Shown in pieces: positions 1 through 64,000 of a stretch of DNA of 64,000 nt. Every line of letters begins with the position of its first letter. Position 1 is the first letter of the stretch. Made by a program: the position numbers and the translations under genes. The stretch lies in NCBI GenBank assembly GCA_025060325.1, contig JANXBW010000027.1, positions 1-64,000 of the forward strand. Reading direction: 5' to 3'. Source of the stretch: Thermoguttaceae bacterium (GTDB lineage: Bacteria > Planctomycetota > Planctomycetia > Pirellulales > Thermoguttaceae). The notes under the pieces were generated by a model. The model ran no database searches, was not told where the DNA came from, and worked only from the letters and a program-made list of their open reading frames with translations.

Positions 1-164
1 TGGTTCGGCAGCTCGGTACCAAATTTGAACCGGGCAGGTTTGTCGGTATCGGCCGTGACTATACCCTGTTTGCCCTGGTGGATGGTTACGTGTACTTTGA
101 TCGAGGTGGGCGTCGAGTGAATATCCGGCCGGCGCAGGAGGTCGTAGCCGCCGCCGATAACTAG
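1..164 (+). CDS. rpmA: 50S ribosomal protein L27, C-terminal part (cut by window edge)
   Basis: The reading frame is open from the window edge to TAG at 162-164 and gives the last 53 residues. They contain the L27 core [20 protein letters not shown] followed by VDGYVYFD, which is diagnostic of bacterial L27. L27 sits near the peptidyl-transferase centre of the large ribosomal subunit. The next gene is obg, and rplU-rpmA-obg is a widely conserved order, which supports the call. The start lies outside the window. Confidence 0.95.
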
Positions 165-638
165 CTGGCTGGTTACTAGAGGAGTTCTTCCTGAACGCAC
201 AGTTAGGCATCGGTGGACCTGTCGGCAGCCAAGCTAGCGCGCCTGTTTGTAACTGCTTCCGTAGACAATCGAGCTCCCTACCTAGTAGCCCCGGGATCAT
301 TGCCTTAAGGCCCGGGGTTTATTGTTCCCTCTAACGAGGGGGCGTTTTCGGTAGGGCGACCCCGGTGCGGTTTGGAGTGGGTTTTCGTGCACAGTGGCTT
401 GTGGCAATGTCGAGCCGAGATTTGCCAGAAAATTGGCTGTGGTCTACACTTCCGGTCAAGTTCCCTTCGAGCGGCAGCTACCAGGTATAGGTCGTCTGGG
501 CTTTCTCCGGCCGACAGCTGCGTGTCATCGAGCAGTTTGCCACCCGGAATGGTTTCAGGCCAACGACATTTTCGGGCTTTACCGTTGACCCTTCGGCCGT
601 CGTAAGAGCCACCTTAGACCGAGGCGAGGAGGGGCGTC
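165..638. other. Intergenic region between rpmA and obg
   Basis: No credible gene. Two short overlapping frames (372-605 and 394-588) have no recognisable content and no good ribosome binding site. The stretch holds a terminator-like hairpin at 289-320 and a weaker one at 328-340 (CCCTC/GAGGG). A purine-rich ribosome binding site for obg lies at about 621-634. Confidence 0.6.
289..320 (+). terminator. Probable intrinsic terminator after rpmA
   Basis: Arms CCCCGGG (289-295) and CCCGGGG (311-317) pair over 7 bp. They are followed by TTTATTGTT. The site lies about 125 bases after the rpmA stop. The T tract is short, so termination may be partial. Confidence 0.5.
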
Positions 639-1655
639 GTGTTTGTGGATGAAGTCGAGATTGTGGTCCAGGGTGGGCGAGGGGGCGACGGCATTGTAAG
701 CTTTCGGCGGGAAAAATACGTCCCCAAGGGCGGACCCGATGGCGGCGATGGTGGCGACGGCGGCAGTGTCATTTTGGTAGCGGATCCTTCCCTCGACAAT
801 TTGGCCCCTTTAACGCAGCGTAAACATTGGAAGGCCGGCGATGGTCGTCGCGGGGGCAGCGGCGAGTGTCACGGCGCAAACGGCGAAGATCTCGTCCTTT
901 CCGTCCCGGTGGGAACTGTTGTTCGCGATGCGGAGCGAAATTTCGTCATCAAGGATCTCGTCAAACCTGGCGATAGCGTTGTTGTTGCTCGGGGGGGTAA
1001 AGGGGGAAAAGGCAATGCCGCCTTCAAGTCCCCCACTAATCGTGCCCCGCGAATTGCTACTCCTGGCCAGGAGGGAGAAGTCCGCCGACTGATGCTGGAG
1101 CTGAAGGTCATTGCCGATGTGGGGCTGGTCGGCAAGCCGAACGCGGGCAAAAGCACGCTTCTTAGCCGTCTGACGCGTGCTCGGCCAAAGATCGCTCCTT
1201 ATCCGTTTACCACCAGACACCCCCACTTGGGCCGGGTCATCGTGGATTGGAACCGGTCCTTTGTCATCGCGGATATTCCCGGACTGATTGAGGGGGCGCA
1301 TGCGGGAGCTGGCTTGGGCCATGAATTTCTTCGCCACATCCAGCGGGCAGGAATCCTTGTTCACTTAGTGGAACCAGAGCCTGCCGACGGAACCCACCCG
1401 GTCCAGAACTATCAAGTCATTCGCCAAGAGCTTGAGCTTTTTGATCCACAATTGGTCAAGCGTCCGGAGCTTGTTGTGGTGACAAAGGCGGACCTGCCCG
1501 GCGCTGACGAAGTCCGCAAGGACTTGGAAGAAGCCATTGGCCGACCGGTGTTGTTGATCTCGGCTGTTACCGGACAGGGTCTTGATGAACTAGTTCGGCA
1601 GATTGTGCGTATTCTAGAGGCCCAAGGTCGATTCGCCGCAAGCATCACCGACTAG
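639..1655 (+). CDS. obg: Obg-family GTPase (ObgE/CgtA)
   Basis: Essential GTPase that acts in late 50S ribosome assembly and stress signalling; cytoplasmic and ribosome-associated. The 338-residue product has a glycine-rich Obg domain (about 1-158). A G domain follows: P-loop GKPNAGKS at 164-171, switch I PFTTRHPHLG, G3 DIPG at 212-215, G4 TKAD at 282-285 and G5 SAV at 308-310. There is no C-terminal OCT extension, as in many bacteria. The start is GTG at 639, preceded by GAGGCGAGGAGGGG. The rpmA neighbour fits the usual order. One small oddity is that the usual switch text TTLxPNLG reads TTRHPHLG here. Confidence 0.96.
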   Translation: MFVDEVEIVVQGGRGGDGIVSFRREKYVPKGGPDGGDGGDGGSVILVADPSLDNLAPLTQRKHWKAGDGRRGGSGECHGANGEDLVLSVPVGTVVRDAERNFVIKDLVKPGDSVVVARGGKGGKGNAAFKSPTNRAPRIATPGQEGEVRRLMLELKVIADVGLVGKPNAGKSTLLSRLTRARPKIAPYPFTTRHPHLGRVIVDWNRSFVIADIPGLIEGAHAGAGLGHEFLRHIQRAGILVHLVEPEPADGTHPVQNYQVIRQELELFDPQLVKRPELVVVTKADLPGADEVRKDLEEAIGRPVLLISAVTGQGLDELVRQIVRILEAQGRFAASITD

Positions 1656-2108
1656 TTCTTCTGCAAAACGGAAGCCATTGTTGGCCCTTAAGCGCTACTG
1701 TGGCAAACATAAACAAGAAGGCCTTTCAGCTAAGGCGACGGGGCGCTAGGTTTTGGAGCACCCTTGGCTGCAAGGGACCCGGGGTTGTTGCTTATCACAG
1801 AAGAGTAGGTTGCAGTTCGCGCAGCCGGAGTGAGTCTTAATGAGCCGGGTGTTTGGCTTTTTAACGGGGCCTCTATCGGCCGGAATTTTCTTGACTTGAT
1901 TTTGGCGGCCGGAGGGTACGTGTTATCGAACGATAAGAATTTAGGCTTTTTCCGGCGGAAATCCCGAATGCCGGGGTTGTCGGCTTGTGCCGGCGGATTA
2001 AACTATTAGGCCATCCCGGGAGCGATGACGAGAGGCGCGAAGTATGCTTAGCGGTGAGCCAGCGGCAAGGTGGATCCCCATCGAAAAGAGCAGCTGAGAG
2101 GAGCAAGC
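1656..2108. other. Intergenic region after obg
   Basis: No gene, tRNA or convincing promoter seen. The last bases hold the ribosome binding site (GAGAGGAGC) of the next gene. Confidence 0.5.
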
Positions 2109-3113
2109 ATGATGTCCCCACGTGTTTTGACAACATTGTTGGCTTTGTTAATGACGGCGGGCTTAGTTTCTTTTGCCTTGGCTCAAGAGGGCGATCCGAA
2201 GCTTGCCTACACCGATCCGGCCCAGGCCCCTGTGGATTTTACTATCCAGGGGGAATATGCGGGCAAAGTACGGTTCGATCAGGAGACGCCTTTTGGTGTA
2301 CAGATCATTGCGCTTGGCGGAGGCCGATTTCGGGCAATTGGCTTTTTTGGCGGGCTGCCCGGGGATGCTTGGCATGAGGCCTCCGTGGAGGTTGAGGGGA
2401 AGTTAGAAGGCGGGGTTGTCCGGTTCGAAGATCCACAGGGAGAGGGGCGCGGCATATGGCGTGACGGCCGGCTTCGCGTGGAAAATGCTTTGGGTGAGGA
2501 ATTAGGCGTGCTTAACCGGGTGGAGCGCAAAAGCCCCACCTTGGGCCAAAAACCTCCGGAGGGGGCGATTGTTCTTTTTGATGGTAAATCGCTGGAAGAG
2601 TGGGAAAAGGGAAGGATGACTCCCGATGGCTTGTTGATGGAAGGGGCGGTCAGTAAGCGGCGCTTCCGCGACTTTTTCATTCACATTGAGTTTTGTACAC
2701 CTTTCCAGCCTTTTGCCCGGGGACAGGCCCGCGGCAATAGTGGCTTTTATGCTCAGGGTCGATACGAGGTCCAAATTTTGGATTCTTTCGGCGGCATTGG
2801 CGCTAAAGACGAGTGTGGGGCGATCTACGGGGTGGCTGCTCCGCGGGTCAACATGTGCTTGCCGCCGCTTTCCTGGCAGACTTACGATATCGAGTTTCGG
2901 GCGGCCCGCTTTGACGAATCGGGCAAAAAGGTAGCAAATGCCCGAATGACGGTGCGGCACAATGGCGTGCTCATCCACGACGATGTGGAGATCCCTGGTC
3001 CGACCCGAGCCGCTCTCATTCCGACCGAGTCACCAGAGCCTGGTCCGGTCTACCTGCAGGACCACGGTAATCCGGTGCGGTTCCGCAACATTTGGGTGAT
3101 TGAGCGGCAATAG
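2109..3113 (+). CDS. Secreted DUF1080 (3-keto-disaccharide hydrolase-type) domain protein
   Basis: Predicted exported protein of 334 residues. The ATG at 2109 is chosen because GAGAGGAGC precedes it and the product then starts with a clean signal peptide (MMSPRVLTTLLALLMTAGL, then SFALAQ). The second half has the DUF1080 pattern: GAIVLFDGKSLEEWEKG, then GNSGFYAQGRYEVQILDSFG, and near the end GPVYLQDHGNPVRFRNIWV. That concanavalin-like beta-sandwich domain is greatly expanded in planctomycetes. Some members cleave 3-keto-glycosides, but the substrate here is unknown. The first 130 or so mature residues form a separate beta-rich region I do not recognise. The following TTG-started gene lies 14 bases downstream and is probably co-transcribed. 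Confidence 0.8.
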   Translation: MMSPRVLTTLLALLMTAGLVSFALAQEGDPKLAYTDPAQAPVDFTIQGEYAGKVRFDQETPFGVQIIALGGGRFRAIGFFGGLPGDAWHEASVEVEGKLEGGVVRFEDPQGEGRGIWRDGRLRVENALGEELGVLNRVERKSPTLGQKPPEGAIVLFDGKSLEEWEKGRMTPDGLLMEGAVSKRRFRDFFIHIEFCTPFQPFARGQARGNSGFYAQGRYEVQILDSFGGIGAKDECGAIYGVAAPRVNMCLPPLSWQTYDIEFRAARFDESGKKVANARMTVRHNGVLIHDDVEIPGPTRAALIPTESPEPGPVYLQDHGNPVRFRNIWVIERQ

Positions 3114-3127
3114 GAGCTCTCATCGCC

Positions 3128-4219
3128 TTGGCTAATTCGGAAGAACCGAAGAACCAGCACTCCGGGTCGACTGCCTTCCCCCAGGGCGGGCAGTCAACGC
3201 CGGAGGGGTTTGTGCCGGCAGAAGCGGAGAGGCGACGCAGCTGGTTCTGGCCCATCGTGAATTGGGCCGTCATTGTTGTCGTTCTGTGGGCCGTTCGTCG
3301 CACGCTGGTGGGCGCCTGGCGAGAGCTAGGCCAAGCCGAATGGCGTTGGGCGCCCGAATGGCTGGGGGTGGCCGCCGTTGCCTACCTTGCCGGGCTTATC
3401 CCTGCAGGCTTTTTTTGGTATCTAACCCTTCGTCGATTGGGGCAAAAAGTGCCCTTGTTGCCTACATTTCGGGCGTACTTGGCCGGCACGGTTGGAAAGT
3501 ACATCCCCGGCAAATTCATGGTGATTATCTTGCGCACCGCTTTTCTCTGCGGCGAGGGTATCTCTCCCGCGATGGGGTTTGCCGGTGTGCTTTACGAAAC
3601 GCTAACCATGATGAGCGTGGGTGCGTTTTGGGGCGGGTGTTTCCTGCTTTGGCACGGCCGAGTGCTGGGTTTAGAGCGTGTTTACTTGCTGGTGGCCGCC
3701 GGCATGTTTCTGGCTGCGACTTTGACCACCTTTCCGCCTTTTTTCCGGGCCTTGATGAAGACGGTGCTTAAGGGCGTTGCCGGGATGGACCCAGTCAAGC
3801 TTAGCGAGTGCTTATCCCAGATCAAACTGAAGCTGGTGGTTGCCGGCTGGCTCCTTATGAGCGTTGTGTGGATCTTTTGGGGGGCGAGCCTTGTTGCGGT
3901 GCTAGCCGCCAGCGGGCAAGTCGAGCTTGATTGGGCGAAGGACCTGCCGACAGCTGTCGCCGCCACCGCTTTGGCTACGGTTGTTGGCTTTGCGGCAGTT
4001 GCCGTTCCGGGGGGGCTTGGGGTGCGCGAGGCAGCACTGGCGGCGATTCTGGTGCCGGTTCTTGCAGACCGAACCGCCCACCCCAATCTCCTAGCCATAG
4101 TGAGTGCGGGACTCCTGCGGATTATTTGGGCGGTTGTGGAAGTATTACTTTTTGTAATCTCGGCGATAATGACGCGGTCAGGGCTGATGTCCCCGCCCCA
4201 GAGACCGGCCTCGAGATAA
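3128..4219 (+). CDS. Integral membrane protein of the LPG-synthase transmembrane (UPF0104) family
   Basis: A 363-residue multi-pass inner-membrane protein with about eight hydrophobic segments after a soluble N-terminus of about 40 residues. Family signatures are GTVGKYIPGKF in the middle and VPGGLGVREAAL near the end. Relatives form the flippase-like half of lysylphosphatidylglycerol synthase, or stand alone next to glycosyltransferases. No catalytic aminoacyl-transfer domain is present. The start is TTG at 3128, with TAGGAG overlapping the stop of the preceding gene. The GT2 gene that follows suggests a role in lipid-linked sugar handling; this is inference. Confidence 0.75.
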   Translation: MANSEEPKNQHSGSTAFPQGGQSTPEGFVPAEAERRRSWFWPIVNWAVIVVVLWAVRRTLVGAWRELGQAEWRWAPEWLGVAAVAYLAGLIPAGFFWYLTLRRLGQKVPLLPTFRAYLAGTVGKYIPGKFMVIILRTAFLCGEGISPAMGFAGVLYETLTMMSVGAFWGGCFLLWHGRVLGLERVYLLVAAGMFLAATLTTFPPFFRALMKTVLKGVAGMDPVKLSECLSQIKLKLVVAGWLLMSVVWIFWGASLVAVLAASGQVELDWAKDLPTAVAATALATVVGFAAVAVPGGLGVREAALAAILVPVLADRTAHPNLLAIVSAGLLRIIWAVVEVLLFVISAIMTRSGLMSPPQRPASR

Positions 4220-4556
4220 TCGGTCGCCCGGTCCGTATCCGATCGGACCGTAGGTTGGCGTCGGGACGACTCTTGAAAGCTCAAGAGATGCTTGCGAGGT
4301 AGCCTACCCTTTTCCGCGGGGACAGACCGGACTTTGCCCCGGATCAAACTTTCCCCGCCTCCGGCATGTAAGAATTCATGAGAGGAGCCGGGTTGCCCTG
4401 CGGCTTGGGCGGCAAGATCGTGGCGGTCCCGCCCCGCGTAAGGTGTAGGGATGTGCCCCGACGCAAGGACCCATGTGCCCCAGGTCCTGGCTTTAACGGC
4501 GGTAAGCTTTTCTTGTGGAGATTTTGGCCTGGAGCAACCAGCGGAGGTCCAAAGCG
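4220..4556. other. Intergenic region with a hairpin at its start
   Basis: A 7-bp hairpin (CGGTCCG at 4229-4235, CGGACCG at 4244-4250, loop of 8) lies ten bases after the preceding stop but has no T tract. The rest holds nothing I can recognise until GGAGGT at 4543-4548. Confidence 0.45.
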
Positions 4557-5606
4557 ATGCACTCGCCGCGACAAATCTCCGTGGTTTTGCCCGTTTACAA
4601 CGAGCGACCCAGCCTCAAACAGCTGTACGAAGAACTTGTCGCGGTGGCCCAGAACCACGGCTACGAAATGGAGTTTATCTTTGTGGACGATGGTTCCACA
4701 GACGGCTCGTGGGAGGTCATCCGGGAATTGGCGCGGGTAGATCCGCGGGTACGAGGGATCCGCTTTCGACGCAACTTTGGCAAAGCCGCTGCCTTATCCG
4801 CCGGTTTTGATGCCGCCCGCTTTCCCATCGTCATGACGCTGGATGCCGACCTGCAAGATGATCCGGCGGAAATCCCCCGATTCCTGGCCAAGATGGAGGA
4901 AGATCGGTTGGACGTGGTCAGTGGATGGAAGCGCGTCCGCCATGATCCGTGGCACAAAGTGATCCCCTCAAGGATCTTCAACTGGTGGGTCAGCCGGGTG
5001 ACAGGCGTTCACCTTCATGACCATAATTGTGGTATGAAGTGCTATCGCCGGGAGGTGCTTGCTGAGATCGAACTTTACGGCGAGCTCCATCGCTTTGTGC
5101 CGGTGCTGGCTGGGGCACGGGGATTTCGCTGTGGTGAAATTGAAATCCACCATCGGCCGCGGCTTTATGGCCGGTCAAAGTATGGTATCTCCCGATTAGT
5201 AAAAGGTGCGCTTGATCTGTTGACGGTGACTTTTCTGACGGGATTTCGTCAACGGCCGCAGCATCTCCTCGGCGGTTTAGGACTTGTGGCCTTTGTGATT
5301 GGGGCACTGCTTTTCGGCGGCCTGGCTGTGTGGTGGTTAGTCAGCCGAATTGTCCCCGGCATTGAGCCGGTGCATTTACATAATCGGCCTATTGTGGTTT
5401 ATTCGCTGGGGCTCTTGTTGATAGGTGTCCATCTCATTTCGCTGGGGCTCCTGGCAGAGCTTTTTGTGGCTTATCATTCGCGGGATCGTCAACCTTATTC
5501 TATTGCGGAAACGACTGGGGGGAGTCCAAGCGGGCCGACCATTTCCTCCGGCTCTGAGTCACCCGCGCAGCCAGAAGTACCGCCCGGCCCATTTGCAGAG
5601 CCTTAG
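4557..5606 (+). CDS. Glycosyltransferase family 2, polyprenyl-phosphate sugar transferase type
   Basis: A 349-residue membrane glycosyltransferase of the DPM1/GtrB/ArnC kind, which moves a sugar from a nucleotide donor to a polyprenyl phosphate. The N-terminal GT-A domain has ISVVLPVYNERPSL, the FVDDGSTDGSW motif and LDADLQDDPAEIPRF (the metal-binding DxD region). It also has HDHNCGMKCYRREV and later RPRLYGRSKYG, typical of the group. Two hydrophobic segments follow (starting near LLGGLGLVAFVIGALLFGGL and IVVYSLGLLLIGVHL), then a Pro/Ser-rich tail. The ATG at 4557 is supported by GGAGGT nine bases upstream. The donor and acceptor are not determinable. Confidence 0.85.
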   Translation: MHSPRQISVVLPVYNERPSLKQLYEELVAVAQNHGYEMEFIFVDDGSTDGSWEVIRELARVDPRVRGIRFRRNFGKAAALSAGFDAARFPIVMTLDADLQDDPAEIPRFLAKMEEDRLDVVSGWKRVRHDPWHKVIPSRIFNWWVSRVTGVHLHDHNCGMKCYRREVLAEIELYGELHRFVPVLAGARGFRCGEIEIHHRPRLYGRSKYGISRLVKGALDLLTVTFLTGFRQRPQHLLGGLGLVAFVIGALLFGGLAVWWLVSRIVPGIEPVHLHNRPIVVYSLGLLLIGVHLISLGLLAELFVAYHSRDRQPYSIAETTGGSPSGPTISSGSESPAQPEVPPGPFAEP

Positions 5607-6107
5607 TCAACAAGAACGAACGTGGCAAATGATCATCCCCTCTGCGGCTAGGGGATTGGGCTACTTGGTGGTTGTTGCCAAAGGGTTTCTTAACTTCCCG
5701 ATAGCACAATTGGGCCTGGAGGGACTGCGGTGGGCGGCAAGCCCGCGCGGGACCTTAATGGGGACTCCCGTGGCGGAGGTCCTGAGGTTAAAGGAGAAAG
5801 TTGGTCCGATTGTCAACGGCTCGTTTTTTCTCGACTTTCTTTCGCGGTAGTACGTCACCGGCTTGGGATGAAGTGGTAGATCACCATCTTGTGAAAAGGA
5901 GCAACACGTACCCATAAGAGACAAGCCCGGGCCTACTTGGCAAGAGCGTTTTGTGTCCGGGATGGCTAGAGACCCGAGGGCAAATCGGTCAACATGCTGC
6001 TTTGGGCATTTGCACAAAAAAGGGTGGGAAAAGGAAACGACGAGAGTCGGGGATCACTTGCCGTAGGAAAGATCAACACTACTAAGAAGATACCCCTACC
6101 TTGGCAG
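5607..6107. other. Intergenic region between convergent genes
   Basis: Separates the glycosyltransferase (+) from the ExbD gene (-). A T-rich stretch at about 5823-5830 follows only a 4-bp potential stem, so I do not call a terminator. Nothing else was seen. Confidence 0.4.
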
Positions 6108-6587
6108 CTAAGCGCCCGGCGCCTGGGTTAGAAGCGAAACGGACCTAAGCCCGCTTTGCCGGCAGAGATCGACGGTGTTGATGACATCCTCGACGGGCAC
6201 GTCGGCAGCGGGGCTAACAAGCACCGGCAGATTGCTCTCAATCTGGGCAAGCTCGCTGAGGAATGCCGCTAGCTCGGGGAGACTATTAATATGCTTCTCT
6301 CCTGTGGCTGGCCCGGCCACAGCGATAATCCACTTTGGCCGGTTAGCCTCACGGCGGATTGTGACAAGCACTTCGTCCAGCTCTTCAAGCTCTGGCGGGA
6401 CCTCCTGCGGCTTTCCCTGACTGTGGGACCCTTGAACTTGTGCCGGGAGATTCTCTTCGGGTGGCCGAAATTGCGCCGTACACACAAAGAACACCAGGAG
6501 CAAAAAGATGACGTCGACAAGCGGCGTCATCCGCAGCTCGTAGCGCGAATCACTCTCCCGCCACCTGTGCCGATTCACCCGTTCCAC
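6108..6587 (-). CDS. ExbD/TolR-family biopolymer transport protein (second copy)
   Basis: A 159-residue single-span protein of the ExbD/TolR family, which partners an ExbB/TolQ channel to use the proton-motive force for envelope work. The membrane segment MTPLVDVIFLLLVFFVC carries the conserved proton-path Asp at residue 25. A periplasmic domain follows with VPVEDVINTVDLCRQSGLRSV. The start is taken as GTG at 6587 with only a weak purine-rich site. It is the last gene of the minus-strand ExbB-ExbD-ExbD set, 413 bases from the other exbD. Confidence 0.85.
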   Translation of the reverse strand: MERVNRHRWRESDSRYELRMTPLVDVIFLLLVFFVCTAQFRPPEENLPAQVQGSHSQGKPQEVPPELEELDEVLVTIRREANRPKWIIAVAGPATGEKHINSLPELAAFLSELAQIESNLPVLVSPAADVPVEDVINTVDLCRQSGLRSVSLLTQAPGA

Positions 6588-7000
6588 CCTTGGGCGCTCA
6601 CATCTGAGTAACTCTCGCTTGGAACCTAACCGGGCTCTTTGTTGCTACCTATTTCCTCTGTGAGCAAACGCTCGCTATTTTCCCGTTCTTCCAACCGACA
6701 GGAGATAGCCACTGTGCCTGCCAGCGGAAATCGGTCGTGTTTACCGCCGAGCGATGGTTTTTCGGCCTGGGCCTTATGTAAACAACAAGCCTCTTATAAT
6801 CCGGCGGCGGCACTTCCCGGTGGTCGCTATTAAAAGCAGGCCATGCTCCAAAAGTCTACAAAGCTGCCAGAGTGCCTTGCCGATCCTCTGGCCACACGCC
6901 GTCGCTGGTGGACACTGACTGCAGCTTGCTGGAAGCAGGCTCCTAATGGCCAAACCCGAGGAATGGTAACTGGCAGTCAACATAACGTGGCAATTTGTCG
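6588..7000. other. Long spacer inside the exb cluster
   Basis: A gap of 413 bases between two exbD genes on the same strand. A minus-strand frame of 76 codons (6774-7004) overlaps the upstream stop, is Cys-rich without pattern and has no ribosome binding site, so I do not call it. A TATAAT at 6795-6800 lacks a matching -35 on either strand. Confidence 0.4.
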
Positions 7001-7420
7001 TCACTTTTCTACTGTGGCCAAGGTGACGTCGGTGATCCCCAGCTCCGTGCAGATTGTAAGAATCGGCTCCAGCCGGCTGTAGGGGACCCGGCGGTCACAG
7101 CGGATCCGCACTTGGCACTGGGTGCCACGCCTAGCTACTTCCGCTTGGAGCAAGCGCCGCAGTGCGTCGACGTCCAGTTTCTCGCCAGCCACCCAGTAAC
7201 CTTCCCCGTCGGGAGGAACGTTGATAATGACCCGGGCGAAGGCAGAGGGGACGTCCGCTTCGGCCGATTGGGCAGCTGGCAGATCGAGTTCCAAAGCTGT
7301 CTCCTGCTGCGCAAGATGGCTTGCCACCAGAAAAAACACCACAAGTTGAAAGACAATGTCCACAAGCGGAGTCATATTAAAACCAAAACTTGCTTGTGGA
7401 CGCCGAAAGGGAGTTCGCAT
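7001..7420 (-). CDS. ExbD/TolR-family biopolymer transport protein (first copy)
   Basis: A 139-residue ExbD/TolR protein. A short cytoplasmic start leads to the membrane span MTPLVDIVFQLVVFFLVASH with the essential Asp at residue 21. A periplasmic domain of about 100 residues follows, ending in PILTICTELGITDVTLATVE. The ATG at 7420 has AGGTGG seven bases upstream. It follows the exbB gene by 137 bases and is likely co-transcribed with it. It differs clearly from the second ExbD, so the pair could form a heteromeric ExbB-ExbD1-ExbD2 motor. Confidence 0.88.
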   Translation of the reverse strand: MRTPFRRPQASFGFNMTPLVDIVFQLVVFFLVASHLAQQETALELDLPAAQSAEADVPSAFARVIINVPPDGEGYWVAGEKLDVDALRRLLQAEVARRGTQCQVRIRCDRRVPYSRLEPILTICTELGITDVTLATVEK

Positions 7421-7557
7421 TATCTTGCCACCTGTGGCCTCTAGTAAGATTCTTTACTGTGGGTGGAAAGCCGGGGACACCTGTTGCTCATCTCCAGGAG
7501 GGCGCTGGAGCTATCTGCGGCCGTTATGCCGCGGTTACTCTTCCAGCCAATGAGGCG

Positions 7558-8430
7558 TCAAGAACCACGGGGAACTCGGGCCGAAGCTTGTCCTGCCCGC
7601 GGTGGGGCCGGCACACTTACAAGTAATTCCCGCTTAATCGGCCGAAGTAGCCTGTCAGTCGTCAACGCCACTTCGGCAATAAGCGCATCCACCTTGTTGC
7701 GGAAAAAGGCGAAGGCTCCTAGGGCCGGGATCGCCACCAGAAGGCCCTCCACTGTTGTCACCAAAGCAAGGTAGATTCCTTCGGCCAGGTCCGCCGCTCG
7801 GGCGGCCCCCTGGGTCTCTGCCACTTGTCGAAAGGCAACAATCATCCCCACCACCGTGCCCAAAAGCCCAAGCATGGGGGCCAGGTTGCCAATGACGGAA
7901 AGGTACTCCACCTTGCGATAAAGCCGGGCTGACTCTTCGGCGAGCGCTTCTTCCAGGGCTTTTTCCATAGCCTGCCAGCCAAGGTCAAGCTCCGCTAAGC
8001 CGGCAGCCAGGACTCGGCCCAGGGCGCTGGTGCGGCACTCCGGCGCCTGAACAAGGCGACCGACCTGTCCGCTTCGCAAAGCCTCCTCGGCTTGTTGACA
8101 AAATTCTGGGGGCATTAGGATGGCCCGGCGAATTGTCAACGCATGTTCAATGACTAATGCTAGGCCTGCGACCGATAAAAGAAAAATAAGAAGACCAATC
8201 ACCCCGCTTGCGCGGACGATTTGCCAAAAGGTCATTCCGGAGCTGCGCGTTTCCGTCGATTTTGTTTCCGTTCCACTGGGAGCAGGTGATTGAGCCACTG
8301 CGTCCGGCCCAGGAGATGGCGCCGCCTGAAAGCCAAGTAAATGTGGGGAGGCAAAAACCAGGCTTAGAGCAAGAAAGAACATTAGCAGCTTCGCTACGAA
8401 GCAAAGTGTCCTTGATTGTGGCATTTCCAT
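7558..8430 (-). CDS. MotA/TolQ/ExbB proton channel family protein
   Basis: A 290-residue channel subunit that would power outer-membrane transport or envelope processes together with the two ExbD proteins downstream. It starts with a probable signal peptide (about residues 1-35), then a Pro/Ser-rich linker and a first span (VIGLLIFLLSVAGLALVIEH). The diagnostic TolQ/ExbB core ends in APMLGLLGTVVGMIVAFRQV, followed by LALVTTVEGLLVAIPALGAF. A signal peptide plus linker before the first span is common in planctomycete and some other ExbB proteins. A palindrome TTGTCGACAA lies about 104 bases upstream. Confidence 0.88.
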   Translation of the reverse strand: MEMPQSRTLCFVAKLLMFFLALSLVFASPHLLGFQAAPSPGPDAVAQSPAPSGTETKSTETRSSGMTFWQIVRASGVIGLLIFLLSVAGLALVIEHALTIRRAILMPPEFCQQAEEALRSGQVGRLVQAPECRTSALGRVLAAGLAELDLGWQAMEKALEEALAEESARLYRKVEYLSVIGNLAPMLGLLGTVVGMIVAFRQVAETQGAARAADLAEGIYLALVTTVEGLLVAIPALGAFAFFRNKVDALIAEVALTTDRLLRPIKRELLVSVPAPPRAGQASARVPRGS

Positions 8431-8783
8431 CGGCAGGCTTGTCCCGGAAGTAAGTGACTTTTCAATTGGAGCCGCACCAAAAATGAGGCCCCTTTTCGCA
8501 GGCGGTTGGGACCCCGGCCAATTTGGGTGTGGTTTGTCGACAATTTAAGCCTATTTCTCGGGAGAATTCCGCGGATATTGGGGCTTCGTCACCGGTTGAG
8601 GCTGATGCCCGGTAGGGGTTAAGCCAAGTGCTAACCCTTTCAATTGTGGCACAAATTCCGGGGTAGGAAACGGGCGGTTCTGCCCCGGGAGGGCAATCCA
8701 GTTGACAAAGCGTCTGACCCCGGTTTGAGGGGCGGAGAATGCCCTATGATTTGCAAGGAAAAAGTGGCGGGGGTAGGGAAGCA
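8431..8783. other. Intergenic region upstream of exbB
   Basis: Holds the palindrome TTGTCGACAA at 8534-8543 and probably the exbB promoter. I could not place -35 and -10 boxes with confidence. A minus-strand frame at 8551-8784 looks non-coding. Confidence 0.45.
8534..8543. promoter_or_regulatory. Palindrome TTGTCGACAA upstream of exbB
   Basis: Perfect 10-base palindrome in the spacer before a minus-strand gene. The same word recurs upstream of two other minus-strand genes (22405, 25397), and a near copy lies at 11077. It could be a regulator-binding site; function is inferred only from recurrence. Confidence 0.35.
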
Positions 8784-9527
8784 TTAGCGGCGAAGGGGTT
8801 CCCAGCCCGACCGATCCGCGGGCAATTGCCGGATATGCCCTTGAGATACCGTGCCGTCGGGAGAAGAAGGAGGGTTTAGTCGCGCGAGCCGGGATGCAAC
8901 TTCCGGTTGGGTGGGGTCGTAGCGAAGCGATTGGCGGTAGTTGTGCTCGGCTTGCGCCAAAAGCCCGGCTTGTTCGCGGATCATACCCAGGGCGGCTAGC
9001 GCCCTTGGATTTTTCGGATCAAGCTTTAGGGCCTCGATGAGCTCGTCTTCGGCGGCAGATCGGTTACCGGTTAGCCATTCTAGGCGGGCAAGTTGGACCC
9101 GTGGTTCCGCACGGTGAGGACTCCGGGCGGCCCAGCTTTCAAGGAGTTGGCGCGCCTCGGCGACCCGGCCGTCCCGGACAAGCAGCCCACAAAGTTCGTA
9201 ATAAGCAGCATCATGCTCGGGATCGCGCTCGAGGCAGGCTCGGAGAGCTTGTTCCGCTCGCGAAATAAAAATCGGATCGGCTCGCCGCTCCGCAAGCCGG
9301 GCATATGACGCCCCCAGGAGGTAGTATCCCTCGGCCGAGGGGCGGAAGGTAATTTCTCGCTCGAGGAAGTCGATGGCCCGTTCATAGTGCCCGGAGTAAT
9401 AAAGTGCATGGCCCTGGCTTAATGGGACGGGTTTTTCCGGAGTTTGGCAGGCCGAGGCGAGGACCAAAAAGACGGCCCCAACCCAAATCCATCGGTTGCG
9501 ATAAGCGCTCCCTGCACCTAGCGACAT
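8784..9527 (-). CDS. TPR-repeat lipoprotein
   Basis: A probable lipoprotein of 247 residues built of about five tetratricopeptide repeats, which mediate protein-protein contacts. From the ATG at 9527 the product has a basic start, a hydrophobic stretch (WIWVGAVFLVLASAC) and a lipobox LASAC whose Cys would be lipidated. TPR-type repeats follow, such as YYLLGASYARLAERRADP and DAAYYELCGLLVRDGRV. Two upstream starts (9545 and 9599) are in frame, and none of the three has a convincing ribosome binding site. It lies 353 bases upstream of exbB on the same strand and may be an envelope accessory of that motor. Confidence 0.72.
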   Translation of the reverse strand: MSLGAGSAYRNRWIWVGAVFLVLASACQTPEKPVPLSQGHALYYSGHYERAIDFLEREITFRPSAEGYYLLGASYARLAERRADPIFISRAEQALRACLERDPEHDAAYYELCGLLVRDGRVAEARQLLESWAARSPHRAEPRVQLARLEWLTGNRSAAEDELIEALKLDPKNPRALAALGMIREQAGLLAQAEHNYRQSLRYDPTQPEVASRLARLNPPSSPDGTVSQGHIRQLPADRSGWEPLRR

Positions 9528-9599
9528 TGTCCGTCCGTGTAACATGGAGCAGCTGCGGCCGCTTAGCCCTGCGAGATGCCTTGAGTACCCCCGATTCAT

Positions 9600-10095
9600 G
9601 AAAAGCCCGCGGGCACGATGAAAAGCCTATCCAAACGGGGGAGAAAAGTTCACAAAAATCACCAAAGCGATGACAAATAAGTCGCCAGTGCCTCAAGGAT
9701 AGTGCGACTAAGCCCTTCCGGGCAAGCGAGCTTTCAATCGGCCGGAGGTGGCCCGGTCCGATTGTTCAAGTCATGCCGGCAAAGGTTAGGTGGAAACCTG
9801 TGCTGCAAATTCCCGCCCGCTGAACATGTAGTTTAGCGATCCAAATGCTCGCTCCGGATCAAGCTAATCATTTCGCCAACGCGAACTTCGGGCGCTAGGG
9901 TACACCCCGCGGCCAATCGTGCCGCCGTATCCCTCCCGGCGCGGGAATGGCAAGCTTCGGCCACAACACTTGAGATGAAAGGGGCGGGGAAGAGTGTTAC
10001 CCCTCAATTTATTGCCGGCTCATCGTACTAACTAGGACAGGCGGTTCGCTAGGCATACTGGCGTAAAGTGCGCCTTGCTCTCCAATGGCGAACTA
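9600..10095. other. Intergenic region
   Basis: No gene, RNA or strong hairpin recognised between the TPR lipoprotein start and the aldo/keto reductase stop. Confidence 0.4.
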
Positions 10096-11010
10096 TCAAC
10101 TTGCCGCCCGGGCTTTGAGGGCCGCTTCCACGCGGGAAAGGAAATCGTCCACATCGGCTTCGGTTTCAAACCCGACGATCATCGCATCCACGCACTTTAG
10201 ACCAAGCACAAAGTTGATTGATTGGTCTAGCTTTGTCTTGTCGTTGGAGAATGCCCCTTCGCCAACGATTTTCATGCCGATGACCCCAGCACCGCCAGCG
10301 TGGATTTTTTCCACGACCGGTACGACTCGATCCGCCGAGGCATCCATTTTTTCGCCAAACGGATTAATCCGCACGTGAACAACATCCACCCATGGCTGTC
10401 CCACGACGGCTTCCAAGGCGGTAAAGCCGTGGATAGACACGCCGTGGGCACGGATGAGTTTTTGTTCCTTAAGTCTCTCCAGGATCTCCATTTGCCTTTT
10501 CATCTGGGCTGGCCAATCAGGCCGCATCATGCAATGGATTTGCACCAAGTCGATGTAGTCGGTGCCGAGCTCTTTAAGGAAGCGTTTGACGGCCACATCG
10601 GCATCGGGGCGATCCGGTTCCGGCAATCCCTGTGGATGAAACCAGATCTTTGTCGACAACACGTACGACTCGCGAGGTTTATCCTTAAGTGCCCGGGCAA
10701 AAAACTGGTGGGACCCGTAAAGGTCGGCATGGTCAAAAAAGCGGATGCCTCTTTCGTAGGCATGGCGGATGACTCGCTCGGCATGGTCAAGTCCCCGGCG
10801 GGAGAGGTTTGACTGACGATTCCATGCCCGCATGCCAAATCCCATTCCCACCCGGGTGACGCGGAGGTCCCTCCCAAGCGGCACTTCCGCTACCGGGTTG
10901 AGGGAATCGCCTTGCCCCGTGGGCACCTGGGCCTCTGCCAGGCCCACGGCCCACGCCCCCGAAACCCCAATCACCGCGGTGCCGAGGAACTCTCGTCGTT
11001 TGACTTGCAT
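10096..11010 (-). CDS. Tat-exported aldo/keto reductase
   Basis: A 304-residue NAD(P)H-dependent oxidoreductase with an AKR TIM barrel. It starts with a twin-arginine signal (KRREFLGTAVIG, then a hydrophobic stretch ending ...LAEAQ), so it is probably folded with cofactor before export. The catalytic tetrad is visible: Asp and Tyr in FFDHADLYGSHQFF, Lys in VLSTKIW and His in VQIHCM. The ATG at 11010 has AAGGAG eight bases upstream. Such Tat-exported AKRs are frequent in planctomycetes; the substrate is unknown. Two GTCGACAA-containing sites occur here, one inside the gene (10650-10659) and one about 67 bases upstream. Confidence 0.85.
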   Translation of the reverse strand: MQVKRREFLGTAVIGVSGAWAVGLAEAQVPTGQGDSLNPVAEVPLGRDLRVTRVGMGFGMRAWNRQSNLSRRGLDHAERVIRHAYERGIRFFDHADLYGSHQFFARALKDKPRESYVLSTKIWFHPQGLPEPDRPDADVAVKRFLKELGTDYIDLVQIHCMMRPDWPAQMKRQMEILERLKEQKLIRAHGVSIHGFTALEAVVGQPWVDVVHVRINPFGEKMDASADRVVPVVEKIHAGGAGVIGMKIVGEGAFSNDKTKLDQSINFVLGLKCVDAMIVGFETEADVDDFLSRVEAALKARAAS

Positions 11011-11076
11011 GGAAGATACTCCTTCTCAATGAAAGTCATCTTTTCCTTTGTGTTATGTGGATAAAGCCATCGGATC

Positions 11077-11086
11077 TGTCGACAAT
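11077..11086. promoter_or_regulatory. Near copy of the TTGTCGACAA palindrome upstream of the aldo/keto reductase
   Basis: TGTCGACA at 11077-11084, followed by A, gives a one-mismatch copy (CTGTCGACAA) of the palindrome seen at 8534, 22405 and 25397. It lies 67 bases before the start codon at 11010. Confidence 0.3.
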
Positions 11087-11177
11087 TTTCTCGTGGCCGG
11101 GTGAATTGCCCCTTCAAACCCCCGCTTGGATGTGCCGGGAGCAGGGCGTGAGCGTCAACCGGATTTTACGCCCTTAA

Positions 11178-11190
11178 GCCCCGCCGGGGC
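11178..11190 (-). terminator. Hairpin downstream of the ABM monooxygenase gene
   Basis: GCCCC and GGGGC pair over 5 bp around a 3-base loop, about 55 bases past the stop of the minus-strand gene at 11244. On the minus strand it is followed by TTAAGGGCG, so there is no proper T tract. It is a weak terminator candidate. Confidence 0.3.
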
Positions 11191-11243
11191 GAGGGGCGAT
11201 CCCTCAGGTTTTGCCGATTGTTTTCTCGGGAGCTAATGATCAA

Positions 11244-11555
11244 TTATTCAAGTGGCTTGAGGATGTAAAGGCCTACTTCTTCGACAAAGGGTTTGACCGC
11301 CCGGCGGTACTCGATCATGTGGGGCGCGACAAGATGCCTTTCCAGGTCGGGTAGCGATTCCCATTTCTCCAGCACGTAGATTGTGTGGGGATCGCTGCCG
11401 ATTTGCGTGGGGATAGAGGTGGGCAGGGCCTCGAGCGGACCATATTCGATGCATCCTTTTTCCGCCCGAACCAAAGGAACAATTCGGCGAAACTGCTCGA
11501 GGAATTGTTCGCGACTGTCGGGACGGAGTTTAATGCACGCCAATACGGCAATCAC
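11244..11555 (-). CDS. Antibiotic-biosynthesis-monooxygenase (ABM/YgiN-like) domain protein
   Basis: A small cytoplasmic protein of 103 residues with one ferredoxin-like ABM domain: VIAVLACIKLRPDSREQF at the start, then GCIEYGPLEAL and YVLEKWESLPDLERHL. Such proteins act as quinol or heme-type monooxygenases or as orphan dimeric domains. The GTG at 11555 is preferred: GGAGG lies eight bases upstream and the product then begins exactly at the domain. A longer in-frame start at 11699 would add 48 residues without domain character. It follows the MFS gene on the same strand and may be in one operon. Confidence 0.8.
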   Translation of the reverse strand: MIAVLACIKLRPDSREQFLEQFRRIVPLVRAEKGCIEYGPLEALPTSIPTQIGSDPHTIYVLEKWESLPDLERHLVAPHMIEYRRAVKPFVEEVGLYILKPLE

Positions 11556-11720
11556 TGGCACAGCCTCCAGACCGCGACTCTCAGGACAATTTTCGTCTAC
11601 AGGCTTGCCGGAATGATGCTGGAGCACATTCCCGTCCGGTGGCGACGGAAGCCGGACTTGCCGGCCCAAGCGAGCAGCCGGCATTCCCTTATAAGTCAAC
11701 GCTCCCCAAGGCTCGGAGGT

Positions 11721-13079
11721 TTATTCCGGCAGAGGCTTATCTTTTGTTTCCGGCGCCGCTGGCAGGGCCAATAGTCCGGCCAAATAGATAAAAGCAACGC
11801 TTACTGTCGCCCAGCGGAAAGGCTCCGTAAATCCCAGGGAAGTAAAGAGCACCGTTAGGGTTCCCATAAAGAATACGCCGGCAGCCGTGAGGTAGCGCGC
11901 CACGTTGTAACAGAATCCGGTGCCAGTGCTTCGCAGTCGCGTGGGATAGAGTTCCGGCAAATAGATGGCGTAGCCACCAAAGGGGGCCAAGGTGGCAAAA
12001 CCAAGGAGGGGAGTAGCGATGTATATTTGCCATTCCCGATTCATCAACCCAAAGATGCCGCTCGTGACAAGGAAAGCCAGGATGAACGACAGGGCGAAGG
12101 CCTTTCGCCGCCCAATATGTGCGGTAATCCACGTAAACGCAAGGATGCCGAAAAATGCCCCAACATCTTGAAGGGCAGTCGCGATGGCGCTAACGCGATC
12201 CTGATGTTCCTTGGTGGCATTGGCTAGAACATTGCCGCGGATTAACTCTGGGCTCCAAAAACCGATGGCCCACAGGCCTACAGCGCCCACCAGCACAAAC
12301 CATACTCCCACCAGGGTGTTCCGTCGCCAACGCGGATCGGCCCACATTTCCCGCCAGCTTCCCAATTTGGTCGTGGGCGTGCCGGCACGGGCAGCTTCTT
12401 TGGCTGCCTGGCGGGCAGCCACCCAAGCCTGCGGCTCGCGAATAGTAGTCATAATCAACACTACCAAGAGCGCCGGAAGCACCCCCACGCCGAACATTAA
12501 CCGCCAGCCGTGCACAGCTCCGTCCGGCAGAAAGTTCAAGCCAAGCTGAAGGCTCACAGGCAAGAGGGCAAACCCTACAAGCGAGCCGGTGATATTCCCC
12601 ACCGCCGACAAGGCTTGAAGGAGACCCAAGGCATGTGGCCGAGCGCGGTCGGGCATCTCCTCGGCCACCAAAGTGACCGCGGCGGCAAATGCTCCTCCCA
12701 CCCCCAGGCCCGTCAAGAACCGGTACAAAGTGAAGTCCCACCAGCTGAGGGACAATCCGGACAAACCCGTAAACAGGGAATACGTGCCCACAGTCAACAT
12801 AAGTGTTTTTGCCCGGCCCAACCGGTCGCCTAGTGTGCCGAAAATAAGTCCCCCCGTAGCCCAGCCGATGAGCATCATCGCCGTGGCGATGCTCCCATAG
12901 AAACGAACATTGGCCGGCGTGGCTTGGGCACCCAAGAGCTCTTCCAAAGCGCGACTGCGGCCCAACACGAAAAGCCGCTGATCCATCGTGTCGAAAAGCC
13001 ACCCCAAGGTGGCCACGATCAACACCCACCACTGATAAGCCGTCAACTGTTGGTACCAACGTTCTCTGGTGGTGCTCAT
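11721..13079 (-). CDS. Major facilitator superfamily transporter
   Basis: A 452-residue inner-membrane carrier with 12 predicted spans. The MFS signature after span 2 is FGTLGDRLGRAKTL. The middle of the N-half has RFLTGLGVGGAFAAAVTLVA and the C-half has YLPELYPTRLRSTGTGF. These match the sugar/aromatic-acid-type branches of the superfamily; the substrate cannot be read from the sequence. The ATG at 13079 has GAGGAG six bases upstream. The ABM gene follows downstream in the same direction. Confidence 0.87.
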   Translation of the reverse strand: MSTTRERWYQQLTAYQWWVLIVATLGWLFDTMDQRLFVLGRSRALEELLGAQATPANVRFYGSIATAMMLIGWATGGLIFGTLGDRLGRAKTLMLTVGTYSLFTGLSGLSLSWWDFTLYRFLTGLGVGGAFAAAVTLVAEEMPDRARPHALGLLQALSAVGNITGSLVGFALLPVSLQLGLNFLPDGAVHGWRLMFGVGVLPALLVVLIMTTIREPQAWVAARQAAKEAARAGTPTTKLGSWREMWADPRWRRNTLVGVWFVLVGAVGLWAIGFWSPELIRGNVLANATKEHQDRVSAIATALQDVGAFFGILAFTWITAHIGRRKAFALSFILAFLVTSGIFGLMNREWQIYIATPLLGFATLAPFGGYAIYLPELYPTRLRSTGTGFCYNVARYLTAAGVFFMGTLTVLFTSLGFTEPFRWATVSVAFIYLAGLLALPAAPETKDKPLPE

Positions 13080-13971
13080 GTCGGCTCCTCAAAAATATCA
13101 ACAAAAACCGTCCGTTGGCCTTCCCCGTACCGAGGGAAACGAACTTCCCAAAAAGTTACTTAAAGTTGTCCCGGAAAGCAAATGCCCGCCCCCGGCAGGT
13201 AGAAGGGACGAACCGGCTAGGACCCCCATCTGGCCGCGCGAAAGAGAATCGGTTTCGCCAGCAATGCCGGTTCGTCGGCAGCCGTTTTGGGCGGGCACGA
13301 GCAGTTCTCCCCGAAGGGCAGTTTAGCTTTTTAGCCCGGTGGCAAAGCGACCGCTGGGGCATAAGGCGAACGGCCGGGGCGTGCCAACCACAGTCTGGGT
13401 GAAAAGCGGATTATGCCGCCACGGCATGAGGTCTGTGATGTGGAAGGGTTCCTTTCTTCCCGGCGGAAACGAGCCGGTTGGCCCGGCCGACTGTCCGCCA
13501 AAGAGAGGCGGAGGCGGTTTTAGATGTCGCGATGCTCCCTGGTTGGAGCTTGGAGACCCTCCGGGCTTGCAATCCGGGGATAGGTGGTGACGACGGTGAT
13601 TGCTTTTAGTGCGTTGGGACCTAGGGGCTTACCATTCGGGGAAAAACGCTGACCATCCTCCGTGCTTTTCACCTGGGCCTCATGGGCCCGATTGCGCAAC
13701 GATATCCCGAGAACTTCCCCCATAGACGCAGCATCGCCCCACGCTACGAAGAAGGAGGACTGGCTAGTTGGACGTGATGGCCGGGTTTTGCCCGCCCGTG
13801 GGCCCGGTAAGGGTGTTAAGATGCCTCCCGCCTGCCTGAGATGGCTGCCGGTTTGAGTCTCATCGAAACGGCCGACCACCGTCTCTTCGGTCCAATAGCT
13901 TGTCCCGTGGTTGCGCCACAGGTAGTGAACAAATTCACGAATTGCCATCCGGGATGGGCAAGCTGCCAGGA
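13080..13971. other. 892-base gene-poor region
   Basis: No recognisable gene. A minus-strand frame could run from an ATG at 13948 to 13520 (142 codons) just after trpD, but it lacks a ribosome binding site and any known domain. Small hairpins are at 13413-13427 (ATGCCG/CGGCAT) and 13495-13511 (CCGCC/GGCGG, followed by AGGCGGTTTTA). The region may be decayed coding sequence or a spacer. Confidence 0.35.
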
Positions 13972-15042
13972 CTAGTTGAAAAAACCCTCCAGTTGACAAA
14001 TACGCCTTGCCTCTTCGCCGGTTGAAGCGTGGGAACAGCGGATCCACAGATCAAGCAAGCGTTTGGCTCGGCCGGAGTCGATGGCCTGTTCCGCTTTTTT
14101 TATCCCCTCCGGCAGCTCGCTAACTTGGCCGACCAGTCGAAGGACCGCCGCCGAATTGGCAAGCACCACATGTCGGGCAGGAACCAGCTTGCCGGAGAGG
14201 ACATCGCGGATGACTCTGGCGCTTTCCGCAGCATCCTGGACGGTAATTTCCCGCCGGCTTACAGTTGGTAAGCCCCAGTCGCCAGGTGACAAAGTAAATT
14301 CGCTGGTCCCCGCCGGGGTAGTTTCGCTGACTAAGTTGACACCTTCCAGGCCTAACTCGTCAAGCCCCTCACTATTGTGGACGACCCAAGTGCGCGTGGT
14401 TCCAAGGCGGCGGATGACCTCCGCCAGCTTGGGGCGATGTTCCGGCCGACCAACTCCGAGGAGCTGAAAAGCAACACCGGCGGGATTAACCAGCGGACCA
14501 AGGAGATTGAAGATGGTGGGAAATCCTAGCTTCTGCCTGACCGGTGCTACCTGCTTCATTGCCGGATGAAACCGTGGGGCAAAGCAAAAGCAAATTCCCA
14601 GGCACTCTAAGCACGCGTAGACGACCGGAAGTGGAGGTTCGATGTTGACGCCAAGCTCACGGAGTACGTCGGCCGAGCCGCTGCGACTTGTTACTGAGCG
14701 ATTGCCATGTTTAGCTACAGGCACGCCGGCTGCTGCAACGACAATGGCCGTGGCTGTGCTGACGTTAAACGTGCCGGCCCGATCGCCGCCTGTACCAACC
14801 ACATCCACAATGTCGGAACGGTTTGTCTCCAGGCGAACCATTGCCTCCCGAAGGGCTTGTGCCGCACCGACGATTTCGCAGACGGCCTCGCCTTTGCGCG
14901 CAAGCGCAGTAAGAAGCCGCGCCACTGTTTCCTCGGCGATATTTTCCCGGAGGATCGCTCCGATGGCCTCCCGCATGATTTCTTCGGGGATATCCCGGCC
15001 TGATTCGGCCAGGTGGATAGCTTCGCTGACTGCGTGTCGCAT
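13972..15042 (-). CDS. trpD: Anthranilate phosphoribosyltransferase
   Basis: Second step of tryptophan synthesis: anthranilate plus PRPP gives phosphoribosyl-anthranilate. The 356-residue product has the full TrpD pattern: VVGTGGDRAGTFNVSTATA with the PRPP-binding GTGGD at 83-87, and KHGNRSVTSRSGSADVLREL with KHGNR at 111-115. Downstream it has NLLGPLVNP and VVHNSEGLDELG. The ATG at 15042 has no strong ribosome binding site. No other trp gene is nearby, so the pathway is dispersed in this genome. Confidence 0.95.
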   Translation of the reverse strand: MRHAVSEAIHLAESGRDIPEEIMREAIGAILRENIAEETVARLLTALARKGEAVCEIVGAAQALREAMVRLETNRSDIVDVVGTGGDRAGTFNVSTATAIVVAAAGVPVAKHGNRSVTSRSGSADVLRELGVNIEPPLPVVYACLECLGICFCFAPRFHPAMKQVAPVRQKLGFPTIFNLLGPLVNPAGVAFQLLGVGRPEHRPKLAEVIRRLGTTRTWVVHNSEGLDELGLEGVNLVSETTPAGTSEFTLSPGDWGLPTVSRREITVQDAAESARVIRDVLSGKLVPARHVVLANSAAVLRLVGQVSELPEGIKKAEQAIDSGRAKRLLDLWIRCSHASTGEEARRICQLEGFFN

Positions 15043-15198
15043 CGCTGATTGGCCCGGTTTTTGATTGTCAACAGAAATCCCGTACTTGACAGAGGACCAA
15101 GCAACGCCTAACCCGGCCGAGCATCCGCCAAACTAGTCCTGCAAGTTACTTCCTCCCTCTTGCCCGTTACTCCACCCAGCGGAGTTGGCAATCGGTTG

Positions 15199-16587
15199 CT
15201 ATCGTTCCGGCACGACCCGCTCGACTTTTTGGGTGATGGCTCCTTCCACGTGGCGAAGGAGAAGTGGTTCGCGAGGAAATCGCTTCCACTCCTCCTCGGA
15301 AGCCACCAGCCTTAGCCCGTCCACGGTAAGCCCTCGAACATGGGCAAGTACTACCCAGCCGGGCAGGCGAGCAAATTCCGTGTCGCGTTGATTGGAGAGT
15401 GTCCGCCGGCCGCCAATGTGTTTGCGACGTTTGCTCCAATCCCACGAATCTTTGACATAAAAAGTCATGTTGCGAATTGTCAACTGCTCGACCGGACTTT
15501 CGGGCATGCCCTGCACCAGAACACCAAAGCCGCTTCGAATGACTACATCCTCCAGCTGGATCGAGCGGATCTTACCCACCGGCGAGTCGGCATGACGCCG
15601 CTCGATGTCCATAAACACGGGGAAAATGGCATTCTCCACAGTGAACCGCCCTTGTGGCCGGTAGTTTTCAATCTGAATGCGCCGGTAGCGGACGTCTTCT
15701 ACTGTGGCCCCATCTTTTACGTAAATCCCAATCCCGACCGTGCTATTACGGATTGTGCAATCGCGGAACTCAATGTTTCGAAAATCTCCGGAGGACTCCG
15801 TGCCGATTTTGATGGCGGTGGCAATTGTCTCCAAGGTGCAATCCCAGACTTGGACGTCTTCGCAGGGCTGCTTGTCTGCCGTTTTGAGCACGACGCAATC
15901 ATCGCCCGCGACGATATCGCAGCCGCGGATTCTCACTTTGCGGCAGGAGACGGGGTCGATTCCGTCGGAATTAGTATGGAGGTATTCATTACGGATAGTC
16001 ACCTCTTCGACGAGTACGTCTTCGCAGAAGCGGAATGTCAGCGTCCAGGTATCGCTCAGTTCAAAGCGAACTTTTGCTACACGGACATTTTGGCAGTTTT
16101 CAAAGAGGGCGATGCCGGCCCGAAAAGCTGGCATTTGGGCATCGCTTCGATCGGCAAGTCGGCCAAGCGGTCCTTCGCCAATCCCTACAATTGTTCCCTC
16201 GCCCACAAGTGCCACATCCCGAGCGTTTTCCGCCAGGAGGAGATAACGCCGTGCCGGGTAGTGAGCCGGATCCCTGCTTTGGCGGATGACCGCTCCTTTT
16301 TCCACGCGGAGGGTGCAGCCGGTAAAAAGCCGAATTGTCCCGCAGAGATAATTGCCAGCCGGAACCACTATCACCCCACCACCTGCCGCATGGGCCTGGG
16401 CAATGGCGCGGTTAAAGGCCTCCGTGTCCAGGCTGATACCATCGCCGACGGCTCCAAAGTCACGGACATTCCACTGGCCAGCCTCAGCCGGTTGAGCTTG
16501 GAGAGTTTCCAAGAGGAAAAAGAGTGCTATCGCACCTACGAAGTTTTCCCACCGGACACTTGCCAATCGGGGATAATCTCGTCGCAT
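15199..16587 (-). CDS. Secreted glycoside hydrolase family 28-like protein (polygalacturonase-related)
   Basis: A 462-residue right-handed beta-helix protein with an N-terminal signal/anchor region (about 15-36, ...LFFLLETLQAQPAEAG). It opens like many GH28/pectate-lyase-3 proteins (NVRDFGAVGDGISLDTEAFN). The active-site motifs NSDGID (206-211) and AGDD (227-230) carry the expected acidic residues. The usual GHG motif is not visible, and that region reads AIKIGTESSGDF instead. It probably cleaves galacturonide or a related polyuronide, but specificity is open. The ATG at 16587 has GGGAGG seven bases upstream. Confidence 0.8.
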   Translation of the reverse strand: MRRDYPRLASVRWENFVGAIALFFLLETLQAQPAEAGQWNVRDFGAVGDGISLDTEAFNRAIAQAHAAGGGVIVVPAGNYLCGTIRLFTGCTLRVEKGAVIRQSRDPAHYPARRYLLLAENARDVALVGEGTIVGIGEGPLGRLADRSDAQMPAFRAGIALFENCQNVRVAKVRFELSDTWTLTFRFCEDVLVEEVTIRNEYLHTNSDGIDPVSCRKVRIRGCDIVAGDDCVVLKTADKQPCEDVQVWDCTLETIATAIKIGTESSGDFRNIEFRDCTIRNSTVGIGIYVKDGATVEDVRYRRIQIENYRPQGRFTVENAIFPVFMDIERRHADSPVGKIRSIQLEDVVIRSGFGVLVQGMPESPVEQLTIRNMTFYVKDSWDWSKRRKHIGGRRTLSNQRDTEFARLPGWVVLAHVRGLTVDGLRLVASEEEWKRFPREPLLLRHVEGAITQKVERVVPER

Positions 16588-17410
16588 TCCGATCCTCCCA
16601 ATTCCAGCTGCAAACGAAAGACAAGTCGCAGGCCTACGAACTCGGCTTGTAAGCTCGCTGGCTGGTGGTCGAGGCTCTTCTACCTTCGGCCACGGGTCTT
16701 TTGACGCGGGTTCCGCCGATTATTTCCTTTAAGCCCCGCGCTGCTGCGGAAACTCAACCGGGCCTTGATCGCGGCGGGAGGGATTAACCCGGCTGACTAT
16801 TGTCTCCACTATGGAAGATCTGGCGTGTGGCTAAACAAGTTGGCGGAAGTCGTCCCGGCGGGGGCTTTTAAGGGAGCAAGCCTTCCGGCTCACTCCCGCC
16901 CGGCTTTTTAAGCTATCCGCGGCTGGGGGACTGAGCAATCGGACAGCGAGAAGTTAGGTTGGGCTTGGCCAGGCGGAATCAGTTTGGCAGCAGTTGTGCT
17001 GGTGTGGGCGAAGGGTATTATTTACCGAGGGCAGCTACTTGGTATGGTTTTGCCGCCCCAAAAGGTGTGGACCTTTGCATCGGACGATTGAGCGCCTAAG
17101 CGGCTAAGCAAATGACCCGGAAGCCGCTTGGTTGTCGCCAAGAAGTTTGCGATGGTTCGCCCCGGCCGGCAGGTGGTTTCCGGTTGGATAGGGCAATGGG
17201 GTAAATTTGGCTCTCGAGCAAGCACCGTGTTATTGGGTGCAAGCTTTAGGGGCAAGTCGACAGAACGGGTACTGTTCCGGTTGAAGTTCTAAGGTCGCGA
17301 CTAAACTGCGAGGTCTCTCGGCCGGTGTTTCCCAAAATAAGCCAGGTAAGGCGAAAAAATTGTGCGGGCTACTCCGCTTGTTAGGTCACCTCGGTGTAGG
17401 GACATTTCTG
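16588..17410. other. Divergent intergenic region of 823 bases
   Basis: Lies between the GH28 gene (-) and the NfeD gene (+) and must hold both promoters, which I cannot place. A hairpin GGGAG/CTCCC (16872-16897) with an inner AGCC/GGCT stem is followed by GCCCGGCTTTTT. It is terminator-like but oriented away from any nearby gene end. Confidence 0.4.
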
Positions 17411-19237
17411 ATGGTCCGCCATAGGTATCTTCTCCTGGGTATCTTGCTTGGGCTTTTGGGTCTGGGGGAGGTGGCTTGGTCGCAAGAGAGTCCGCAGCCC
17501 TCGCCTGCCCCCGGTGTGCCGCTGGTCCTGCGGATCGACTTGGAGAACGAAGTCATTTCGCCCGGCATTACCCGATACATTTTCCGGGCACTTGACGAGG
17601 CCGAGGCCCGAAATGCCGAATGTTTGATCATTACTTTGGACACACCCGGGGGACTGCTTGAGTCGACGCGGGAAATTGTGAAGCGGTTCCTCCAAAGCCG
17701 GGTGTGTGTTGTTGTGTATGTTGCCCCCACAGGGGCCCGGGCGGCCTCGGCTGGGGTGTTTATCACGATGGCCGCTCACGTGGCTGCGATGGCTCCCGCC
17801 ACCACGATTGGTGCGGCTCGTCCGGTGGCGATTGGCGGTTTTTCGCCAAGGCCATCGGGCCCAGCAGATGAGGAGCGAGCTCCCGGAAGCGACGGACCTT
17901 TCCCCCTTTCTCCTCTTCCCCTGCCTGGCGGATATTTCCGGGGGCTCACGATAGGCGGCGGCTTGCCGTCTCTATTGCGGCCGGTCACCGGTTCGCCGCT
18001 CATTTGGGACGGAAGCCTGTTGACACTGCGTCCAATCCTCGATGGCGAGCTTTGGGGCCTCGGGGCATCTTCTTTGCTTATCGAGCTTGACTTCCCGTGG
18101 CAATCGACGGTGCCATCGGGTGAGAGCCTCACTCAGGCCCAGACGCCGGCTGCTTCCAATCAACCCGAAGCTAGCTCAACCGGTGTAGACGCGACGAAGG
18201 AGGTTGCCCCTGGGGAGTCTAAGCCCTCGGCCGAAACTTCGAAGGGCTCCGGCAGGGATGGAGACAGCAAGGTTTCCTCCGCGGATGGCGAAAAGGAGGC
18301 GGAGAAACGCCCGCGTGAGACCAGTCCCATGGAGGAGAAGATTGTCAACGACACGGTAAGCTGGGCGCAAGCTTTGGCGAAGCAACGGGGGCGAAATGCC
18401 GACTGGATTGCCAAAGCCGTCCGCGAGAGTTCGTCGATTACGGCCGAGGAAGCGGCCGCCAACGGGGTGGTCGACTTTCTGGCGGAGGACTTTAGTCAGC
18501 TTTTGGAAAAGCTGGAAGGTCGAACCGTCAAATTGCTTCAGGGGGAGAAGACGCTGCGGGTTCGCGGGGCCGTTGTGGAAAAAATCGAAATGTGGTGGGG
18601 CGAGCGGATCCTTTCCATCGTGAGTCACCCACAAGTCGCTTTCCTGCTTCTCCTTTTTGGGATTTACGGGGTGTTGTACGAATTATTTTCGCCAGGGTGG
18701 GGTGTACCCGGGACTGTAGGTGTGATCTGTTTATTGCTGGGGCTTTTCGGCTTGTCCGTCCTGCCGGTAAACTATCTCGGGCTTGCCTTGTTGGTGGTGG
18801 CTGTGGGGTTGTTTATTGCCGAAGCATTTGTGCCGAGTTTTGGCTTGCTAGCTCTTGCCGGAGTAATCTGCATGACGCTCGGTGCCTTGATGCTCATTGA
18901 TTCACCCCCGGGCTTCACCGATATTCCCTTGCCCCTCGTGCTAGCCGTCAGCTTGGCCACGGCAGTGATCTTCCTCTTTATTGTCGGAGCCACTGTTCGA
19001 GCCCACCGTCGGCAGGTGCTCACCGGGGATGAATCGCTCGCGGGCCGAGTGGCTCAGGCAAAGACCGAGTTTAAGTTCGAAAACGGTCGCTATGAAGGCA
19101 AGGTCTTGTTCGAAGGAGAGTGGTGGAAAGCTTACAGCAAGACTCCTGTGGCCGAAGGTGAAACCTGTCGCATCATCTTTCGAGACGGCTTGGCGCTGTG
19201 GGTCGAACCCTCTTCCAAGCAGACCGCATCCAGTTGA
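17411..19237 (+). CDS. nfeD: NfeD-family membrane-bound serine protease
   Basis: ClpP-class membrane protease that, in the family, works with a slipin/stomatin partner (encoded next). From the ATG at 17411 (608 residues) there is a signal peptide to about residue 25 and a protease domain. The Ser nucleophile is at about 113 (ARAASAGVF) and the Lys at about 310 (SPMEEKIVNDTVSW). Four to five membrane spans (about 405-545) and a C-terminal OB-fold NfeD domain follow. About 197 residues separate Ser and Lys, against about 40 in the archaeal enzyme PH1510. The extra stretch is Gly/Pro/Ser-rich and charged at its end. An alternative start at 17360 would place 17 residues before the signal peptide. 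Confidence 0.87.
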   Translation: MVRHRYLLLGILLGLLGLGEVAWSQESPQPSPAPGVPLVLRIDLENEVISPGITRYIFRALDEAEARNAECLIITLDTPGGLLESTREIVKRFLQSRVCVVVYVAPTGARAASAGVFITMAAHVAAMAPATTIGAARPVAIGGFSPRPSGPADEERAPGSDGPFPLSPLPLPGGYFRGLTIGGGLPSLLRPVTGSPLIWDGSLLTLRPILDGELWGLGASSLLIELDFPWQSTVPSGESLTQAQTPAASNQPEASSTGVDATKEVAPGESKPSAETSKGSGRDGDSKVSSADGEKEAEKRPRETSPMEEKIVNDTVSWAQALAKQRGRNADWIAKAVRESSSITAEEAAANGVVDFLAEDFSQLLEKLEGRTVKLLQGEKTLRVRGAVVEKIEMWWGERILSIVSHPQVAFLLLLFGIYGVLYELFSPGWGVPGTVGVICLLLGLFGLSVLPVNYLGLALLVVAVGLFIAEAFVPSFGLLALAGVICMTLGALMLIDSPPGFTDIPLPLVLAVSLATAVIFLFIVGATVRAHRRQVLTGDESLAGRVAQAKTEFKFENGRYEGKVLFEGEWWKAYSKTPVAEGETCRIIFRDGLALWVEPSSKQTASS

Positions 19238-19411
19238 GCCGGTTAGAGATCAAGAAAAACGGTCAAACCGCTGGGCGAAGCCGGGCCGCGGTAGCCAAAA
19301 AATACGGAAGGACCACTGAGTCCTGGGGAGCTGCTGAAATAAGGATCGGCTGGTCTTTTCGGTAAACATGTTGGGCTTCAAAGCCAAACGCTAAGTAAGG
19401 AGTCAAAAGCG

Positions 19412-20200
19412 ATGCAAGACGCGGTTGTTCTTCAGTGGATAGGGGTGGCAGTAGCGGCAGTGGTCGCCTACTTGCTGTCGTGCATTAGGGTGCTTTACGA
19501 ATTCGAGCGGGGAGTCGTGTTCCGGTTGGGCCGGGTGCTAGGTTTTCCGAAGGGGCCCGGGCTAATCCTTGTCTTTTGGCCGATCGATCGTTTGGTTCGA
19601 GTAAGTCTGCGAACGATTGTTCAGGATGTGCCTCCCCAGGATGTCATCACCCGGGACAACGTGTCGGTGACTGTCAATGCTGTTGTGTACTTCCGGGTGG
19701 TGGATCCGCTAAAAGCTGTGCTGGAAGTGGAAGACTTCCGTTATGCCACGTTCCAGCTATCGCAGACCACTTTGCGAAGCATTCTGGGGCAGGTGGAGCT
19801 TGATGAACTGCTGGCCGAGCGCGAAAAGATCAACGTCCGCCTTCAGGAAGTGATTGATCAACACTCGGCACCCTGGGGCGTGAAGATATCGCTGGTGGAG
19901 TTAAAGCACGTGGATTTGCCAGAGCAGATGCGGCGGGCGATGGCCAAGCAGGCCGAGAGCGAGCGAGAGCGGCGTGCCAAGATCATCCACGCCGAAGGGG
20001 AATTTCAGGCGGCTGCCAAACTTCGCGACGCCGCTGCCATTTTGGAAGAACAGCCCAAAGCCATCCTTATGCGATATCTGCAAACGTTGGTCGAGGTGGG
20101 GGCCGAGCACAATACGACCATCGTCTTCCCCATTCCAATCGACCTTATTGCCCCAATGCTTTCCCGACGGGACGAAAAGCAAAAGGAGCAAGCCGTTTAG
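19412..20200 (+). CDS. Slipin/stomatin-family (SPFH/Band 7) membrane protein
   Basis: A 262-residue protein with one N-terminal membrane segment (about 8-25) and an SPFH domain ([56 protein letters not shown]). A helical C-terminus follows, ending in basic residues. Slipins scaffold membrane microdomains and are the known partner, and in archaea the substrate, of NfeD-type proteases. The gene lies 174 bases after nfeD on the same strand, so they are probably one transcription unit. The ATG at 19412 has AAGGAG upstream. Confidence 0.93.
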
Positions 20201-20217
20201 CACGCTGTGCTACTAAC

Positions 20218-20241
20218 CGCACCTTGGCCGCGTGAGGTGCG
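20218..20241. terminator. Hairpin between convergent slipin and GNAT genes
   Basis: CGCACCT (20218-20224) and AGGTGCG (20235-20241) form a 7-bp stem with a 10-base loop, 18 bases past the slipin stop. No T tract follows, so termination is uncertain. Confidence 0.35.
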
Positions 20242-20297
20242 AAAGCTTCCCGCAGGGATGTAACCCCGCGGGGCGGTGGGCCGAGTCAGCCAAGCGG

Positions 20298-21350
20298 TTA
20301 CGATCGGACAAGTAGTCGCTGGTAGACGTCCGCCCTGGCAAAGCTTGTAAAGCCGGCTTTTTCGTAAGCGCATAAGGCTGGCCAGTTGCGAACGTCAACT
20401 GCCAGGACCAGACGCTTTCGCCCCAGGGCCGCCAGCTGCCGTTTGGCTTCGGCGATCAACACTCGGCCTAGGCCGCGACCCCGATATTCCGGGACCACTC
20501 CCATGTAAACCAGTTCGAGGGTCTCTTCCCGAGCCCGATCGGCCAATAGGAGACATCCCACATCTTGGGCCCCTTGCCGAAGGAGGAACCACAGCTGGGG
20601 CTTCCAGGGGGCGCTAAGACGATAACCGGTCAGCGTGTCGCTGACGCTTCGCAAACCGGATATCTCCGGGCAATCTAGGCTGGCCTGATAGGTTTGTTCA
20701 ACCACATGCTCCAGCCGGCGCCACATCTCGGCTTGGTCGCCGAAAGGTTCGATAACAAAGTCCTCAGCTGGGGACTCTTCAGGGATAGGCAAGGTGGAGA
20801 TTGGTCCAGGTGCCTCCCAGGCCATAAAGAGAAGGGAAGTAAGCCGAGGAAAGCCAGCGTGCCGAAGAATCTGCCGATGAAGTGGCAGGGGCTCTTCGGC
20901 CAAGATTTGAAGGACCCGGCAGCCTCGCTGTGGCAGCGAAGTCAACCACGTCCGCAGGATGGCCACGCCGGCTGGTTCGTGTCGTTGTCCCGCGACGACG
21001 GGGACACTCCCCATCGCGACTCCGCCCGGCTGATATTCCACCAAGGCTGCGGCGACGATCGGATGCTGGGGTGCCCTGAGCTTTGCGCCTCGATCCTCCG
21101 CATGCCAAAGTTCAAGCCGAAGTGGCTCCGCCCCTTCCAACCGCCGCATGAGGACTTCCTTCCGCTCTGCGCGGAAGCGAAGCGGATACCGCTTCAAGAC
21201 CAGGTCGAGGGCGGATTCCCACCGTTCAGGAGGGGTTAAGACTACTCGGTAATGCTGCACCGCGATCGCTTTCAGGAAGGGCTTGCGGTCAGCCGCCGGG
21301 GCATCGGCCGGCCGACTTCGGGTTAATGTGCAAATTCTCGGCAGGAGCAC
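20298..21350 (-). CDS. GNAT-family protein with two acetyltransferase-like halves
   Basis: A 350-residue cytoplasmic protein. The C-terminal half is a complete GNAT domain: LELVYMGVVPEYRGRGLGRV is the acetyl-CoA-binding motif A, followed by LAVDVRNWPALCAYEKAGF. The N-terminal half (about 30-175) shares GNAT-like features (AGVAILRTWLTSLPQRGCRV, LHRQILRHAGF) but lacks an intact R-G-x-G-x-G/A loop. It may be a degenerate domain, as in mycothiol synthase-like tandem GNATs. The substrate is unknown. The start is GTG at 21350 without a clear ribosome binding site and could be further downstream. Confidence 0.7.
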   Translation of the reverse strand: MLLPRICTLTRSRPADAPAADRKPFLKAIAVQHYRVVLTPPERWESALDLVLKRYPLRFRAERKEVLMRRLEGAEPLRLELWHAEDRGAKLRAPQHPIVAAALVEYQPGGVAMGSVPVVAGQRHEPAGVAILRTWLTSLPQRGCRVLQILAEEPLPLHRQILRHAGFPRLTSLLFMAWEAPGPISTLPIPEESPAEDFVIEPFGDQAEMWRRLEHVVEQTYQASLDCPEISGLRSVSDTLTGYRLSAPWKPQLWFLLRQGAQDVGCLLLADRAREETLELVYMGVVPEYRGRGLGRVLIAEAKRQLAALGRKRLVLAVDVRNWPALCAYEKAGFTSFARADVYQRLLVRS

Positions 21351-21422
21351 TGCGGAAAGAAACAGGTACCCGGAGTGAAGCCGGAGTTCCCAGCGTGGCG
21401 AATCCTCACAAGGCTAAGATAC

Positions 21423-22343
21423 CTACCTTCCCTTCGGCCGCCATCTCTCTTCCCGCATGTATTGGAGGAATATTTTCGCTGCTCTGTCCAGATTCTCCAA
21501 ACTTCCTCCCCCGCGGATCGGTGAGCACATTTCGTACGCCACCCACCCTTGGTAGCCGATTTCTTCCAGGGCACGGAAGAAGGTGGTGTAGTCGATAACC
21601 CCTTCGCCCATCGGGACGGCCCAGTAAGCCGGCTCAGAGGCAAAGCGGAAGCTATTCAATGGAACATTGTACTCCACCCGGGGGATCGGCACATAATCCG
21701 CACAGGTGGTGTGGACGATAAATGGGGCCAGTTTTAGCACGGCAGCACGGATCTCTTCGCCCCTCATACCGTGCAAATAAGGGGCCCAGGCGTCGAAGGC
21801 GGCCTTGCAATTCGGTTCCGCCACCTCCTCCAAAAACCACAGCATGGCGTCGCTGTGGCAAGCGATGTCATGATGATTTTGCACAGCCAAAGTCACCCCA
21901 TACTCCCCGGCCCGCTTGGCGCCCTCTTTCATTGCTCGGACGCACGCTTCCCAATGGGCCTCGTAGCTGACCCCCGGGCGCTCAAAGCCTGTAAACACTC
22001 GCACCAAGTTGCACCCGAGTGCCCGGGCCATTTTGGCCAGTTCCGTTAGGTAAAGGACCTGGATCTCTACAAAGGGAGCCATTGGCCGGTCAATGCCCGC
22101 CGTTAAATCGGGGTAGCCGGCGATGATCGCCACCCGGATCCCTACCTTTTCCACGATCTCCCGCAAACGTTTGTAGTCGTCATCGCGGTAATCAAGCGGG
22201 GAGGCATGTGGCCGTTTGGCCATCAGCTCCACCCCGTCGTAGCCTAGCTCCTTTGCTTTTCGCAGGACCGCCTCCAGATCCAGTCGGGCTTGCCCCCGCC
22301 AAAAACCCGCGTAGCTTACCGTGTGAAGACAAAGTGGCCACAT
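21423..22343 (-). CDS. Sugar phosphate isomerase/epimerase (xylose-isomerase-like TIM barrel)
   Basis: A 306-residue TIM-barrel protein of the AP-endonuclease-2/IolE-like superfamily. Features include KELGYDGVELMAKRPHASPL, the metal-site region GVTLAVQNHHDIAC, AAFDAWAPYLHG, IVHTTCADYVPI and the C-terminal IGYQGWVAYEMCSPI. It would isomerise or epimerise a sugar or inositol derivative. The ATG at 22343 has GGGGAG eight bases upstream. A TTGTCGACAA palindrome sits between this gene and the upstream sulfatase, 62 bases before the start. This suggests that the gene has its own promoter. Confidence 0.82.
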   Translation of the reverse strand: MWPLCLHTVSYAGFWRGQARLDLEAVLRKAKELGYDGVELMAKRPHASPLDYRDDDYKRLREIVEKVGIRVAIIAGYPDLTAGIDRPMAPFVEIQVLYLTELAKMARALGCNLVRVFTGFERPGVSYEAHWEACVRAMKEGAKRAGEYGVTLAVQNHHDIACHSDAMLWFLEEVAEPNCKAAFDAWAPYLHGMRGEEIRAAVLKLAPFIVHTTCADYVPIPRVEYNVPLNSFRFASEPAYWAVPMGEGVIDYTTFFRALEEIGYQGWVAYEMCSPIRGGGSLENLDRAAKIFLQYMREERWRPKGR

Positions 22344-22404
22344 TGGACGTGCTCCCCTAGATGCTTCACCCTAGCCAGCCTCCACCCACGAATGACCCCG
22401 CTTT

Positions 22405-22414
22405 TTGTCGACAA
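22405..22414. promoter_or_regulatory. Palindrome TTGTCGACAA upstream of the isomerase gene
   Basis: Perfect palindrome 62 bases before the start at 22343. It shares a longer 15-base context, GCTTTTTGTCGACAA, with the copy at 25392-25406. Confidence 0.4.
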
Positions 22415-22419
22415 CAAGC

Positions 22420-23979
22420 CTATTTTACCGCTTGCGATTCTTTTGCGGAGTCGGGGGGCCGGTAATTTGGATTAGGCCGAGGAACCCGCGCCCCAGTTTC
22501 CTGAAGGAATTTCTCCAACTCTCTCCGCAGCTCAGCCAATCGGTCTGGCTGGGCGATCGCTAAATCCTGCGTTTCGCCAATGTCGGCTTCCAAGTCATAA
22601 AGTTCGTCGCGGCCACTGTGGTAGAAGCGGATGAGCTTCCAGCGGCCCACCCGGACGATGCTGAACGGTTCGATGTCGGTCTCTCGATAATGGGGAAAGT
22701 GCCAAAACAAAGCCCGCGGCGGCAGGTCGCCTGTCCCCAAAAGAAGGGGAACGAGGCTTTGACCATCGATCGTTCGGTCGGTGGGGAGCTTCACACCAGC
22801 CAGTTCGGCCAAGGTGGGCATAAGGTCGATGGAGCAAATTGGGGTGGCACACTTTCGCCCGGGCGGAATCACACCTTTCCAACGGGCAATCCACGGCACC
22901 CGGATGCCGCCCTCATACGGATACCCTTTACCCAGTCGCAAAGGCCGATTGTCCGTCGGACCAAGGAGGCCACCGTTATCGGAGGTAAAGATCACAAGGG
23001 TTTTCTCCTCCAAACCGAGCTCTTGCAGAGCCTCGATGATCCGCCCCACGGCGTCATCGACGCTGCCAATCATCGCCGCGTAAACAGGATTTTTGTGATG
23101 GGTTGGTTCTTTGCGACGGAAGCGCTCCACTACCTGCTCTTTAGCCTGGAGGGGGGTGTGAACACAGTAGTGCCAAATCTGTAGGTAGAAAGGTCGATCG
23201 CGGTGCTGCCGTAAGAAAGCGACCGCCTCGTCCGCTTCACGATCGGTGAGGTATTCTCCTTTTTGTCGCGGCGGCAAAGTGGGAATGTCCACAATGCCTT
23301 CCTTGCGCTTCGCCTGATATGGGTCGAAATAGCTGGGGGGATGGCCCAGGTCGCAACCCCCGATGTTGATGTCAAAACCTTGGGCTGTCGGATAGTGAGG
23401 GGATTGCCCCAAATGCCATTTGCCGATGTGGGCGGTCACGTAGCCAGCGGGTTTAAGCAGTTCGGCGATTGTCACCTCAGTTGGTTCTAAGAAGTGGGCT
23501 CTGGCCGGGCACAGGAGCTTTTCCTGCGGAGTACCCTCATACTCGGTGGGATTTTGATGGTCCGGACCATAGCGACCAATAACCCACCAAGGGCGGATCC
23601 AGTCGGTAACACCGGTTCGCGCCGGATAGCGACCCGTAAGAAGGGCCGCCCGAGTCGGAGAGCACACCGCCCCAGCAGCATATCCGTTTGTAAACAATAT
23701 TCCCTCGCTTGCTAGCCGGTCAATGTGCGGGGTCTCGTAGTAGCTGCTCCCCATGCAGCCAAGATCAGTCCAGCCAAGATCGTCAACAACAATCACGACA
23801 AAATTGGGTTTTTCCGGGCCAGAAGGCCGGGCGTTGCCCACCGGGGCGGCATGGGTACCATCGGGTACGGCCGCCGTTGTCCCCGCGGCCACCAGCACAG
23901 CAAAGGCGAGGGTGACTTGTGGTAAATAAGGACGCCGTTTCTCCCGACCGAAACATCCGGAGTGACCATGGCCTGACAT
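22420..23979 (-). CDS. Secreted sulfatase (arylsulfatase A type)
   Basis: A 519-residue formylglycine-dependent sulfatase that removes sulfate esters, most likely from polysaccharides. A signal peptide covers about residues 1-40. The metal-binding DD lies at 66-67 (VVDDLGWTDLGCMGS). The signature CSPTRAALLTGRYPARTG has the Cys that would become formylglycine at 106. Later come the His- and Asp-containing segments GKWHLGQSPHYP and IFTSDNGGLLGPTDNRPLRLG. The ATG at 23979 has AAGGAG eight bases upstream; a second copy of that ribosome binding site occurs 15 bases further upstream. Large sulfatase families are typical of planctomycetes. Confidence 0.95.
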   Translation of the reverse strand: MSGHGHSGCFGREKRRPYLPQVTLAFAVLVAAGTTAAVPDGTHAAPVGNARPSGPEKPNFVVIVVDDLGWTDLGCMGSSYYETPHIDRLASEGILFTNGYAAGAVCSPTRAALLTGRYPARTGVTDWIRPWWVIGRYGPDHQNPTEYEGTPQEKLLCPARAHFLEPTEVTIAELLKPAGYVTAHIGKWHLGQSPHYPTAQGFDINIGGCDLGHPPSYFDPYQAKRKEGIVDIPTLPPRQKGEYLTDREADEAVAFLRQHRDRPFYLQIWHYCVHTPLQAKEQVVERFRRKEPTHHKNPVYAAMIGSVDDAVGRIIEALQELGLEEKTLVIFTSDNGGLLGPTDNRPLRLGKGYPYEGGIRVPWIARWKGVIPPGRKCATPICSIDLMPTLAELAGVKLPTDRTIDGQSLVPLLLGTGDLPPRALFWHFPHYRETDIEPFSIVRVGRWKLIRFYHSGRDELYDLEADIGETQDLAIAQPDRLAELRRELEKFLQETGARVPRPNPNYRPPDSAKESQAVK

Positions 23980-24365
23980 TATGTGTGCTCCTTCAAGCTC
24001 TGCTCCTTCAAGCCGGGCTTAGCGTCTTTGGCCTCTTCCGCAGGCGAGAGCTAAGGCAAGGCTATCGGGTGGGTCTCCCCTTTGCCCGTGCAGATTTCTC
24101 CGATTGGCTTAGCCTACTAATCTGAGGCGGGCGGGGGAAATTTCGTCAGTCTTGTGGATTAATTCTGCTTAACAATGGCTATAAAAATTGGAGAGCAGGC
24201 CTTCTCCTTTTCCGAATTGTCATTTTCCAGCTGGATTGCCAGGCCGGAAAGCTCGGCGACGTCACACCCCGGTTGGCCCCAGCAAGCCAGACTGTGCCCA
24301 AAAGGTGCTTTGATGCCGGGAGCTTTGTAAGAGATCGCCGTAGGGTGGCGGGAAAATTAGAAGCA
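23980..24365. other. Intergenic region upstream of the sulfatase
   Basis: Apart from the duplicated ribosome binding site at its start, nothing recognisable. Both flanking genes run on the minus strand. Confidence 0.4.
23986..24015 (-). repeat. Tandem 15-base repeat carrying duplicated ribosome binding sites
   Basis: TGCTCCTTCAAGC occurs at 23986-23998 and again at 24001-24013 (period 15). On the minus strand each copy holds AAGGAG. Only the copy nearer the sulfatase start is correctly spaced. Confidence 0.7.
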
Positions 24366-25355
24366 TTAGTTTGTCTTTTCTTGCGCCTTTTCTTGTTGTT
24401 CTAGGGCGGGGGCCGGGACAGCCGGTTCCTTTTCCCCGGCGGGTGGAGCACCGCCCCGGATGCGGTACCGTGTCCCCCACATTTTGTTCATCAATTCGGC
24501 ACCTTTGGGGTCGTGCCGGGCAACTTCCGCGCGAACGAAAGGATAGAAGTCATTGGCACCGAACCAGGCCTCGGAAAGTTCGGCGAAATACTCCTCCGCA
24601 TTTTTCTTAGCATAAGCCGGCTCATGGTGTCCCCGGCAATGGAGGACGGAATCGTAAAGCCCCGCATCCACGGCCTCCTGCCAAGTGCGTACGATCTCCG
24701 GATTGCCGTAGCCGCCTAAGAAGCGATGGTGGTACCCATGGGCAAGTTCATGAAGGACCATCCAGGGCTGATCGTGCGTCCACTGAAGGAAGCGACGGAT
24801 GTTGCCGATTTCGACGCTGCCAGCTTTTTCCGGATTAAAGCCATTGGCCCGAAGCCAGCGCCGTGAAGGATGATAACAAGCGCAAACGACCCGGGGATTG
24901 TTGTACTCGACCCAAATGGGGATCTGCCGCAATTTTTCGAGGGCGGGTTCAGGGACGGCTCGGGTGATTTGATAAAGCTGGAAATCTAGCAGCTCCAGTC
25001 CTTCCTGACCTACTTCCCGATGTTGTTCCAGGAGCGACTTGTGGACTAAAACCCGCCAACCGCGGATAGTCCGCTCCTCGTAATTGGTGGTTGGCTCATA
25101 TGGCAACTTCTCGGGAGACTGCCCCGAAGCCGGCGGCGTGAGCGCGGATGGTTGTTCCTCGGCCGGTTGCGGTGTTGTCAAGCCCACTCCTTCTTCGGTG
25201 GGCGGTCCCTCTTGCCCCCAAACCAAAGTCGGCAAACCTGCGGCCAACAAGCTTCCCCATGTTAGTGTGAGGAGGACCCTTGCCATGGGAAACGAATTTT
25301 TCCCCAAGCTTGAAGGGGGTTGGTACCTCCGGTTGTGCCACCTTTTGTCCTGCAT
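24366..25355 (-). CDS. Secreted HExxH metallopeptidase-like protein
   Basis: About 329 residues with an N-terminal export signal (ARVLLTLTWGSLLAAGLPTL...). A Pro-rich linker and a putative zinc peptidase domain follow. The zinc motif HELAHGYHH is at about 202-206, numbered from the ATG at 25355. A downstream EEYFAELSEAWFGANDFYPF could supply the third Glu ligand, as in anthrax-lethal-factor-like (ATLF) domains. Many such planctomycete proteins are uncharacterised. The ATG at 25355 has AAGGGA seven bases upstream; 25361 and 25286 are alternatives. A TTGTCGACAA palindrome lies 42 bases before the start. Confidence 0.7.
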   Translation of the reverse strand: MQDKRWHNRRYQPPSSLGKNSFPMARVLLTLTWGSLLAAGLPTLVWGQEGPPTEEGVGLTTPQPAEEQPSALTPPASGQSPEKLPYEPTTNYEERTIRGWRVLVHKSLLEQHREVGQEGLELLDFQLYQITRAVPEPALEKLRQIPIWVEYNNPRVVCACYHPSRRWLRANGFNPEKAGSVEIGNIRRFLQWTHDQPWMVLHELAHGYHHRFLGGYGNPEIVRTWQEAVDAGLYDSVLHCRGHHEPAYAKKNAEEYFAELSEAWFGANDFYPFVRAEVARHDPKGAELMNKMWGTRYRIRGGAPPAGEKEPAVPAPALEQQEKAQEKTN

Positions 25356-25361
25356 GAGCAT

Positions 25362-25766
25362 ATCCCTTAGTTAACTGTCCGGAATGAGCCGGCTTTTTGT
25401 CGACAAGATTCGATCTATCTCGATACCGTCAACGGGTAAAAATAATTTCGGCCCTCACCCCCCTTGCTACCCAAAATAGACACTTGCCTTGCCCAATTTT
25501 GGCTCAAACCTTTCCGGTCTATTTTTTGGCTTTTGGTCGGCTGAGTGTTGACCTCTTTGTCACACCCTTGACTTGTGGCCTACAACGCGCAGCTTGCGCT
25601 TGCCGAATTGGACGCAGTAGAATAACTAGTTGGGGAGGTTGACAACCGCGCCCCCGCTAAGTTGCCAAGAAGATTTTAAAATGCAACGGGCCGGGAGCAA
25701 ACCGCCAATTCGTGGCAAGCCGCTTTTAAGGCCTGGGATTATTGAGCACGGAGCTTCGATTCGCCA
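25362..25766. other. Divergent intergenic region
   Basis: Contains the palindrome at 25397-25406. An imperfect inverted repeat follows: CCAAAATAGAC at 25471-25481 and GTCTATTTTTTGG at about 25517-25529. Promoters of the flanking divergent genes must lie here, but I cannot define them. Confidence 0.4.
25397..25406. promoter_or_regulatory. Palindrome TTGTCGACAA upstream of the metallopeptidase gene
   Basis: Perfect palindrome 36-42 bases before the likely start codons of the minus-strand gene. It lies within the 15-base word GCTTTTTGTCGACAA that is also found at 22400-22414. Confidence 0.4.
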
Positions 25767-27467
25767 ATGCAGGCACGCCTTGCCCGGATTTTGATAGGCC
25801 ATCGGGCTCTTCAAAAGCTACTCTGCCTGATCGGGATTTGTGTTTTGTTTCCGCAAGTCTTGCCCGCAGGAGAGGCGGGCTTTTCCTGGGCCGCGGCGCC
25901 AGGGAGCAATTGGCTGCAACAGCCGATCCGTTTTTTGGCCACGGGTTTTCAAGGAGGGTCGCCCACCCCAGCCAACGGCCCGGCGGATGAGCCGGGCGAG
26001 TTTTCCAGCGCTCGGCAATTTCTTGAGTTCCTCGGGGTAGGCAGCAGCGAATTGGGCGATCTTGTTGACGACAAACCTTGGCAGGAGCACGAAAATCGTG
26101 TGCTTCATCGCCTGCTTTTCCACCTGGAGCGTCACTTTGAGTGGCGGGATCTTGAGCGCTGGGCCAGCCGTTCTTTGGGCTGGAAACCTATTGTTGCTCA
26201 GCCGGATACTTATCGCGGCGATGTCGTCTACGCAGAAGGGACTGTCTTCCGGGTAGAAGCGGTTGAATTGCCTGTGGAATTGGCGGAGCGGCTAGGGTTC
26301 CGGCGGTATTTTCGCGCCGAGTTAAAGTTGGCCACTCCCGGGGAAAAGTCAGCAGCTAAAGCCGGCGTTAGCTCCCCAGCTGACGGCGGGTCTGGTGGTG
26401 AGGCAGGGACTTCGGTTGACAAAGGTGCTTCCCCACAACCGAGGGAAGCGGCCGAAGCTCGTGGGTTGATCGCTCATGCTGTGGTTTTTTCGCTTGATCT
26501 TCCTCAGGCTTGGTTAAGGAGGGGCAATCTGTGCGAGCCGTGTGCCGTATACGGTCTTTTCCTCAAGAAGGAAGAGCTGGGGGAGGGGAGCCCCCGTTTG
26601 TACTTTGCCGCCAAACGGATTGCTTGGTATCCGGAAACGATTTTAGGCCGATTGCGGATGGACGTTGGGCTTTTTGATCTCCTCGATCGGCCCTTACCGG
26701 GGCAGTCACCGAGCGAAGGCCGAGGCTCCGGCAAGATCGCCCGTTTGCGACTGGGAGCACACAATCGGGAATGTTTTTATCAACTTTTGGCGGCGGTGGG
26801 GAGGGCTGCGCCAGGCCAATTGCTTCGAGAAGCTCGTCAACAGTTGGCCCGGGAAGGTCACCAGTTCACTTCGGTGGTGCCCCTTTTCAACGAGCCGGCT
26901 AGCCAGCGGGGGAAGTTGGTGCTACTGAGCGGCACGGCGCGAGATGTGCTTCGTGTGGATGTGCCGGATCGGGACATCCGCGCGCGATTCGCCTTGACGC
27001 ATTACTTCCAGGTGCATTTGTTTACAGAGGATTCCCAAGGCAATCCTTTGGTGGTGTGCGTTCGGGAATTGCCCCCGGGAATGCCGATAGGATCAGGCCA
27101 AAATTATGCCGAGTCTGTCACCGTGGCGGGCTTCTTTTTCAACACGTGGGCCTATCGTCGTCAGGGAGATGAGTCCGCCTCGGAGGGCCAGGTGCTGTGG
27201 CAGCTTGCCCCTTTAATCATTGGCCGGGATTTGGTGTGGCATCCTCGCCCCCCGGAGGGAGCCGGCCCTTGGGTTACGCTTCTTGCCACCTTGGTGTTCC
27301 TTGTGGTGCTCTTTGCCATTTGGTGGGGGATGCTTCAGACGATCCGAAGTCCAAAGCCCCCGGCCAAGGAGGGTTCCGCCGGCACGCCTCGGCTGTTTAG
27401 CGGGGGAGAGCCGGGGCCGGCTACTCCCCGGAGCACGGATCCCCCAGGGGACCGCGACTTGTCCTGA
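25767..27467 (+). CDS. Unrecognised membrane-anchored protein
   Basis: I do not recognise a known family. The 566-residue product starts with a basic segment and a hydrophobic signal-like stretch (LLCLIGICVLFPQVLPAG). A large extracytoplasmic region follows, with beta-rich parts (GDVVYAEGTVFRVEAVELP, GKLVLLSGTARDVLRVDV) that look like two related OB- or barrel-like modules. Between them is a low-complexity Gly/Ala/Ser linker at about 190-225. One C-terminal span (TLLATLVFLVVLFAIWWGML) leads to a Pro-rich cytoplasmic tail. The ATG at 25767 has no obvious ribosome binding site. It stands alone, divergent from the metallopeptidase and convergent with panB. It is probably a planctomycete-specific conserved protein. 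Confidence 0.65.
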   Translation: MQARLARILIGHRALQKLLCLIGICVLFPQVLPAGEAGFSWAAAPGSNWLQQPIRFLATGFQGGSPTPANGPADEPGEFSSARQFLEFLGVGSSELGDLVDDKPWQEHENRVLHRLLFHLERHFEWRDLERWASRSLGWKPIVAQPDTYRGDVVYAEGTVFRVEAVELPVELAERLGFRRYFRAELKLATPGEKSAAKAGVSSPADGGSGGEAGTSVDKGASPQPREAAEARGLIAHAVVFSLDLPQAWLRRGNLCEPCAVYGLFLKKEELGEGSPRLYFAAKRIAWYPETILGRLRMDVGLFDLLDRPLPGQSPSEGRGSGKIARLRLGAHNRECFYQLLAAVGRAAPGQLLREARQQLAREGHQFTSVVPLFNEPASQRGKLVLLSGTARDVLRVDVPDRDIRARFALTHYFQVHLFTEDSQGNPLVVCVRELPPGMPIGSGQNYAESVTVAGFFFNTWAYRRQGDESASEGQVLWQLAPLIIGRDLVWHPRPPEGAGPWVTLLATLVFLVVLFAIWWGMLQTIRSPKPPAKEGSAGTPRLFSGGEPGPATPRSTDPPGDRDLS

Positions 27468-27520
27468 GGCGGCCGACCGGTGGGAACATCCCTGTCTCGA
27501 CAAACTCCTAGCTTCCCTGT

Positions 27521-28315
27521 TTATGAAAAGCTGTGTTCTGGTCCCGGAAAAATTCCGTCGCGCACTTCCTGACAATATTGTTCCACTGCCGAGCGGATAA
27601 TCTGGGCCAAGTTGGCATAAGCCTTGGCGTGTCGAGGCACCCGGCCGAGTCCGAGAATATCGTGCAAAACAAGGATCTGTCCATCACAGTGAGGACCCGA
27701 GCCAATGCCGATGGTGGGCACGCTTAGCTCGGCGGTGATCTTTTGGGCAAGCGCGGCGGGGACGTACTCAAGAAGGACGGCAAAAGCGCCCGCTTCCTGG
27801 GCGGCCAAAGCCTCTGAGAGAATTTGGTCCCCCCCTCGAGCCACACGATAACCCCCCAGCTGATGAATACTTTGTGGCCGAAGTCCGAAATGGGCCATCA
27901 CGGGAATCCCGGCGGCTACCAAAGCCCGAGTAATCTCAAGCTGCTGCGGTCCTTGCTCCAATTTGACTGCCTGGCATCGGGTGCGTTTCAGGAATAGTCC
28001 TGCATTGCGGATCGCCTCCCGCACCCCCAGCTGATAGCTCAGGAACGGCATGTCCGCCACAAGGAGTGCCCTATGCACCGCTCGGCCAACCATCTCTGCA
28101 TGGTAGAGCATCTGGCGCATGGTCACCGGCAAAGTGGTGGCATGTCCCTGAATGACCATCCCCAAACTATCTCCGACTAAAATGCCGTCCACACCGGCGG
28201 CATCTACCAGGGCCGCCGTGGGATAGTCGTACGCCGTGAGCATGACGATCTTTCGGCCGGCTTTTTTTAGCCCCATAAATTTGGGGACGGTCATTGCGTC
28301 GCTACCGGAGGCCAT
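27521..28315 (-). CDS. panB: 3-methyl-2-oxobutanoate hydroxymethyltransferase
   Basis: First committed step of pantothenate/CoA synthesis: ketoisovalerate plus methylene-tetrahydrofolate gives ketopantoate. The 264-residue product shows the complete PanB fold: KIVMLTAYDYPTAALVDAAG, the metal site VDGILVGDSLGMVIQGH, VADMPFLSYQ, VKLEQGP, GIPVMAHFGLRPQS and the late IGIGSGPHCDGQILVLHDILG. The ATG at 28315 is chosen because AAGGAG lies seven bases upstream; a GTG two codons earlier overlaps that site. panC and panD are not nearby. Confidence 0.96.
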   Translation of the reverse strand: MASGSDAMTVPKFMGLKKAGRKIVMLTAYDYPTAALVDAAGVDGILVGDSLGMVIQGHATTLPVTMRQMLYHAEMVGRAVHRALLVADMPFLSYQLGVREAIRNAGLFLKRTRCQAVKLEQGPQQLEITRALVAAGIPVMAHFGLRPQSIHQLGGYRVARGGDQILSEALAAQEAGAFAVLLEYVPAALAQKITAELSVPTIGIGSGPHCDGQILVLHDILGLGRVPRHAKAYANLAQIIRSAVEQYCQEVRDGIFPGPEHSFS

Positions 28316-28736
28316 GTCCACACTCCTTCAGTGCGAAAGCTTGTTGTAGCAAACGCAAGCCGGCGGCTTCCGAGAAGATAGCTGTCGCCGCGGGGCAAGC
28401 CGACCGGCCGATTTCTCCCCGGCATCGCTTAGGTGGGCAGGAGCTGTTTTTTAAGATTCGTCAAACTCCCCGTGCCCGGACGGTCCGCCCAAATGCGCCT
28501 TAATGCCACATGTGGTGGGAAAGGGTTTCGGTCAAAATTTGTTGGCAATCAGTCTTACAAATTCCCCGAGCAATCCTTGCGACCGCAGCGAAGTCTCCCA
28601 TAATTTAGTCGTGTAGCTTGTCGGTCGGAATGGGGGCAAAAGAGTGCCAGCCGGTGAGCCGGCAAATTCGCACGGTGCTCCCGGCAGATGTTGGGTTGTG
28701 GGAAAAGGGACGTCTTCTTACCCGGAGGTCCAATCG
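28316..28736. other. Divergent intergenic region between panB and the aminotransferase gene
   Basis: No gene seen. It should contain promoters in both directions; none meets a consensus well enough to call. It ends with GGAGGT at 28724-28729. Confidence 0.4.
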
Positions 28737-30023
28737 ATGTCCACCACCGTTATCAATCAAAAGCTGGCCATCCACGGCGGTCCGCGGGCGGTGACCAATA
28801 AGCTCCCGCATTGGCCCCAATTTACCGAGGAAGCCATCCAGGCCGTGGTCGATGTCCTCCGCTCTGGACGTGTCAACTACTGGACCGGACCAAAGGGCAT
28901 GGAATTTGAGCGCCGCTTTGCCGAATGGCAAGGGAGCAAATACGCCATTGCGGTCTCTTCGGGCACGGCAGCTCTCCATGTTGCTTTGTCGGCTTTGGGG
29001 ATTGGTCCGGGCGATGAGGTGATTGTCCCCAGCTACACCTTTATCGCCACTAGCTTCGCTGTGCTTCAGGCTGGGGCGATTCCTCGCTTTGCCGATGTCA
29101 ACATCGATGATCACTGCATCAGCGTCGAATCGGCAGAGAAGCTAGTCAACAAGCGAACAAAGGCCATTATCGTTGTGCACCTTTATGGCAATGTGGCCGA
29201 TATGGACAAGATCAACGAGTTTGCCCGCCGGCATAACCTTTATGTCATCGAGGACAATGCCGAAGCATTCGGGGGGGAATACAAGGGCAAAAAGACAGGC
29301 ACCCTGGGCCATATCGCCGCGTGTAGTTTTTGCCAAAACAAGACGTTTACTACCGGTGGCGAAGGAGGGATGGTGACCACCGATGATGAGGACCTAGCTT
29401 GGGAAGCCCGCAGCTTCCGAGACCATGGCTACGATGTCAAAGAGAGGCTTAACCTCCTCGAACTTGAGCAAAAGCTGCCGTACATCCACGTCCGGCTGGG
29501 ATGGAATTACCGCATGACCGAAATGCAGGCGGCGATTGGTCTGGCCGAGCTGGATCGCATGGACACGTGGAATATGCCGCGTCGCCGCCGCAATGCCCAT
29601 ATCCTAATGGATATCCTGGGCGAGTTACCGCAGGTGAAATACATGCCCATCGACACGCCGGAGCGTCGCAACGGTTTTTATGTGTGCGCTTTCTCGCTGG
29701 ATATCGAAAACATGGGTTGCGACATCAAAACATTTGTTGATGCGGCAGTGGCCGAGGGTGCTCCCGTTTGGAAAGTCTTTTGGCCACAATGCCATACCGA
29801 ACGGGCTTATCGTGAACACCGGGGCTTTGGGCGGTCGGGCTTCCCGTTTAAGTCCAAGGAATACACCGACCCGGAAAGTGTCGACTATAGCAAGGTGGAG
29901 GTGCCTAATGCCCTGTGGCACGAGTCGCATACTTTCACCTGTTTTGCTTATCCCACCTATTCCGAGGAGGACATGAAGCAAATTGCCTACGCCTTGGTCA
30001 AGGTCATCAAGGCATTTAGCTAA
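28737..30023 (+). CDS. DegT/DnrJ/EryC1/StrS family aminotransferase
   Basis: PLP-dependent sugar aminotransferase (428 residues) that converts a keto-sugar nucleotide into an amino sugar. Motifs are AVSSGTAALHVALSALGIG, GDEVIVPSYTFIATSFAVL, IEDNAEAFGGEYKGKKTG (Asp173 for the PLP ring) and the Schiff-base Lys at about 202 in SFCQNKTFTTGGEGGMV. RLGWNYRMTEMQAAIGLAEL follows. The ATG at 28737 has GGAGGT seven bases upstream; an earlier in-frame start at 28644 would add 31 residues without homology. The next gene encodes a Gfo/Idh/MocA dehydrogenase, which could produce the keto-sugar substrate. Confidence 0.93.
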   Translation: MSTTVINQKLAIHGGPRAVTNKLPHWPQFTEEAIQAVVDVLRSGRVNYWTGPKGMEFERRFAEWQGSKYAIAVSSGTAALHVALSALGIGPGDEVIVPSYTFIATSFAVLQAGAIPRFADVNIDDHCISVESAEKLVNKRTKAIIVVHLYGNVADMDKINEFARRHNLYVIEDNAEAFGGEYKGKKTGTLGHIAACSFCQNKTFTTGGEGGMVTTDDEDLAWEARSFRDHGYDVKERLNLLELEQKLPYIHVRLGWNYRMTEMQAAIGLAELDRMDTWNMPRRRRNAHILMDILGELPQVKYMPIDTPERRNGFYVCAFSLDIENMGCDIKTFVDAAVAEGAPVWKVFWPQCHTERAYREHRGFGRSGFPFKSKEYTDPESVDYSKVEVPNALWHESHTFTCFAYPTYSEEDMKQIAYALVKVIKAFS

Positions 30024-30094
30024 TAGTTCACAAAGCGGAAGTAGCTAACTTGCCGCTTGAAGGTTAAGGCTTGCCCGGGTGAGGAGCCGTGGCG

Positions 30095-30123
30095 ATCGGC
30101 GACCGGTTTGGCCCGATTTTTTT
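30095..30123 (+). terminator. Probable intrinsic terminator after the aminotransferase gene
   Basis: ATCGGC (30095-30100) pairs with GCCCGAT (30111-30117) with one bulged base. It is followed directly by a run of seven Ts (30117-30123). It lies 72 bases after the stop. Confidence 0.55.
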
Positions 30124-30313
30124 GCCGGGGGAAGTGAGCGGATCATCTTCCGTTGCAAGCTTCCATCCCCGGGGGAGCCGGCCAGCCGGTTTTAAGCTCG
30201 GGTGAATGGCCTGGGCAAGCGTAGGCACCGCGGCCGGCGTGGTGGTTTGCTTGAAGTGCCGGGAGGTAAAGGCGAGCTTGTCGACTTAGCCTGAGGAGGA
30301 GGGTCTACCTCTC

Positions 30314-31387
30314 ATGAATCAGCAGACTGCTATGACTCAGCAAGGCACCGGAAAACTAGGTATTGGGGTGATCGGCGCCGGCGGAATTGCCCGGCGAAAG
30401 ACCATCCCCGCCATGCTTCAGGCCAAAAACGTCCGCGTTGTGGCGGTGATGGATCCGGTGGGTGTTGAGGAAATTGCAAAACAGTTCAAGATCGACAAAG
30501 CCTATCGCACGGAGAAAAAGTTGCTTGCTGATCCGGAGGTGCAGGCGGTCTATATCGCCTCGCCAGTTCACTGCCATTTGAAGCAGGTAGAAATGGCGGC
30601 AGCTGCCGGTAAACACATTCTCTGCGAGAAGCCCCTCGGCCGCACCGCGGAGGAAGCTCGCCGGGCTATTCAGGTCTGCCAAAAGCATGGCGTGTTCTTC
30701 CAAGAAGGCTACATGATGAAATTCCACGGCGCCCATCGTAAGATTAAGGAACTTATCGACCAAGGGCAGTTGGGAAAGGTCGTCTACATTCGTGCTCAAC
30801 TTTCTTGTTGGTATCCGCCGATACCAGGTGCATGGCGGCAGGATCCCCGCAAGGGTGGGGGCGGGGCGCTTATCGATATGGCCAGTCACCTGATTGATTT
30901 GGTGCAATATTTCGCCGGGCCGGTCCGCCGGATTGTCGCTTTTGTGGGCCGACAAGTCCACAGCTATAAGAGTGAGGATTCGTCCACAATCCTGTTAGAG
31001 ACTAAGGAGGGCACCCAGGCAACGATTGACTGTTTCTACTGTATTCCTGATGAAGCGAGCCGGACCCGGCTTGAAGTTTATGGATCGGCAGGGGCGATCT
31101 TTACCGAGGGGACTGTCGGCCAAAGCCGCGGCGGTAAGATGGAGGGTATCTTCGGCCTTGGGGCAGCTGGGTACGATGCGATGCAAGACAAGGATGTAGT
31201 GCGGAAGTTTCAGCCGATTCCCTTCGAAAAACTCGATCCCTATGTGGAAGAAGTCACGTATTTTGCTGATTGTGTACTTTCCGGCCGGCCACCGGAGATT
31301 AACGACGGGGCCAATGCCGTCACCATCGCGCGCCTTGTCGATGCCGCCTACGAATCATACCGGCAAAAGAAGATCATCACGGTGTAG
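30314..31387 (+). CDS. Gfo/Idh/MocA-family NAD(P)-dependent oxidoreductase
   Basis: A 357-residue cytoplasmic dehydrogenase. The Rossmann motif is IGVIGAGGIARR (GAGGIA at 21-26) and the catalytic-region motif is CEKPLGRT (EKP at 105-107). GGGALIDMASHLIDL covers the substrate His/Asp region. It probably oxidises a sugar or sugar nucleotide. The ATG at 30314 is preceded by GAGGAGGAGGG. A terminator-like hairpin separates it from the aminotransferase, so the two may be only partly co-transcribed. A GTCGAC-containing word (TTGTCGACTT) lies about 30 bases upstream of the start. Confidence 0.9.
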   Translation: MNQQTAMTQQGTGKLGIGVIGAGGIARRKTIPAMLQAKNVRVVAVMDPVGVEEIAKQFKIDKAYRTEKKLLADPEVQAVYIASPVHCHLKQVEMAAAAGKHILCEKPLGRTAEEARRAIQVCQKHGVFFQEGYMMKFHGAHRKIKELIDQGQLGKVVYIRAQLSCWYPPIPGAWRQDPRKGGGGALIDMASHLIDLVQYFAGPVRRIVAFVGRQVHSYKSEDSSTILLETKEGTQATIDCFYCIPDEASRTRLEVYGSAGAIFTEGTVGQSRGGKMEGIFGLGAAGYDAMQDKDVVRKFQPIPFEKLDPYVEEVTYFADCVLSGRPPEINDGANAVTIARLVDAAYESYRQKKIITV

Positions 31388-32163
31388 TCGGCTGGTTTAA
31401 GGGTTGACACCTTAGGTTTATCCGCCAGCGACTCAGGCAGCTCGACAGCCGTCAAGAAAAGTCGACAGTCCGCCTAGGCCGTGGTTAACTTCGGCGACCG
31501 TTGGCCCGGATTCGGATCTGCAATGTAGATGTCGTGTCTTTTCCCCGCGGGTTGTGCCAAGAGATGACGCAGGGCGTTGTTGATTGAGCTGTCGTGTACG
31601 TGCTTGATTGGAGCAGAGAGACCAGGAAGCGGTGTAGGGTCTTTCGGCAGCGACTTTTCTTGCGCGCCCGGGGCCGAGTTTCCGTGCCGGGAATTGCCGC
31701 GAGATAAGTAGCGAGTTTGCCGCCTGTTGACATTAGACCGAAAGCCTTGGGCGGATTGCTCCGGAAAAAACCCGCGCATCTTGGCCGGCCTCAAGTCCCT
31801 GCCGCCGACCAGGTTATAAGCTCCTGGAAAAGCGGCGATCTGTCGTAGGCTGACTGTTTGGACGGGTATGGCTTCGATAGCCTTAGCTCATCTTCCTAGG
31901 TTACCCAGGTTGCCGCGGGTTTCATTGAAGATGGTGCTGCGGTAGGCTTCTTGAAAGCTATAAGGCAGAGGCATAGCCAACACCATCCCACTTGATCAAA
32001 CAATCTAATCCCACCGGCAAACTCACTCCGATCCATTATTGGCCGAAGAATCGCTCTAATCGGTCCTTTGCTTAAAAAGCGTATTGATCAGCAATTAGAT
32101 GATGTTTCGGCGGGTCTGTAACCGCGGCAACTCGCGTGGGGGATCGGCTGTCGCATTTGGCTC
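31388..32163. other. 776-base gene-poor region before the secretin gene
   Basis: No recognisable gene. A minus-strand frame at 31474-31794 looks like random sequence. The last 200 bases are AT-richer than the surroundings and may hold the secretin promoter, but no clear boxes can be assigned. Confidence 0.4.
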
Positions 32164-33993
32164 ATGCCCTTTGGCTCTGGGAAAAGACCACGCATGAAGC
32201 TTTTGGGAACACCACAACCGACTGGGCGGGGTGGATGCCAGAGGGGCGGAGTGTGCCTAGGGCGAACCGCCCGGCCTTCCGTCGCCCCCGTCCTGCTCCT
32301 GGCTATTTTCTTGTCGCTTGGGAGGCTCGCCCCGCTTTTCGCGCAGGCACCAGGCCCTATTTACGAAATCCGTTCGCCACGAGAACGACTCGAGCTTGTT
32401 GTCAACGAAAGTAGAATCGTGACGCTTAGTCCCGAGCTAACAAAGGCCGGTCGTATTCCCCAGGCTCAGGTGGGTAATCGTGATTTGCTGGAAGTAACGC
32501 CCCTTGCCCCGACACAACTTCAGCTTTTCGCCAAAAAAGCCGGTGTCACACAAGTCAACATTTGGGACGAGCTGGGCCAAATATACACGCTGGATGTGAT
32601 CATCCTGGGGGATGCCCGGGAGTTGGCAATGATCCTTGAGTCGGAATTTCCCGGGGCAAGTCTCACAGTCAAACCGGTGGGCTCGAGCATCCTTATTTCC
32701 GGTTACGTGGATCGCCCGGAGGATGTGTCCAAAATCCGCGAAATTGCCGAACAGTTTTACCCCAAAGTGCTGACGAATATCAATGTCTCCGGTGTTCAGC
32801 AGGTTTTGCTCCACGTCAAGGCGATGGAGGTATCGCGGACAAAGCTCCGGTCACTGGGTCTGGATTGGTCTTCCCTATCCCCCAATACGCTTGTCCAAAG
32901 TATGGGGGCGGGGCTTCTTACCGGCGTATCAGCCGGAGCGGGGGGTTACAACGTCAGCACGACCGGCACAGAGACATTTCGCTTAAGCATTATCGACGGC
33001 AACGACGCCTTTTTTGCTGTCCTCGATGCGCTTCGCCGCGACAGCCTGATGCAAGTCTTGGCTGAACCGACGCTGGTGACAGTAAGCGGCCGGCCGGCTT
33101 TCTTCCAGGTTGGGGGCGAGGTCCCGACCTTAGCTCCCGCGGGGTTGGGTACTGTCTCCGTGGAATACAAGCGCTACGGGACACAAGTGGACTTTGTGCC
33201 CATCGTGTTGGGCAATGGCCGGATCAGGTTAGAAGTCAGGCCCCGCGTCAGCGACGTGGATCTTGCCCGAAGCATTACTGTCAATGGACAAACCATTTAT
33301 GCTTTTAACACCCGCGAGGTAGATACAGGCGTGGAACTTCAGGCTGGCCAGACGCTAGCTATTGCCGGTCTGGTCCAAACTCGGGTGGAAGCTGAGCGGC
33401 GCGGTTTGCCGGTCCTGTCGGAACTGCCCCTTATCGGGATTCCCTTCCGCAAAGTGGTGGAGCGGACCAACGAGGTGGAACTTTTGATTTTGGTGACCCC
33501 TGAACTTGTTGACGCCCTGAATCCGGAAGAAGTGCCCCCGGGTGGGCCGGGGTTACATAGCGACCGCCCGAGCGATTGGCAACTTTATGTGCGCGGTCTT
33601 CTTGAGGTGCCACGGAAAACGCCCGCTGGTTCACCGGGCTTAACGACCAGACTGACCGATGCCCTCATCGTTCCGCCGGCTGAGTGGACACCTTCCCGTG
33701 AAGAGCTCTTGCTGCCGGAGGCCGTAAGCAGTCCTCGCCGCGCTGGGTCGAGCCCGCCGCCGCAACAACCTCCTACACCCTACGTGCCCGAACGCCCGGC
33801 CGGTGCCCCCTCCTTGTCGGGAACACCCTCCGGATTAGTCCCGCTCCCCCCGACTGATGGTTCCTCTGTGCCCCAGCTAAGTCCTGCCGCTCCTTTCGGC
33901 ACAACCGTCACGACGGTTCCGTCCGAAGTGAGAGATCCCCAAGCGCTTCCGGGTCTGATCGGGCCTGTCGGATACGAGGGCTCTCGCCCGTAA
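32164..33993 (+). CDS. cpaC: Secretin of the CpaC/RcpA type (type II/III secretion superfamily, Flp pilus)
   Basis: Outer-membrane ring subunit for pilus or protein export. The 609-residue product has an export signal (hydrophobic ...APVLLLAIFLSLG), then a pilus-assembly N-domain (SRIVTLSPELTKAGRIPQAQ). A BON-like domain follows (LTVKPVGSSILISGYVDRPE), then the secretin core (VLAEPTLVTVSGRPAFFQVG, VDFVPIVLGNGRIRLEVRP, ELLILVTPELVDALNP). A Pro-rich tail of about 130 residues completes it. The start may be the ATG at 32164 or at 32194; neither has a strong ribosome binding site. The CpaE-like gene follows after 241 bases. The remaining tad genes are not in the window. Confidence 0.9.
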   Translation: MPFGSGKRPRMKLLGTPQPTGRGGCQRGGVCLGRTARPSVAPVLLLAIFLSLGRLAPLFAQAPGPIYEIRSPRERLELVVNESRIVTLSPELTKAGRIPQAQVGNRDLLEVTPLAPTQLQLFAKKAGVTQVNIWDELGQIYTLDVIILGDARELAMILESEFPGASLTVKPVGSSILISGYVDRPEDVSKIREIAEQFYPKVLTNINVSGVQQVLLHVKAMEVSRTKLRSLGLDWSSLSPNTLVQSMGAGLLTGVSAGAGGYNVSTTGTETFRLSIIDGNDAFFAVLDALRRDSLMQVLAEPTLVTVSGRPAFFQVGGEVPTLAPAGLGTVSVEYKRYGTQVDFVPIVLGNGRIRLEVRPRVSDVDLARSITVNGQTIYAFNTREVDTGVELQAGQTLAIAGLVQTRVEAERRGLPVLSELPLIGIPFRKVVERTNEVELLILVTPELVDALNPEEVPPGGPGLHSDRPSDWQLYVRGLLEVPRKTPAGSPGLTTRLTDALIVPPAEWTPSREELLLPEAVSSPRRAGSSPPPQQPPTPYVPERPAGAPSLSGTPSGLVPLPPTDGSSVPQLSPAAPFGTTVTTVPSEVRDPQALPGLIGPVGYEGSRP

Positions 33994-34234
33994 CGCATAC
34001 TTGTTTGGGAGAATTTGTCCGGTTGGCCCGATTAGTGCCGGCGGAAGCGAAAGATTAATCGCGCGCGATTTGAAAACGGGTAAGGGCGGAGCTTTGTTGC
34101 CGCGAAGCGAAAGGAACCCTCGCGTCCGGGCTGAGACTTTTCTTGCCGGCCGGCAGACCGGGAAAGTTCCGCCCGGGAAGCTTGAGCGACCAATGTCTTC
34201 TGATTAGGCGACAGCTCTCTTTGCGGGTGCTTCT

Positions 34235-35443
34235 ATGAGCAACGTCCTTCGTGTGGCGATTGTTGACCCAGACGATCGGCGACGGGACACGCTGAAACAA
34301 CAGCTTCTGGGGATCGACCTCGTTTGGCTTGAGGCCGAATGTTCGCGATACGAGTTTTTTGCGGACGTGGTGGCCCAGGCAACACCGGAGATCGGCATTG
34401 TTGGACTGGATGCCGACCCGGAAAAGGCCTTGCGCTTGGTGGAACGGGTGGTGGAAACGGTCCCCCAGTGCGACGTCTTGGTCACCAGCAGCTCAAGCGA
34501 CGGCAATTTGATCCTCCAAGCAATGCGGGCCGGGGCTAAGGAGTTTCTTACCTGGCCGATACGTTTGGAGGACCTCTTGGCCGCCTTAGGACGGATTAGC
34601 GAGCGCCGCTTTGGACGAAGCGACAGCCGGCCCCGGGGATGTCAGGTTATCACCGTCGCTGGTTGTTCCGGAGGTGTCGGCTCAAGCAGTATTGCGGTCA
34701 ATTTGGCATGCGCGCTGGCTGCCCGGGAAAAGAACTCCGTTGTCTTGGTCGACTTGGATCTGGCCTTAGGGGATGCTGACCTTCTGCTTGACACCCTTCC
34801 GGACTACACCATCGCCGATCTTGCCCAGAATATCACGCGACTTGATTACACGCTGCTTAAGCGGTCCTTGACACGCCATGCTTGTGGACTATACCTGCTC
34901 CCGCGGCCTATGCAGCTGGAAGATATTCCCCTTGTGACTCCGGAGGATTTCCAGCGAATTGTGGGACTACTCAAGGCTACCTTTACCCACCTCGTGATAG
35001 ATATTTCCAAAGCGTTCAATCAGCTTGACCTGTTGGCCCTGGAAATGGCTAACCATATTTTGCTTGTCACCCAGCTTGAACTTGCTAGCTTGCGAAATGT
35101 CGTTCGCCTCCTGTCGTCCTTCAAGCAGACTGAGGGTTTGGCGCAGAAGGTCAAAATTGTGGTTAACCGGGTGGGGCTTGATAGTGGACATATCAGCATC
35201 AAAAAGGCGCAGGAGACGATCGGACAGGAATTCTACTGGCAGATCCCCAACGACTATCGCACGATGATCGAGGCGCGCAACAACGGCGTGCCCCTCATCG
35301 AATACGCCCCGCGGGCACAAGTGACACAAGCCATTGTCGCCCTGGCCGAGTCGTTGACCACTCCGGCCTCGGTAGGTAGTGCGACAAGCGGTGCTAAACG
35401 ATCCGGTCGAGGCTTGCTGTGGCTTATATCCGGAAAGGCTTAA
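34235..35443 (+). CDS. cpaE: CpaE/TadZ-type pilus-assembly ATPase-like protein
   Basis: A 402-residue protein with a response-regulator-like N-terminal domain (about 1-115, VLRVAIVDPDDRRRDTL). A MinD/ParA-type domain follows (about 135-375). The P-loop reads CSGGVGSSSIAVNLACALA (about 144-162), so both Lys residues of the canonical KGGxGK[ST] are missing. This is characteristic of many TadZ/CpaE proteins, which localise the pilus machine rather than act as standard ATPases. VVLVDLDLALGDADLLLD is well conserved. Its position next to the secretin supports a Flp-pilus role. Confidence 0.88.
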   Translation: MSNVLRVAIVDPDDRRRDTLKQQLLGIDLVWLEAECSRYEFFADVVAQATPEIGIVGLDADPEKALRLVERVVETVPQCDVLVTSSSSDGNLILQAMRAGAKEFLTWPIRLEDLLAALGRISERRFGRSDSRPRGCQVITVAGCSGGVGSSSIAVNLACALAAREKNSVVLVDLDLALGDADLLLDTLPDYTIADLAQNITRLDYTLLKRSLTRHACGLYLLPRPMQLEDIPLVTPEDFQRIVGLLKATFTHLVIDISKAFNQLDLLALEMANHILLVTQLELASLRNVVRLLSSFKQTEGLAQKVKIVVNRVGLDSGHISIKKAQETIGQEFYWQIPNDYRTMIEARNNGVPLIEYAPRAQVTQAIVALAESLTTPASVGSATSGAKRSGRGLLWLISGKA

Positions 35444-35654
35444 TCCCCATCGGTGAGCCGGGCCCTTGTGCCGGGCAAAAAGGCGACTTGTGAACTTTTC
35501 CCAACTGCATCGTGCTAGGTCAGGGTAGCTCGGTGTTTTATGCGCGAAGGTTGCGGTGTTAGCGCAAGTGCCCCTGCGGCAAATTTCTTGGGCTGCCGGT
35601 TAGCCCCTACTTGCGGCATCATGCGTTTATTCGCTAGGAAGCGCCCAGTTGTTG

Positions 35655-36587
35655 CTATAGGCCCCCCTTTAGCAGCCAGACTAAGATGCCCTTTTGGAGA
35701 TGAAGCCGATTGGCGGCCTGTTCAAGCACGATGCTCTGCGGGCCGTCGATCACCCCGTCGGTGACCTCTTCTCCGCGGTGAGCGGGCATACAGTGCATAA
35801 ACACGGCATTAGGAGCAGCTTGAGCCATCAGGATCTCGTTGACTTGATAAGCGGCAAAGTCCCGGCGACGCCGGTCTGCCTCGGCCTCTTGCCCCATGCT
35901 CGTCCACACGTCTGTGTACACGACGGTGGCGTCGCGGACGGCCTTGGCCGGGTCATCTGTCACCTGGAGCCCCCCTGTCATCCCACAGGCTACTAGCCTC
36001 CGCACATATTCATCGGCAAAGCGATAACCCGGCGGTGTGGCCATGACGAAGCGAACCCCCAGTTTCGCACAGGCCATGGCCAGACTTCGCGCCACATTGT
36101 TGCCATCGCCAATAAAAGCGACCTTTTGCCCCTCCAATGTGCCGAAATGTTCCTCGATCGTAAACAAATCGGCTAGTGCTTGGCAGGGATGGGAATAATC
36201 CGTCAGCCCGTTGATGACACTAACTGTGGCATAGCTAGCAAATTCTTCCACTTTGGCATGTTCGAATGCCCGCAGGACGATAACGTCCACATAGCGGCAG
36301 AGGACGCGGACAAAGTCGGAAAGCTTTTCCCGTTTGCCCAACCCGGTTTCTTCACCCAAAAACAGGCTGCTTCCGCCAAGCTGCACCATCGCCGATTGAA
36401 AGCTTACGCGTGTGCGGAGGGAGGGCTTTTCAAAAAGGAGGGCCATCACTCGGCCTGCCAAAACCGGCGTATATTCACCCCGCCGCCAACGGGCTTTAAG
36501 TTCGTGGGCAATGCGAAAAATCTCCCGAATTTCTTCGGGCCGAAGTGATTCCACGGTTAAAAGATGTCGCACCGGCTTCCGCTCCAT
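35655..36587 (-). CDS. argF: Ornithine carbamoyltransferase
   Basis: Makes citrulline from ornithine and carbamoyl phosphate. The 310-residue product has the carbamoyl-phosphate loop EKPSLRTRVSFQSAM (SLRTR at 56-60), HPCQALADLFTI at 133-136 onward and VAFIGDGNNVARS. The ornithine-specific DVWTSMGQE is at about 226, and HCMPAHRGEEV is at 265-275. The ATG at 36587 has GGGAGGAAG upstream. It is the last gene of argB-argD-argF on the minus strand, 166 bases after argD. Confidence 0.95.
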   Translation of the reverse strand: MERKPVRHLLTVESLRPEEIREIFRIAHELKARWRRGEYTPVLAGRVMALLFEKPSLRTRVSFQSAMVQLGGSSLFLGEETGLGKREKLSDFVRVLCRYVDVIVLRAFEHAKVEEFASYATVSVINGLTDYSHPCQALADLFTIEEHFGTLEGQKVAFIGDGNNVARSLAMACAKLGVRFVMATPPGYRFADEYVRRLVACGMTGGLQVTDDPAKAVRDATVVYTDVWTSMGQEAEADRRRRDFAAYQVNEILMAQAAPNAVFMHCMPAHRGEEVTDGVIDGPQSIVLEQAANRLHLQKGILVWLLKGGL

Positions 36588-36753
36588 CTCGAGCTTCCTC
36601 CCCGGTCAGATTACCCGCTTGTAAACGAAAACTATCATGGTGCCCAGGCCACTATCGGCCCAAATGAATGCCGAGGCAATTCGGAAAGTGGTTGGCTTCT
36701 CCTACTCCAGTTACAGCAAGGCGCTGTGACGCCGGCTTCCGGCGATCCGGCTT

Positions 36754-37944
36754 TCATGCGGCCTTTGCCACCTCCATCAGCACTTGTTCCAGGATGTGGC
36801 AGCCCTCTTCAAGTTGCTCGTTACTTAGCGTCATTGCGGGCAAAAGTCGCAGGACAGTCTCGTGAGTACAGTTGATGAGAAGTCCGCGGTCCAAGCAAGC
36901 CTGCACAATCCCCGCCCCCGGGATGTGAAGTTCGATACCGATCATGAGGCCAAGAATGCGGACTTCCCGGACAAGTGGGCAACGCGTGGCAAGCTCGGTG
37001 AGGCGTTTACGAAATTGTCCGCTGAGCTCGGCCACCCGTTCTAAGAGTCCTTCCTTTTCGATTGTTTCGATGGTGGCGATCCCGGCTCGGGCGGCGATAG
37101 GATTCCCGCCGAAGGTGGAAGCATGCATCCCCGGCCGCAGGTGAGCGGCAAGTTCCGGCTTGGCAAGCATCACTCCACCGGCCAGGCCTCCACACACTCC
37201 TTTAGCCAAGGTCATAATGTCCGGGACCACGTCATAATGTTGATAAGCAAACCACCTCCCTGTTCGTCCACAGCCCGTCTGGACCTCGTCGAAAATCAGC
37301 ACCAATCCGTTCTCGTCAGCCAATTGCCGTAATCCCCGGAGGAACTCTGGCGGGGCAATGCGGATGCCACCTTCTCCCTGGACTGGTTCGACGATAATGG
37401 CTGCAGTTTCTTCGTCAATTGAACGAGCCACTGCCTCCAGGTCGCCCCAGGGTGCGTAGACAAATCCGGGAACAAGGGGTTCAAAGCCCTCGTGATATTT
37501 GGCTTGGGCAGTGGCCGACAAAGCCCCGAAGGTCCGGCCATGAAAGCTGCCATCAAAACTAATGATCTTGTACCGGCCACGCGGCGTGGCAGCCCGGGCG
37601 AGCTTGATGGCCGCTTCCACCGCTTCTGCCCCAGAGTTGCAGAAAAACGCTTTGCCGCCAAAGCTCCGCTGGCTAAGAAGCTCGGCCCAGCGTCCTTGAG
37701 GTTCTGTGTACCAAGTGTTCGGCACGTGGATGAGCTGGCCGAGTTGTTCGCGGACGGCTTCTACCACACGGGGTGGACAATGGCCCAAAAGATTGCATCC
37801 CCACCCAGGGAAGAAATCCAAATACCGCCGCCCTTCCGCATCCCATACGTAGGAGCCTTCTCCCCGGACAAGGCACACAGGAAAGCGCCGGTAGTTGCCA
37901 ATAACATAGCGATCAAAAAGGGCGATAACTTCCTGCGAATTCAT
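36754..37944 (-). CDS. argD: Acetylornithine aminotransferase
   Basis: PLP-dependent class-III aminotransferase (396 residues) for the fourth step of arginine synthesis. It could also act on succinyl-diaminopimelate. Motifs are [64 protein letters not shown] and the Schiff-base Lys at about 248 in [11 protein letters not shown]. It sits between argB and argF, which favours ArgD over related aminotransferases. The ATG at 37944 is the only reasonable start. Confidence 0.93.
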
Positions 37945-38290
37945 CTTTCCGCATGCCTATTAAGTCAACGAAGTTAAGCGAACCTCTGGTCGCTACACAG
38001 ATGTTTGCGAAAGTTTACGCCTCAGTCGTTCGAGCTTTCCCGACGGATAACCCGCCGCGGGCACTTCCTTTTAAGAAAACGAAAACACGTTTCCTCAAAA
38101 AGAAAACACCCGGCCGCCGCGGGGGCTAGAACTGGCAATACTTCTTATCCGGCTGGACCCACGCTTTATTTGTCAAAAGCACCAGGCCTCCATGCCGGCC
38201 GGAGCAAAGCGGGCCTCCTTCGCACTAGGCTCGGCATTTCCCTTCCCCCGGGCCTCGGAGGCGGCTAGTCCCCAGTTGCAGCCTTCTGAA
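37945..38290. other. Spacer between argB and argD
   Basis: 346 bases between two same-strand arg genes, with A-rich runs (AAGAAAACGAAAACAC) around 38075-38105. No gene or clear promoter seen, but argD may have its own promoter here. Confidence 0.4.
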
Positions 38291-39238
38291 TTACGGCGCG
38301 GTTGGGGCCGCTTTCTCTGCAGGGACTTCCCCCGCCGCGATAGGCTGAGTCTCCCCCGGCTGATCGCGGACAATTTCCGTACCCACCCCGCGGTCCGTGT
38401 AGATTTCAAGGAGTAAGGAATGGGGGATGCGGCCGTCGATGATGTGGATTTTTTCTACCCCCGCGGCCAGCGTTTCCAAACAAGCCTCAATCTTGGGGAG
38501 CATGCCTCCTTCGAAAACGCCCTCGGCCATCAACCGGTGCGCCTCTCGCGCGGAAAGCGACGGTATCAGGGATTGTGGATCGTCCTTGCGTCGCCGCACA
38601 CCGTTGACGTCGCTGAGGAAGACCAGTTTCTCTGCCCGAAGGGCCATGGCCACCGCCATGGCGGCGGTATCTGCGTTGACATTAAGCTTCTCCCCCGCTG
38701 GTCCAACGGCGATCGAAGGAATCACGGGGATCTGGCCGTCGCGAAGGACCTCCTCCAACTTTTGGCAGTCAACCCGACTGACCTCACCCACTAGACCCAA
38801 ATCCAATTGAGTACCATTACTTTCGCACAGGCGGATCCGCTGGCCGAAAAGCACCGGTTCCGTTCCCGGGTGAAGTGGCCGGGCCCGTCCCCCATGCCGA
38901 CTGATCCTGTTGACCAAATCCTGGCAAATCTCTTGAGTCAGTACCCGGTCCACGATGGCCAAGGTCTTCTCGCAGGTATACCGCCTGCCGTGAATGAACC
39001 GAGGCTCAAGGCCCGCCTCCCGCATTGCCCGGCTGATGGCTGCCCCACCGCCGTGGACGAGTACCGGCCGCATTCCCACTGTCTCCATAAACACCACGTC
39101 AAGAAGCATGCTGTCCAAGGCGGCCGAATTTTCCATCAGGCTTCCGCCCAACTTGATCACCGTGGTCTTGCCGCGGAACCGCCGGATCCATTGCATTGCC
39201 TCAATCAGGATTTCCGCCTTTTCGATGGCCGCTAACAC
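38291..39238 (-). CDS. argB: Acetylglutamate kinase
   Basis: Amino-acid kinase that phosphorylates N-acetylglutamate in the second step of arginine synthesis. The 315-residue product has [15 protein letters not shown] (GGS at 31-33), the HGGG motif at 62-65 ([14 protein letters not shown]) and [34 protein letters not shown] and GVGTEIVRD come near the end, followed by an extra tail of about 25 Pro/Ala-rich residues. The middle segment [20 protein letters not shown] departs from the more usual DEETMEVVEMVL but keeps the arrangement. It heads the arg set on the minus strand. Confidence 0.93.
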
Positions 39239-40335
39239 CCCAGCACCTCCCTTAACTCATTGAGCCGGGCTTGGAAGCATCGTTTATCGCCGCAGTTAGC
39301 GGGCGCCTGTCCGCAAGGAAAACTGGTTGCGAGGAACTGGTTGCCGTCGGACCTCGGTGGCACTTAAGCGCCCTCTTCGGCCACCGCGACCAAGCCGGTC
39401 TGCCAGCCGCGGGCGTCTTTTTCCGCTGTTTGCCCAAAAATGGATACCCCTCCTGGGAAGGAGGGGTAACGGCAGAGGTCAAGATGGCGTTAAGTGGGAC
39501 GATTGATACAGTTTATCGCTTCCCAAGTGGCGACGTCAACGAACGATCGGCGGCCCCCGATTCGCCCTACCGAGCTGGTGTTTTCCGCTTAAGCGACAAA
39601 TCCCATCGATTAGTGTCTAGGCCCGGCCATTGAGCTGCCAGGCCGCTGCCAGTGGCGCCGGGGTGGGATCGCTTACGCCTTGAGTGTTATTCTTGGCGCG
39701 GAAAGTAAGACGAAACTCCCAGACCGGTGGCAAAAGGTGGGACTTAGGGACCGGCCTCCCTTCAACCCCGCGGATTTTTCACGTCGATTGCCGCCTTGAC
39801 GGTGGGCGGGGTGGTGCCAGAGTTTGTACCGGGAGAGTCCTAAAATCTGCCGAACTGGGGCCGTATAGTCTGCGGCCCGACAAGGTACAAGATCTCAAGT
39901 GGCGACCCAAAACCGGCCGATTGGTGGCTGCTGGGCTTGTCCGACCCCCGGGAGGTTTGGGTCGGAAGCTACTTCTTCGCAAGATCGCACCCGAATCGCG
40001 CCGATTTGTCGGTTTTCGTGCCGCGGGGGTAGGCTCTCCTCTTCGATGCTGGTTCGGCTAACCTGCTAGAAGCAAGAGTTGACCCAGGCTTCTACCTTCG
40101 GATTAAGGGAAAGGTGAGCCGGGATTGCGATCGAGACCGCTCGCCCTCGATTTGGCGACCCCAGTTCGGTTCTCGAGTCTTCCTGATCTGTGGTCGGCCG
40201 GTCGCCCTTTTGGGCAAGGGATACACCTAGGCGGAACCGCTTTTGGGGTGATGGAAAACATTCGCCGGCTGAGTGGCGCGCTACAGGTCCCTTCGCCTGG
40301 ACCAGGGGCTACCTTCCCTCGGGCCTCGAGAAAGT
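39239..40335. other. 1.1-kb gene-poor region between lptF-like gene and argB
   Basis: No recognisable gene on either strand. It holds a strong 9-bp hairpin (39445-39468) and a 7-bp hairpin CCGACCC/GGGTCGG (39941-39965). The argB promoter probably lies near its left end, but I cannot place it. Confidence 0.4.
39436..39468 (-). terminator. Strong hairpin, probable minus-strand terminator
   Basis: TACCCCTCC (39445-39453) and GGAGGGGTA (39460-39468) form a perfect 9-bp stem with a 6-base loop. On the minus strand it is followed by TCCATTTTTGGG. It could end transcripts coming from the lptF side before argB. Confidence 0.5.
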
Positions 40336-41475
40336 CTACACCGGCACCCCGCGCAGGAGCAGAATTCCGGCGAGGAACAAGCCTAAGTTTGCGCACCAAA
40401 TTGCAATTGGCGGCAGATATCCAAGTGTTGTGATTTGATCGCTAAACATTAGCAGCGGGTAGTACGCCACCGACACCGGGGTAAAGCAGAGGAAAAAGCC
40501 TGTCAGGAGGTTTTCACTGTGAACTCGCATCGCCACGGCCAGCCCTACCAAAGCGAAACCGAGGCAGCTAAACCCGTTCGCCCATCGCCGAATCGGTTCT
40601 GTCACAAGACGGCGGAGTTGTTGCTCCAGCTCTCGACGCTGTCGCTGGGCCTGAGCCTTTTCGGAGCTGCCGGCCGGGGCAGCTAACTCCGTGGCTAAGA
40701 CTCGGGCTAGTTCGGCACGGAGCTTTTCCGCTGCTTGAGGAATCTCCGCCATGGCCAGCCAATGTCTATTCACCGGTCGGGAAGCTGGCTCCAGGGGGAT
40801 TACCCGCTCAATAGTGTCCGGAAAAAAACCGTAGCTTTTCTCCCCGGCGGTGATATCTCCGCGAGAGCATCGCAACACCAAATTCCCGCGATCCGGATCG
40901 ATGAGAATCTCTACCATTTCTGCCGAGATAGTGATTTCCGGCTGTTCCCCTCGGCCCGGGATGGTAATGACCGCATCCCGTAGGCGGTTCCCCTCCACTT
41001 CCCGAACCACCACGGAAAAGTACGGCGTTGTTAAACTCTTGTCCAACCGCAGCCGAGCCAAAGCGATTCGGGGGAGCGACCTGTAGATCACCCGGCGCAT
41101 TCCCGGCCGTCCCCACATCGCACTAAGTTCGTAACAACCGACGGTAATAACACTGAGAATCGTTCCCCAGGTTAGGACGTTCCAAGCTATTCGCAACGGG
41201 TGAATCCCCGCGGCGGCAAGCGCTAGGAACTCGTTGGCACCAGCAAGTCTGCTGAAGACGACACTGACGGAAAGGAGGACACACACCGGGATCGTTATCC
41301 CCAGCACTTCAGGCAGGAAATAGGGGAGAATTTCGACCACTACGGCCGGGGGCAAACCGTTGCGAAGACCTTCTCGGGCACCCATTACGCCCACGAGGAA
41401 GAAGGTGGTAATTCCCACCGCGAGAATGAAAGCCTTGACGAGTTCGCCGAGGACATGCCTTGTCCAGATTTTCAT
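40336..41475 (-). CDS. LptF/LptG (YjgP/YjgQ) family permease
   Basis: A 379-residue inner-membrane protein with six spans: three near the start, a soluble beta-jellyroll domain in the middle and three at the end. Recognisable segments are the opening IWTRHVLGELVKAFILAVG, FSRLAGANEFLALAAAGIHP (the coupling-helix region) and RRWANGFSCLGFALVGLAVA. LptF and LptG form the channel of the LptB2FGC transporter that moves lipopolysaccharide to the outer membrane. Which paralogue this is cannot be decided. The ATG at 41475 has GCGGGA upstream. Confidence 0.85.
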   Translation of the reverse strand: MKIWTRHVLGELVKAFILAVGITTFFLVGVMGAREGLRNGLPPAVVVEILPYFLPEVLGITIPVCVLLSVSVVFSRLAGANEFLALAAAGIHPLRIAWNVLTWGTILSVITVGCYELSAMWGRPGMRRVIYRSLPRIALARLRLDKSLTTPYFSVVVREVEGNRLRDAVITIPGRGEQPEITISAEMVEILIDPDRGNLVLRCSRGDITAGEKSYGFFPDTIERVIPLEPASRPVNRHWLAMAEIPQAAEKLRAELARVLATELAAPAGSSEKAQAQRQRRELEQQLRRLVTEPIRRWANGFSCLGFALVGLAVAMRVHSENLLTGFFLCFTPVSVAYYPLLMFSDQITTLGYLPPIAIWCANLGLFLAGILLLRGVPV

Positions 41476-41600
41476 TCGGGCTATTCCCGCCGCATCGTGG
41501 CCAAGGCCCGTGCAACTCCCGGGGAAACTTCCTCACGTGAATGGCCCATTTGGTGAAAGGACCGGTGCCGCCGGAACACGCACGGTAAGCCGGAAGGACA

Positions 41601-42071
41601 TCAACCACCCCCGGAGGGAGGCCCGAGCATCTTTTCTAGAATTTCGGCCGCGGTGCGAACGAATTCCGGACAAATTGTGCGGAAAACATTAGCCTGCTTG
41701 GCAGCGGCGAATGCCTCCGGCGAGGCAATGTCCCGACCGATAAGTTGCCGGCAATCGATGGATCCGTGCCGCTCGATAAATCGTCGACAGAATTCTTGGA
41801 CGGCCTCGTAAACCTTCTCGCGGTTAGCCACGTCGGCTCCCACCCCATTCCCGAGCGAAAGTCCCAGGATGGCCACTGCCCCGCTTACTGCTCCACAAGC
41901 ATAGCCTAGTCGGCCCAAACCACCACCGAAGCCGGCCCCAAGCTTGGCCGCGGTGGCTTCATCCAAGCCAAAACGGGGCCCAAAAACGGCAAGAATAGCC
42001 TGGGAGCAAGCATAGCCGCTTGTGAACTTGGCAACGGCCTCTGATGCTAAGCTGGACTGTCCGGTCGTCAT
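41601..42071 (-). CDS. C_GCAxxG_C_C family protein
   Basis: A 156-residue protein of the putative redox-active C_GCAxxG_C_C family. It has the conserved Cys in SGYACSQAILAVFG, the motif GYACGAVSGAVAILGL and further Cys residues (EFCRRFIERHGSIDCRQLIG, FRTICPEFV). Members are small Cys-rich proteins suspected to bind a metal cluster or mediate redox chemistry; function is unproven. The ATG at 42071 is preceded by AGGATCC. It lies 125 bases upstream of the LptF/LptG-type gene on the same strand. Confidence 0.85.
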   Translation of the reverse strand: MTTGQSSLASEAVAKFTSGYACSQAILAVFGPRFGLDEATAAKLGAGFGGGLGRLGYACGAVSGAVAILGLSLGNGVGADVANREKVYEAVQEFCRRFIERHGSIDCRQLIGRDIASPEAFAAAKQANVFRTICPEFVRTAAEILEKMLGPPSGGG

Positions 42072-42397
42072 CGGGTTGGATCCTGATTTCGGAAATTTGA
42101 AGTTGACCCTGGTTTTGGGGGATCAAGTCGGTCCGAAAAAAATTGACCGTTAGCAAAGGCGGCTTTCGTTGTAAAGGAAGCTTGTGCCCGACCGGAGAAA
42201 CTTCCCCGGCGAATGCCCGCATCGCCCGGAGGCAATTTCCAAGCATGGAAGGAGACCCCAAGAGTACTCGGCGCGCCCATGGGGCCGAATCCCACAACTT
42301 ACGCCCAGCTACTACCAAGAGGGGCTTCCCAAAGTGCACGCGGAAAGGGTGCCCGAGGCCCAATCGATGCGCACCACGTGGTTCTCGGCCATTCGTC

Positions 42398-42443
42398 TTT
42401 TTAATAAACACAAAGCCGCATTTTTAATAAACGCAAAGCCGCA
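42398..42443. repeat. Tandem direct repeat, two 23-base units
   Basis: Units at 42398-42420 and 42421-42443 both begin TTTTTAATAAAC and end CAAAGCCGCA. They differ at one base (A versus G after TTTTTAATAAAC). They are much more AT-rich than the surroundings, and the second unit runs into the hairpin at 42438. Confidence 0.85.
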
Positions 42444-42471
42444 CCCACCCGCCGCCTAAGGTAGGTGCGGC
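42438..42471 (-). terminator. Hairpin, possible terminator of the downstream-facing oxidoreductase transcript
   Basis: GCCGCACCCACC (42438-42449) and GGTAGGTGCGGC (42460-42471) pair over 12 positions with one mismatch. On the minus strand the stem is followed by TTTGCGTTTATT. It lies about 270 bases past the stop at 42741. Confidence 0.5.
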
Positions 42472-42552
42472 TAAGAACTCGGTTAATCTCCCTCCTGTGG
42501 GCCGCAGGCAATGTCGGAAGTTTCTCGAGGTCCGTGGTACAAACGCTCCCCG

Positions 42553-42669
42553 CACCACAAGCGTGGTGGAGATCTAAGCCCTGCTTAATCTATAGCCGCC
42601 CAACGCCGCAGGCTGGGGAACGAACTTGCCGTCGCTTCTGCGACGCTCGTTCTCTTCGCGAGCGTCCCC
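42553..42669. ncRNA. Cluster of hairpins, possible structured RNA (tentative)
   Basis: CACCAC/GTGGTG (42553-42568, 4-base loop) is followed by a compound element. That element comprises GGGGA (42615-42619) with TCCCC (42665-42669), GAACGA (42618-42623) with TCGTTC (42647-42652) and GTCGC (42631-42635) with GCGAC (42640-42644). An alternative is GCTCG (42645-42649) with CGAGC (42659-42663). It does not match tmRNA, SRP RNA or RNase P RNA as far as I can tell. It may instead be a 3' untranslated structure. Confidence 0.3.
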
Positions 42670-42740
42670 AAGTAGACAACCGGACACTCGCGACAGGGAG
42701 CGTGGATGATGGGCGGCGCAGTGCGCAGGGGCCTAATCGT

Positions 42741-44060
42741 TTACGCGAGCTCCCAACCCGGCCGGCACACCGGCTTCACCAGGGTTTCAAGGCCTTCGAT
42801 GTTGGTCACCCGCATGTTCGCGGCGTCCCATTCCACTTTCGGCCCAACACCGGGGACAGCGGCCACCCAGACGGCCAAGTTCCCAAGAAGCACTGTTTCC
42901 GTCAGTGGGCTGGCATAGTCCGGGAAGTTGGACATCGCCGGCTCGCCACCTTTAATTGCTTCGATCCATTCCTCGAAGTGGCCGGGCGATCGCTTGAATT
43001 GCACATCCGGGATGGCCACGTTACCCAGCATCTCGAACCGATCGCAGTAGTCACCCGGCGAATAGAGCTTACCTTTCTCGCCGATAATCAGGGCGCCACT
43101 TGCGGCCGGATCCCGTCCGTCAAGGAGCTCCTTGGGCGGCCGTTTGCCTCCGTCGTACCACACAAGCTTCAGAGCGGGCCGGTCACCGCGAGCCGGGAAT
43201 TCGTACGTGATAACCGACCACTTGGGGAAGCTGTCGCCGTTGTGACCGGATGTTTCCGCCTGCATCGATACCGGATCGCGAAGGTCCAAGGCGGCAAACG
43301 GCATGTTGAGGGTGTGGCAGGCCATGTCGCCAAGCGCCCCGGTGCCAAAGTCCCAATAGCCCCGCCAGGCAAACGGGTGATAACCGTCGGCGTAAGGACG
43401 GACCGGTGCTGGCCCAAGCCACAAATCCCACTTCACATGCGGCGGACAGGGCTTGGGCTCGGGTCGATTACCCCCCTGGGGCCAGATCGGCCGATTCGTC
43501 CACACATGCACTTCCGATACCTTGCCCAGGGCGCCTGCCTTGACAATCGCCGCCGCTCGCCGCAGCCCGTCGGTAGCCGTTCCTTGGTTACCCATCTGGG
43601 TGGCCACGCCCATTTCTCGCGCCACCTTGCCCATCAAGCGGGCTTCGTAAACAGTCCGGGTCAGCGGCTTTTGGCAGAAGCAATGCATCTTCATCCGCAT
43701 GGCCATCACACCGGCCAGGGCGTGTGTATGATCGGCCGTGCTAATGGTCACCGCGTCGATCTTTCCTTCGTTTTCCTCCAACATCTTGCGGAAATCGGTG
43801 TACCGCTTTGCACCAGCGAACCGGCTCGCCGCTGCGTTGAGGCGGTTTTCGTCGATGTCGCAGATGGCCACCACATCGCCGAATCGGGCTGCGTCGGCCG
43901 AGTCACTCGAACCTTTGCCCCCGATCCCGATGCAGCCGAATTGGATTCGCTCATTGGGCGACTTTGCCTGCTGCGCCCCAACCGTACGAACAACGTACAC
44001 ACCGATGCCGGCCCAAGCCGCTGCCCGAAGGAAGCCTCTTCGATCCGACTTTACCTTCAT
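42741..44060 (-). CDS. Tat-exported Gfo/Idh/MocA-family oxidoreductase
   Basis: A 439-residue dehydrogenase with a twin-arginine signal at the very start (KSDRRGFLRAAAWAGIG). The Rossmann motif is GCIGIGGKGSSD (about 43-54) and the catalytic-region motif is CQKPLTRTVYEA (QKP at 130-132). C-terminal sequences typical of the large planctomycete clade follow (DWDAANMRVTN-like segment, LGNLAVWVA). It is probably secreted with bound NAD(P); the sugar substrate is unknown. The ATG at 44060 has GGAG eight bases upstream. An in-frame GTG three codons earlier overlaps that site and is rejected. The opposite strand carries a long open frame that is a shadow. Confidence 0.9.
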   Translation of the reverse strand: MKVKSDRRGFLRAAAWAGIGVYVVRTVGAQQAKSPNERIQFGCIGIGGKGSSDSADAARFGDVVAICDIDENRLNAAASRFAGAKRYTDFRKMLEENEGKIDAVTISTADHTHALAGVMAMRMKMHCFCQKPLTRTVYEARLMGKVAREMGVATQMGNQGTATDGLRRAAAIVKAGALGKVSEVHVWTNRPIWPQGGNRPEPKPCPPHVKWDLWLGPAPVRPYADGYHPFAWRGYWDFGTGALGDMACHTLNMPFAALDLRDPVSMQAETSGHNGDSFPKWSVITYEFPARGDRPALKLVWYDGGKRPPKELLDGRDPAASGALIIGEKGKLYSPGDYCDRFEMLGNVAIPDVQFKRSPGHFEEWIEAIKGGEPAMSNFPDYASPLTETVLLGNLAVWVAAVPGVGPKVEWDAANMRVTNIEGLETLVKPVCRPGWELA

Positions 44061-45001
44061 GCTGCACACTCCTTCAGAGGTTTACAGGACCAAGGTGAAC
44101 TGTTGCGGCAAATGCACCGATGCCGCTCCGTTTCAACAACATTTGTTTAAAGTTGACTACGAGGAGCTCAATCCCGGTGGGCGATTGAGTCACCAAGCCG
44201 TCCGGTGGCACATGGCTGTGTCAAACATTCCGTTACCATACCGGCTTGATCCGCTAGGTGCAAGAACCTGCCTCGGACGCTCGGCAGATGGTCGAGACTT
44301 GCAACGGCACTCTAAGCGAGAAGCCTCATCGGTGGGGGCTTGGCCGGACGTTCGTCCATAGGAGCTCGGACCACCATGCTGGGAGCCAGGCTCTCAAGTG
44401 TGTGGGTAACCTTGCGCCACCCTTTGGATCCGGGAGAATCCCCCATGCGAGTGTGCCACCCGCGTGCTTTTTGGGCCTGATGAACCCGAGTTTTTGCGCA
44501 CCCAGCAAATTTCCCCGGCCAGCACAACCGCGGAATAGGGCCTCGCCGAGGAGAAAGCCCTGTTTTTGGGAACGGATTGTTGATCGAGGGACAACTTGAG
44601 AAATGGGCGCGCAGCCGCCTCTAATTACGAAGGCCAACCGACCTTAACGAAGCTTATCTGGTTGCCCGAAAGATTCGCGGCCAGAAGCTCGGCCTCCTGA
44701 GGGTGCCCCTTACCCCTCCCTGCTCTGACTTGTGTAAGACTCATCAAAGAGGTGGCTTCGGCCCCGGCGGAACTAGCCGCCATTTGCCTCGTTTGGGGGG
44801 GTAAAAGGCTCGGTCGACGGTGTTAAAGGCTTGGATGATTCCTCTGCGCAAGCGATGGTCATTCAAGGATGGTTAGCCGTTTCCTGGCAGGACTTTTCCC
44901 GCCCGCGGCGGATCGCCCCAGACGTGCTTGCGCGAGTGATGCGAGGAGACTAGGCCTACGTAAAAGGCGAAAGATTTTCCGCGGTGCGGCAATTTTAGTT
45001 A
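44061..45001. other. Divergent intergenic region of about 940 bases
   Basis: Between the Tat oxidoreductase (-) and the sigma-factor gene (+). Short frames on both strands show no recognisable content. Promoters for both flanking units are expected but not assignable. Confidence 0.4.
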
Positions 45002-45031
45002 GTGGAAGAGCGCCGGTCGGAAAGGGCGATA

Positions 45032-45613
45032 ATGGGCCGATCAACCAGTGAACCCCCCCAATTGGGCGATAACGCCCGGCGTTCCGAGCCAACGGACCTC
45101 GCCGACCATCGTCCGTGGCTTCGGGCGGTGGTTTATGCGCGGCTGGGGAGTTGGGATGGGGTGGATGACGTGCTTCAGGAGGTGGCTTTGGCCGCCGTCC
45201 AGCACAATCCCCCCAAAGGAACTCGCTTCAAGCCTTGGCTACGGCGCGTTGCGATCCGTCAGGCCCTGCTCTATCGCCGTCGCACGGGAAGACAACGGCG
45301 GCGGGATGAGGCCGTCGCTCAGCTCCTAACTGAAACCGATGGAAATGGTCGGCTCTTAAGCCCAGACCCGTTGGAGTGGCTCCTTCAGCAGGAACAGTCT
45401 TACTTAGTGCAGAAGGCCCTTGAGCAACTGCCAGCTGTGGATGCGGAAATCTTGCTTTTAAAGTACGGGGAAGACTGGAGTTACGACCAGATAGCGGAGC
45501 ATCTTGGCACTACGGCGCCGGCGGTCCAGGCTCGGCTTCACCGGGCCCGGATGAGGTTGCGGAGGGTTTTAACCGGGCTGAGCCGAGCTAGCCTAGGGAA
45601 GGGGAACGAATGA
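45032..45613 (+). CDS. ECF-type RNA polymerase sigma factor
   Basis: A 193-residue sigma-70-family protein with the two ECF regions. Region 2 runs from HRPWLRAVVYARLG-like text through DDVLQEVALAAVQHNPP and FKPWLRRVAIRQALLYRRR. Region 4 is LEQLPAVDAEILLLKYGEDW, then SYDQIAEHLGTTAPAVQARL and HRARMRLRRVL. It would direct transcription of a specific regulon. The ATG at 45032 is favoured (GGAAAGG upstream); a GTG at 45002 would add ten residues. The next two genes on the same strand encode a membrane protein with an anti-sigma layout and a PDZ protein, a common planctomycete set. Confidence 0.9.
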   Translation: MGRSTSEPPQLGDNARRSEPTDLADHRPWLRAVVYARLGSWDGVDDVLQEVALAAVQHNPPKGTRFKPWLRRVAIRQALLYRRRTGRQRRRDEAVAQLLTETDGNGRLLSPDPLEWLLQQEQSYLVQKALEQLPAVDAEILLLKYGEDWSYDQIAEHLGTTAPAVQARLHRARMRLRRVLTGLSRASLGKGNE

Positions 45614-45816
45614 CCCGGCGGATAGCTTTAGAAATTTGTTTTGGGGCCGGATGGGGTGAGATGGCGTACAGAGATGGCCAAAGTTGGAAACTGGGTCCCG
45701 GCCTAAATGGCTAAGGCGTATTCGGGCCACCACTGTCGTATGGGTGGGAGCAGGGTTTTGAGGTCTTAAGGCTCAGTCGAAGGGCAAACGGGCAGCTTGG
45801 GGAGAAGCCGGAAGTC

Positions 45817-46767
45817 ATGAACCCCCTAGTCGGAAGCGGTTTGCCGGCGGAAATTGCCGCTGGAATTGAGTTGCTTGCCGATGAGGCCCTTTCGCCGGAG
45901 GAAGAGGGGCGGCTTCTTCGGCGGTTAGATGAAGTGCCTGGAGCATGGCGGCAGTGCGCTTTGGCGTTACTGGAAGCGAGGGCACTCCGGCGGGCGTTAA
46001 AGGGCCTGGGTTTTGGGAGAAAGCACGCTTTCCCTGGGCCAGAAACCGGCGGGTCCGGCGGATCCCTCGAATTGGACTCCCGATCGGGCTCGAATGGTAT
46101 CTTTGGTCATCGACTTGGTGATCAATTATCCCGTGCGTGCATTCGACCCGGTCTTGGTGGGGGAGAGCTGGAGGAAAGTGCGGTCCGTTGGAATTTACCG
46201 AAGAGTCGGCGAACCTTGTTTTGGGTCTGTGCGGTTGTGGCCGGGATGGTTCTCGGCTTCTTCGGGGGGACGAGCTATCCCGCATGGCGAGACAAGGCCA
46301 AGGCGGCCCCTGGCATTTCCGCGCTTGCCGCACGGGTTAGCTCGGCGTTTTCTGCCGGACCGGGAGTAGCAAAACAAGAGGTGAGAGGGGAGGAAGGTTC
46401 ACCTTCCCAAAGCTCGGCTAACGCGCCGCCGCGGACTACCTTAAGGCCCGGTGCCGAGGGGCGCAAAGGGACAGAGCTCGGCAGCCGGGTTGTTCCCGTC
46501 CTGGTCTATCTGTGGGACGGTGGCCAGGTGGTGCCCTTCCCGGCATTTGAAACGGGCCCGGAAGGAGCAGCGTTGGAGGGGGGCGTGGGGGAACTTCGGG
46601 AGCTATTTCCCTCCCAGCTTTTGCTCCCGGTGGAGCAAGCGCTTAAGGACGGCGGCCAGCTCCAGGTGGAGCGCCGCGTGGAGGAATGGCTTACCGTCGG
46701 GGGTGAGCGCCTCTTGGTGCCGGTGGAAGAAATCGCCGTTGTTCCCCTAAGTGGGGGTTTCCAGTAA
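45817..46767 (+). CDS. Single-span membrane protein, probable anti-sigma factor
   Basis: No strong family match. The 316-residue product has a cytoplasmic part of about 130 residues. It opens with LADEALSPEEEGRLLRRLDE and PGAWRQCALALLEARALRRAL, which looks like the short zinc-less anti-sigma/zf-HC2-like start of planctomycete anti-sigma proteins. One transmembrane segment follows (about 134-151, LFWVCAVVAGMVLGFFGG), then a disordered and partly beta extracytoplasmic region. It follows the sigma gene by 203 bases. The anti-sigma role is inferred from position and topology. Confidence 0.6.
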   Translation: MNPLVGSGLPAEIAAGIELLADEALSPEEEGRLLRRLDEVPGAWRQCALALLEARALRRALKGLGFGRKHAFPGPETGGSGGSLELDSRSGSNGIFGHRLGDQLSRACIRPGLGGGELEESAVRWNLPKSRRTLFWVCAVVAGMVLGFFGGTSYPAWRDKAKAAPGISALAARVSSAFSAGPGVAKQEVRGEEGSPSQSSANAPPRTTLRPGAEGRKGTELGSRVVPVLVYLWDGGQVVPFPAFETGPEGAALEGGVGELRELFPSQLLLPVEQALKDGGQLQVERRVEEWLTVGGERLLVPVEEIAVVPLSGGFQ

Positions 46768-47024
46768 GTACGGATTCGTTTTCGGGGAGGGCGAACCGGA
46801 AGAAGGGGCAGGCGGCTGGGTGAGGAACGTTCGGGGTGGAGCGAAGGCGGCCGGTAACCGCCACTCCGAGCGCGGTTTGTTGCGTCGAAAGGTGAGAGAG
46901 CTCGTTGTCCTTTCCGGACGGCAAGGTGGGCGATTGGACCTGTAGAAGTTCGGATGCGGGCCGTTGTGGGGCGGGTTTTATGAAAGGTCGTCTGCTGGGT
47001 TTCGTTCGAGAGGGAGGCTATCCC

Positions 47025-48122
47025 ATGAAAGGTGGACGAGGTGGTGGAAGGCCATTTCTTAGGGTGTTGAGCGTCCTTTCGATTTCGTTCATGGCGATGG
47101 TAGGGACATTGGGGGAGCTCTTAGCGGCTGAGGCAACCGTTGCGATGGGGCCGCCCCCTGTTGTGGTTGGGCAAGCTCCACAAGTCGGGGTGGTTGGTGG
47201 ACCGGTGATAGTCGCCGTTTCCGGGGCGTCAGTTCAGGTCAGTGCCGGCCCGTGGTGGATCGGAGTCCAATGCCGGCCGGCTGATCCTGTGCTTCGTGCG
47301 CAACTGGGCTTGGCCGAAAATGTCGGGCTTGTTGTGGATGAAGTGGCTCCGAAAAGTCCGGCCGAGAAAGCCGGTTTGAAGCGGTTTGACGTGCTAGTCA
47401 AGGCGGAAGACAAAGACCTTACTTCCGTCCAGGACCTCATCGAAGTGATTAACCGAGCGGAGGGGAAGGAAATAAAGCTGAAGTACGTTCGCCAGGCTCA
47501 GGTGGCGGAGGTCGCGGTGACTCCGGAAAAGAGGCCGGCGACAGCGCCTGGCGTGTTGGTTCCCGCCCCGCCACTCCCTAGGTGGGAATGGCCGCACATT
47601 GAACTCTTCGGCCCACCGGGAGAGCCTTTCCGCTTCCGGTTTTTCTACCCGGGCCGCATTGTGCCGCCTAAGGCTGGGCCACTTCCTCCCTTGCCGGGCA
47701 ATCTTGCCGTGACCATTACCAAGAAAGGTGATGAGCCTGCAAAGATTTCCGTCAAGCGCGACGGCGAGTCGTGGGAAGTCACCGAGAACGAGCTGGACAA
47801 GTTGCCAGCCGACATTCGCCCTCATGTGGAGCAGCTGCTTCGCGGCACGCCGGTAATTACTCCGCCGGCCGAGGATGGGAAGGCCAAGGAGCGCCGGGAC
47901 CTGCGTGGTTGGCAGTTTTATTGGTCAGTGCCGCCCGGTTGGGATCCTGCTGAGGAGCGAAAGCTCCGCGAACGAATCGAGAGTGAGCTGAAAGAGCTAC
48001 ACCGGCGGATGGAAGAACTCCGGGAGCGAATTGAGGAAATGTGGAAGCGGACGCCTGGCCGGCAGCCGGCAGCTCGACCAGGGGGCCAAGCTAAGGAAAA
48101 ACCGCAAGGCGAACAAACCTGA
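47025..48122 (+). CDS. Exported PDZ-domain protein
   Basis: A 365-residue protein with a signal peptide (FLRVLSVLSISFMAMVGTLG...LLAAEA). One PDZ domain at about 75-165 contains WWIGVQCRPADPVLRAQLGL, VDEVAPKSPAEKAGLKRFDV and LIEVINRAEGKEIKLKYVR. A Pro-rich middle and a highly charged helical C-terminus (RERIESELKELHRRMEELRE) probably form a coiled coil. There is no protease domain, so it is not a DegP/HtrA enzyme. It may act as a periplasmic sensor or adaptor for the sigma/anti-sigma pair. The ATG at 47025 has GGGAGG upstream; in-frame starts at 46905 and 46980 are less likely. Confidence 0.75.
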   Translation: MKGGRGGGRPFLRVLSVLSISFMAMVGTLGELLAAEATVAMGPPPVVVGQAPQVGVVGGPVIVAVSGASVQVSAGPWWIGVQCRPADPVLRAQLGLAENVGLVVDEVAPKSPAEKAGLKRFDVLVKAEDKDLTSVQDLIEVINRAEGKEIKLKYVRQAQVAEVAVTPEKRPATAPGVLVPAPPLPRWEWPHIELFGPPGEPFRFRFFYPGRIVPPKAGPLPPLPGNLAVTITKKGDEPAKISVKRDGESWEVTENELDKLPADIRPHVEQLLRGTPVITPPAEDGKAKERRDLRGWQFYWSVPPGWDPAEERKLRERIESELKELHRRMEELRERIEEMWKRTPGRQPAARPGGQAKEKPQGEQT

Positions 48123-48270
48123 TTGGTTAGATGGGAGCTGTCGGCAACCCCGCAGGTCCGGATGGGTCAGTGGCGGGCTTCGCTGAGGCAAGCGCCTTCG
48201 GTTTGCAGGAAAGTTTGAGGGCGTTTAAGCTCGCGGGGAAGCTTTCGATCAACTGAGGCCGGGTCGGTTC

Positions 48271-48350
48271 TGAGCCGATGGCTCAGGCATAAGTTGCCTC
48301 AGGTCACACTCAGGCGGGGAGCACAGTCCACCTGAGGAGGCCTGAGGCAA
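48271..48350. repeat. Nested inverted repeats (CCTCAGG/CCTGAGG family)
   Basis: TGAGCC GAT GGCTCA is at 48271-48285. TTGCCTCAGG (48294-48303) pairs perfectly with CCTGAGGCAA (48341-48350). Inside lies a second pair, CTCAGG (48309-48314) with CCTGAG (48331-48336). The block could be an operator array, a cruciform or an RNA stem. It might also terminate the PDZ transcript, since TTGCTTTGC follows. Confidence 0.6.
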
Positions 48351-48523
48351 TTGCTTTGCGCATATCCAGATAGCTCGGGCGAGTTCGTTTCACTGGCTCT
48401 TCTTTCAGGTGGTGGAAAGTCGTCGTCGCCGGCGGGTTGCCCCCAAGTTAGTTGACATCTGCCCGCAGCGGGGTGATCTTGGCGACGCATCATGCGCACA
48501 CCCGGCGGGCCATGGGGTATTGT

Positions 48524-48552
48524 TTGACCGGGCAATTTTGGTAACTTAAAAT
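48524..48552 (+). promoter_or_regulatory. Sigma-70-type promoter of the nuo operon
   Basis: -35 TTGACC (48524-48529), 17-base spacer, -10 TAAAAT (48547-48552). Transcription would start near 48559, giving a leader of roughly 23 bases before the nuoA ATG at 48582. Box quality and spacing are close to the bacterial consensus. Confidence 0.7.
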
Positions 48553-48581
48553 GCTGAAAACACTGCGGGAGGATGCTGCGA

Positions 48582-49112
48582 ATGAGTGATCCTGGATTGT
48601 CATCGGCGGCAATTGTCTTTCTTTTTGTGTTGATTGCGACAGTTTTTGCGTTTGTCCTAATCTTAATGGGCAGGCTGGTTAATCCGACTCGTCCGAATCC
48701 GGTTAAGGCCATGCCCTACGAAAGTGGGATGGACCCCATCCACGGAGCACGCCGCCGATTTGACGTCCGCTTTCATTTGGTGGCCATTGCCTTCCTGGTT
48801 TTCGATGTTGAGCTTTTGTTTTTGTATCCGTGGGCAGTGCTTTTGGGTGAAAGCCGTGCTGCTCGCCAGGTAGCTTCTCAAACGGCAGGAGCACAGGTAG
48901 CCAGTCTCTCCGGGGAGGGAGCCGGGGCCATTACATCCACATCGAAAGAGTTATTCGCGGGGCCAGGGGCCAAGCCACCAGGGGCTTATTCCAAAGATTG
49001 GGCACGCGCAAGTCTGCCTCCGTTTGCCTTTGGGGCGGGATTAATTTTTATTGTCCTTCTTGCTTTGGGTTATGTTTACGATTGGGGGAAAGGGGTCTTT
49101 CGATGGCGCTAG
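48582..49112 (+). CDS. nuoA: NADH-quinone oxidoreductase subunit A
   Basis: Small membrane subunit of complex I with three spans (176 residues). Family text is [20 protein letters not shown] and [20 protein letters not shown]. The loop between spans 2 and 3 is enlarged by roughly 50 Ala/Gly/Ser-rich residues (about 94-145) compared with the usual 120-147-residue protein. The ATG at 48582 is chosen because GGGAGG ends nine bases upstream; an ATG at 48573 overlaps that site. The end overlaps nuoB by 10 bases. Confidence 0.94.
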
Positions 49113-49663
49113 GGTTGTTGCCCGGCAACGTGCTTATTACGAGGCTAGAAGCCCTTGTCAACTGGTGCCGGAAGAATAGTCTCTGGCCCATGCCTTTTGC
49201 TACCGCTTGTTGCGGAATTGAATTAATGGCCCTTGGGGCAAGCCGGCATGATGTGGCCCGTTTCGGGGCGGAAGTATTCCGCTTTAGCCCGCGTCAATGC
49301 GACCTGATGATTGTGGCGGGACGGGTGGTGATGAAAATGATGCCCGTCCTGCAGAGAATTTGGCAACAAATGCACGAGCCAAAATGGTGCATTTCCATGG
49401 GAGCATGCGCCTCAACGGGCGGTGTTTTCGATACCTATAGTGTGGTTCAGGGGATTGACCGGTTTATCCCCGTGGACATTTACGTGCCCGGTTGCCCACC
49501 TCGACCGGAACAGCTTATCCAAGCCATTTTGGACCTGCAGGAAAAGATTCAGCGGGAAGGTACCCTCTTGGGCCGCGAGTTCGACGAGCCTCGTCGGAAT
49601 ATGCCGCCACGGGCGCTACTGGAAAATCCTGGAGAGCGGCCGTTGCCGGTACAGCCATTCTAA
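49103..49663 (+). CDS. nuoB: NADH-quinone oxidoreductase subunit B
   Basis: Holds the terminal 4Fe-4S cluster N2 that passes electrons to quinone. In the 186-residue product the four Cys ligands are present: tandem C36-C37 in [13 protein letters not shown]102 in [11 protein letters not shown] and C131 in [10 protein letters not shown]. The start at 49103 lies inside the end of nuoA, a typical translational coupling. Confidence 0.97.
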
Positions 49664-49801
49664 CTCGGCGAGTCTTTTTAGGCCTCTGGGGACGGCAGGC
49701 CGCCCAAGGAGCCTTCGCGGAAACAAGCGCCGGTTAGAGTACCAAGTAGCGCAGAGGAGAAGTTCGACGCTTAAGCAGGGTTCCAACGGCGGGGTTAGGG
49801 A

Positions 49802-50299
49802 ATGTTGTCGACCATTCAGCGATTACGAGAGAATTTTGCCCTGTTAGAGGAAAGCCAGTTCCGTGGGCAAAAGCGTGTGGTAGTGCCGCGGGAAAAGGTT
49901 TTTGAAGTGCTCAAGTTCCTCAAGGAATCCTGCGGCTTCGACATGCTTGTGGATGTCACGTGTGTGGATTATTTGACCTATCCGCGCCGACCGCCCTGGG
50001 GACGGTTTGGGCTTGTTTACAATCTGCTTAGTACCGAAACGGGCGAAAGGCTCATTGTCCGGGCTTATTGCGATGTGGATTCGGCCTCGGTCCCGTCGGT
50101 AGTGCCGCTGTGGGAAGCAGCTAATTGGCTTGAGCGGGAAGTGTGGGACATGTTCGGCATTCGCTTCGAAGGTCATCCGGACCTTCGCCGGATCCTTTTG
50201 CCGGAGGATTTTGAGGATCATCCCCTGCGGAAAGACTATCCACTGCAGGGTAAGGGCGAACGACACAACCTACCTGTGATCACTCGGGCGGAGGGCTAA
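49802..50299 (+). CDS. nuoC: NADH-quinone oxidoreductase subunit C
   Basis: The 165-residue 30-kDa-type subunit of the peripheral arm. It has the hallmark ANWLEREVWDMFGIRFEGHP, then DLRRILLPEDFEDHPLRKDY and PLQGKGE. It is a separate gene rather than a NuoCD fusion. The ATG at 49802 is preceded by GGGGTTAGGG. Confidence 0.96.
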   Translation: MLSTIQRLRENFALLEESQFRGQKRVVVPREKVFEVLKFLKESCGFDMLVDVTCVDYLTYPRRPPWGRFGLVYNLLSTETGERLIVRAYCDVDSASVPSVVPLWEAANWLEREVWDMFGIRFEGHPDLRRILLPEDFEDHPLRKDYPLQGKGERHNLPVITRAEG

Positions 50300-50492
50300 T
50301 CGCTTTGGGGCTGGGGGAATGGCGTGGAGATTGCCTGCGGGCAAAAAGCCAACATTCCCGCAATCGTTAAGGGCTAAGCAGGCAAATCCGGCAGGCTTAT
50401 AACTTGAATCTTGGACAACGTTTGTCGGGATAGGAAACCGGGGAACGGTTAACTGGAAAAAAAGAGCGTTTTCCCAAAAGGGACTAGTTGAT

Positions 50493-51719
50493 ATGCCGCT
50501 TTATCGGGCAGATTTTGCGGGCAATTTAGCTCATGATGAGCCGCAGGAATATCTGTGGACCATGAATTTCGGTCCACAGCATCCGGCGACGCACACTACC
50601 CTTCGCCTCGTGCTTAAGCTGGAGGGAGAACGGGTTGTGGACGCCATGCCGGATATCGGCTATCTCCACTCTGGGTTTGAAAAGCTCGGTGAACACCTCA
50701 ATTACAACCAATATGTGGTGGTCACCGATCGAATGAATTACTGCTCGTGTGTGGCCAACAATGTGGCCTGGCACCTGGCTGTGGAAAAACTCCTCGGGAT
50801 CGAGGTTCCGCCGCGATGCCAGTATCTGCGGGTAATCGTCGCCGAGCTTGCCCGAATCGCTGACCATCTTGTCTGCAATGCTGCTGTGGGCTTGGACGCG
50901 GGGGCGTTTACCTTTTTCATGTACGCCTTTAATCCACGGGAGCAGATTTACGAGATTTTGGAGGCCCTTTGTGGGGCACGGTTTACCAACAGTTACACGC
51001 GCGTTGGGGGGTTGATGTACGACGCAAGCCCCAAGGCCATCGAACTCATTCGGGAATTCGTTCGCAAATTTCCCCGCGCGTTAGACGATATGGAGCGGCT
51101 GCTCAACCGCAACCGGATCTTTGTGGACCGGACCAAAGGAATCGGTGTGTTGACCAAGGAGGAGGCGATTAACCGCGGAGTAACCGGCCCCATTGCCCGG
51201 GCCAGTGGCGTCACGCGAGACCTGCGGAAAGACGAACCGTACTTGGCCTACCGCGACTTTGACTTTGACATCTGTTGTGCTACCGGCGGAGACTGCTACG
51301 CCCGGTATTTGGTTCGCATGGCCGAGATGCGGGAAAGCCTCAAGATTATCCACCAAGCAGTGGAAAATCTTCCGAGCGGGCCAGTCAGTGTGGACGTGGG
51401 GCTTCGGGTCACACTGCCGGAAAAACCCCAGGTGTTTGGGACGATTGAGGGGCTGATTCAGCATTTTGAGGTGATCATGTGGAATCGGGGATTCCGGACG
51501 CCGTTAGAAGAGGTGTACTCGGCGATCGAGGCCCCCAACGGTGAATTGGGCTTTTACATCGTGGGCGATGGCAGCGATCGTGCCTATCGCGCCCGCTGCC
51601 GGCCACCGTCGTTTATCCACTTTGCCCTCTTTCCTCATTTAATCCGAGGGCACCGCCTAAGCGACGTGGTGGCCGTATTAGGGAGTCTCAACATTATTGC
51701 GGCAGAGCTTGACCGTTGA
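50493..51719 (+). CDS. nuoD: NADH-quinone oxidoreductase subunit D
   Basis: The 49-kDa-type subunit that forms the quinone pocket with NuoB (408 residues). It contains TMNFGPQHPATHTTLRLVL with the quinone-site His, then IGYLHSGFEKLGEHLNYNQ and YLRVIVAELARIADHL. The C-terminal part ends ...VVAVLGSLNIIAAELDR, where the family usually has GS-x-D. The ATG at 50493 has AGGGA upstream. The 193-base gap from nuoC is long for a nuo operon. Confidence 0.97.
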   Translation: MPLYRADFAGNLAHDEPQEYLWTMNFGPQHPATHTTLRLVLKLEGERVVDAMPDIGYLHSGFEKLGEHLNYNQYVVVTDRMNYCSCVANNVAWHLAVEKLLGIEVPPRCQYLRVIVAELARIADHLVCNAAVGLDAGAFTFFMYAFNPREQIYEILEALCGARFTNSYTRVGGLMYDASPKAIELIREFVRKFPRALDDMERLLNRNRIFVDRTKGIGVLTKEEAINRGVTGPIARASGVTRDLRKDEPYLAYRDFDFDICCATGGDCYARYLVRMAEMRESLKIIHQAVENLPSGPVSVDVGLRVTLPEKPQVFGTIEGLIQHFEVIMWNRGFRTPLEEVYSAIEAPNGELGFYIVGDGSDRAYRARCRPPSFIHFALFPHLIRGHRLSDVVAVLGSLNIIAAELDR

Positions 51720-51977
51720 CATTTGCGCACAAATGCGCTTTTGCGAACCGCTCTTTAGGGTTGATCACTCAACCGATCGGGGTGTAAACAGGTCAACGAG
51801 GCTTAGGGGGTTTAGGCTTCGGCAGGGACATTGAGGTTGGCATCGGTTTGGTTATTCACCCCAGGTTTGGGGCGCGTTTAAAAAGGAGCAAGGTGGCGGG
51901 GCGTTAAGTGTCATCCGGAAGCGAAGACCGGAAGGGTTTCCCCAACAGGCTTAATGGCGGGTAAGGAATCGTCGACA

Positions 51978-52505
51978 ATGACGGCAGAGGTTCAGACGGC
52001 CGACTACGAGCTCCTGGGCCCTGAGTTGCGGCAGGAGATCGCCAAGTATTTTCCCCGCTACCCGGAGCGGCGAGCAGTTCTTCTGCCTGCCCTTCATCTC
52101 GTGCAGGAGCAGTTGGGGTATATCCCCCAGCAGGCGATTGCGGAATTGGCCCGATTCCTTGAGATCCATCCTGCGGAAATCGCCGATGTGGTGTCTTTTT
52201 ACAGCTTTTTCCGCCGGGATCGGCCGCTTGGCAAATTTCGCCTGTGGGTATGCCGGTCGTTAAGTTGCGCCTGCCGAGGTGGGGAGTCACTCCTTGCCTA
52301 TGTAAGCCAAAAACTGGGGATTGCACCGGGCCAAACGACGCCCGACGGCCTATTTACATTAGAGGCAGCGGAATGCCTGGGTGCGTGCGATTTTGCCCCG
52401 GCCATTATGGTCAACGACACGCTCCACGGGCCGATGACTTTCGAAATGGTGGATGAACTTCTTGCTAGTTTGAGAAAGGAAGCAGGTCAATCGCCGGGCG
52501 TGTAG
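51978..52505 (+). CDS. nuoE: NADH-quinone oxidoreductase subunit E
   Basis: The 24-kDa-type subunit with 2Fe-2S cluster N1a (175 residues). The Cys ligands are C92 and C97 (VCRSLSCACRGG) and C133 and C137 (AAECLGACDFAP). The helical start PRYPERRAVLLPALHLVQEQ is typical. The ATG at 51978 has AAGGA ten bases upstream; another ATG at 51954 would add eight residues. A GTCGACAA word overlaps this start region. Confidence 0.95.
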   Translation: MTAEVQTADYELLGPELRQEIAKYFPRYPERRAVLLPALHLVQEQLGYIPQQAIAELARFLEIHPAEIADVVSFYSFFRRDRPLGKFRLWVCRSLSCACRGGESLLAYVSQKLGIAPGQTTPDGLFTLEAAECLGACDFAPAIMVNDTLHGPMTFEMVDELLASLRKEAGQSPGV

Positions 52506-52694
52506 TCTCCGCGGAGTTACGGCGGGAAAGAGCCTGTCGCTTTGTTGATGACCACATTCTGGGTTCTCAGCCCGGGATTAATCGCTTAGATGTCGCAAGC
52601 GACCTATAGGCAAAGCCTGCTATGACGCCTGCTTGCGGAAAGGTCGGTCTCCTGCCGCTTTGGGCCTCAACTGTTAGAAAAGGTAAGGGCAGCC

Positions 52695-54140
52695 GTGACG
52701 GAGTTTGAACCTGTCCTCTTAGCCAACAAGGATAAAGATCGCTCGTGGACCATTCAGGTCTACGAAGGAAGCGGCGGATATGCCACGCTGCGGCATGTTC
52801 TCAAGGAAAAGTCGCCTGAGGAAGTAAGAAAGGCCGTAGATTCAGCCCGGCTGCGTGGCCGGGGGGGCGCAGGTTTTCTGACCGCCCTTAAGTGGTCCTT
52901 TTTGCCTAAGGATCACCCCGGACCCTTTTACATGTGTGTCAACGCCGATGAGAGTGAGCCGGGCACCTTCTGTAACCGGGTCCAACTCGAATGCGATCCC
53001 CATCAGGTGCTTGAGGGGATCATTCTCAGCTGCTATGCCACCGGAGTCCAGCGGGCATACATTTACCTGCGATACGAATATCATCTGGCCTTCAAGCGAT
53101 TAACCGAGGCAATCAAAGAGGCTTACGATAAGAATTTCCTTGGTCGCAACATTCGTGGCCATGATTTTTCGTTGGACATCTACGTTCATCGCGGGGCCGG
53201 AGCGTATATCTGTGGCGAAGAAACTGGACTTTTGTCCAGCTTGGAAGGCCGGCGGCCTTATCCCCGCAGCAAGCCCCCCTATCCCACCGTCCGTGGTCTT
53301 TTTGGCAAACCCACGATCATTAACAACGTCGAGACCCTGGCCTGTGTCCGGCATATTTTGGAACGAGGACCGGAATGGTTTCGCTCGATTGGCACGCCAC
53401 CTCCTCCGGACGATCCTCAAGACCCGGGCAGTTTCGGCCCCAAGATTTTTTGTCTTAGTGGCCATGTGAATCGGCCTGGTGTGTACGAACTGCCCCTAGG
53501 AATTCCGTGCGGGGAAGTTATTGAACGTTATGGCGGGGGCGTATGGAAGGGCAGGCGGGTTAAGGCGGTCGTAGTCGGCGGGATAAGCACCGGTTTACTG
53601 AGTGCTAGCGAGCTGGAGACGCCGCTTGATTTTTCCGGACCGATTCGGGCCGGCTGCCTTGGCCTGGGTACAGGCGGAGTGGTGGTGCTGGACGAAACGT
53701 TTCCCATTGTGGAGGTCATGTACAACGGTTGTCGATTCTTTGCTCACGAAAGTTGTGGACAATGCACCCCCTGCCGCGAAGGTGTGCCCTACGCCCTAGA
53801 GGTTATCGAGCGGATCCGCCGCGGGGAAGGTCGATTGGTCGATTTGGACACTTTGTCGGAAATTGGCCAGGCGATCGGGATAACCCCGGGGACAACAATC
53901 TGTGGCTTAGCCGACGGTGCCGCCTGGGTCATTAGAACCTGCGTCAGCAAGTTCCGTGAGGAGTTGGAGGATCATATTCGCCGGACCAATCCGCAAGGAT
54001 ACCGCCGCCGGCTGCCACCAGGGACAATCGTGCTTCCTCAGGGCGCCCCGGCAGGAATTGTCACGCGGAAAGTCCAGACACAGTGGACGATTTATCCGAA
54101 CTACCAGCTTGAGATGATAAACAAGCCGACAGGGAATTGA
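52695..54140 (+). CDS. nuoF: NADH-quinone oxidoreductase subunit F
   Basis: NADH- and FMN-binding subunit with 4Fe-4S cluster N3 (481 residues). The glycine-rich motif RGRGGAGFLTALKWSF starts at 54. CVNADESEPGTFCNR, GAGAYICGEETGLLSSLEG and the cluster motif ESCGQCTPCREG are all present. About 50 residues after the usual end form a basic/hydrophobic tail. The GTG at 52695 is the start. Confidence 0.97.
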   Translation: MTEFEPVLLANKDKDRSWTIQVYEGSGGYATLRHVLKEKSPEEVRKAVDSARLRGRGGAGFLTALKWSFLPKDHPGPFYMCVNADESEPGTFCNRVQLECDPHQVLEGIILSCYATGVQRAYIYLRYEYHLAFKRLTEAIKEAYDKNFLGRNIRGHDFSLDIYVHRGAGAYICGEETGLLSSLEGRRPYPRSKPPYPTVRGLFGKPTIINNVETLACVRHILERGPEWFRSIGTPPPPDDPQDPGSFGPKIFCLSGHVNRPGVYELPLGIPCGEVIERYGGGVWKGRRVKAVVVGGISTGLLSASELETPLDFSGPIRAGCLGLGTGGVVVLDETFPIVEVMYNGCRFFAHESCGQCTPCREGVPYALEVIERIRRGEGRLVDLDTLSEIGQAIGITPGTTICGLADGAAWVIRTCVSKFREELEDHIRRTNPQGYRRRLPPGTIVLPQGAPAGIVTRKVQTQWTIYPNYQLEMINKPTGN

Positions 54141-54321
54141 AGCGGCGGCCACTTAAGGGGGGACAAAAGGCGATTGGCCTGAGGGCAGGTTTCTCCCGGA
54201 AGGTGCGCGGCTTTGCTGGCCGAGTCAGAAGGAGCTGCGGGGGCTTTGAGGAGAAACTGGCAAGCGACGTTCGAAGTTTGTGAAACGGCATCGATAGCTT
54301 TTGCTAAGGAAGAGTTGGGCA

Positions 54322-55986
54322 ATGGCCATCGCGCTTGTTGACGGAATTGTTGTTGAATTTGACGAACGGGAGAATCTCAACGGCATTCAGCTTGCCCGAC
54401 GGGCTGGTGTGGAGATTCCCCATTACTGCTGGCACCCGGGGCTTTCGGTTGTGGCAAGTTGCCGAATGTGCCTGGTGGAGATTGGGTTTCGCAATGCAGT
54501 GACGGGGGAGGTGCGGCTTCTGCCCAAACTTGTGGCTGCTTGTAATACCCCGGCCCAAGATGGGCTGGTTCTCGTGACCCAGAGTGCCAAAGTGCAACAA
54601 GCGCGGGCCATGGTGCAGGAGGACTTGCTCCTGCGTCACCCAGTGGACTGTCCCATTTGCGATAAAGCAGGGGAATGCTTGCTTCAGGATTATTACTATC
54701 GTTACGGCCACCGGCAGCGCCGTGCCCCATGGGGGCCTTTTACCAGTCGGCGCAAAGATATCGGTGAAAAGATAACCCTTTTTGTTGACCGCTGTATCAT
54801 GTGTTCCCGGTGCGTGCGCTTTACCCGGGAAATAAGTGGGACAGCGGAACTGATGATCGTCGATCGGGGCAACCATCAGGAAATTGACATCTTCCCAGGA
54901 TTTCCGATCAACAACAAGCTTTCCGGCAATGTTGTTGATCTTTGCCCGGTGGGGGCTTTAGGGGACAAAGAGTTCCTTTATAAACAGCGGGTGTGGTATC
55001 TGACCTCCCATCCCTCAGTGTGTGTCCAGTGTGCCACAGGATGTTCGATTTGGGTGGATGAGAATCAGGACCGGATCTGGCGGCTGCGACCCCGGGAAAA
55101 TCCTTTCGTCAACAAATGGTGGATGTGTAATGACGGCCGGTATGCCTATCCGTATGTTCATTCCCCACAGCGGTTGGTGGGTGCCCGGCGAAAGGCCCCC
55201 GACGGCTGGTGCGATCTTGACTGGTCGTCGCTTGTGGAAGAGCTTCGCCAATTCTTGGAGCAAAAGGAGCGACTGGCCGCGGTAGTTTCCCCATTTCTGA
55301 CCGTGGAAGAGGCCTATCTTTTGTGCCGGGCTATCCGCCAGGTAGATCCGCGGGCACCTCTTGTGTTGGGGGATGTTCCCCAGGTGGGCGAGGATGAACG
55401 CTTCCCCGGCGGTTTTGCGATCGCCCGGGAGAAATGCCCGAACCGCCGCGGCGTGGAGGAGGTGATCGCCCACTTTATCGGGCGGGTCCCGCCTGTGGAG
55501 GAATTACCCGAGCTTGTCCGGCGACACGGCGCTCAGGCAGTGTGGCTAAGTGGGGAATATCCCCAGGGTTGGGCCAAGCTGGAGTGGCTGCCGGCTCTTG
55601 CGGAGCTTGGGGTGGCTCTTATTGTACACGATTTGTTCCCCTCGGCATTATGCGATCGAGCAGAATTCGTTGTGGGCGCTCCGGCTTTCGCGGAAAAGGC
55701 CGGCTCTTATGTCAACCGGCATGATCGTCTGCAATCGGTGCCGGCGGCGATACGTCCACCAAAAGGCGTATTCCCGGCCGGCAGATTGTTGTGGCGTTTA
55801 CTGGGGCAAGAGGGGACATATGAGCCGGCTAGTGTCCTGCAGGAGGTGGCCCGGAACATCTCCTACTTCCGCGCGGCCTTGGGGACAATTCCCCCGGTGG
55901 GTGTGGATTTAAAGGTCAACTTGCTGGCTGTGGCAGAAAATGGCACCGTCAATGACCTTGGTACGGAGTCTTTGATGATCGGCTAA
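54322..55986 (+). CDS. nuoG: NADH-quinone oxidoreductase subunit G (short form)
   Basis: Iron-sulfur relay of the NADH arm, 554 residues. The 2Fe-2S ligands are C36, C47, C50 and C74. The His-Cys3 site is H106, C110, C113 and C119, and the 4Fe-4S site is C158, C161, C164 and C208. The extra N7-type site, C234, C237, C241 and C269, is also intact. The molybdopterin-like C-terminal region is much shorter than in the E. coli (about 900) or Thermus (about 780) proteins. The ATG at 54322 has AAGGAAGA upstream; a TTG at 54301 is rejected. Confidence 0.94.
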   Translation: MAIALVDGIVVEFDERENLNGIQLARRAGVEIPHYCWHPGLSVVASCRMCLVEIGFRNAVTGEVRLLPKLVAACNTPAQDGLVLVTQSAKVQQARAMVQEDLLLRHPVDCPICDKAGECLLQDYYYRYGHRQRRAPWGPFTSRRKDIGEKITLFVDRCIMCSRCVRFTREISGTAELMIVDRGNHQEIDIFPGFPINNKLSGNVVDLCPVGALGDKEFLYKQRVWYLTSHPSVCVQCATGCSIWVDENQDRIWRLRPRENPFVNKWWMCNDGRYAYPYVHSPQRLVGARRKAPDGWCDLDWSSLVEELRQFLEQKERLAAVVSPFLTVEEAYLLCRAIRQVDPRAPLVLGDVPQVGEDERFPGGFAIAREKCPNRRGVEEVIAHFIGRVPPVEELPELVRRHGAQAVWLSGEYPQGWAKLEWLPALAELGVALIVHDLFPSALCDRAEFVVGAPAFAEKAGSYVNRHDRLQSVPAAIRPPKGVFPAGRLLWRLLGQEGTYEPASVLQEVARNISYFRAALGTIPPVGVDLKVNLLAVAENGTVNDLGTESLMIG

Positions 55987-56079
55987 AGGACGGGCCGGGC
56001 TAGTTTCCGGGACCGGGTCCGGATACTTGCGTGGTTGTGCCCTAAGAAACCAGAGTCCAGATGGGGGAGATACTAACCC

Positions 56080-57309
56080 GTGGCTTGGATCGTGGCTATA
56101 GAAGTCCTGGTCAAGATTGGGCTTCTTTTGGGCGGGTTAATGTTTGCCGCCGCTTACCTTGTCCTTGTTGAGCGGTGGATAGCGGCCTGGGTGCAGGATC
56201 GGCTGGGGCCGAATCGAGTGGGGATTCCTTTGACCCGCATTCGCCTCTTTGGATTGGGTCAACCCATTGCTGACGGCGTCAAATTCATTTGCAAAGAGGA
56301 GTTTACACCGGCCCATGTCGACCGGGTGCTTTACACGTTGGCACCGGTCATGATGCTGGTGGCTGCGCTGGCCGCGTTTGCCGTCATTCCCTTTGGCAGC
56401 GTGTTGCCCGGCTTTACATTACCGGATGGCACCGTTTACCAAATTCAGCTTGTCCTTTTGCCCGGCCTGGACGCAGGCATCCTGCTCTTTTTGGCTTTTG
56501 GCGGGATTGGAGTCTTCGGCGTTGCCTTGGGGGGGTGGGCAAGCAACAACAAATATAGCTTCTTCGGTGGTGTTCGCAGTGCCGCTCAGTTGATCTCCTA
56601 CGAGGTACCTTTGGGGCTTTCAATCTTGGCCATTGTCTTGGCCGCTGGGTCCCTTCGGCTTGATCGCATTATTTTGGCCCAGGCCGATACGGGTTGGTGG
56701 AATGCTTTCGTCCAGCCGCTCGGCTTTTTAGTGTTTTTGGTGGCGGTATGTGCCGAAGCAGGCCGGCTGCCTTTCGATCTAGCCGAAGCCGAGCAGGAGC
56801 TGGTGGGCGGCTATCATACAGAGTATTCGGGCATGAGGTTGATGATGTTCCTGGTTTCCGAATTCCTCCACATGATAGCCGCCTCGTTCTTGATTGTGAT
56901 CCTCTTCCTCGGAGGCTGGCATTTCTGGGGGTTGACTGGTAGCGGGCTAGAGGTGGGCTGGGGCGGAGCGTTGCTTCGGGTGATCGTGCTTGTCGCCAAA
57001 GTCTTTCTCGTGATTTTGGGCTTCATGCTGGTGCGGTGGAGTTGGCCCCGCTTCCGTTTCGACCAGTTAATGGATCTTGCCTGGAAGGTGTTGCTCAGTT
57101 GGGGATTGATCCATGTCCTCCTTGTGGCGGCGTGGATGTACTGGGCAAATGAGTGGCCCGTGTGGACTTTGGCGGTGGCTAACTGGGTTTCGCTTGTTGT
57201 TGTTTGGATTGTAACGGCTTTGATATCGCCGCCGGAATGCGACAATCGGCCTCGGCGGGAACTAGGGCCGGTTGGCAACGTGACACCGGTCGCGGTCTCG
57301 GCGGCATAG
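56080..57309 (+). CDS. nuoH: NADH-quinone oxidoreductase subunit H
   Basis: Membrane subunit that joins the peripheral arm and forms part of the quinone chamber (409 residues, about eight spans). Signatures are LVERWIAAWVQDRLGPNRVG, GLGQPIADGVKFICKEEFTP and RLPFDLAEAEQELVGGYHTE. A soluble tail of about 25 residues follows the last span. The GTG at 56080 is preceded by GGGGGAGA. Confidence 0.97.
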   Translation: MAWIVAIEVLVKIGLLLGGLMFAAAYLVLVERWIAAWVQDRLGPNRVGIPLTRIRLFGLGQPIADGVKFICKEEFTPAHVDRVLYTLAPVMMLVAALAAFAVIPFGSVLPGFTLPDGTVYQIQLVLLPGLDAGILLFLAFGGIGVFGVALGGWASNNKYSFFGGVRSAAQLISYEVPLGLSILAIVLAAGSLRLDRIILAQADTGWWNAFVQPLGFLVFLVAVCAEAGRLPFDLAEAEQELVGGYHTEYSGMRLMMFLVSEFLHMIAASFLIVILFLGGWHFWGLTGSGLEVGWGGALLRVIVLVAKVFLVILGFMLVRWSWPRFRFDQLMDLAWKVLLSWGLIHVLLVAAWMYWANEWPVWTLAVANWVSLVVVWIVTALISPPECDNRPRRELGPVGNVTPVAVSAA

Positions 57310-57444
57310 TCGAATAGAGCAATCACTCGGCCGAGTGCTGAGTCAGCCGGTCGGTTGCCGAATTTTTCAACGCTACCTGGAGCGTAAGTGGTTTGCTGCG
57401 TCTAAGTGCCAAGAAGTGGGCCTTTCCGATGAGGATCAACACCA

Positions 57445-58110
57445 ATGAGTCAGCCGGGCACTAAGAAAATCCGCTGGGTCAATGAGACGCCGCTTTCGCC
57501 GATAGAGCGGACATATATTCCGCTGGTGGTGCAAGGTTTGGCGACAACCATTCGCCATCTATTTAGCAAGAAGATAACCGTGCAATTTCCGGAAGAGCGG
57601 TATCAGCCGCCCGATCCGATCATCTACCGGGGTGTGCACCGGCTGAACCGTGACGAAAAAGGTCGGGTTAAATGTGTAGCCTGCTTTTTGTGCTCGACAG
57701 CGTGCCCGGCCCGATGTATTGACATCGAAGCGGGCGAAAGTCCCTGGCCGGATCGGGAAAAATATCCCGTTCGCTTCACAATCGACATGCTGCGGTGTAT
57801 CTTTTGCGGCATGTGCGAAGAGGCCTGCCCGGTCAATGCGATCGAATTGACAAGTCTGTACGACCTGTCGGGCAAGAGCCGGGAGGAAATGGTTTTCGAC
57901 AAAAATAAGCTACTCTTGATATACGATTGGACCAAGGACGCGGAGCCCCCGCTGGAGCGATTAATAGCGGCGGTGGGAACTCGGGAGGTACCCGGTGGGC
58001 AATCCCCGCCGGAAGCGCCAGAAGAGACCTGGCCGCCGGCCGATGCCGCTGCGTTCGACCGAGTGGCTGAGCGAGCGGCCGAGGCTCGCCTCTCCCCGCC
58101 AGGGACGTAA
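57445..58110 (+). CDS. nuoI: NADH-quinone oxidoreductase subunit I
   Basis: Ferredoxin-like subunit with two 4Fe-4S clusters (N6a, N6b), 221 residues. The Cys ligands are C77, C80, C83 and C87 (KCVACFLCSTACPARC) and C118, C121, C124 and C128 (RCIFCGMCEEACPVNAIEL). The C-terminal 60 or so residues are Pro/Ala/Glu-rich and longer than usual. The ATG at 57445 has GAGGAT upstream. Confidence 0.96.
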   Translation: MSQPGTKKIRWVNETPLSPIERTYIPLVVQGLATTIRHLFSKKITVQFPEERYQPPDPIIYRGVHRLNRDEKGRVKCVACFLCSTACPARCIDIEAGESPWPDREKYPVRFTIDMLRCIFCGMCEEACPVNAIELTSLYDLSGKSREEMVFDKNKLLLIYDWTKDAEPPLERLIAAVGTREVPGGQSPPEAPEETWPPADAAAFDRVAERAAEARLSPPGT

Positions 58111-58322
58111 GGGCGGGATAGTCGCAGGGCAGGGGGCTTCCAGTTAGCTGCGTCCCAAAGTATCAAATCGGGGCCTATCGCGGTTAATCGGCAGTTCCAC
58201 GGGGCCGATTGCCACTTGGGCGTCCGGACATCTCGGCCTTCTAGTTCGGCCGCAGGTGGAGGGGGTTGGTTCGTCCTCTTGATCATCCCGAAGTGTTTCC
58301 TACCACCAAGGAGCCAAACGGC

Positions 58323-59114
58323 ATGGGCGACCTGGCGCTAGTCGCACTTTCCCTTGCCCTGGCGTTGTGGATGGCACTGGCCTTCCCGACGGTCCGGGGC
58401 CGGCTGGGTGCCGCCATTTTCGCCCTGGTAGGTTTGGCTCTGCTCCTGGCCCGCTTCGTGCCGATTGGCCACTGGGGGTTTTCACTCCTTTTCTACATCT
58501 TTGCCGCGCTAACGCTTTTGGCGGCTGTGTGCGCGGTGAGTTTTCGCCATCCTATTTACTGTGCCGTGTGGTTTGGGGTGATGTTTTTGGGAACGTCGGG
58601 GCTACTGCTTTTAGCTGGTGCACAGTTTTTGGCGGCCGCGACGCTTATCGTGTATGCCGGGGCAATTCTGGTGATCTTTCTCTTTGTGCTTATGTTAGCC
58701 CAGCCGGAAGGTCGGGCGGCCTACGATCTGGCTATTAACCGGCCGTTGGTAGTTGCGCTTTTGGGAATGGCGCTGGCCAGCTTGGTCGTAGGGGTGGCTG
58801 TCGCGCTAATGGGTAGTGGAGATTTGGCAGAGCTTTCGGCGGCCGGCGATCGGACTCAGGGGGTCCTTCAGCCAGGCCACGTGGCCGCGATTGCTCGAAC
58901 GCTTTTTTCCCGCCATGTGATCGCCCTGGAAGTGGTCGGGGTGATTCTGCTTGTGGCCTTAGTGGGGGCGGCGATGATCGTGGGCCGGGCGGAGGGGTTT
59001 CTCCTCGGCCCGCCGCGCCAAACTGTTAGTCGGGCGCAAAGCGGGCAAACTTCCCCGCAGGTGGAAGCACCTTCGTCAGCAATTGCCCAAGTTGCCGGGG
59101 AGTCTGCCTCTTGA
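58323..59114 (+). CDS. nuoJ: NADH-quinone oxidoreductase subunit J
   Basis: Membrane subunit with five spans (263 residues). The conserved region is CAVWFGVMFLGTSGLLLLAG, then AATLIVYAGAILVIFLFVLM. About 40 low-complexity residues follow the last span. The ATG at 58323 has AAGGAG nine bases upstream. An earlier in-frame start at 58266 would add 19 non-family residues. Confidence 0.93.
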   Translation: MGDLALVALSLALALWMALAFPTVRGRLGAAIFALVGLALLLARFVPIGHWGFSLLFYIFAALTLLAAVCAVSFRHPIYCAVWFGVMFLGTSGLLLLAGAQFLAAATLIVYAGAILVIFLFVLMLAQPEGRAAYDLAINRPLVVALLGMALASLVVGVAVALMGSGDLAELSAAGDRTQGVLQPGHVAAIARTLFSRHVIALEVVGVILLVALVGAAMIVGRAEGFLLGPPRQTVSRAQSGQTSPQVEAPSSAIAQVAGESAS

Positions 59115-59264
59115 CGCAGTCAAGCTCAAGTTAAGGCGCGACCAAGTTGATGAGTTCCACCATCCTACCTGTGAAAGTCCGACCGCCGGAATTTTTCAGC
59201 GTTGTTTGATTAAAAAACAAAGATTGCGACAGGCTTTTCCTCAGTGAAGAGGGAGCCTTCCCCA

Positions 59265-59720
59265 GTGAATGAATCAAGTATTTTGGTCCATTATTTGGCT
59301 GTAGGCGCGTTGCTTGTGGGGGTTGGGCTAGTGGGTTTTCTGGCCCGACGCAATGTGATTTTGATGTTTCTGTCGGTGGAGATGATGCTCCAGGGGGTGG
59401 CGGTCAGCCTGGCAGGGTGGAGTCGGTTTCACAACGACTTTAGCGGTCAAATCTTTGTGCTATTTACGATTGCGGTGGCCGCCGCCGAGGCAGCTATCGC
59501 CTTGGCTCTGGTGGTCATGCTGTTTCGTGATAGTGGCACGCTCGATGTGCTGGCGTGGACGCAGTTGAGGGAACCCGGCTTGCCGGCTCCCAAGCTCGAG
59601 CCGGACATGCCCCGTCCGCCAGAGGTGTCCGAATCCCAGCAAGTTTGGCCCCGGCTAGCCCCGGCGGGTCGAAAACCGGTCCGGCCGGCGGAAGCGGAGG
59701 ATTATCGTCCCACTGTGTAG
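59265..59720 (+). CDS. nuoK: NADH-quinone oxidoreductase subunit K, extended
   Basis: Three-span antiporter-like subunit. The core is typical: HYLAVGALLVGVGLVGFLAR, NVILMFLSVEMMLQGVAVSL and FTIAVAAAEAAIALALVVML, with the conserved membrane Glu residues. At 151 residues it is about 50 longer than usual because of a Pro/Glu-rich C-terminus. The GTG at 59265 has GGAG nine bases upstream; a GTG at 59244 is the alternative. Confidence 0.93.
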   Translation: MNESSILVHYLAVGALLVGVGLVGFLARRNVILMFLSVEMMLQGVAVSLAGWSRFHNDFSGQIFVLFTIAVAAAEAAIALALVVMLFRDSGTLDVLAWTQLREPGLPAPKLEPDMPRPPEVSESQQVWPRLAPAGRKPVRPAEAEDYRPTV

Positions 59721-59855
59721 TTAGTTGCCTTGGCAGCGATTGGCCGAGCTTTTTGCGACAAGACTGCTAGGGCTGCGTGCCCGGCCATGTGGCGGCTCGA
59801 TCTTTGTTGATGCCGGGTGCCGGATCTTCCGACAGAGGACAGGGTCGGCACGAAT

Positions 59856-62027
59856 ATGGTGGAAGTACTCCTTGTTCTGGCAGTGGCGGCGCCCCTTGTG
59901 GCGGCAGGATTGACCGCGGTGCTTGGCCCGCGGATTCTCCGGGAGAGAAGCCATATTCCTGCCGTTGCCGGGGTCGCCGTTGCCTTTCTGGCAAGTGCAC
60001 TTCTTGCCGGATGGTGGTTCATTACCGCCCCCGCGGGAGGCTCAGAGGCTGCGCAGCAGTTTACGCTCGATCCTGCCGCCGGCCCACTTATCCCCCATCT
60101 AGGGAGGGAGATGCTGGTCACCTTGTGGACGTGGACAAAGGTGGACGAAGCGCTTCAGGCGCCCTCACTGCCCGGATCTGCGTCGCCGGTGGTTCGCCCG
60201 TTTGACATCAGTATTACCCTCCGCGTGGATGCGCTAACGCTATTTATGCTCGTGACTGTGACGAGCGTTTCCTTGCTTGTGGTAATTTACTCGATTGGCT
60301 ACATGGCCGGCGATCCGGGCTACTGGCGATTTTTCGCTTACATTAGCCTATTTGTCTTCTCGATGATGATGCTTGTTTCCGTGAGCAACTTTTTGTTGCT
60401 TTATGTCTTTTGGGAAGCTGTCGGGCTTTGTAGTTATTTGCTGATCGGTTTTTGGTATAGCCGGCCGGCAGCAGCCGCGGCGGGGAAGAAGGCGTTTTTA
60501 GTCAACAGAGTGGGGGACTTTGGTTTTGCTTTGGGCGTTTTTTTGCTGTGGATAACCTACGGTACGCTCAACATGCATGACACCCCTGCGGTGCCGGGGA
60601 TCTTGGGGGAGATGAGACTGGTCAGCGGACCGCAGGGTTTTGTAGGTGGGTCGCTGGGGATAGCCATCTGCCTTCTGCTTTTCCTAGGAGCTTGCGGGAA
60701 AAGCGCTCAATTTCCTCTTCATGTGTGGTTGCCCGACGCCATGGAAGGCCCCACACCGGTGAGCGCTCTTATCCATGCGGCGACCATGGTGACCGCCGGT
60801 GTTTATCTTGTGGTCCGCTGTGCACCGCTTTTCCAAGTAGCGCCCGAAGCTCAACTGGTGGTGACCTGTATTGGCACATTCACTGCCCTGCTTGCCGCGT
60901 TGATTGCGCTAACCCAAACGGACCTGAAACGGATCCTCGCTTATTCAACGATTAGCCAGCTGGGCTACATGTTTGCTGCCGCCGGGCTTAGTACCACCTT
61001 GGCGGTGGCCGCGGCAATGTTCCATCTGTTTACGCATGCCTTTTTCAAAGCGCTTTTGTTCTTATCGGCCGGCAGCGTGATGCATGCGACCGGTGGCGAG
61101 ATTGACATTCGCCGCCTCGGAGGCTTAGGCAGAAAACTGCCTGTAACCCAGGCGATGTTTTTGATTGGTGCCCTGGCGCTTGCTGGGGTATTTCCGCTAG
61201 CTGGCTTTTGGAGCAAGGATAGCATCCTTCACGAAATTGCCCTGCAGGTAGGTCAAATGCCCCTGGCAGAAATCGTCTTTTGGGGACTGCTTGTGGGGGC
61301 TTTCTTAACAGCGTTTTACATATTCCGGGCGTATTTTCTTGCCTTTTTTGGGCCGGAAAAACTCCCGGAAGTTGCCATTTCCGCTCATTCCTCTGCCCAC
61401 GAGTTTAGTGGCCAGGGCCACGCTGTGCACGAATCGCCTCCGGTGATGCTTGTCCCAATGATCCTCTTGGCCTGTGGAGCCGTTGCCGCCGGTTGGATCT
61501 ATTTCCTGCCCGGAGGTGTGGTAGGCCTTTTGGAAAGTACCCCCTCCCTTGCCGGGGGGCTTGGGGGACCTGCTGTCGAGGTGGGAGGTGATCAGGAGGC
61601 GCATAGTTCCGGCGGTAGCGCACTACAGTCAGCCGAAAAGCTGGCTCAGCAAGTCCCCTGGTTAGGCTCGGCCGCTGCTATTGGCGGAATCCTTTTGGCT
61701 GCGATTCTCTACCTGCCATTTGGCCGAGGCCTGGTGGAGCAACTGACAAAGATCACAAAAGCAGCGGGGCTTTACACAATTTCGTACGGCAAATTTTTCT
61801 TCGATGAAGTTTACGAACTTTTGATCGTCAGGCCACTCCGCGGGCTTTCCGAATGGTGCTACGCGGTTGACCAGCGCGGCATCGATCAAAGTGCCGTTGA
61901 CGGCACAGGGGAGGCGGTGTTAACCGCGGGCAGGATGGTCCGCGGTTTGGGTCACGGTATGCTGTCCGGTTACGCTTTGCTAATGATCGCCGCGGTGGTG
62001 ATATTCCTTGGCCTGTGGCTACTGTGA
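59856..62027 (+). CDS. nuoL: NADH-quinone oxidoreductase subunit L
   Basis: Distal proton-pumping subunit with the long lateral helix (723 residues, about 16 spans). Typical text is LLLYVFWEAVGLCSYLLIGF, FPLHVWLPDAMEGPTPVSAL and QLGYMFAAAGLSTTLAVAAA. Late HAFFKALLFLSAGSVMH is also present. Low-complexity loops (Gly/Ser-rich, about residues 555-600) interrupt the C-terminal part. The ATG at 59856 is preferred over a GTG at 59817. Confidence 0.96.
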   Translation: MVEVLLVLAVAAPLVAAGLTAVLGPRILRERSHIPAVAGVAVAFLASALLAGWWFITAPAGGSEAAQQFTLDPAAGPLIPHLGREMLVTLWTWTKVDEALQAPSLPGSASPVVRPFDISITLRVDALTLFMLVTVTSVSLLVVIYSIGYMAGDPGYWRFFAYISLFVFSMMMLVSVSNFLLLYVFWEAVGLCSYLLIGFWYSRPAAAAAGKKAFLVNRVGDFGFALGVFLLWITYGTLNMHDTPAVPGILGEMRLVSGPQGFVGGSLGIAICLLLFLGACGKSAQFPLHVWLPDAMEGPTPVSALIHAATMVTAGVYLVVRCAPLFQVAPEAQLVVTCIGTFTALLAALIALTQTDLKRILAYSTISQLGYMFAAAGLSTTLAVAAAMFHLFTHAFFKALLFLSAGSVMHATGGEIDIRRLGGLGRKLPVTQAMFLIGALALAGVFPLAGFWSKDSILHEIALQVGQMPLAEIVFWGLLVGAFLTAFYIFRAYFLAFFGPEKLPEVAISAHSSAHEFSGQGHAVHESPPVMLVPMILLACGAVAAGWIYFLPGGVVGLLESTPSLAGGLGGPAVEVGGDQEAHSSGGSALQSAEKLAQQVPWLGSAAAIGGILLAAILYLPFGRGLVEQLTKITKAAGLYTISYGKFFFDEVYELLIVRPLRGLSEWCYAVDQRGIDQSAVDGTGEAVLTAGRMVRGLGHGMLSGYALLMIAAVVIFLGLWLL

Positions 62028-62064
62028 AAGCCTTTAGCTTTATCTCCGCAGGGGACGATAGGCT

Positions 62065-63972
62065 ATGGAAGTTTTGCTTGTTGTCAGCCTGTTCTTACCC
62101 ACCTTAGGGGCAGTGTTCATTTGGACAGGCGCGGCTCCAGCCCGGCAGACGGCCCTGGCAGTAAGTCTGGTCGTGCTGGCTGCGGCTTTGGCGCTCCTGA
62201 GTGCTTATCCGGCAAGTGTCCTGCCCACACAGAAGGTCCCCGGCGAATTTGCGGTGATCGAAGACCTCGGCTGGCTGGGCGTAACCACCCCCTGGCTAGA
62301 TATCCGCTTAAGCGTGGGGCTTGATGGCCTCAGTATCCTCTTTTATGTGCTCACTGCTTTGTTGACGCTTGTGGCGGTGCTAGTAAGCTGGGAGGATATC
62401 CGCCATGGCCCGAGGGCCTTTTACGGCCACCTGATGCTTTTGGAAACGGGGATGCTCGGCGTCTTTGCTGCCCGCGATTTGATCCTCTTTTACATCTTCT
62501 TTGAGCTGACGCTCCTTCCGCTTTTTTTCCTGATTGGTATTTGGGGGAGTGAGGCCAGGCAATATGCTGCCATTAAGTTCTTCTTGTTTACGTTGGCTGG
62601 TAGTGTGTTGACTTTTATCGCCCTGTTGGCCATCAGTCTTTGGCACGGGTATCATTCGGGACGGTTGACATTTTCCATACCGGAAATCACGGCGGGCTTA
62701 GCGGCTCGACCAATGGAGTTGACAACGCAACTTGTCCTATTCCTCGGGCTTTTCGCCGGATTTGCCATTAAGGTCCCTTTGGTGCCTTTGCACACGTGGT
62801 TGCCCCTTGCACACGTCGAAGCGCCCACCGCCGGGAGTATCCTCCTTGCGGGGATCCTCCTCAAGGTGGGGAGCTACGGTTTTGTTCGCTTTTGCCTGCC
62901 AATGCTGCCGGAAGCCACGATTGCTTGCCTTCCGTGGCTTATTGTTTTGTCAGTGGCCGGAATTGTTTACGGCTCGCTCGTGGCCTTAGCGCAGCGGGAT
63001 CTCAAGCGGCTCATCGCCTATTCCAGCATTGGCCACCTCGGCTTCTGCATGCTCGGTGTCTTTTCCCTCAGTCGCGTAGCGGTGGCCGGTGGGGTGCTCC
63101 AGATGATCAATCACGGGATCTCCACGGGGGCACTTTTTGCTTTGGTGGGGATGATTTACGAGCGTTTCCACACGCGGCAAATTGCTGATTTTGGCGGACT
63201 GGCCAGACGTCTGCCTGTATGGGCGTTTTTCATGGGGCTCATGGTGCTTGCGAGCATCGGCCTGCCGGGACTTAATGGATTTGCAGGCGAGGTGATGGTT
63301 CTTGTGGGATTTTTCCAGCGGACGTGGGCAGAAGCGCACTGCCCGGCCGGATGGTTCCCGCTTTTTGCACCGCTTTCAGTCCTAGCTGTGTTGGGGGTGG
63401 TCCTGGGGGCTTGGTACATGTTGTGGATGACCGAGCGGGTGGTCTTTGGGCCGCTGCGTCTCCCAGGATGTGGACCTGAGGCGGGCACTTTGGCGCACCC
63501 ACCGGTAGGCCATCTTGCCGGCGAAAGCTCCGGGACGGAAAACTCATCCCACTCGGTCAGCGATCTAAAACCCCGAGAGGTCTGGGCGCTTGCGCCGCTA
63601 GCGGTGCTTGTGGCCTGGATAGGTGTCCACCCGGGATTTTTCATCCGTTTCCTGGAACCGACAATCTGGCATCTGACCGCCCCCGCAGACCGGGCGTTGG
63701 CCCGCCGGTTGGCTCAGGAAGGACCACAGGAGCTTTTTGCTGTGGACCAAGTCCCGGGCTGGTTCGCCACGTGGCACAGTTCAGGAAGCCAAGTCCCGGC
63801 TGCACCGGCCGAAAAGGTTAAGCCCCCGAGTAAGCCTTATGAGCGGCAGATGCCGGGGGACTTTGCCGGGCCTCCCACGGACGAGGATACCCCGCTTGCA
63901 AGCGAGGCCACTAAAGCCGGGTTGGGCGGAGCAAAATTGGTTGAATTTGTTCCGCGCAAACAAAGTGGGTAA
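62065..63972 (+). CDS. nuoM: NADH-quinone oxidoreductase subunit M, extended
   Basis: Antiporter-like proton-pumping subunit (635 residues). It shows FYIFFELTLLPLFFLIGIWG, KVPLVPLHTWLPLAHVEAPT, QRDLKRLIAYSSIGHLGFCM and FAGEVMVLVGFF. A Gly/Ser-rich loop of about 35 residues interrupts the last membrane section, and about 100 mostly polar residues follow the final span. The gene starts 37 bases after nuoL; nuoN presumably follows beyond the window. Confidence 0.95.
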   Translation: MEVLLVVSLFLPTLGAVFIWTGAAPARQTALAVSLVVLAAALALLSAYPASVLPTQKVPGEFAVIEDLGWLGVTTPWLDIRLSVGLDGLSILFYVLTALLTLVAVLVSWEDIRHGPRAFYGHLMLLETGMLGVFAARDLILFYIFFELTLLPLFFLIGIWGSEARQYAAIKFFLFTLAGSVLTFIALLAISLWHGYHSGRLTFSIPEITAGLAARPMELTTQLVLFLGLFAGFAIKVPLVPLHTWLPLAHVEAPTAGSILLAGILLKVGSYGFVRFCLPMLPEATIACLPWLIVLSVAGIVYGSLVALAQRDLKRLIAYSSIGHLGFCMLGVFSLSRVAVAGGVLQMINHGISTGALFALVGMIYERFHTRQIADFGGLARRLPVWAFFMGLMVLASIGLPGLNGFAGEVMVLVGFFQRTWAEAHCPAGWFPLFAPLSVLAVLGVVLGAWYMLWMTERVVFGPLRLPGCGPEAGTLAHPPVGHLAGESSGTENSSHSVSDLKPREVWALAPLAVLVAWIGVHPGFFIRFLEPTIWHLTAPADRALARRLAQEGPQELFAVDQVPGWFATWHSSGSQVPAAPAEKVKPPSKPYERQMPGDFAGPPTDEDTPLASEATKAGLGGAKLVEFVPRKQSG

Positions 63973-64000
63973 GCCCCCGTCGTTAATCGCGAGTCATTCT

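Follow-up and report, generated by a model that had tools for sequence, protein, structure and literature searches.

A stable hairpin with a duplicated T-rich tail as the probable transcription end of an oxidoreductase gene in a planctomycete

The intergenic element and its stems

Downstream of an oxidoreductase gene, the window (the whole 64,000-nucleotide stretch of DNA analysed here) contains a tandem repeat and several potential stems within 42398-42669. A first-pass annotation had suggested that they represent an unannotated structured RNA or a composite terminator, and the question raised by this locus is which of these, if either, it is. The genome is that of a planctomycete; the best named relatives of the oxidoreductase were found in a Thermoguttaceae assembly (90% identity) and a Thermogutta metagenome assembly (80% identity). 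The oxidoreductase gene (42741-44069, minus strand) is an open frame with matches to Pfam GFO_IDH_MocA and GFO_IDH_MocA_C2, and its product has a twin-arginine-like start, DRRGFLRAA, as read by eye. A search of its own genome gave 43 matches at E ≤ 0.001, indicating a large Gfo/Idh/MocA family; one of these (G000:C3:26105-27415) contains an internal TAA. The next gene on the same strand (41601-42071, minus strand; open frame and profile match) encodes a C_GCAxxG_C_C family protein. The element lies between these two minus-strand genes, with the oxidoreductase gene upstream, and the oxidoreductase transcript would cross 42398-42669 on the minus strand. On the plus strand, a 561-codon open frame without a Pfam match (42465-44150) is antisense to the oxidoreductase gene and probably represents a shadow frame, and 45002-45613 encodes a sigma-70 family protein with regions 2 and 4 only, which is ECF-like.

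The individual parts of the element were present. Two 23-base units with one mismatch were located at 42398-42420 and 42421-42443, adjoining a hairpin at 42437-42472, and a CACCAC/GTGGTG stem was located at 42553-42568. The pairs GGGGA/TCCCC (42615-42619/42665-42669), GAACGA/TCGTTC (42618-42652) and CGTCGC/GCGACG (42630-42645) were also found, but the compound structure that they had been thought to form is not one fold, since the pairings compete: GGGGA and GAACGA overlap by two bases, and both have to compete with an 8-pair stem at 42642-42666. The first-pass annotation had placed the highest density of perfect stems in the window here. In contrast, whichever of six definitions of such a stem was applied, another 272-base window was richer (counts of 6, 12, 3, 6, 13 and 7 in the element compared to window maxima of 8, 16, 5, 8, 22 and 10), and between 1.6% and 19% of the 272-base windows, depending on the definition, matched or beat the element.

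Folding of the whole region gave z values of -2.03 on the minus strand (6/200 shuffles as good) and -1.97 on the plus strand (7/200). When ranked by GC-corrected stability, the 272-nt window from 42401 was 41st (minus strand) and 1027th (plus strand) of 1594, and the 272-nt minus-strand window from 42241, which also contains the hairpin, was sixth. The segment 42606-42672 gave z values of -0.53 (minus) and -2.55 (plus) and the longer segment 42606-42700 a minus-strand value of -2.06; the latter two values mildly favour the first-pass annotation. Stem density and whole-region folding are unexceptional, and of all the listed stems only the hairpin at 42437-42472 is exceptional. Based on stem counts, folding and ranking, the smaller stems (42553-42568 and 42615-42669, within 42532-42669) are probably incidental background.

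A search of 42000-42900 against Rfam 15, of the kind that had been proposed as a check, gave no match above chance: the two matches (E values of 3.1 and 5.8) were both far below the gathering score, the better one reaching 17.9 bits compared to a gathering score of 70. No sigma-70-like promoter was found in 41800-43300, in a scan limited to that promoter type. A tandem repeat adjoins a palindrome at this site, and the intergenic stretch is longer than that of the syntenic congener G001 (669 compared to about 450 bases), both of which would fit a mobile or dispersed palindromic element (MITE or REP), either as a copy or as a remnant. However, no second copy of the element was found in its own genome beyond chance-level short matches, so that the multi-copy character of a dispersed palindromic repeat was lacking, and a repeat search of 42200-42900 revealed no long terminal inverted repeats; such an origin is extremely improbable.

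The hairpin at 42437-42472 and its tail

Read on the minus strand, the hairpin consists of 14 pairs, with the 5' arm AGCCGCACCTACCT at 42472-42459, the loop TAGGCGGC at 42458-42451 and the 3' arm GGGTGGGTGCGGCT at 42450-42437, and was recovered by folding, hairpin ranking and a terminator scan. It lies 268 nt past the oxidoreductase stop codon and has a minus-strand folding energy of -27.0 kcal/mol; at 60 C the stem keeps -17.6 kcal/mol. Thermogutta is a thermophile. The structure showed a clear strand preference, with 42398-42475 folding at -32.4 on the minus strand compared to -22.2 on the plus strand; the hairpin is weaker as plus-strand RNA because two G-U pairs turn into A-C. When folded alone it gave a z value of -4.73, which was equalled by none of 200 shuffles, and the 120-nt minus-strand window from 42361 ranked first of 1597 for GC-corrected stability. 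The upstream gene's strand therefore carries, at 42437-42472, the kind of stable, GC-rich RNA hairpin that is expected of an intrinsic terminator.

The genomic background of strong hairpins was determined in a sample of 464 kb of the 4.78 Mb genome, made up of the window plus 20 segments of 20 kb each; perfect stems of at least 8 pairs (G-U allowed, loop of 3-12) were collected from both strands. The hairpin at 42437-42472 was the most stable of the 3401 distinct perfect-stem hairpins in this sample, and a terminator score of the d'Aubenton Carafa type placed it as the fifth distinct site. Of the 11 hairpins with a folding energy of -24 kcal/mol or lower, ten were intergenic, even though coding calls covered about 70% of the sequence, these labels being approximate since the crude codon-score gene calls (241 genes) missed the C_GCAxxG gene. 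The ten correspond to eight sites, two being counted on both strands, and 8/10 follow a same-strand gene. A T-rich tail (score of at least 2.5) was carried by 5/10 of these intergenic hairpins and by 0/37 coding hairpins at or below -18 kcal/mol; the enrichment faded at or below -10 kcal/mol (19/365 intergenic, 25/891 coding). The other sample hairpins are located 81-200 nt downstream of a same-strand gene, compared to 268 nt here. Given the intergenic bias and the tails, strong hairpins with T-rich tails look like a class of transcript ends in this genome, and the hairpin at 42437-42472 is one of them. The consensus terminator scan alone provided no evidence, since the 3 sites that it listed around the region were close to the shuffled expectation of 2.1 (sd 1.6).

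Directly behind the hairpin, the minus strand reads TTTGCGTTTATT. Five of the 8 bases behind the stem are T, and the hairpin passes the consensus terminator scan. Its tail score was 2.27-2.94; when counted from the last stem base, the first tail scored 2.94 and the second 3.59. The U tract is broken by GCG in the first copy and by GUG in the second. The 23-base repeat, which is the top tandem array of the window (score of 85; next best 48), is not independent of the hairpin, since each unit is composed of the 3' foot and the tail. On the minus strand, unit 1 (42421-42443) comprises the stem foot TGCGGCT (42443-42437) and the tail TTGCGTTTATTAAAAA (42436-42421), and unit 2 (42398-42420) comprises TGCGGCT (42420-42414) and the tail TTGTGTTTATTAAAAA (42413-42398), with one substitution. 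From this arrangement we infer a single duplication of foot and tail, which probably arose when replication slipped next to the hairpin. The second-best tandem array of the window, at 33490-33521, consists of two near-identical 16-base units.

With the full 3' arm the 5' arm reached -26.2, far stronger than the -11.6 reached with the second foot, so the second unit would be at most a backup tail. The second U-rich stretch might catch read-through, and the site could then be a terminator whose fail-safe arose from the tandem-copied 3' foot and U-rich tail, such that polymerase escaping the first stretch meets the second; this elaboration is improbable. If it were true, the site would be a snapshot of terminators changing by slippage, in which location and stem strength are kept between species and the letters are not.

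Comparison with related genomes

Two other genomes of the genus, G001 and G002, were compared, and gene order was kept only in G001, where the oxidoreductase and C_GCAxxG genes are adjacent and in the same order as in the window. The gene DNA is 78% identical between the window and G001. An equally strong hairpin (-27.6 kcal/mol) was found in G001, 211 nt past the same stop codon, and it was the strongest of 603 hairpins in an 85 kb sample of that genome. Its tail is poorer than that of the window (score of 1.99, 4 T in 8 bases), and it was absent from the list of the consensus terminator scan. A strong hairpin has therefore been kept where gene order has been kept. In G002 the two genes are on different contigs, and no strong hairpin was found within 500 nt after the oxidoreductase orthologue (best, -8.7).

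The letters of the G001 hairpin are largely different from those of the window hairpin. The best local alignment of the whole intergenic stretches paired hairpin with hairpin exactly, but its score of 27 was reached by 139/300 random sequences over the full length; when only the hairpin neighbourhoods were compared, 5/500 resamples reached this score, against a control that loses self-complementarity. A ranking of 356 hairpins of -14 kcal/mol or lower, drawn from the samples of the window genome and G001, placed the G001 hairpin third in similarity to the window hairpin (tied with second). The two share GGTGCGGC in the 3' arm, two adjacent pairs being G-U in G001. It is plausible from these comparisons that both descend from one ancestral hairpin.

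The sequence between the stop codon and the hairpin was unrecognisable in G001 (best local score reached by 126/300 random sequences), as was the stretch after the hairpin (170/300). Since unaligned gaps interrupted the blastn matches of the window to the G001 sample throughout, an unalignable intergenic stretch is not peculiar to this site. Neither the smaller stems nor the tandem repeat were seen at the syntenic G001 site. Loss of the stems in close relatives had been named beforehand as evidence against the first-pass suggestion; in the one syntenic congener the multi-hairpin part had no recognisable counterpart, and the main hairpin was present as a structure in the same place. This pattern favours a 3'-end hairpin and opposes a conserved structured RNA. 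In agreement with the lack of an Rfam match and of a second copy, the unrecognisable stretch ahead of the hairpin lends no support to the suggested unannotated structured RNA.

The same data bear on two further explanations. A discrete small RNA, either independent or cut from the 3' UTR and perhaps confined to this species, could span 42740-42437 and end at the hairpin, as the 268-nt 3' UTR is long and, with the hairpin included, its folding is somewhat more stable than that of shuffled sequences (z -2.03); this is quite unlikely given the absence of an Rfam match above chance, of a recognisable congener counterpart and of a sigma-70-like promoter, other promoter types being outside the scan. 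Alternatively, the C_GCAxxG gene might have a riboswitch or attenuator leader, as it lies on the same strand downstream of several stems and a terminator-like hairpin; the upstream stems would then sense a signal, and the hairpin would be a switchable terminator. However, the hairpin ends 365 nt ahead of the start of that gene, the flanking stretches have no recognisable equivalent in the congener and no RNA family was matched, which makes a leader very unlikely.

The 500 nt downstream of the oxidoreductase gene were surveyed in the window and in 13 loci of relatives, 14 sequences in all (taken without regard to neighbouring genes and leaving out L006, L009-L021 and L068-L098), each with 20 mononucleotide shuffles as the control. 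The best hairpin beat all 20 shuffles in 5/14 sequences, namely the window, G001 (L058), L060 (-20.0), L061 (-24.5, tail score of 2.02) and L066 (-15.5); in the other nine, including G002 (L059), it did not. No more than about 105 nt past the oxidoreductase match, L062 and L063 have an identical 26-nt hairpin without a T tail, CGTTCCCAAGCCGGAGCTTGGGAACG, and L060 carries a similar one; it is possibly a dispersed palindrome in those genomes.

Transcript end formation and comparison with known systems

The hairpin at 42437-42472 most likely marks where transcription of the oxidoreductase mRNA ends, and is probably an intrinsic terminator whose U tail is imperfect and duplicated. The 14-pair stem would fold in the nascent RNA once polymerase leaves the oxidoreductase gene, and together with the U-rich stretch UUUGCGUUUAUU behind it would release polymerase before the next gene. 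The first-pass suggestion of a composite terminator was close for one part, the minus-strand hairpin with its T-rich, once-duplicated tail, where the sequence supports it. Against a terminator stand the interrupted U tract, the poorer congener tail that failed the scan, the long distance of 268 nt and the absence of a strong hairpin in G002. In other bacteria, according to PMC12207403, transcript ends lie at a median of 37-91 nt past the stop codon.

The main alternative is that Rho terminates transcription downstream and exonucleases trim the RNA back to the stem, which would define and protect the mature 3' end. Rho is encoded in the genome, with two Rho_RNA_bind matches above the cut-off, and the tail is interrupted in the window and poorer in the congener. 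In addition, PMC8269248 reports that transcripts of a GC-rich genome can end in stable stems poor in U, and that mapped ends of Rho-dependent transcripts bear exonuclease-resistant stems. However, with 5 T (window) and 4 T (congener) in 8 bases, both tails are U-rich by the limit of 3 given in that paper, and this explanation is possible but rather doubtful. The two Rho RNA-binding domain matches (G000:C4:91834-92052, 116 bits; G000:C2:92544-92762, 48.5 bits) perhaps represent Rho and a second Rho-like protein.

Both intrinsic termination and Rho-dependent protection are ordinary, and a possible unknown structured RNA thereby becomes an ordinary 3'-end hairpin. If confirmed, the site would add a single example of transcript ending in planctomycetes; no 3'-end map for this phylum was among the papers listed in literature searches, which is weak evidence of its absence from the literature searched.

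Read as an intrinsic terminator, the site resembles those defined for TransTermHP (PMC1852404) in having a short low-energy hairpin and a T-rich tail downstream of a same-strand gene, and differs from them in that the tail is broken by GCG, foot and tail are duplicated and the hairpin is located 268 nt past the stop codon. It also resembles the U-poor or 'I-shaped' 3'-end stem-loops and trimmed Rho-dependent ends described in PMC8269248, in that a very stable stem marks a putative transcript end with few U close behind; in contrast to that U-poor class, the T content behind the window stem is above the limit used there.
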